Shown: piece after piece, positions 1-22,116 of the stretch
How positions within the stretch are numbered: the stretch's first letter is position 1
Layout: each line of letters begins with the position of its first letter
From: a virus
IMG/VR virus record: IMGVR_UViG_3300047493_000014
Span: 1 to 22,116 of that record
Reading direction: 5' to 3' (one strand)
DNA length: 22,116 nucleotides
Notes under the pieces: generated by a model
The model's input: only the letters and a program-made list of their open reading frames with translations
Databases searched by the model: none
Told to the model about the DNA's origin: nothing
Position numbers and translations under genes: made by a program

Positions 1-382
1 GTATAAAAATAATATATCTTACAAATTAAGAAGAGTTATTTCTAATACTATTTATCAAGCTTTAATTGAAAACAATAGTAACAAACAAGCTTCTTGTATG
101 CAGTATTTAAGTTTTACCATTGAAGAATTAAAACAGCATTTACAACAACAATTTAAGGAGGAAAATGAATGGATGAATTGGAATAATCACGGTAGATATA
201 ATTCTAAGACTTGGAAAAATGATGATTCATCAACTTGGACTTGGAATATTGACCATATTATTCCTCAGAGTAAATTAATATATCACGATATGGAAGAAGA
301 TAATTTTAAAAAATGCTGGTCTTTAAGTAATTTAAGACCATATTCGGCAAAACAAAATGTTTTGGATAACAATAGAAGATAA
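1..382 (+). CDS. HNH homing endonuclease, 3' part (5' end outside window)
   Basis: The reading frame is already open at base 2 and gives about 126 residues before TAA. An internal ATG at 98 is unlikely to be the start, because the upstream residues (KLRRVISNTIYQAL) form the helix usually found before the TIEELKQHL segment in phage HNH proteins. The nuclease core is WNIDHIIPQS, with the Asp-His pair at visible residues 84-85. It is followed by the FKKCWSLSNLRPYSAKQN stretch, which carries the closing Asn residues of the beta-beta-alpha-metal fold. Such proteins nick or cut DNA at a specific site and spread by homing. It lies directly upstream of the SSB gene, a typical position for a free-standing homing endonuclease beside a conserved phage gene. 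The family is clear; the target site is unknown. Confidence 0.88.
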   Translation, partial: YKNNISYKLRRVISNTIYQALIENNSNKQASCMQYLSFTIEELKQHLQQQFKEENEWMNWNNHGRYNSKTWKNDDSSTWTWNIDHIIPQSKLIYHDMEEDNFKKCWSLSNLRPYSAKQNVLDNNRR

Positions 383-440
383 ATTAAAATAGTAAATAAC
401 AGCACAGTATGTGCAAACTCGATTAACAATAAGGAAAATA

Positions 441-1115
441 ATGAGTACTCAAGTATATGGAGAAGTTAGCTGGGAGTCAGATTTAGGTTTTGATAAAAAG
501 AACACCAATTCTAAGGATTTATTCTTAAGATTAGATGAAGGGACCAATGAGGTAAGATTAATTACTCAACCCTTCCAGTATTTAGTTCATAAAATTAAGA
601 AAGATCCAGAGAATCCAAAAGATTACGGTTCTAAAGTACAGTGTTCCGCTATTCACGGTTCTTGCCCCTGTTGTGCCACTGGCGACAAAGCAAAACCACG
701 ATGGTTGCTTGGAGTTATTTCACGCAAGGATCAAACTTACAAGATTCTTGACATTTCTTACGCAGTCTTTTCACAGATTAGAAAATATGCTAAAAATGTT
801 CAAAGATTCGGAGATCCAACTAAATATGATATCAATATTGAAGTTGATAAAAATGGAGGAGCCACTGGATATTATTCAGTGCAAGCTCTTAACAAAGATC
901 CTCTAACTGCTGCTGACCAGGCAATTAAAGATTCAGTTAATATGGATGATCTAAAACGTAGAGTCACGCCTCCAACTCCAGCTGATGTTCAAAAGAGAAT
1001 TGACAAAATTATGGGAACTACCTTAGGAGCTACTCCTGCTCCCAAGCCAACGGTTTCAATGACCGACGATTCTGACGAAGCAGCAACGGAGTTTCCAGCT
1101 TACGACGCTTCATAA
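441..1115 (+). CDS. single-stranded DNA-binding protein, T4 gp32-like
   Basis: The protein has 224 residues from the ATG at 441, which has AAGGAAA just upstream. A GTG at 411 in the same frame lacks such a site. It coats single-stranded DNA during replication and recombination. A Cys/His cluster at residues 68-78 (C68, H72, C75, C77, C78) is followed by KPRWLLGVISRKD and FGDPTKYDINIEV, a pattern familiar from phage gp32-type SSBs with a zinc-bearing OB fold. A flexible Pro/Thr-rich linker leads to an acidic tail (DDSDEAATEF), the part that in gp32 and bacterial SSB contacts partner proteins. Its own terminator follows, so it is probably expressed apart from the RuvC operon, as expected for an abundant protein. 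The family assignment rests on motif recognition, not on an alignment. Confidence 0.8.
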   Translation: MSTQVYGEVSWESDLGFDKKNTNSKDLFLRLDEGTNEVRLITQPFQYLVHKIKKDPENPKDYGSKVQCSAIHGSCPCCATGDKAKPRWLLGVISRKDQTYKILDISYAVFSQIRKYAKNVQRFGDPTKYDINIEVDKNGGATGYYSVQALNKDPLTAADQAIKDSVNMDDLKRRVTPPTPADVQKRIDKIMGTTLGATPAPKPTVSMTDDSDEAATEFPAYDAS

Positions 1116-1137
1116 AGTAAAGTAAATTGCAATTATG

Positions 1138-1173
1138 GCCCGAGACAATATTGTCTCGGGCATTTTGCGTTTT
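1138..1173 (+). terminator. Rho-independent terminator after the SSB gene
   Basis: A perfect 24-base palindrome (1138-1161) starts GCCCGAGACAAT and ends ATTGTCTCGGGC. It is followed by ATTTTGCGTTTT. The strong GC stem plus T-rich tract 22 bases after the SSB stop codon is a textbook intrinsic terminator. It separates the SSB transcript from the RuvC operon. Confidence 0.9.
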
Positions 1174-1198
1174 AGCCACAAAATTAAAGTATTCCCTG

Positions 1199-1206
1199 TT
1201 ATATAT
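1199..1206 (+). promoter_or_regulatory. TATA-type promoter candidate for the RuvC operon
   Basis: TTATATAT lies just after the terminator and ends five bases before the ATG at 1212. No -35-like box is visible upstream, and there is no Shine-Dalgarno sequence between it and the ATG. If it acts as a -10 element, transcription would begin at about the A of the ATG, giving a leaderless messenger. This rests on position and resemblance to other gaps in the window. Confidence 0.4.
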
Positions 1207-1211
1207 TTTAC

Positions 1212-1769
1212 ATGATAAAAATACTTTCATTTGATTGCTCCTCTACCACCATCGGTTATGCTGTGTTAGAAGTGGATAATAATATTAATTTTATAGATGT
1301 TAATTATATTAAACCAGAGAAAGATGGTTCGCTTATTACCAAAATTGCCAATACCAGAGATAAAATAAATACTATTATTAATCAAGTGAAGCCCGATCAC
1401 ATTGCCATTGAAGATATTATTGCTTTTATGAAAGGGAAAAGTACAGCTCAAACCATTATTATGCTCACCACTTTTAATAGAATGATTTGTTTAGCTGCCT
1501 ATGATTATCTCAATAAAGAACCTTCTCTTCATAATGTAATGTCAATCAGACATGGATTAAAAAATTCCAAAGTCTTACCTAAGAAAGAAGAAATGCCGGA
1601 ATTGGTGGCTAAACATTTAAATATTAAATTTCCCTATCAGTATAGTAAAAAAGGAAGAGTTAAAGGTAAAGCTATAATTGAAAATCAAGATATGGCAGAT
1701 GCAATTGCCGTAGGATTATATTATTCCTTTCTACTTACTGGTAAAATTAAAAAGAAAGTTAAAAAATGA
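1212..1769 (+). CDS. ruvC: RuvC-like Holliday junction resolvase
   Basis: The protein has 185 residues, close to the usual RuvC length of about 170. The four acidic catalytic positions of the RNase H-like fold are visible: D8 in LSFDCSSTTIGYAV, E67 in AIEDI, and D160 and D163 in NQDMADAIAVG. This order and spacing fit RuvC, which as a dimer cuts four-way junctions symmetrically. In a phage it would resolve branched DNA from recombination-dependent replication or before packaging. The ATG at 1212 has no clear ribosome binding site, yet the DCSST motif begins at residue 8, so no longer N-terminus is needed. The stop overlaps the next start (ATGA), so family A copy 1 is probably translationally coupled to it. 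Confidence 0.88.
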   Translation: MIKILSFDCSSTTIGYAVLEVDNNINFIDVNYIKPEKDGSLITKIANTRDKINTIINQVKPDHIAIEDIIAFMKGKSTAQTIIMLTTFNRMICLAAYDYLNKEPSLHNVMSIRHGLKNSKVLPKKEEMPELVAKHLNIKFPYQYSKKGRVKGKAIIENQDMADAIAVGLYYSFLLTGKIKKKVKK

Positions 1770-2047
1770 AAGAATGTATTCGAGCTGTTAATATTTATAA
1801 AAGTTTTAATTTAAAACATTTTAATTTACAAAATATAAAACAATCTTATATTTTAATAAATAATGATATTTTAATTTTTATGAATGATACTTATAAAAAT
1901 AAGTTTATAAATGAGAAGTGCGGAGTTATATTTATAACTCCCAAATGTACGTTAGAGGAGCTGCACCAAATATCTAAACATCTAAATTATACTATAATAG
2001 ATACTGAGCTTTTTCTTAGAACTCTAAAACATATGGTATTCTTATAA
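1766..2047 (+). CDS. family A small protein, copy 1
   Basis: I do not recognise this 93-residue protein. It is the first of three tandem paralogues. Shared features are the N-terminal RAVNIYKS (IQAVNLYKS in copy 2), a central hydrophobic strand with an acidic stretch (ILIFMNDTYKNKF), GVIF, and the C-terminal IIDTELFLRTLKHMVF. It has no signal peptide, membrane segment or cysteine cluster. Its ATG overlaps the RuvC stop by four bases and its TAA overlaps the ATG of copy 2 by one base, so all three are probably co-translated with RuvC. It is very AT-rich (Ile, Asn, Lys, Phe) and the most diverged of the three at its N-terminus. Confidence 0.75.
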   Translation: MKECIRAVNIYKSFNLKHFNLQNIKQSYILINNDILIFMNDTYKNKFINEKCGVIFITPKCTLEELHQISKHLNYTIIDTELFLRTLKHMVFL

Positions 2048-2391
2048 TGCATATTCAAGCTGTTAATTTATATAAAAGTATATTATCAAATAATATAATA
2101 TATGAACATGATATTTTGTATTATATTCCCAGAATGTGGTTTCATCATCGAGATTATTGGCAAGAAGAAGTGTTGATTGTATTTAATGATGAATATAATG
2201 AATACTTTTATAAAGATCATAAAAGAATAATATTTGAAATTTCTACAAATACCGAAGAAGATTTCAAAAGAATCGCGGCAAATAATCTAATGATAGATGT
2301 TAAAGATTTCTCACCACATTTAATTCCTAACTATAGTATAATAGATACTAAACTTTTTCTCAAAACCCTTAAACACATGGTGTTCTCATAA
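2047..2391 (+). CDS. family A small protein, copy 2
   Basis: This 114-residue protein of unknown function is the longest of the three paralogues. It starts MHIQAVNLYKS and ends IIDTKLFLKTLKHMVFS, nearly the same ends as copy 1. The middle follows the family pattern (VLIVFNDEYNEYFYKD, then IIFEIS) and has an insert of about 15-20 residues before the C-terminal block (LMIDVKDFSPHLIPN). It overlaps both neighbours by one base (TAATG). It probably arose by tandem duplication followed by divergence in the middle. Nothing in the sequence points to an enzymatic activity. Confidence 0.75.
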   Translation: MHIQAVNLYKSILSNNIIYEHDILYYIPRMWFHHRDYWQEEVLIVFNDEYNEYFYKDHKRIIFEISTNTEEDFKRIAANNLMIDVKDFSPHLIPNYSIIDTKLFLKTLKHMVFS

Positions 2392-2711
2392 TGCATATTC
2401 AAGCCGCTCAACTTTATAATAATGTAGTCTCTACTCCTCAAAAATATATGCTAGATTTAATAAAATCTTCTACTATTTATTATTTACCTAATGGATATGT
2501 CTCTACTCCTGTCGTTAATTTTTATTCAGAAGCTATAATTTTATTTAATCAAGAATATACTGGATATTTAACAAAAGATAAACAAGGAGTAATTTTTAAA
2601 GTTCCCTATCCTTCTTTTGAAGAAGAATTAGAAGATATAAACAAAGATGTTAATTACTTAATAGATACCAATCTTTTCGTTAAAACTCTCAAATTAAACT
2701 TTTTCTCTTAA
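2391..2711 (+). CDS. family A small protein, copy 3
   Basis: This 106-residue protein of unknown function is the third tandem paralogue. The N-terminus MHIQAAQLYNN matches copy 2. The centre reads AIILFNQEYTGYLTKDKQGVIFKV, the clearest form of the family motif FN-x-EY-x2-Y-x2-KD. The C-terminus LIDTNLFVKTLK is conserved, but the final HMVF block has drifted to LNFF. Its TAA also begins the AGGAAG that serves the DnaJ-like gene, so the run continues into the chaperone and primase genes without a break. Confidence 0.75.
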   Translation: MHIQAAQLYNNVVSTPQKYMLDLIKSSTIYYLPNGYVSTPVVNFYSEAIILFNQEYTGYLTKDKQGVIFKVPYPSFEEELEDINKDVNYLIDTNLFVKTLKLNFFS

Positions 2712-2717
2712 GGAAGC

Positions 2718-3596
2718 ATGCAAAAATCAGAAGCTTACTCCATCTTAGAATTATCTCCTTCATCCTCTCCAGAAGAAGCTAAAAAACAATATAAAAAACT
2801 TACCAAGAAATATCACCCAGACATTAATAAAGAACCCAATGCCGAAGATAAGTTTAAACAAATTAATCAAGCTTATAATGTTATCTCCAAACCCCAATCT
2901 TTGGAACATCCAACTTATCAAGAAATTCAAAATATAGAACTTAATCTCACCATTGACTTTAAAGAATCTGTCTTAGGAACCAAAAAAGATGTTAAATATT
3001 CCCGAGTCGCCAAATGCCAACCCTGCCAAGGTAATGGTGAAATAAAGTTAGATAATGGTTGTAAAGATTGTCAAGGCAGAGGACAAATTATCAATCGTCA
3101 AAATAATATGGTCATGATGTCTACTTGCACCAAATGCTATGGAAGATCAAATACCCAAACCTGTAAAACTTGCTCGGGTGATGGCTGCCTAACTACTGAT
3201 GTCTCTATCGCTGTCACCATTCCTCCAGGTATCTTAAATAATAATATCTTAAGACTTCAACAAATGGGAAATTATGCCGGCACCTTTATGGGATTAGCAG
3301 ATCAATTCTCTGATGTCTTTTGCCATATTAACGTCATCCCAGATCCCAATCTTTCTTTATTAAATAAAGATGTTATATATAATTTAAACATTTCTTTATT
3401 GCAAGCTTTAACCGGAATGCAAGTAAATGTTCCCACAATCAATGGAACCCAAGATATTACCGTTCCTCCAGCTGCTAAAAATAAAGAAGAAATAATTATT
3501 CCTAAATTAGGTGTCCCTAATCAAGGAAATCAAAAGGTTATTCTTAATGTGGAATATCCAAATGTAGAAACCTTAATCTCTTTCTTGCAAGGATAA
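2718..3596 (+). CDS. dnaJ: DnaJ-like co-chaperone (J domain plus zinc-finger and substrate-binding domain)
   Basis: This 292-residue protein has an N-terminal J domain at about residues 3-57 with the HPD triad at 33-35, the signature that stimulates DnaK ATPase. After a short spacer comes the first beta domain, interrupted by a four-part zinc region: C100-x2-C103-QGNG, C115-x2-C118-QGRG, C137-x2-C140 and C149-x2-C152-SGDG. The rest is the C-terminal substrate-binding fold (VTIPPGI... at 167 onward). The Gly/Phe-rich linker is absent and the protein is shorter than cellular DnaJ (about 375 residues), so the end is trimmed. It probably recruits host DnaK to a phage substrate such as a replication complex or folding virion protein. 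AGGAAG lies upstream of the ATG. It is one base from the next gene and lies among replication genes. Confidence 0.92.
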   Translation: MQKSEAYSILELSPSSSPEEAKKQYKKLTKKYHPDINKEPNAEDKFKQINQAYNVISKPQSLEHPTYQEIQNIELNLTIDFKESVLGTKKDVKYSRVAKCQPCQGNGEIKLDNGCKDCQGRGQIINRQNNMVMMSTCTKCYGRSNTQTCKTCSGDGCLTTDVSIAVTIPPGILNNNILRLQQMGNYAGTFMGLADQFSDVFCHINVIPDPNLSLLNKDVIYNLNISLLQALTGMQVNVPTINGTQDITVPPAAKNKEEIIIPKLGVPNQGNQKVILNVEYPNVETLISFLQG

Positions 3597-3597
3597 T

Positions 3598-3957
3598 ATG
3601 CCAGTCTCAGCCATCTGTAATAATTCATATACCAATGATAAAGGTAAAGTAGTAAAATGCCAACAAGTTGAACCTGTCATGGACCCAACTACCGAAAAAG
3701 TCTTCTGCCCAAATTGTAATTCTGAATTAGTCGTTAATCACTTTACCAAAATTACCATGAAAAATATTAAACAATTCAGACAAAAACCCACCATCCCCTT
3801 CTGTATTAAATGTCAAAATTGCTCCACCGAAAATCAACCCAAAATAATTAATGATAAAATCGTCTGCCCCAAATGTCTGAAAGAACATACTCACCTAACT
3901 AAAGAATTCAAAATAATGTTAAAACTTCAACTCAAGACCGTAAATAAAGATGTATAA
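3598..3957 (+). CDS. double zinc-ribbon protein, possible primase zinc-domain partner
   Basis: This 119-residue protein is built around two zinc-ribbon-like units. Unit 1 has C7, C21 and the knuckle CPNC at 37-40. Unit 2 has C69, C72, C75 and CPKC at 90-93. Zinc ribbons of this kind bind DNA or RNA or hold complexes together. The gene starts one base after the DnaJ-like stop and overlaps the next gene by eight bases. That next gene encodes a DnaG-type core lacking its own zinc-binding domain, so this protein could supply that domain in trans. That role is inferred from position only. A transcription-related zinc ribbon is an alternative. Confidence 0.7.
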   Translation: MPVSAICNNSYTNDKGKVVKCQQVEPVMDPTTEKVFCPNCNSELVVNHFTKITMKNIKQFRQKPTIPFCIKCQNCSTENQPKIINDKIVCPKCLKEHTHLTKEFKIMLKLQLKTVNKDV

Positions 3958-4693
3958 TATCGTCAATACTTGCCAAGAATTACTTAACTCTTATCCAGGC
4001 GCAATCCCTACCAAAGAATATATCTCCAACAGATTAAAAGAATCTTCTCAAACTAAATTTAAATTTGGTTATTTTCCTAACTCTGAAAATCTACCCGCTC
4101 TAACCGATCAAATAAATAAAGATACCCTAATTAATCTCAATCTCCTAAAATCTAATCTCATCGAAGACTCTTCCCCAAGAACCGTCATAACTAATTACTT
4201 TGAAAATCATCCACTAATTATGCCTTTCCATGATCCCTATGGAAATATCGTAGGCTTAGTAGGTAGATCTATAACCGATAACAAATCCATTCCCAAATAT
4301 AAAAATACCCAATTCATTAAAGGTAATTATCTGTTTGGACTATTTCAAAATAAAGAATATATCCTAAAAAAAGGTCACGTCTTCTTAGTTGAAGGACAAT
4401 TAGATGTCATTAAAGCTAATGAAATAGGATTAAATAATATAGTTGCCCTAGGAACTAATTCTATGACTAACTATCAATTTTCTGTTATTACCAGATATTG
4501 TAATAATCTAATTTTATTGTTAGATAATGATCAAGCTGGAATCGAAGGGAGAAAAAGAATCGTCAAAAAGTTTTCCTCGCTGGCCACAATCCGTAACTTT
4601 TACGTGCCTGAGTGTTATAAAGACATTGATGAATATGTCTCGCAAGCCAATCTTAAAACTTGTGACCAAATTAATTTTCACGTAAAGGAATGA
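3950..4693 (+). CDS. toprim-domain DnaG-type primase core
   Basis: This 247-residue protein resembles the catalytic part of bacterial DnaG. Near the N-terminus are KEYISNRLK and KFKFGYFP, equivalent to the region just after the DnaG zinc domain. The basic segment LIMPFHDPYGNIVGLVGRSI leads to PKYKNT and LFGLF. The toprim site follows: E148 in LVEGQLDVIK, then D192 and D194 in LLDNDQAGIEGR, which bind metal ions during primer synthesis. It lacks both the N-terminal zinc domain and the C-terminal helicase-binding domain of full DnaG (about 580 residues). It would prime lagging-strand synthesis, perhaps with the zinc-ribbon protein encoded just upstream. Another toprim activity cannot be excluded. 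The TGA overlaps the next start. Confidence 0.82.
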   Translation: MYNIVNTCQELLNSYPGAIPTKEYISNRLKESSQTKFKFGYFPNSENLPALTDQINKDTLINLNLLKSNLIEDSSPRTVITNYFENHPLIMPFHDPYGNIVGLVGRSITDNKSIPKYKNTQFIKGNYLFGLFQNKEYILKKGHVFLVEGQLDVIKANEIGLNNIVALGTNSMTNYQFSVITRYCNNLILLLDNDQAGIEGRKRIVKKFSSLATIRNFYVPECYKDIDEYVSQANLKTCDQINFHVKE

Positions 4694-5502
4694 TGCAAAA
4701 CTTTAATGATTATATGAAATATAAAGGCTCGCTATATGTTTATTGCTATCAATGCATCACTAATGGCAAAGTTTATATAGGACAAACTAATGATCCTAAA
4801 ACTAGAGACTGGCAACATTCTAAAGGTGAAGGTCAGGTAATAGATTGTGCTATTGCTAAATATGGTAGAGAAAATTTTCTGTATTGGATTGTAGAAATCG
4901 TTAGCACTGATGAAGAATTAAATGAAGCAGAGATTTTCTGGATCGCTGAAATGAGAGCGCAATTAGGAAGAGAAAATGTTTATAATATTTCTGATGGTGG
5001 TAAATATGGAATGAGAGGTCATTCACATAGTGAAGAGTTAAAGAAAAGATTATCTGAAATAGCAATGGGAAAACCAGGAACTAATAAGGGAAAACACTTT
5101 TCTCAAGAATGGAGAAATAGATTATCAGTGTCAAATTCTAACAGAGAATATAAGGCTCGCAGAAGATTTAATGATGAACAAGCAAAAGAAATTTCCAGAT
5201 TATATGTAGAAGAAAAGAAATCTATGTATTTCATTGGAAACAAATATGATTGTGGAAGAAGGATGATTCTTGATATCTTAACAAGATATGGAATCTCTCA
5301 AAGAGATTCTAATTATAGAGGACATAAAAATGGTAAAAATCTTTTTACCGAAGAACAGGAATTAGAAATTTGCGAAATATATAAAACTAATACTGTAAAT
5401 AAAAATGATTTATCTAAAACATATAATTGTTCTGCACATACAATTAAGGACATTTTAATAAGACATAATGTATCAACGAAACTCAATTTGAAGGGAAAAT
5501 AA
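4690..5502 (+). CDS. GIY-YIG homing endonuclease 1
   Basis: This 270-residue protein begins with a GIY-YIG nuclease domain. YVYCYQC stands for the GIY strand, YIGQT at 29-33 for the YIG strand, then R39, H43, the metal-binding E81 and N99. A NUMOD3-like DNA-binding segment follows (HSEELKKRLSEIAMGKPG at about 112-130), then two helix-turn-helix-like units near 160-200 and 215-260 (LSKTYNCSAHTIKDILIRH). Such modular proteins cut a long target and home into it. Either ATG at 4690 or 4693 is possible; GGA lies just upstream and the first overlaps the primase TGA. Its coding strand is G-rich, unlike the C-rich genes before it, which fits a later insertion. Confidence 0.9.
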   Translation: MMQNFNDYMKYKGSLYVYCYQCITNGKVYIGQTNDPKTRDWQHSKGEGQVIDCAIAKYGRENFLYWIVEIVSTDEELNEAEIFWIAEMRAQLGRENVYNISDGGKYGMRGHSHSEELKKRLSEIAMGKPGTNKGKHFSQEWRNRLSVSNSNREYKARRRFNDEQAKEISRLYVEEKKSMYFIGNKYDCGRRMILDILTRYGISQRDSNYRGHKNGKNLFTEEQELEICEIYKTNTVNKNDLSKTYNCSAHTIKDILIRHNVSTKLNLKGK

Positions 5503-5503
5503 A

Positions 5504-5548
5504 ATGAATAATAAAAACAACTTAAAATTAAATGTTGAGAGCTACTGA
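5504..5548 (+). CDS. possible 14-codon leader peptide or gene remnant
   Basis: ATG at 5504 is preceded by AAGGGA at a usable distance and opens a frame of 14 residues (MNNKNNLKLNVESY). It stops at a TGA that overlaps the ATG of the next gene (TGATG). The arrangement would couple translation into the sigma-like gene, whose own ATG has only a weak ribosome binding site. It could also be leftover sequence from insertion of the upstream homing endonuclease. No family can be assigned to so short a peptide. Confidence 0.35.
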   Translation: MNNKNNLKLNVESY

Positions 5549-5988
5549 TGGAAGAGCGCCGCAATAGATCTAGTAGCTATCAACATTTAATGGCTGAAAC
5601 ACAGGTCCCCTCCGAAATGATGGATTCTTTTCCCAACGAAGATTCTATTTCCGCCCGTCTCAATCCATTTGAGTATAGTGAAGAATTAATGGATTTAGAA
5701 GATGAGTTAAAGAAAGAGTTTTGGATAATTGTGGAAAAGATTTTAACTCCAAGACAGAAGGAAGTGTTAAGATATTATGCGGATGGATATACTCAAATGG
5801 AAATAGCTAAGATGTTAGATGTTAATCAAAGCTCAATTACAAAGAATATTCATGGGAATATTGACTATAAGAAGGGTCGTCGAGCGTACGGAGGAAGTTA
5901 CAAAAAGCTGAAAAAGATAATAGAAATGGATGAAATTATTAAAGTAATATTAGATAAGATGACTGAGGTGCGGGTAAATAAGTGGTAA
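5548..5988 (+). CDS. sigma region 4-like helix-turn-helix protein
   Basis: This 146-residue protein has an acidic N-terminal half (LMDLEDELKKEFW) and then LTPRQKEVLRYYADGYTQME, continuing IAKMLDVNQSSITKNI. The segment at about 66-101 matches the helix-turn-helix of sigma70 region 4, the part that reads -35 DNA. The rest is basic (DYKKGRRAYGGSYKKLKK) and ends in a helix. No sigma region 2 is visible, so it is not a complete sigma factor. It may be a phage transcription regulator or a partner for host RNA polymerase. Small terminase subunits carry similar helix-turn-helix units, so a packaging role is a real alternative. It sits between the early-type genes and the only consensus host promoter in the window. 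Confidence 0.6.
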   Translation: MEERRNRSSSYQHLMAETQVPSEMMDSFPNEDSISARLNPFEYSEELMDLEDELKKEFWIIVEKILTPRQKEVLRYYADGYTQMEIAKMLDVNQSSITKNIHGNIDYKKGRRAYGGSYKKLKKIIEMDEIIKVILDKMTEVRVNKW

Positions 5989-6010
5989 TATTATCGTTGT
6001 GCTTTGTATT

Positions 6011-6032
6011 TGTAATTGAGCTTTCAATTACA
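6011..6032 (+). other. nine-base-pair hairpin in the large intergenic gap
   Basis: TGTAATTGA and TCAATTACA form a perfect nine-base-pair stem around a GCTT loop. No T-run follows on either strand, so it does not look like an intrinsic terminator. It lies 23 bases past the sigma-like gene, in the 189-base gap (5989-6177) that also holds a promoter. It may be an RNA processing site, a weak terminator or an operator. Confidence 0.4.
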
Positions 6033-6099
6033 TCATAAGAATTAAATACGATTAATTTTGTAAAAAATCGAATACCATTAAAAAATAATTAAAAACGAC

Positions 6100-6127
6100 T
6101 TGACAGTCAATTTTCGATGCTTATAGT
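6100..6127 (+). promoter_or_regulatory. host sigma70-type promoter with -35 palindrome
   Basis: TTGACA (6100-6105) and TATAGT (6122-6127) are separated by 16 bases. This is a perfect -35 and a five-of-six -10 box, so host RNA polymerase could use it early in infection. The -35 box is embedded in the 11-base palindrome TTGACAGTCAA (6100-6110), a possible operator. Transcription should start near 6134 and run into the zinc-finger, GIY-YIG and family B genes. Confidence 0.75.
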
Positions 6128-6133
6128 ATTAAG

Positions 6134-6160
6134 AGCGGTCGAAGATCGGCTGTCATTTTT
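6134..6160 (+). other. hairpin at the expected transcript 5' end
   Basis: AGCGGTC (6134-6140) can pair with GATCGGCT (6144-6151) around a GAA loop, with one bulged G and one G-U pair. GTCATTTTT follows. It begins where transcription from the promoter at 6100-6127 should start, so it could protect the 5' end of the messenger. The T5 run also allows an attenuator. The Shine-Dalgarno AAAGGA of the next gene lies outside it. Confidence 0.45.
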
Positions 6161-6177
6161 GTTGAAAGGATTAAAAT

Positions 6178-6552
6178 ATGAATCAATTAGAATGTGGAAG
6201 ATGTAAAGAGAATAAAGATAATTCTGAATTTTATATTAACAATAAATTAGTTAGGAAATTTTCTACTTTATGTAAGGCGTGTGTTTCTTTAGAAAATAAA
6301 GAACGCAGAGAAGAAACGAAGAATCAGCGTCCACCAGTTAGAAAAAGATTATTTTTTGATCCAATTAATAATATTAAAGAATGTGGCACTTGTCATATTC
6401 AAAAAAGTGGAACAGAGTTTGGTCATAGAAATAATACTACATCTAAGTTAGATACTGATTGTAAAAGTTGTGTAGCTGAATATAAAAGAAATTATAGGGC
6501 TAAAAATAAATTAGCAAAAGAAACCTTAATAAAAGGAAATTCAAATGAATAA
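6178..6552 (+). CDS. double C2C2 zinc-finger protein
   Basis: This 124-residue protein consists of two similar zinc units. Unit 1 is C6-x2-C9 ... C32-x2-C35 and unit 2 is C69-x2-C72 ... C95-x2-C98, each with the Ser/Gly-x-x-Glu-Phe pattern between pairs (NSEFY, GTEFG). These units usually sit at the N-terminus of phage HNH endonucleases, where they help bind DNA. Here no nuclease domain follows: the protein ends in a Lys/Arg-rich tail. AAAGGA lies seven bases before the ATG. It overlaps the next gene, GIY-YIG endonuclease 2, by eight bases. It may be a DNA-binding partner of that nuclease or a relic of an HNH gene. Confidence 0.72.
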   Translation: MNQLECGRCKENKDNSEFYINNKLVRKFSTLCKACVSLENKERREETKNQRPPVRKRLFFDPINNIKECGTCHIQKSGTEFGHRNNTTSKLDTDCKSCVAEYKRNYRAKNKLAKETLIKGNSNE

Positions 6553-7435
6553 TTTAGAAAAAATTAAAGAAAATGAAGCGATAGAAGAAATAGAGTTGGA
6601 AAATGTTAAAGTAATTAAAGATCATGCAATTAACAATTATGAAGAAGCAAAGGCTCTTTCTGAAGATGGAGAAGTTTATACTATATATTTACTTACTAAT
6701 GTAAAAAGAGATATTCAAAAAATTTACGTAGGACAAACAACAGAACCACAATTAAAAGATCGTATGGGAAGGAAAGGTAATAAATATTCAAATTCTCCAT
6801 ATTTATTTAATGCCATTAACAAATATGGATATTTAAACTTTGAATATACAGTATTGGCATATTGTAATAGTAAAGAAATAGCTGATGCAGTAGAGGATGA
6901 TTATATAGTAAAATTTGATAGTCGAAACCCAAATATAGGATATAATTTGAAAGAAGGGGGAAGTCATGGAAAACATAGCGAAGAGACAAAAAAGAAAATA
7001 TCTGAAACTTTAATTAGAATAAGAGCATCTTGGACGGAAGAGCGAAGGCAAAAACAAAACTCATATATTATGGGATGGTGGAAAGAAAAAAAAAGAGGAC
7101 CGCATACTAAAGAATGGAAAGATAATAATTCTAAAATGATGCAAAAACGTCACCTTAATCAAGGTCATCCGATGCAAGGAAAACATCATTCTGAAGAAGC
7201 GAGAGCTAAAATTAGTGAAGCTAATAAAGGACCGATGTCGCAAGATGAGTTAGCAAGAAGAGCTGCGACTTCTGCTAAGCACAAAGAAGTTAAAGAAAAA
7301 GTAATTGTAGCATATCAAAATAATGAAGATATTGATATTATTTGCGAACAATATGGTATTACCAGAATTAATTATTTTAAAATAATAAATAAATATAAAA
7401 AGAACAATATGCAAAATTTTAATATAGAAGAATAG
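6545..7435 (+). CDS. GIY-YIG homing endonuclease 2
   Basis: This 296-residue protein has a charged N-terminal extension of about 40 residues, then a GIY-YIG domain: TIYLLTN (46-52), YVGQTT (61-66), R73, the metal-binding E117 and N134 in IGYNLKEGG. NUMOD3-like segments follow (GKHSEETKKKISETLIRIR, then GKHHSEEARAKISEANKGP), and a C-terminal helix-turn-helix-like region (IICEQYGITRINYFKIINKY). AAAGGA precedes the ATG. It differs from GIY-YIG protein 1 in length and N-terminus, so the two are distant relatives rather than a recent copy. Its TAG is the only amber stop among the confident genes here. The next ATG follows directly in the same frame. Confidence 0.9.
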   Translation: MNNLEKIKENEAIEEIELENVKVIKDHAINNYEEAKALSEDGEVYTIYLLTNVKRDIQKIYVGQTTEPQLKDRMGRKGNKYSNSPYLFNAINKYGYLNFEYTVLAYCNSKEIADAVEDDYIVKFDSRNPNIGYNLKEGGSHGKHSEETKKKISETLIRIRASWTEERRQKQNSYIMGWWKEKKRGPHTKEWKDNNSKMMQKRHLNQGHPMQGKHHSEEARAKISEANKGPMSQDELARRAATSAKHKEVKEKVIVAYQNNEDIDIICEQYGITRINYFKIINKYKKNNMQNFNIEE

Positions 7436-7648
7436 ATGAAAATTAACTATCATATTGATTATGAAACTGATTATGAAAAATCAGAAGCAGCATTAATATT
7501 TTTAGAAAAATTAGGAATAGATATTACTTCATTAGAAACTGATTCTTGGAATAACAGATTATTTGCAATTAATTTAGCAAATCTATTAAAAGATCAAAGC
7601 AAATTACAGAAATTAATAACTAAATTGAAATGGAGGTTGTTTTGGTAA
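7436..7648 (+). CDS. family B small protein, copy 1
   Basis: This 70-residue protein is of unknown function and is the first of three tandem paralogues. It contains EAALIFLEKLGID, matching VALKFLNKLGLN in copy 2, and ends LQKLITKLKWRLFW, the C-terminal signature of the family. It appears helical and basic at the end. It begins directly after the GIY-YIG stop without a clear ribosome binding site, so it may depend on translation of that gene. The codons for its last residues contain the GGAGG that serves copy 2. Confidence 0.65.
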   Translation: MKINYHIDYETDYEKSEAALIFLEKLGIDITSLETDSWNNRLFAINLANLLKDQSKLQKLITKLKWRLFW

Positions 7649-7836
7649 AAGATAAATTCAATAAAGAAATTGGGTGGGAAAATTTAAAGAAGAAAGCTGA
7701 TAAAGAAGAGGTGGCTCTTAAGTTTTTAAATAAATTAGGATTAAACACCTCTTATTTAGAATTATATGAAACACTTAATGATCCTAAAAAATGCCAACAA
7801 TTATTAACCAAACTTAAACTGAAAGCGTTTTGGTGA
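7642..7836 (+). CDS. family B small protein, copy 2
   Basis: This protein of unknown function has 64 residues if it starts at TTG 7642, or 68 from the ATG at 7630. I prefer TTG because TGGAGG (7631-7636) lies five bases before it, while the ATG has no ribosome binding site. It shares VALKFLNKLGLN with copy 1 and ends QQLLTKLKLKAFW. The start overlaps the last codons of copy 1, and its TGA overlaps the ATG of copy 3. The three are therefore likely to be coupled in translation. Confidence 0.65.
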   Translation: MVKDKFNKEIGWENLKKKADKEEVALKFLNKLGLNTSYLELYETLNDPKKCQQLLTKLKLKAFW

Positions 7837-8078
7837 TGCATAATTTTCCCAATCCATTTTTCTATACTCCAGAGATGCAAGCAGCGGAAGAACAGAGGAT
7901 CGCTAAGTTTAAACAAGCTAGGGAACTTTGTCAAGGTTTAGGTTTGCCGATGGTGGCGGGATTATTAGCTCCGCACATGCCTCCGGTATTGGATGCGACT
8001 CAAATGGTGGAAATATTGTTAGATGAGGTAAAACTCAAACAATTACTAACTAAATTAAAATTAAGAGCATTTTGGTAA
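7836..8078 (+). CDS. family B small protein, copy 3
   Basis: This 80-residue protein of unknown function starts at the ATG overlapping the stop of copy 2 (TGATG). An in-frame TTG six bases upstream is less likely. The C-terminus LKQLLTKLKLRAFW is nearly the same as in copy 2. The central RELCQGLGLPMVAGLLAPHM replaces the helix of the other copies and is richer in Gly, Pro and Ala, with more G and C in its codons. The N-terminus (MHNFPNPFFYTPEMQ) is unrelated to the other two. A shared C-terminal tag joined to differing N-termini suggests a common partner. Confidence 0.65.
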   Translation: MHNFPNPFFYTPEMQAAEEQRIAKFKQARELCQGLGLPMVAGLLAPHMPPVLDATQMVEILLDEVKLKQLLTKLKLRAFW

Positions 8079-8117
8079 TAATCTGCAATATATTAAAGAG
8101 TTGCCAATATTTAATTA

Positions 8118-8125
8118 TATAAATA
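8118..8125 (+). promoter_or_regulatory. T4-type late promoter candidate (TATAAATA)
   Basis: The gap 8079-8153 contains TATAAATA, identical to the consensus of T4 late promoters, 28 bases before the preferred start of the next gene. No properly spaced -35 box is visible (TTGCCA at 8101 is only 11 bases away). Transcription would begin near 8133, leaving a leader of about 20 bases with GGGAG. It would drive the large-protein run that follows. Confidence 0.55.
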
Positions 8126-8153
8126 GATATATTTGCGTGCTATGGGAGATTTA

Positions 8154-8606
8154 ATGAAATATGATGTTGATTATTCTGGTTTATCCAAAACAATGACCAA
8201 AAAAGCATATCGATTAAGTGAAGTAAAAGACCAATTAGAGACGGTAGCATTTGACATTGTAAAGTTTAAAGATCAAGATCAGGGAGCTAATCTTTGGCAA
8301 ATCCAAAGTGCCGACGATGGAGATTACATTGTGGCGTTATATGAACCGGAGGAAGATGTTAAGGTAGCATCGCCTTGGGGAGTATTGGTGACTAAGCTTG
8401 GAGAATTACAGATTTCATATAAGAATGATCCTATTATTAGAATGTCGTCAGCCAAACTTGGCATTCCGGCAGATCAATTAAATCAAATAGAACATTATTT
8501 ACCAGAGAAATTAGCTACTAACAAAAAGTTGGTGAAATTATTATTGAAAGAGTTAAACGAACCAGCTCGTCAAGCAGTTGCCCAACGTTATCCGGAATTA
8601 TCATAA
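8154..8606 (+). CDS. unknown protein, first gene of the right-hand block
   Basis: This 150-residue protein is not recognised. The start at ATG 8154 is chosen because GGGAG lies five bases upstream; ATG 8142 and TTG 8133 are in frame but less supported. The N-terminal half looks beta-rich (LWQIQSADDGDYIVALYEPEE, SPWGVLVTKLGELQISY). The C-terminal half is helical and charged (LPEKLATNKKLVKLLLKEL). It has no cysteines, membrane segments or signal peptide. It follows a late-type promoter and is eight bases from the next large gene, so a virion or assembly role is possible but unproven. Confidence 0.7.
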   Translation: MKYDVDYSGLSKTMTKKAYRLSEVKDQLETVAFDIVKFKDQDQGANLWQIQSADDGDYIVALYEPEEDVKVASPWGVLVTKLGELQISYKNDPIIRMSSAKLGIPADQLNQIEHYLPEKLATNKKLVKLLLKELNEPARQAVAQRYPELS

Positions 8607-8613
8607 AGGAATT

Positions 8614-10212
8614 ATGAGTTATAAATTAAAACAATATGTAAGTTCTGTTCAACAAGAATTAAGTGATAATGAGCAATTTTCCACTTTAATTCTTTCTAAT
8701 AAGTTGGAAAAGTGTGCAGAAGCATATCCTCAAGATAAGACCATTGGTATGTTATCTCGAGTTATTAAAGATTTAAATGACAATAAGACTTATTTTATTC
8801 GTAGAGCAGAATTAAAGCAATTAGGAAATCAATTCCATTCTCATTACACTAAGTTTGGAGAATTATTTGAACAAGAATTAGGAGTTGAATTACCTGAGCC
8901 CAGTATTACTTCTGCAGAAAATACTATTTATCAGAGGGATGATAAAGTCAGTAATACTGAATATCAGGTAGAAGATCAGATATTAGCTAATGCTTTAAAT
9001 AATTTATTTGACAATGCTCCATTAAAGCTTTATTCACAACCCGTAGCAGATAAAGCATTAAAGTCAGTTGGTAGAGCTTTAGATTCTTGGAATTTAAATC
9101 CCAACAAATTAAGCATTGAAGATGGAAATGACAAGTTTATTATCATTAAAGCCAATTATGAGACTCCAAAGGGTATTACTTCATTTTACGTGCCTACAGA
9201 AGTAAATAAAAATAATGTTATTGATCCTAATTTATTTATGGGTAATGAGGGACCGAGTGATTTAAATCATTCATCAATTAAATCATATATTACTTCACAA
9301 GCTGGAGTCAAGACTAAGATTGGAGCTGGTGATATTTTGTTAGCATTGACTGCAGCGGCTTCAGATCATAGAGAAGTATCAGCGGCGGAATTAGCAGTTA
9401 TTAGATTAAATGCTAGTAGAAAAGATAAATCAGAGTTTTTTACTAATCAGGTAGTTGGATTAACGGTAGAAGCTTCTGCTAAAGAAGATGTTAAGATTGC
9501 CAAGCTTCCAGAAGCTTTCTCTTTTGAGAAAGAGATGTCCAACCAAGGTTTGGCGGAGTTTAAGCATAAGGAGAAAGTTAAAATTGGGCGAGAGAATATT
9601 GCTCGACAATTAAAATCATTTGGATTTAATGCTCAGGTAGTGGTTAGTGGGTTTGACGATTCCAATATTTTCTATGGAGTTTCAGTTCCAGGACAAACAG
9701 CATTTACAGTTCCAATGAAAGTAATTAACAACAAACTTTGTCAAGCTACAGTTTTACTATGTGATGGATCAATTTCATCTTTTGATGAAGTTGGAGTTAA
9801 GACATTGATTAATAGCAATAAGACAGATATTAAGGTAGCAGCGGTAGCTTCAAATATGGCGACCTTGAAACCTTCAGAAGTGATTGACAATTTAAGACAA
9901 GCAATTGCTGAAGAAAACCATATTAAAGCAGAGGATGCATTAAATGTATTGGCTAATTGTGGGGATGAGAAAGCATATCAAACTGGTTGGACAATTTATT
10001 TAAACGGATTAAATAACAAAGTTGCTGAAGATACTTGTTGCAGCAAGATGATTAAGAGTGCAAATTCACAATATCCAATTTGTTCTCATACAGGTTTAGC
10101 TGTTAATAAAGTATTTCAAGACAAAGACGGAAATTGTCGTCCTTTATATAGAAAGGGCATGAATGAAACTTACGAAGGTTCTGTTTTTATGAATGCAAAA
10201 ATTTTTGCTTAA
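8614..10212 (+). CDS. large protein of unknown function (532 residues)
   Basis: I do not recognise this protein. The ATG at 8614 is preceded by AAAGGA and is favoured over the upstream in-frame TTG at 8578. The first 100 residues are helical and charged. The middle carries mixed helix and strand segments, and a strand-rich part follows (FNAQVVVSGFDDSNIFYGVSV, VPMKVINNKLCQATVLLCDG). The C-terminal 80 residues hold clustered cysteines: a CC pair in EDTCCSKM, PICSHTG and GNCRPLYRKG, which may bind metal. There is no membrane segment. Its size, context and late-type promoter upstream fit a structural or assembly protein. The next gene starts on the base after its stop. Confidence 0.72.
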   Translation: MSYKLKQYVSSVQQELSDNEQFSTLILSNKLEKCAEAYPQDKTIGMLSRVIKDLNDNKTYFIRRAELKQLGNQFHSHYTKFGELFEQELGVELPEPSITSAENTIYQRDDKVSNTEYQVEDQILANALNNLFDNAPLKLYSQPVADKALKSVGRALDSWNLNPNKLSIEDGNDKFIIIKANYETPKGITSFYVPTEVNKNNVIDPNLFMGNEGPSDLNHSSIKSYITSQAGVKTKIGAGDILLALTAAASDHREVSAAELAVIRLNASRKDKSEFFTNQVVGLTVEASAKEDVKIAKLPEAFSFEKEMSNQGLAEFKHKEKVKIGRENIARQLKSFGFNAQVVVSGFDDSNIFYGVSVPGQTAFTVPMKVINNKLCQATVLLCDGSISSFDEVGVKTLINSNKTDIKVAAVASNMATLKPSEVIDNLRQAIAEENHIKAEDALNVLANCGDEKAYQTGWTIYLNGLNNKVAEDTCCSKMIKSANSQYPICSHTGLAVNKVFQDKDGNCRPLYRKGMNETYEGSVFMNAKIFA

Positions 10213-10977
10213 ATGGATAAGTTTGCGGAATGGGAAAAAAAATATTTATTTGCTGGTAGTATAACATTACCAGACGTTAAGTTTCCCATTCCTAAAATGG
10301 AAGATATTGATGCATCAATTAAGAATCAAATTAGCAGTTTATATAATTTAGTTAATACTTTTAATATTTTAAGAATCTGTGCAGATTCAGGAGCAAGAAT
10401 TACATCTGACATAGATGTTAAAGCGATTCAAGGATTTCAATTCATTAGACATATTGTTGGTATTATTGATTATTTAAAAGCTAGTTCAGAAATTACTTTA
10501 TCTGAAGTTAGAAGGGGATTAGAAGATTTACTACAAAGTATTAAACATAATTATCAAAGTAATAACTTTAGCAATGTGACGGAATTAATTTTTCATATTT
10601 TACCACATAAAACTCAAAGAGATAGAGAAATTAGAGAGCAAGAATATGCTAAAGCTAAAAAAGGCTTGTCAAGAATTGTAAGTTTAACTTTGACTATTAT
10701 TAATCAAATGAATAAGTTAGGTGGTAAGATCGAGGAACATGGAAGATTTGAAGGAGATGTAGCTAGATTATCACCAGCAGAAGTAAATAAGTTTATACTT
10801 AATTATGGAAATGAATATTTAATTAATAATTTACAAGATTGGTATAAAGTATTTAATAGTGATTCAGATTTAGAGAAACCATTAACTACTTTAGTGCATG
10901 CATTATTGCAAGGTAAAACCCCTAAACATAGTGAAAAACTTAAACTAATAATTAAGAATATATTAAGAGGAACTTAA
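10213..10977 (+). CDS. unknown mostly helical protein (254 residues)
   Basis: This protein is not recognised. It is predicted by eye to be nearly all helical, with long amphipathic stretches such as IVGIIDYLKASSEITLSEVR and IVSLTLTIINQMNKLGGKI and a basic C-terminus (KHSEKLKLIIKNILRGT). It has one cysteine and no membrane span. Its ATG directly follows the previous stop and has no ribosome binding site, so it is probably translated by coupling with the 532-residue protein. The next gene also begins directly after its stop, with AGAGGA inside this gene. Confidence 0.7.
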   Translation: MDKFAEWEKKYLFAGSITLPDVKFPIPKMEDIDASIKNQISSLYNLVNTFNILRICADSGARITSDIDVKAIQGFQFIRHIVGIIDYLKASSEITLSEVRRGLEDLLQSIKHNYQSNNFSNVTELIFHILPHKTQRDREIREQEYAKAKKGLSRIVSLTLTIINQMNKLGGKIEEHGRFEGDVARLSPAEVNKFILNYGNEYLINNLQDWYKVFNSDSDLEKPLTTLVHALLQGKTPKHSEKLKLIIKNILRGT

Positions 10978-11688
10978 ATGAGAACATCTGAATTACTTTA
11001 TGCAATGGCAAAATGGTTAGAAAGCTCGGATAATGAGGCTTTATGTCTTGCTGAAGCTGACGAACATTGTTTAAAAGTGGTAGCTGAGTCTTGTGTTTTG
11101 GCAGCTGAACTTTTAAAGAAAGCGGCTGACGAGGTAGATCAATTAGAACCTCAAGAAACATTTATTACACCAGAATCGATTGAAGAAACTGCTGCTTTAG
11201 CTAATGCATTTGATGAATCTAATGATCCTCAGTTAAAGAGAATGGCATCGGTGTTGGATGAATTATTGTTGAGTATTGCGGCACCACCTGGAGTTAAACA
11301 AGCTAAAGAGGCTGAAGATTATGGGAGAATTGAAGAGTTAAGAAAAAAATATCAGCAACCAAGACAAGATTTAAAAGATTATAATAAGATCGGGTTGAGT
11401 GAGAAAGCTATTAAAGATTCGAAATTTTTAAAAGAATATAAGATTAATGATCAATTACTATCTGCTCGTAATTGTCCCCAACATCCAGGTAGCCAATTGC
11501 AACGCATTGGCGAACATATGGTGCGATGCGAACTAGATGGTAGAACTTACAATTACGAGACTGGTTACACGTTAGACGATGGAACTAAGGTGCCAGGTGG
11601 TTTAGTTTCTTTACAAACTGGTGACGGTGAAAATATAGGACATAATTTATTTGACACCAGAGAAGGTAGATTAAGTTCATATCGTTAA
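10978..11688 (+). CDS. unknown protein with C-terminal zinc-ribbon-like motif
   Basis: This 236-residue protein starts MRTSELLYAMAKWLESSDNE and continues as a helical, Ala/Leu/Glu-rich region to about residue 60. A helical linker with charged stretches follows to about 160. The C-terminal part holds C166-x2-H169 and C184-x2-D187 in front of a strand-rich segment (RTYNYETGYTLDDGTKVPGG), like a small metal-binding ribbon. LAEAD near residue 25 fits the I/L-x-E-A pattern cut by T4-type prohead proteases. AGAGGA precedes the ATG. Its context among the large late-type genes suggests a virion-associated role, but this is a guess. Confidence 0.7.
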   Translation: MRTSELLYAMAKWLESSDNEALCLAEADEHCLKVVAESCVLAAELLKKAADEVDQLEPQETFITPESIEETAALANAFDESNDPQLKRMASVLDELLLSIAAPPGVKQAKEAEDYGRIEELRKKYQQPRQDLKDYNKIGLSEKAIKDSKFLKEYKINDQLLSARNCPQHPGSQLQRIGEHMVRCELDGRTYNYETGYTLDDGTKVPGGLVSLQTGDGENIGHNLFDTREGRLSSYR

Positions 11689-11706
11689 AAATTTCTTATA
11701 AACTTG

Positions 11707-11714
11707 TTATATAG
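11707..11714 (+). promoter_or_regulatory. TATA-type promoter candidate before Vsr-like endonuclease 1
   Basis: TTATATAG lies in the 32-base gap between the previous stop and the ATG at 11721. Its end is six to seven bases before the ATG. If it acts as a -10 box, transcription would start at or next to the ATG. No -35 box is visible. The AAGGT before the ATG is too close to serve as a normal ribosome binding site. Confidence 0.35.
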
Positions 11715-11720
11715 CAAGGT

Positions 11721-12638
11721 ATGGGAAAACAACTAACACATGAGCAATTTGTTGAACGCGCTCAAGAAAAACATAATAATAAATACACATATCCTGATTT
11801 ATATATTAAAGGATATATAAAAATTAATATTAAATGCCCAATACATGGCCTTTGGTTACAAAGACCATATAGTCATTTACATGGTTTTGGCTGTCCTAAA
11901 TGTGCAAATGAATATACTTCTTTGTTTTTTATAAAAGATAAACAGAAGTTTATTGATGAGGCAAATATTAAACATAATTTTAAATATAAATATTTAGATG
12001 AATATCAAGGCTCTCATAAAAAAATAAAAATAACTTGTCAATCTCATGGTGATTTTTTACAAACACCAGATAAGCATTTAAATGGAGGAAATGGTTGTCC
12101 TCATTGTTTTGGTAATGTTAAAAAAACTACGCAACAATTTATAAATGAGGCTAATATTGTTCATAATTATCGTTACACATATCCTGGACAATATATTAAC
12201 GCTAGAACAAATATAGATATTAAATGTATAATTCATGGTATATTTCAGCAAGTTCCAGATGTTCATCTTAATGGATGCGGATGTCCTTCTTGCGCTATTA
12301 AAAATGTTTCCAAACCAGAAACTAAATGGTTAGATTATTTAGGTGTTCCTAATAATAATAATTATAGACAATTAAGAATAAAAATTGGTCATTCTTATAT
12401 TAAACCGGATGCATTCAATCCAATTACTAATACTATTTATGAATTTTATGGAGATTTTTGGCATGGCAATCTTAAAGTACTTAATCCTAAAGATATAAAT
12501 AAAACCAATAAAATAAGTTATGGCAAATTATATCTTAAAACTATGGAAAGAGAACGCCTTATTAAAGAACATGGATATAATTTAGTTACCATTTGGGAAA
12601 CAGATTGGAATAAATTCTGTAAAGAAAACAAACTCTAA
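11721..12638 (+). CDS. Vsr-like homing endonuclease 1 with three zinc-finger repeats
   Basis: This 305-residue protein starts with three tandem repeats of about 60-65 residues, each with H-N-x-K/R-Y-x-Y, a strand ending in Cys, then x2-HG, Q-x-P-x2-HL-x-G and a CPxC knuckle (residues 58-61, 126-129 and 188-191). They resemble the DUF723-type DNA-binding repeats of phage homing endonucleases. The C-terminal nuclease has D230, then IYEFYGDFWHGN (E241, D245, H248), and IWETDW with E293. This is the pattern of the Vsr/EDxHD family typified by I-Bth0305I. It probably recognises a long target through the repeats and cuts with the C-terminal domain. It sits between two late-type genes without disrupting either. 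Confidence 0.85.
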   Translation: MGKQLTHEQFVERAQEKHNNKYTYPDLYIKGYIKINIKCPIHGLWLQRPYSHLHGFGCPKCANEYTSLFFIKDKQKFIDEANIKHNFKYKYLDEYQGSHKKIKITCQSHGDFLQTPDKHLNGGNGCPHCFGNVKKTTQQFINEANIVHNYRYTYPGQYINARTNIDIKCIIHGIFQQVPDVHLNGCGCPSCAIKNVSKPETKWLDYLGVPNNNNYRQLRIKIGHSYIKPDAFNPITNTIYEFYGDFWHGNLKVLNPKDINKTNKISYGKLYLKTMERERLIKEHGYNLVTIWETDWNKFCKENKL

Positions 12639-12645
12639 GGCTATC

Positions 12646-12655
12646 TATAATATAG
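12646..12655 (+). promoter_or_regulatory. TATA-type promoter candidate (TATAATATAG)
   Basis: The gap 12639-12689 holds TATAATATAG with an exact TATAAT, 34 bases before the ATG at 12690, and no -35 box. TCTATAATA (12644-12652) can pair with TATTATAGA (12672-12680), an AT-only inverted repeat that may be a weak hairpin or protein-binding site. It would serve the next two genes. Confidence 0.45.
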
Positions 12656-12689
12656 TATTTATTAAGAAATCTATTATAGAAAGTCATAT

Positions 12690-13451
12690 ATGAGCAAAGT
12701 TGCAGTTGAAAAAATCTTAAAACATCCCGATAAGGACGAGCTTATCGGCAAGCTAATTCTCGGAATATCTTCCAAAGATATTAACGAGTGGCTTGCTGTT
12801 AAGTATTCTTCCATTAGTGATAAGAATCTAATAATTTCAGAAAGTTATTTAAAAAAGTTTAAAGATTCTTATCTTGATGTTTATACTCTTATTAGAGAAG
12901 ACATTGAAGAAGCCAAAAAAGCAGTAGCAGCTTCTACAGAAGATCAATTATCATTATCTGTTAAAGGTAATTCATCATATAAAAAAATGATGTTGCAATT
13001 AGCTACTAAAGAAATTGATATTAGATCAATGGTAGCTAATTTAATTATTGCTATTGAAACCAGATTAGCTCAAGTTTTTGATGAGATTCAAGAAGACCCA
13101 AAAAATATTAATTCCAGAGTAGATAGAATCTTAATTGAATATGCCGAAACCTTAGGTGGATTATTAGAAAAATATTACAAATTCACCGAAAGTCCAGCCG
13201 ATCTTACTATTCAACATAACGTGACGCTGCATGCAGTAGATAAACATATTGAAGTTTTTCAAAACGTTATCAAAGAAGTGTTATCACAAATTGATTTAGA
13301 ATCTTCTATGTTTTTTATGGAAAAACTTAATGAAGAAATGAGTAAATTAAAGGCTCCAAATATGACACCAGATGTTATTCCAAACACAGATGTTAAATTA
13401 GCAGAGGTTAAACTTCTTAATGAAACCATTAATAAAAAGTTGAATTCATAA
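12690..13451 (+). CDS. unknown helical protein, possible DNA-packaging or DNA-binding role
   Basis: This 253-residue protein is helical throughout. Residues 14-65 (KDELIGKLILGISSKDINEW, then a second helix ISESYLKKFKDSY) look like a helix-turn-helix, as found at the N-terminus of small terminase subunits and some regulators. The middle (MVANLIIAIETRLAQVFDEI, YAETLGGLLEKYY) could form an oligomerising coiled region. The C-terminus is acidic to neutral. A small terminase subunit is one possibility, but no large terminase is visible here, so the label stays open. Its stop overlaps the next start by one base (TAATG), so the two proteins are probably made together. Confidence 0.62.
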   Translation: MSKVAVEKILKHPDKDELIGKLILGISSKDINEWLAVKYSSISDKNLIISESYLKKFKDSYLDVYTLIREDIEEAKKAVAASTEDQLSLSVKGNSSYKKMMLQLATKEIDIRSMVANLIIAIETRLAQVFDEIQEDPKNINSRVDRILIEYAETLGGLLEKYYKFTESPADLTIQHNVTLHAVDKHIEVFQNVIKEVLSQIDLESSMFFMEKLNEEMSKLKAPNMTPDVIPNTDVKLAEVKLLNETINKKLNS

Positions 13452-15343
13452 TGTCAAAATTAAAAAATATTTATAAAGATTTAATTAATAAAACCAATCC
13501 TTATCAAGACCCAAAAGGTTATCTTAATTCGCCAGAAGCAAAAAAACGCCAAGATAAATCTAAAATTGTTAAGCAATTATTAAAGAATCAAAAAACTATT
13601 GAAGAAAAAGAGAAAAAAGATTTAGAATTACAAGATTCTTTAGAATTAGATACTAAAGCTTATCCAAACGATAATCAATATATACATATTCCCCCGGCAC
13701 ATGACGTTAAGAAATGGGAACATACGGTTAAAAATATATTTTATAAGCAAAAAGCAGGGTTAGATTATCAACAAGCCATTCAGCAATCAACAAATGGATG
13801 GAAAAAAATGGAAGTTTTAAGCTTCTTAAATTGGTTAAGATATTATCAAGAGAGAACTCCTATGAAATATAAGTCGGCTCAAGTTTGGTATGAAAATGGT
13901 CAGCCAGGATATTTCTTACATATTAAAAAAGATCAAGAAAAAGAAGAGCAGGAAAAAGAAGATGCCCAATCTGCCGCAGATCAACAAGCTGAATCAGAAG
14001 CTCAAGAAGCATCTCAGCGAGAGGAAAAAAGACAGATTATTGAAAAACAACGTTCTAAGATTATTGCTCGCTTAGATTCAGCAGAAAGATTATTACGTTC
14101 TTTAGAAGGACAACATTTTGCTGGCCCAGAATTAGAATCATTAATGGAATCAATTTATAATCTTAAGAAAAAAGTTCAATTAGTTAATAAATTAAGTGTT
14201 TCCACCAGACTTTATGAAGACATGATTGTTAGAGAAGCTAATGTTTTAAGTCGAAAAGGATTTATTAAAGCTTCTAATATGTTGTATGCCGTAGCTCAAA
14301 CTCCAGGCGCAGCTGCTGAGAAATCTAGCGGATCTCAGGGTGAAGGTAAATTACCTGCTCCAGAGACGCCACAAGATCCAAGTGGAGCGGGAATGACGGG
14401 GAATATGGGAGATTTAACCACTCAACCAGGAACTCCTAATATTAATACACCAGCAGGTGGAGATCAAAATGGAGATCAACCTCCGGTTGGAGCATTGGCA
14501 GATCCTCCTGCAGTAATTAAAAAGAAAGAACCAAAAGGTATTAAAGATTTCACTAAGAATATGAATGAAGGTATTCAGTCAGATGCTGATTTAGATAATT
14601 TAGAAGTTAATGATCAAGATGAAGAGTTGGTGGTAGAAGCTCAGACAATTCCTGCAGCTGCTTTGGAAGATGTGCCAATTACGGATTCACCAGTTCCAGC
14701 AAGAGGAAATAAAGTTGAGGCGCCTGAATTAGCTCCTAAAGTTAAAACCAAAGCTCCCGCTTCATTACCAGATGATAATTTAGAGGTGACGGAAGATGAT
14801 ATTCCAAAAAATAGTGGTAAGGGTCAAGAAGGATTAAATCAATTTGATCAGCAGGTAAGTCAGGTTTTTTCAAACGTGACGATTGAAGATGTGGTGGCGA
14901 AGTTGGAAAATATTTCGAAAACTTATAAAAATAAGTCGGGACCAAGAGAATTGAGCCTTATCGACTTAATGCTCAATTCCCTTGGATTAAGTTCACTATT
15001 TATAGAATTGTATGAATCTATCAACAAATCATTTGAGTCTAATAACTATATTAATTCAAGAATTGATACAATGCTTGCAAAACTGAAGGGAGCTGTTAAT
15101 TCCTCTGATTCGACTCCAACCGATCCTACGCAGGAAGTATCTCAAAGTCCAGAAACATTGGCGATTAAAAATAAATTAAAATCTAATGAAGATAAAGAAA
15201 CGCAACGTAAACAAAAGCGCAAAGAACAAGAAAATATAATGACTGATGAAGTTGCTAAAGAGACTCCTGAGGTAGAAGTTCAAGATGATTTAGCAACACC
15301 ACTTTCTCCACCAGTTCCATCGAAAGTCGCACCAACGGTATAA
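13451..15343 (+). CDS. large low-complexity protein of unknown function (630 residues)
   Basis: This protein is not recognised. Residues 1-70 are basic and charged. A folded-looking part at 75-160 includes HDVKKWEHTVKNIFYKQK and LSFLNWLRYYQERTP. A Gln/Glu/Lys coiled coil spans about 155-250. A possible second domain (REANVLSRKGFIKASNMLYA) lies at 261-280. From 285 to 480 the sequence is Pro-, Gly-, Asp- and Gln-rich and probably disordered, followed by a helical segment at 480-560 and a charged tail. VVEAQ at 394-398 resembles a prohead-protease site. The plan fits an internal virion or scaffold-type protein, but that is inference. It overlaps its upstream neighbour by one base. Confidence 0.68.
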   Translation: MSKLKNIYKDLINKTNPYQDPKGYLNSPEAKKRQDKSKIVKQLLKNQKTIEEKEKKDLELQDSLELDTKAYPNDNQYIHIPPAHDVKKWEHTVKNIFYKQKAGLDYQQAIQQSTNGWKKMEVLSFLNWLRYYQERTPMKYKSAQVWYENGQPGYFLHIKKDQEKEEQEKEDAQSAADQQAESEAQEASQREEKRQIIEKQRSKIIARLDSAERLLRSLEGQHFAGPELESLMESIYNLKKKVQLVNKLSVSTRLYEDMIVREANVLSRKGFIKASNMLYAVAQTPGAAAEKSSGSQGEGKLPAPETPQDPSGAGMTGNMGDLTTQPGTPNINTPAGGDQNGDQPPVGALADPPAVIKKKEPKGIKDFTKNMNEGIQSDADLDNLEVNDQDEELVVEAQTIPAAALEDVPITDSPVPARGNKVEAPELAPKVKTKAPASLPDDNLEVTEDDIPKNSGKGQEGLNQFDQQVSQVFSNVTIEDVVAKLENISKTYKNKSGPRELSLIDLMLNSLGLSSLFIELYESINKSFESNNYINSRIDTMLAKLKGAVNSSDSTPTDPTQEVSQSPETLAIKNKLKSNEDKETQRKQKRKEQENIMTDEVAKETPEVEVQDDLATPLSPPVPSKVAPTV

Positions 15344-15351
15344 ATCCGTGA

Positions 15352-15368
15352 TATAAGTAGTTAGGAGG
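15352..15368 (+). promoter_or_regulatory. late-promoter-like box and strong ribosome binding site
   Basis: TATAAGTA (15352-15359) differs from the T4 late consensus TATAAATA at one base and lies eight bases past the previous stop. It is followed by AGGAGG (15363-15368), six bases before the ATG at 15375, the strongest Shine-Dalgarno match in the window. If the box works as a -10 element, the transcript would begin inside the AGGAGG, so the ribosome site may belong to readthrough transcripts instead. Confidence 0.45.
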
Positions 15369-15374
15369 TTTTCC

Positions 15375-16499
15375 ATGGCGAAAACTATGACTACTGAAGA
15401 GTATATTGAAAAAGCAATTAAAAAACACGGCACTATATTTGATTATAGTAAAGTCATTTATTATCGCTGTCATGATTTGATTACAATTAAATGTAAAATA
15501 CATGGCGATTTTATATTACAAGCTTACGCGCACTTATCTGGAAAAATCTGCCCTAAATGTTCAAGAATTAATCAAATTAATAGCATTAAAATACCGCAAG
15601 AAGAAGTATTAAATAAATGCAGAGATACTCATGGTAATAAATATGATTATTCAAAATCTATTTATTATGGTTCAGGTGAAAAAATGTTAATTACATGTTT
15701 AAGCCACGGAGATTTTTGGCAAACTCCACATGATCATATTTCAGGACATGGATGTAAAGAATGTGGTTTTGATGTTTCCAGGAAATGTAGAATATTATCA
15801 TTTGAAGATTTTAAAGCAAAAGCAGATAAAATATTTAATAACAAATATACTTATAATAAAATAGATTATGATAATAATGCTCGTAAAAGCAAATTAACTA
15901 TTAATTGTTTAGCACATGGGGATTTTATACAAAGTAGGAATTGTCATCTAAATGGTCATGGTTGCCAACAATGTGGTAAAAATAAAAGATTAACACCTGA
16001 AATTACTATTAAAAGATCAAAAATCGCTCACGGAAATCTTTATGATTATTCTTTATTTACCACCATTCTTGATAATAAAAAAATGAATATATTGTGTAAA
16101 GAACATGGTGTATTTATACAACGGATTCATGATCATATGAGAGGGGTTGGTTGCCCTCAATGTGGATATAAATCAAAATCTGAGAAAGCTTGGTTAAAAT
16201 CATTAAATATACCACATTTAAAATATCAAAATAGAATTTATTTAGATGAATCTTATGATGAATCTTTTTACATAGCTGATGCTTACGATCCTATTACTAA
16301 TACTATTTATGAATTTGACGGAGATTTTTGGCATGGAAATCTTCAAATCTACGATCCTAAAAAAATAAATAGTTGTAGTAATTTGACATTTGAACAATTA
16401 TATAATAAAACAATTAAGAAAAGAAATACATTAATCAAAATGGGATATAATTTTATTTCAATTTGGGAATCGGAGTTCTTAGCTCGAAACCAAGAATAA
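15375..16499 (+). CDS. Vsr-like homing endonuclease 2 with four zinc-finger repeats
   Basis: This 374-residue protein has the same plan as the 305-residue endonuclease upstream but with four repeats. Each ends in a Cys knuckle: CPKC at 59-62, CKEC at 127-130, CQQC at 197-200 and CPQC at 260-263. Each also has C-x2-HG and a Gln-containing loop with a His before Gly. The nuclease region has D302, IYEFDGDFWHGN (E313, D317, H320) and IWESEF with E365. The extra repeat would lengthen the recognised DNA. The two proteins share the nuclease signature closely but differ throughout, so they are old relatives. It is flanked by complete genes and precedes the nucleotidyltransferase. Confidence 0.86.
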   Translation: MAKTMTTEEYIEKAIKKHGTIFDYSKVIYYRCHDLITIKCKIHGDFILQAYAHLSGKICPKCSRINQINSIKIPQEEVLNKCRDTHGNKYDYSKSIYYGSGEKMLITCLSHGDFWQTPHDHISGHGCKECGFDVSRKCRILSFEDFKAKADKIFNNKYTYNKIDYDNNARKSKLTINCLAHGDFIQSRNCHLNGHGCQQCGKNKRLTPEITIKRSKIAHGNLYDYSLFTTILDNKKMNILCKEHGVFIQRIHDHMRGVGCPQCGYKSKSEKAWLKSLNIPHLKYQNRIYLDESYDESFYIADAYDPITNTIYEFDGDFWHGNLQIYDPKKINSCSNLTFEQLYNKTIKKRNTLIKMGYNFISIWESEFLARNQE

Positions 16500-16502
16500 T
16501 TT

Positions 16503-16510
16503 GATATATT
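16503..16510 (+). promoter_or_regulatory. TATA-type promoter candidate before the nucleotidyltransferase
   Basis: GATATATT lies in the 15-base gap between the endonuclease stop and the ATG at 16515. Its GATATA part ends six bases before the ATG, the same geometry as the box before the RuvC gene. There is no ribosome binding site and no -35 box. A leaderless transcript is possible; the AT-rich background makes chance a fair alternative. Confidence 0.3.
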
Positions 16511-16514
16511 TGAT

Positions 16515-17282
16515 ATGAAGCTTCGAGAATTATTAAACATTTTAAAACAAACTCAACAAGAGTTTGAAACCTCGGAAGCTTTAATTTGCGGCGGTACGGT
16601 TAGAGATAAATATCAATCAAATATAAATGGTTCTAAATTAGATGGTATAGCTGATTTAGATTTATGCACGGGTGATAAAACCATAGATTTACTATCTGAA
16701 GAGTATTATAATAAATTAGCTAAGCAATTTAATATTGAGCGTAAAGTAATGGCAGACGGTCATTCTACCATCTTCATTGGCAATCTTAAAATGGATTTCT
16801 CTTCTAATTTTAATATTCCCAATATTGATCATTATTTAAAATATCTTAAAGTAGAATCTACTTCTTTAAATAAGGAAGTTTTCTCCAGGGATTTTACTTG
16901 CAATGCTTTACTAATGAATCTTGATTTAACTAAAATTATGGATCCTACTCAAAGGGGATTTAAAGATATTAAAGATAAGAAAATTAGAACTTGTTTGTCT
17001 CCTAAAATTACTTTAACTTCTAACAAGAATAGAGTAGTTAGGGCTATTTATTTGGCTTGTAAATTAGATTTTGATATAGATCAGTCTATTATAGATTATG
17101 TTAAAGCTAATCCATTAACTATTAAAATTTCTACTCCAAAATCTTTGTCAGAAAAATTAAATCAAGCTTTTGCAAAAGATGGAGATAGGGCGTCTGATTT
17201 AATAACTAAGATGGGATTATGGAATCAGGTGCCAATCTTAGAATCTATGTATCAATATTATCAAAAACATTTGGAGAAATAA
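16515..17282 (+). CDS. poly(A) polymerase / CCA-adding enzyme family nucleotidyltransferase
   Basis: This 255-residue protein carries the class II nucleotidyltransferase signature. ALICGGTVRDKY at 22-33 gives the GG motif with the RD pair at 30-31. ADLDL supplies the metal-binding D47 and D49, and D94 in LKMDFS may be the third carboxylate. RDFTCNALLMNL at 125-136, then MDPTQRGFKDIKDKKIRT, and NRVVRAIYLACKLDFDID at 172-189 match the nucleotide-selecting and neck regions. Members add CCA to tRNA ends or poly(A) to RNA. At 255 residues it lacks most of the C-terminal body and tail of bacterial CCA enzymes (about 400), so RNA choice cannot be told. No tRNA gene is present in the window. The next gene follows directly. 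Confidence 0.85.
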   Translation: MKLRELLNILKQTQQEFETSEALICGGTVRDKYQSNINGSKLDGIADLDLCTGDKTIDLLSEEYYNKLAKQFNIERKVMADGHSTIFIGNLKMDFSSNFNIPNIDHYLKYLKVESTSLNKEVFSRDFTCNALLMNLDLTKIMDPTQRGFKDIKDKKIRTCLSPKITLTSNKNRVVRAIYLACKLDFDIDQSIIDYVKANPLTIKISTPKSLSEKLNQAFAKDGDRASDLITKMGLWNQVPILESMYQYYQKHLEK

Positions 17283-19823
17283 ATGAATATAGTTAGTTTA
17301 TTATTTAAGTATGCTCAGACAGAAAAAGTATTGGCTAAATTAGACCAATTAGGTGTAACTAGTAATATGGTTAATTATGTTGTTGGGCTTGATCCTAAAT
17401 TATATGGATTAGCATTAGCAGAAATAAATAAAAATAAAACTATATCTATTGATGAGTTAAAAAATAAGATTACACAAAAACTTGAAATTATTAAATTAAA
17501 AGAACAAACTGCACAAAATATTGAAAAAGACATTCCACAGATTGATAATGTTAATATTAAAAATTGGGCAGTAAATCAAATTAAAAAATATCCTAATAAA
17601 AAAGCAATACTTTTACAACATTTAGATAAAATAATTAAAGTAGTAAATGAACAAGAAATTAATATATTTTCTTATGATATAGATAGTATTATTAAATATG
17701 TTAATGAATATGATAAAATGGGATTGTCATCAAATGATGAATCATCTAATTTTATTAATAAAGCATTAGATCATGCTAATAATAAATTAATGACTATTAA
17801 TAATAAATCATTAATAGCTTGGTCTAAGGCTCATTTATTAAGAATTGCTAAAGAGTGGAAAAGAAATATAGATAAAGAATTAACGAACAAACCATTTAAT
17901 CATTTGGTTGGGGAAGCTAAACAAATGAAAGAAGATTTAGATAATGGATTATATAGGGACAAAGAATTGCCGAATACACCATTAAGAAATCGAGAATTTG
18001 ATGCTTTATTGGCTAATTTAGATTTTCTTGATGATTGGATAAGTAATACTAATATTGATTTATCTAAGATTTCAGTTGATGCGGCCATCAAGCATAGTAA
18101 TGATTGGCATCATAAGGTGGCAGAATCTGGAACTGGGTTAAAATTCGATCCAATTAATAAGTCAAATATAGTATATGGTCCAAATAATTGGAAAGATGAA
18201 AAGAATAATGGTTTTATAATTTTGGAATTAAAGTCTGAAAACGATCTTAAGGTAGAGGGAGCGAAACAAAATCATTGTGTGGGAGGCTATGGTGAAAAAA
18301 TTAAAAATCAAGAATGTAGGATTTTCTCTTTAAGAAATGTTAATGATATATATAAACCAATCCTAACCATTGAAACGGATATGAGTGGGGCTATAGTTAG
18401 GCAAGATTATGGTGCTGATAATTCCAAATCCGATCAAAAATATCATGATATGGTTTCAGAATGGAAAGGAACTAATAAAGTAGATATGTCTAAATTATCT
18501 AATGAAGACAAATATCAAATTATAAATAATAATCCATCAATGGAAATATTAAGACAATTATCTGAAGATTCACATATGGGTATCAGACATGCAGTTGCGG
18601 AAAAAGAAAATCTTGATTATAATATTTTATTAAAATTATCACAAGATCCGAATCATCTTGTTAGAGAAAAAATTGCACAAAAAGAACCTGCTCCAGCTGA
18701 TATTTTAAAAAAATTATCACAAGATCCGAATCATCTTGTTAGAGCAGCGGTTGCACAAAATGACACTACTCCAGCTGATATTTTAAAAAAATTATCAGAA
18801 GATCAAGATTCTTATGTTAAAGAAAGGGTTGCACAAAATGACACTACTCCAGCTGATATTTTAAAAAAATTATCAGAAGATCAAGATGATTATATTAGAG
18901 CAGTGGTTGCGCAAAATAAAAATACTTCTCCTAATAGTTTATCAAAATTATCAGAAGATCAAGATCAACATGTTAGAGAATGGGTTGCAAAAAATGTAAA
19001 TACTCCACCTAATAGTTTATCAAAATTGTCAAAAGATGAATACGCTAATATTAAATTAGCAGTTGCAAAAAATAAAAATACCCCACCTAATGCTTTAATA
19101 GAATTATCAAAAGAGAAATATCTTTATATTAGAATATATGTTGCACAAAATAAAAATACTCCTATTGAAACTTTGCATATTTTAGCACAAGATTCTGATG
19201 AAGTAGTTAAAGATTATGCAAAAGAAACTCTTGAAAAGTTAAAAAAATCAAAAGCCTCTATTTTAAATAATTTAACTAAAAAGTCTAGATTTAATCTTTT
19301 TAAAAGAATTATTAAAGCAGGTCCTAATTATGATTTAGGTCAAGGTCTTTATGATAATATGGATAAATACAAAAGCGTTAAACAATTCTTAAAACGTCCA
19401 CATGGTCCTGGTGCATTTACCAAAGATATTAATAATATAGATTTTAAGGATGACAATATTGAATCCAATCCAATTATACCAGAATCTGGTTCTTCATATT
19501 TAGATTCAATACCAATTTCTTACAATGAAAATTATACCGCTCTGCCAGATCAAGATGGCAAAACTGAAGCCGATCTTGACTTCGGAGAAGATATAGACAA
19601 TGATAGTCAAGGTCATCTTGATTATGTTAAAGAATTAATTGATCCTAAAGATTTAGAAAAGTTAGAATCTAAATACTTAGACTCTTCAGAACAAGGATTA
19701 TTTGGTCTGCCCGATGGAGTTGATCAAGAAGGACATGACGCAGACCAAACTATCTCTATAGAAAATTCTAATGTGGTTAAAGATAATGGAAGACAAATGT
19801 ATGAAGATAAATGGAATATCTAA
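17283..19823 (+). CDS. PcfJ-like protein with LRV/HEAT-type repeats
   Basis: This 846-residue protein has several parts. The N-terminal MNIVSLLFKYAQTEKVL and about 300 residues of charged helix are unrecognised. At 325-395 is a PcfJ-like core: KQNHCVGGYGEKI (H331, C332), CRIFSLRN, KPILTIETDMSG and QDYGADN. PcfJ was named from a conjugative plasmid and its biochemical function is unknown. Residues 426-633 are eight 26-residue repeats with consensus LS-x-D-x3-V-R-x2-VA-x-N-x-TP, close to leucine-rich variant repeats and likely a curved helical binding surface. The last 180 residues are acidic and resemble a separate protein (KAGPNYDLGQGLYDNMDKYK onward). GGAGAA precedes the ATG. A scaffold or binding role is plausible but unproven. 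Confidence 0.82.
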   Translation: MNIVSLLFKYAQTEKVLAKLDQLGVTSNMVNYVVGLDPKLYGLALAEINKNKTISIDELKNKITQKLEIIKLKEQTAQNIEKDIPQIDNVNIKNWAVNQIKKYPNKKAILLQHLDKIIKVVNEQEINIFSYDIDSIIKYVNEYDKMGLSSNDESSNFINKALDHANNKLMTINNKSLIAWSKAHLLRIAKEWKRNIDKELTNKPFNHLVGEAKQMKEDLDNGLYRDKELPNTPLRNREFDALLANLDFLDDWISNTNIDLSKISVDAAIKHSNDWHHKVAESGTGLKFDPINKSNIVYGPNNWKDEKNNGFIILELKSENDLKVEGAKQNHCVGGYGEKIKNQECRIFSLRNVNDIYKPILTIETDMSGAIVRQDYGADNSKSDQKYHDMVSEWKGTNKVDMSKLSNEDKYQIINNNPSMEILRQLSEDSHMGIRHAVAEKENLDYNILLKLSQDPNHLVREKIAQKEPAPADILKKLSQDPNHLVRAAVAQNDTTPADILKKLSEDQDSYVKERVAQNDTTPADILKKLSEDQDDYIRAVVAQNKNTSPNSLSKLSEDQDQHVREWVAKNVNTPPNSLSKLSKDEYANIKLAVAKNKNTPPNALIELSKEKYLYIRIYVAQNKNTPIETLHILAQDSDEVVKDYAKETLEKLKKSKASILNNLTKKSRFNLFKRIIKAGPNYDLGQGLYDNMDKYKSVKQFLKRPHGPGAFTKDINNIDFKDDNIESNPIIPESGSSYLDSIPISYNENYTALPDQDGKTEADLDFGEDIDNDSQGHLDYVKELIDPKDLEKLESKYLDSSEQGLFGLPDGVDQEGHDADQTISIENSNVVKDNGRQMYEDKWNI
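18558..19181 (+). repeat. eight 78-bp in-frame tandem repeats
   Basis: Eight units of 78 bases start at 18558, 18636, 18714, 18792, 18870, 18948, 19026 and 19104. Degenerate units may cap both ends. Two stretches of 61 bases (18749-18809 and 18827-18887) are identical, and 35 bases at 18632-18666 recur at 18710-18744. The identity at DNA level, silent sites included, shows recent duplication of the central units, while outer units have diverged. Confidence 0.92.
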
Positions 19824-19831
19824 TATTTAGA

Positions 19832-19842
19832 TATAATAATAG
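19832..19842 (+). promoter_or_regulatory. TATA-type promoter candidate (TATAATAATAG)
   Basis: The gap 19824-19868 holds TATAATAATAG with an exact TATAAT, 26 bases before AAGGA and 37 bases before the ATG at 19869. No -35 box is visible. Initiation would be near 19845, leaving a short leader with a good ribosome binding site. It would drive the last two plus-strand genes. Confidence 0.5.
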
Positions 19843-19868
19843 ATCTATCTTTTATAAGGAACTAATAA

Positions 19869-20777
19869 ATGTTAAAATTTGCTCAAGACGCAGAATTATT
19901 TGTCATGGATTCAGCCATGTCTCCAGCTTCTCAATTACCAGCGGCTGACGAGCATTCGGATTTAAATCTTGCAGATTCTCATGAAGTTCATCATCATCAC
20001 CACTTTGATCCTAAAGAGTTGGAAGTTACGGAACCTTTGGATATTGAAATTATAGTGGAAGACTTGCCAGGTGCTCCTGCAGGAACTAAAGATCCTGAAC
20101 CAACGTTAGAAGTTGTAGAACCAGAAGAAGAAAAAGATAATAATGATGTTAAGACCAAATCTGAAAAATGGGATTGGTCAGCTCATGGACCCACAGGATT
20201 CGTAGCTTGGGTTAAATCAAGAATGGAAGATGTCCCTAAACACTCGGGTTATGATTCAGCTGGTTTAGAAAGATCATTAGCTTATATGGAAAAATTAGAT
20301 AATGAAATTTCCAAAGCCATGAGGTTGGATTTAGATGGTGAATTAGATGCTAATAAAATTGAAGAGATTCGCTCCAAGATTGATGATGGTATGTCAAGAC
20401 TTCAATCAAGATTAGATAAAGTAAAGAAAACCAAAAAATCTAATAAGAAGAAAAAAGCCTATATTGAAGAAGATGGTTTTATTAAAGAAGCTCAAAAAAT
20501 CACAGGCATTCAAGGGACTTTTGTTACGGTGCCATTATTAATTTCCAGCATTGGTCGTATCATAATTAATAGTATGGTCTCTGCAGGACATGACATGGAA
20601 GATATGAGCGCTCAATTAGTTAAAAAATATTCTTTAAATGATAGAGAACAGTTAGAATTAAGACAATATTTGTTTGATTCTGGTGTGGCAATGAGAGTTG
20701 ATTTGGGTATGCAGCCTGACGAGGAAGTTGATACCACCGTCGATCACTTCGACTGGGTATCAAATTATAGTTCTTAA
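19869..20777 (+). CDS. unknown acidic protein with a natural His run
   Basis: This 302-residue protein is not recognised. AAGGA precedes the ATG. The N-terminal 100 residues are acidic and probably disordered, with five consecutive His at 41-45 (VHHHHHFD) that could bind metal. Residues 105-190 are helical (MEKLDNEISKAMRLDLDG, then a coiled coil), ending in a very basic stretch (KKTKKSNKKKKA at 186-197). FIKEAQ at 204-209 fits the I/L-x-E-A pattern of T4-type prohead-protease sites. The C-terminal part is compact (TVPLLISSIGRIIINSMVSA, LNDREQLELRQYLFD). A head or internal virion protein would fit. The start MLKFAQDAE resembles the N-termini or inner motifs of several neighbours. Confidence 0.68.
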   Translation: MLKFAQDAELFVMDSAMSPASQLPAADEHSDLNLADSHEVHHHHHFDPKELEVTEPLDIEIIVEDLPGAPAGTKDPEPTLEVVEPEEEKDNNDVKTKSEKWDWSAHGPTGFVAWVKSRMEDVPKHSGYDSAGLERSLAYMEKLDNEISKAMRLDLDGELDANKIEEIRSKIDDGMSRLQSRLDKVKKTKKSNKKKKAYIEEDGFIKEAQKITGIQGTFVTVPLLISSIGRIIINSMVSAGHDMEDMSAQLVKKYSLNDREQLELRQYLFDSGVAMRVDLGMQPDEEVDTTVDHFDWVSNYSS

Positions 20778-20783
20778 GGAAAT

Positions 20784-21407
20784 ATGAAATATTCTAAAAA
20801 TCAATCTTTTAGCAGCGCTTCAGATTCATCATATGACGAATGTCATTGGTTAAAACAATTTGAAGATAAATTACTAAAAACTTCCGTTCAATCTAAAAGT
20901 AATGATGTTTATGATCAAATTACTTCTATTATGAACTCTAAATCTAAATATTCTTCTGTGCAAGAAGCTGTTTCTGAAATGATGAATCGCTCAGGTTTAA
21001 ATGATTATTTAAATAAAAATAAAATTGCTGAAGCACAAGATTCTTCATCAAGTTCCAAATCTCCTGAATTACAAACTAAAGAATATAAAATGCCATTGGT
21101 AATTCAAATGCATCCTGATATTTTAAATACTTTAGAAAATATTATTACTGATTCTAAAGGAAATAAATCGGTGCCAACTATTTTGAACAAACTTCATTCT
21201 TTGCACGCTAAAGATGTTGGAGATGAAGCGGCTTGGGAAGATGACAAATTAATTAGATTGATTTCTAAAATGAACTTGGAAGCTAAAACAAATAATCCAG
21301 GAAGTTATGAAAACTTTAGCGGATTAGGGAAACAAGATAATTCTATCGCAGATTTAGATACTTCTAATTCAGATGCATTCTCTGGTTTAATGCCAGCTAA
21401 AATGTAA
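20784..21407 (+). CDS. unknown protein, last gene of the plus-strand run
   Basis: This 207-residue protein is not recognised. AAGGAAA lies directly upstream of the ATG. It is Ser-, Lys- and Asp-rich with a Ser run (SSSSS at 87-91). KIAEAQ at 80-85 fits the I/L-x-E-A pattern of T4-type prohead-protease cleavage, and a helical, likely folded part follows (MPLVIQMHPDILNTLENIIT, SVPTILNKLHSLH). One cysteine is present, and there is no membrane segment or signal peptide. Its stop codon lies inside the first copy of an 18-base direct repeat, just before a bidirectional terminator, so it closes the plus-strand transcript. Confidence 0.68.
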   Translation: MKYSKNQSFSSASDSSYDECHWLKQFEDKLLKTSVQSKSNDVYDQITSIMNSKSKYSSVQEAVSEMMNRSGLNDYLNKNKIAEAQDSSSSSKSPELQTKEYKMPLVIQMHPDILNTLENIITDSKGNKSVPTILNKLHSLHAKDVGDEAAWEDDKLIRLISKMNLEAKTNNPGSYENFSGLGKQDNSIADLDTSNSDAFSGLMPAKM

Positions 21408-21439
21408 CGATTTTACTTTATTAAAATGTAACGATTTTA
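21398..21439 (+). repeat. 18-base direct repeat over the stop codon
   Basis: TAAAATGTAACGATTTTA occurs at 21398-21415 and again at 21422-21439, offset by 24 bases. The first copy contains the AAA ATG TAA end of the preceding gene, and the second is non-coding. It is either a small tandem duplication or a trace of insertion of the neighbouring HNH endonuclease gene. Confidence 0.85.
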
Positions 21440-21451
21440 ATTTAAATAAAA

Positions 21452-21489
21452 ATAGCCCGCATTCAATTAAGAATGTCGGGCTATAGTTT
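21452..21489. terminator. bidirectional intrinsic terminator between convergent genes
   Basis: ATAGCCCGCATTC pairs with GAATGTCGGGCTAT across an AATTAA loop: eight plus five base pairs with one bulged T. On the plus strand AGTTTT follows; on the minus strand the stem is followed by TTTTTATTT, a better U-tract. It lies between a plus-strand gene ending at 21407 and a minus-strand gene ending at 21507, so it probably serves both. Confidence 0.85.
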
Positions 21490-21506
21490 TGTCTTAAAAT
21501 TATAAT

Positions 21507-22116
21507 TTATTTGATTAATTCATCTTCATTAATTTCAAAATATAATTGTCGAGCTTGTTCTCTAAGTTTATTTTCTTCTTCATTAGAGATAGAATAAAGC
21601 TGTCTAATATAGATTTCAGCTACTTTAGAAGTTTGTTTGTTTGGACGAATATCACTATATTCTTTTTTGGCATTACAATTATGGCATAATAATTGAAGTT
21701 GAGTGCCATTACCAGGATAACCAAAAGATTTTAAATGTTGATAAAAATCAGTTCCTGCAGAGGTTGGTTCGCAAGAACCATTATTATTAATATGATCTAA
21801 AGTAAGAAATAATGGATGTGTTTCATTACAGCTAATACATTTTCCACCATAAGCTTGAATCATTTCTAATCTTTTCTTTATTACCTGTATTCTTCTTAAT
21901 ACTAATTCTCGTTTTTTATATTCTTCTTTGGTTAAATGTGTTTGTTTTATTCCTCTATCACTTTCTGGTAAAATATCTTTTGGTAAAATATTTCCTGAAT
22001 GTTTGTGAGCGCATTTATCCCAAAAACCTTTTACATAATTGCAATTAAAACATAAACACTGGTATTTAGATAATAAATCACACAAAGATAAATTATCTAA
22101 TTTTTTCATATAATTA
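21507..22116 (-). CDS. HNH homing endonuclease, minus strand, 5' end beyond window
   Basis: From the first visible ATG (22107-22109) the protein has 200 residues. The frame stays open to the window edge. An HNH domain with two zinc knuckles is clear at 88-150: CISC (91-94), LTLDHINNNG with D105 and H106, then LLCHNCNAKKE (C142, C145). The N-terminal CLCFNCNYVKGFWDKCAH copies the closing half of such a domain (CxNCN plus Lys), so the real start probably lies outside the window and the protein likely has two HNH units. It is the only minus-strand gene here and converges on a bidirectional terminator. Proteins of this kind are usually homing endonucleases; the target is unknown. Confidence 0.85.
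   Translation of the reverse strand, partial: NYMKKLDNLSLCDLLSKYQCLCFNCNYVKGFWDKCAHKHSGNILPKDILPESDRGIKQTHLTKEEYKKRELVLRRIQVIKKRLEMIQAYGGKCISCNETHPLFLTLDHINNNGSCEPTSAGTDFYQHLKSFGYPGNGTQLQLLCHNCNAKKEYSDIRPNKQTSKVAEIYIRQLYSISNEEENKLREQARQLYFEINEDELIK

Follow-up and report, generated by a model that had tools for sequence, protein, structure and literature searches.

Three small open reading frames lie in tandem in the window (the whole 22,116-nt stretch of viral DNA analysed here), between a gene for a RuvC-like Holliday junction resolvase (1212–1769; Pfam RuvC 9e-8, phrog_159 4e-14) and one for a DnaJ-like protein (2718–3596; 40–51% identical to IMG/VR relatives, with matches to phage DnaJ proteins). 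We refer to the three as family A, assigned from the ORF list, paralogy and charge: copy 1 (1766–2047, 93 aa, pI 9.05), copy 2 (2047–2391, 114 aa, pI 5.9) and copy 3 (2391–2711, 106 aa, pI 4.9), all on the plus strand like the other features of the row. The first-pass annotation had these coordinates and lengths (93, 114 and 106 codons) exactly right. Packing is tight: the ruvC stop overlaps the start of copy 1 by 4 nt at 1766 (ATGA), and the junctions of copies 1 and 2 (2047) and copies 2 and 3 (2391) each read TAATG, a 1-nt overlap. Among 1,000 first-order Markov sequences modelled on the 24% GC stretch, the longest ORF averages 33 aa and none is of at least 93 aa. Net charges of +3.8, −3.9 and −3.4 for copies 1 to 3 lack the strong negative sign of an Ocr-like DNA mimic, and we reject that identity for the family.

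The gene row continues downstream with a primase (TOPRIM part, 3950–4693; phrog_6444 6e-34), followed directly by a GIY-YIG/NUMOD3 homing endonuclease (4690–5502; Pfam GIY-YIG 2e-9). Upstream of an ssb-like gene sits an endonuclease VII-like HNH ORF or fragment (98–382; phrog_1035 4e-4), so that the segment holding family A is bracketed by two endonuclease-type genes. The gap between the ssb-like gene and ruvC contains a terminator-like hairpin (1138–1161) with a 10-pair stem (GCCCGAGACA/TGTCTCGGGC), called by consensus match only.

The three ORFs are genuine tandem paralogues. Pairwise alignments give 30–39 identities over 90–100 aligned residues, with local-alignment z-scores of 17, 13 and 19 (500 shuffles per pair), well above chance, and phmmer relates the copies at E ~1e-7 to 1e-8 against all six-frame ORFs of ~95 related loci. 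Anchored at the C terminus, the last 17 residues hold 9 invariant positions against a shuffled mean of 0.09 (p ~5e-5 or less); overall, 22 of 90 ungapped columns are invariant, concentrated in the tail (11 of 19) relative to the head (4 of 14) and core (7 of 57). At the DNA level, a direct repeat of 119 nt (76% identity, 344-nt spacing) spans both internal gene junctions, its first copy (1985–2103) covering the tail of copy 1 and the head of copy 2, and its second (2329–2447) the tail of copy 2 and the head of copy 3. Most of what looks like conserved ends is thus a single contiguous block across the gene junction that recurs after 344 nt, the pattern expected from tandem duplication. Together, the shuffling, the phmmer E-values, the invariant tail residues and the DNA repeat bear out the triplication proposed at first pass.

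The motifs on which that proposal was built are slightly idealised, not being identical in all copies. The head motif IQAVNLYKS is exact in copy 2 only (IRAVNIYKS in copy 1, IQAAQLYNN in copy 3), after starts of MKEC in copy 1 and MH in copies 2 and 3. The central FNxEY occurs in copies 2 and 3, with MNDTY in its place in copy 1. The tail reads IIDTxLFL[KR]TLKHMVF in copies 1 and 2 and LIDTNLFVKTLKLNFF in copy 3, where it is more diverged.

Selection was compared between copies by NG86. Whole-gene dN/dS over alignable codons is ~0.65–0.87 (dS 0.7–0.8) and never exceeds 1, although as a test for diversifying selection this is uninformative, since the three copies have diverged and their middles align poorly. 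Conservation is highest at codon position 2 and lowest at position 3 (0.75/0.49, 0.72/0.50 and 0.66/0.41 for the three pairs). Between copies 1 and 2, the final 20 codons have dN 0.09 and dS 1.09: the C-terminal ~20 residues are under purifying selection and, with dN so far below dS, the tail is protected as protein and not as RNA. An RNA-level cause is further disfavoured because silent tail sites vary freely and an Rfam search of the window returned no match. Of the earlier suggestion of a diversifying core under strong selection, the differences of the middles in sequence and length hold; positive selection does not emerge from these ratios, and the signal that the pairwise comparison did yield, in the tail of copies 1 and 2, is purifying.

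Family A is a new orphan protein family in a known kind of place. Profile searches of Pfam, PHROGs, NCBIfam and PADLOC found nothing above chance, and the best PDB profile hit has an E-value of 0.17 (Cmr6), so the first-pass annotation, which knew no named family with this signature, is borne out across these libraries. In PADLOC, which covers defence and CRISPR families, copies 2 and 3 have no match; a marginal Cas12c match to copy 1 alone (9e-4 over 64 residues) we take, without a control, as compositional. Phage and plasmid records yielded no relative, nor did scans of IMG/VR and GTDB contigs, whether the query was a single protein, the alignment or either of two motif patterns made by hand; these scans start from short exact peptide patterns, which distant relatives can escape. 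The motif patterns gave 14 and 22 matches, and the context of none of them resembled that of family A. When 42 whole records of related phages were searched by profile, with the window as positive control, no family A gene was recovered from them, and across all ~170 related loci the family comprises the three copies of the window. AlphaFold models of copies 2 and 3 from the three-row alignment are unusable (pLDDT 40 and 38); in both, the head is modelled as a helix and the tail as a strand–helix, to which we give little weight at pLDDT 38–40.

The related loci, found via DnaJ, RuvC and a sigma-like protein, number ~170 (many from the same contigs) and come from one group of huge phages, with records of up to 481 kb. 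They provide 73 distinct ruvC–dnaJ junctions, the window included. Taking a gap of 30 nt or less as empty, ruvC abuts or overlaps dnaJ in 64 of the 73, and the 9 filled junctions comprise six HNH genes (intact or decayed), one orphan ORF, one spacer and the family A triplet. The HNH inserts are open in L111 and L011 and their near-identical copies (171 and 255 aa, matching phrog_1035, endonuclease VII) and reduced to decayed pieces of the same family in L070, L160, L046 and L098; the HNH ORF at 98–382 of the window belongs to this family too. The orphan ORF (L161, 4612–4956, 114 aa) is unlike family A and has no Pfam, PHROGs or phage match, and the L148 slot is a 107-nt spacer without a recognisable gene. 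On a RuvC+DnaJ tree the filled slots are scattered, and in L018 and L109, close relatives of L011 and L160, the slot is empty. Homing endonucleases have therefore landed repeatedly at the ruvC/dnaJ boundary, which can also hold other small genes, and the family A triplet is a lineage-specific insertion in this slot within the ruvC–dnaJ–primase row. Copy number, which the first-pass annotation proposed to compare, does vary between phages, but here all-or-none: zero in the 72 other junctions and three in the window. The window branches deeply (~60% RuvC+DnaJ identity to its nearest relatives), so loss from the relatives, instead of gain in the window, is possible, and a closer phage carrying family A may exist unsampled.

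We also observed that the slot HNH gene of L011 (6615–7382) and L017 (5053–5820) opens with a peptide similar to the beginning of the dnaJ that follows (LNLQEVTNILELSSDVSQEKSK versus MNLEEAYRILGLSLNSSKEEAK), as if insertion had duplicated the dnaJ 5′ end. Elsewhere in the window, two similar ORFs among apparent structural genes (11721–12638 and 15375–16499) match treble-clef zinc fingers (DUF4379/DUF723) repeatedly, resemble each other at their C-terminal ends, and are possibly mobile endonucleases. Beside the second of these, a protein at 16515–17282 matches the head domain of tRNA nucleotidyltransferase/poly(A) polymerase, and in an 846-aa protein (17283–19823) a region that matches phrog_8470 and phrog_3169 is followed by repeats of the type LSEDQDxxVRxxVAQNxNTPxxxLxxL, which by eye resemble HEAT repeats.

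In position, family A resembles the free-standing HNH homing endonucleases (phrog_1035-like) of its relatives: it occupies the same ruvC/dnaJ slot with the same presence/absence pattern, overlaps its upstream gene and has no obvious promoter of its own. T4 has comparable free-standing endonucleases (mob/seg type) lodged between conserved genes; several are cassettes without a promoter that join existing polycistronic messages, and some overlap the ORF ahead of them (PMC2988022). That conserved genes flank the insert and that most relatives have an empty allele (64 of 73 junctions) is a likeness of position only; family A shows no similarity to HNH or GIY-YIG proteins, is much smaller and forms three tandem paralogues. 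With three HNH proteins as queries, tblastn matched the inserts of six relatives and nothing in the window insert at E 0.01, and we reject a decayed endonuclease as the origin of the cassette. The bracketing of a core segment by endonuclease genes (98–382 and 4690–5502) also recalls HEG islands, in which a core replication segment is surrounded by homing endonucleases, with genes between them (Barth, Dunham and Seed, PMC10448857). Published HEG-island cargo consists of essential core genes with nucleotide-level conservation between phages (PMC10448857), whereas family A is an orphan on one contig: searches of IMG/VR, GTDB and the related loci turned up no other phage with the cassette, and the neighbouring RuvC and DnaJ of the relatives are ~60% identical or less.

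A second tandem family of small proteins offers a parallel of a different kind. It lies between the sigma-like gene and a KKAYRL gene, in 0–3 copies per phage (window 7436–8078; L004 9576–9800; L036 6780–7031; L042 9937–10104; L056 10859–11301; L064 10445–11075; L076 11112–11342), and its ORFs, often in tandem, share the ending DLYDILxDExKLxxLxxKLKxKAFW-stop. Different Ala codons (GCC, GCT, GCG or GCA) precede FW, so this tail too is conserved as protein. In L009 (10521–10778) and L075 (10479–10652) the ORFs of this slot share the KKLKLxxFW-stop tail but carry another body, with an HRE[NT]GPA-type motif, so that a single tail appears to be joined to unrelated bodies. Like family A, the second family combines tandem small ORFs, variable bodies and a conserved C-terminal tail in a slot often shared with homing endonucleases; unlike family A, it is widespread in the relatives, and its sequence is different. 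That the two are branches of one family with a common tail, as their shared form of tandem triplets of small proteins ending [TK]LKxxxF[SLW] might suggest, is highly improbable: profile comparison rejects the tail link, with an hhalign probability of 0.4% over 5 columns (E 0.14).

Two further readings give the cassette a different standing. Its position and translational coupling inside the ruvC–dnaJ–primase row, and a tail kept under purifying selection, would suit an accessory of the replication module, whose copies bind a neighbouring phage protein (RuvC, DnaJ, the primase or, via the LF-containing tail, the sliding clamp) and adjust replication or recombination. Yet relatives keep the same row without family A, which makes the family dispensable for the row's basic function, and no match to clamp-binding or replication families appears in Pfam, PHROGs or NCBIfam; we consider this role unlikely. 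Similarly unlikely is that the copies are a mobile-element remnant or hitchhiker without phage function, persisting by sitting in, or protecting, a homing-endonuclease target. The slot is indeed an endonuclease landing site, where other inserts are often decaying (L046, L070, L098 and L160), but the cassette has no HNH similarity, and its three intact frames, the tail dN far below dS and the low conservation of position 3 argue that the family A proteins have been selected.

We tentatively favour, over both, family A as accessory cargo whose copies share a tail and vary in the middle, with a role most likely directed at the host or at defence. The two parts of this reading differ in strength: its genomic part, taken alone, we hold to be very probable, and its functional part, taken alone, is rather doubtful. 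Genomically, a single small gene of a new lineage-specific family would have entered the ruvC/dnaJ boundary of a huge-phage replication row and then duplicated in tandem to three copies. Since the boundary is a recurrent HNH landing site, the cassette probably arrived, or displaced an endonuclease, by the same break-and-recombine traffic; the slot in this phage has no endonuclease gene inside, so the link to homing is positional only. The three genes would share a transcript with ruvC and dnaJ, started at a promoter that lies past the terminator-like hairpin, and their proteins would be made along with the replication genes by translational reinitiation at the overlaps.

Functionally, the conserved tail (SIIDT, then LFLKTLKHMVF) may bind one common partner, and the variable middle could adapt each copy to its own target, or its own variant of a target, with a host or competitor (defence) factor the likeliest. 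We favour such a role because the genes are accessory and lineage-specific; the family libraries, PADLOC and the AlphaFold models (pLDDT 38–40) gave no sequence or structure evidence for it, and a host-factor role is speculative. Anti-CRISPRs are small, lineage-specific counter-defence proteins of phages with few or no homologues, and are found clustered; the genes in such a cluster are usually unrelated to one another, and an HTH regulator often accompanies them. Family A may be likened to them by analogy in size, lineage restriction, scarcity of homologues and clustering, but its members are paralogues with no HTH gene among them. A more elaborate version, in which tandem copies with one docking tail and interchangeable middles form an effector array in a homing-endonuclease landing site, its variants swapped between phages and neutralising several variants of a host or competitor factor, strikes us as distinctly improbable.

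If the accessory-cargo reading is true, boundaries repeatedly struck by homing endonucleases would be places to seek small accessory phage genes. One such slot has received two unrelated orphan insertions, family A and the L161 ORF, and orphan small proteins from slots of this kind would be proteins to test for a part in counter-defence or superinfection in huge phages.
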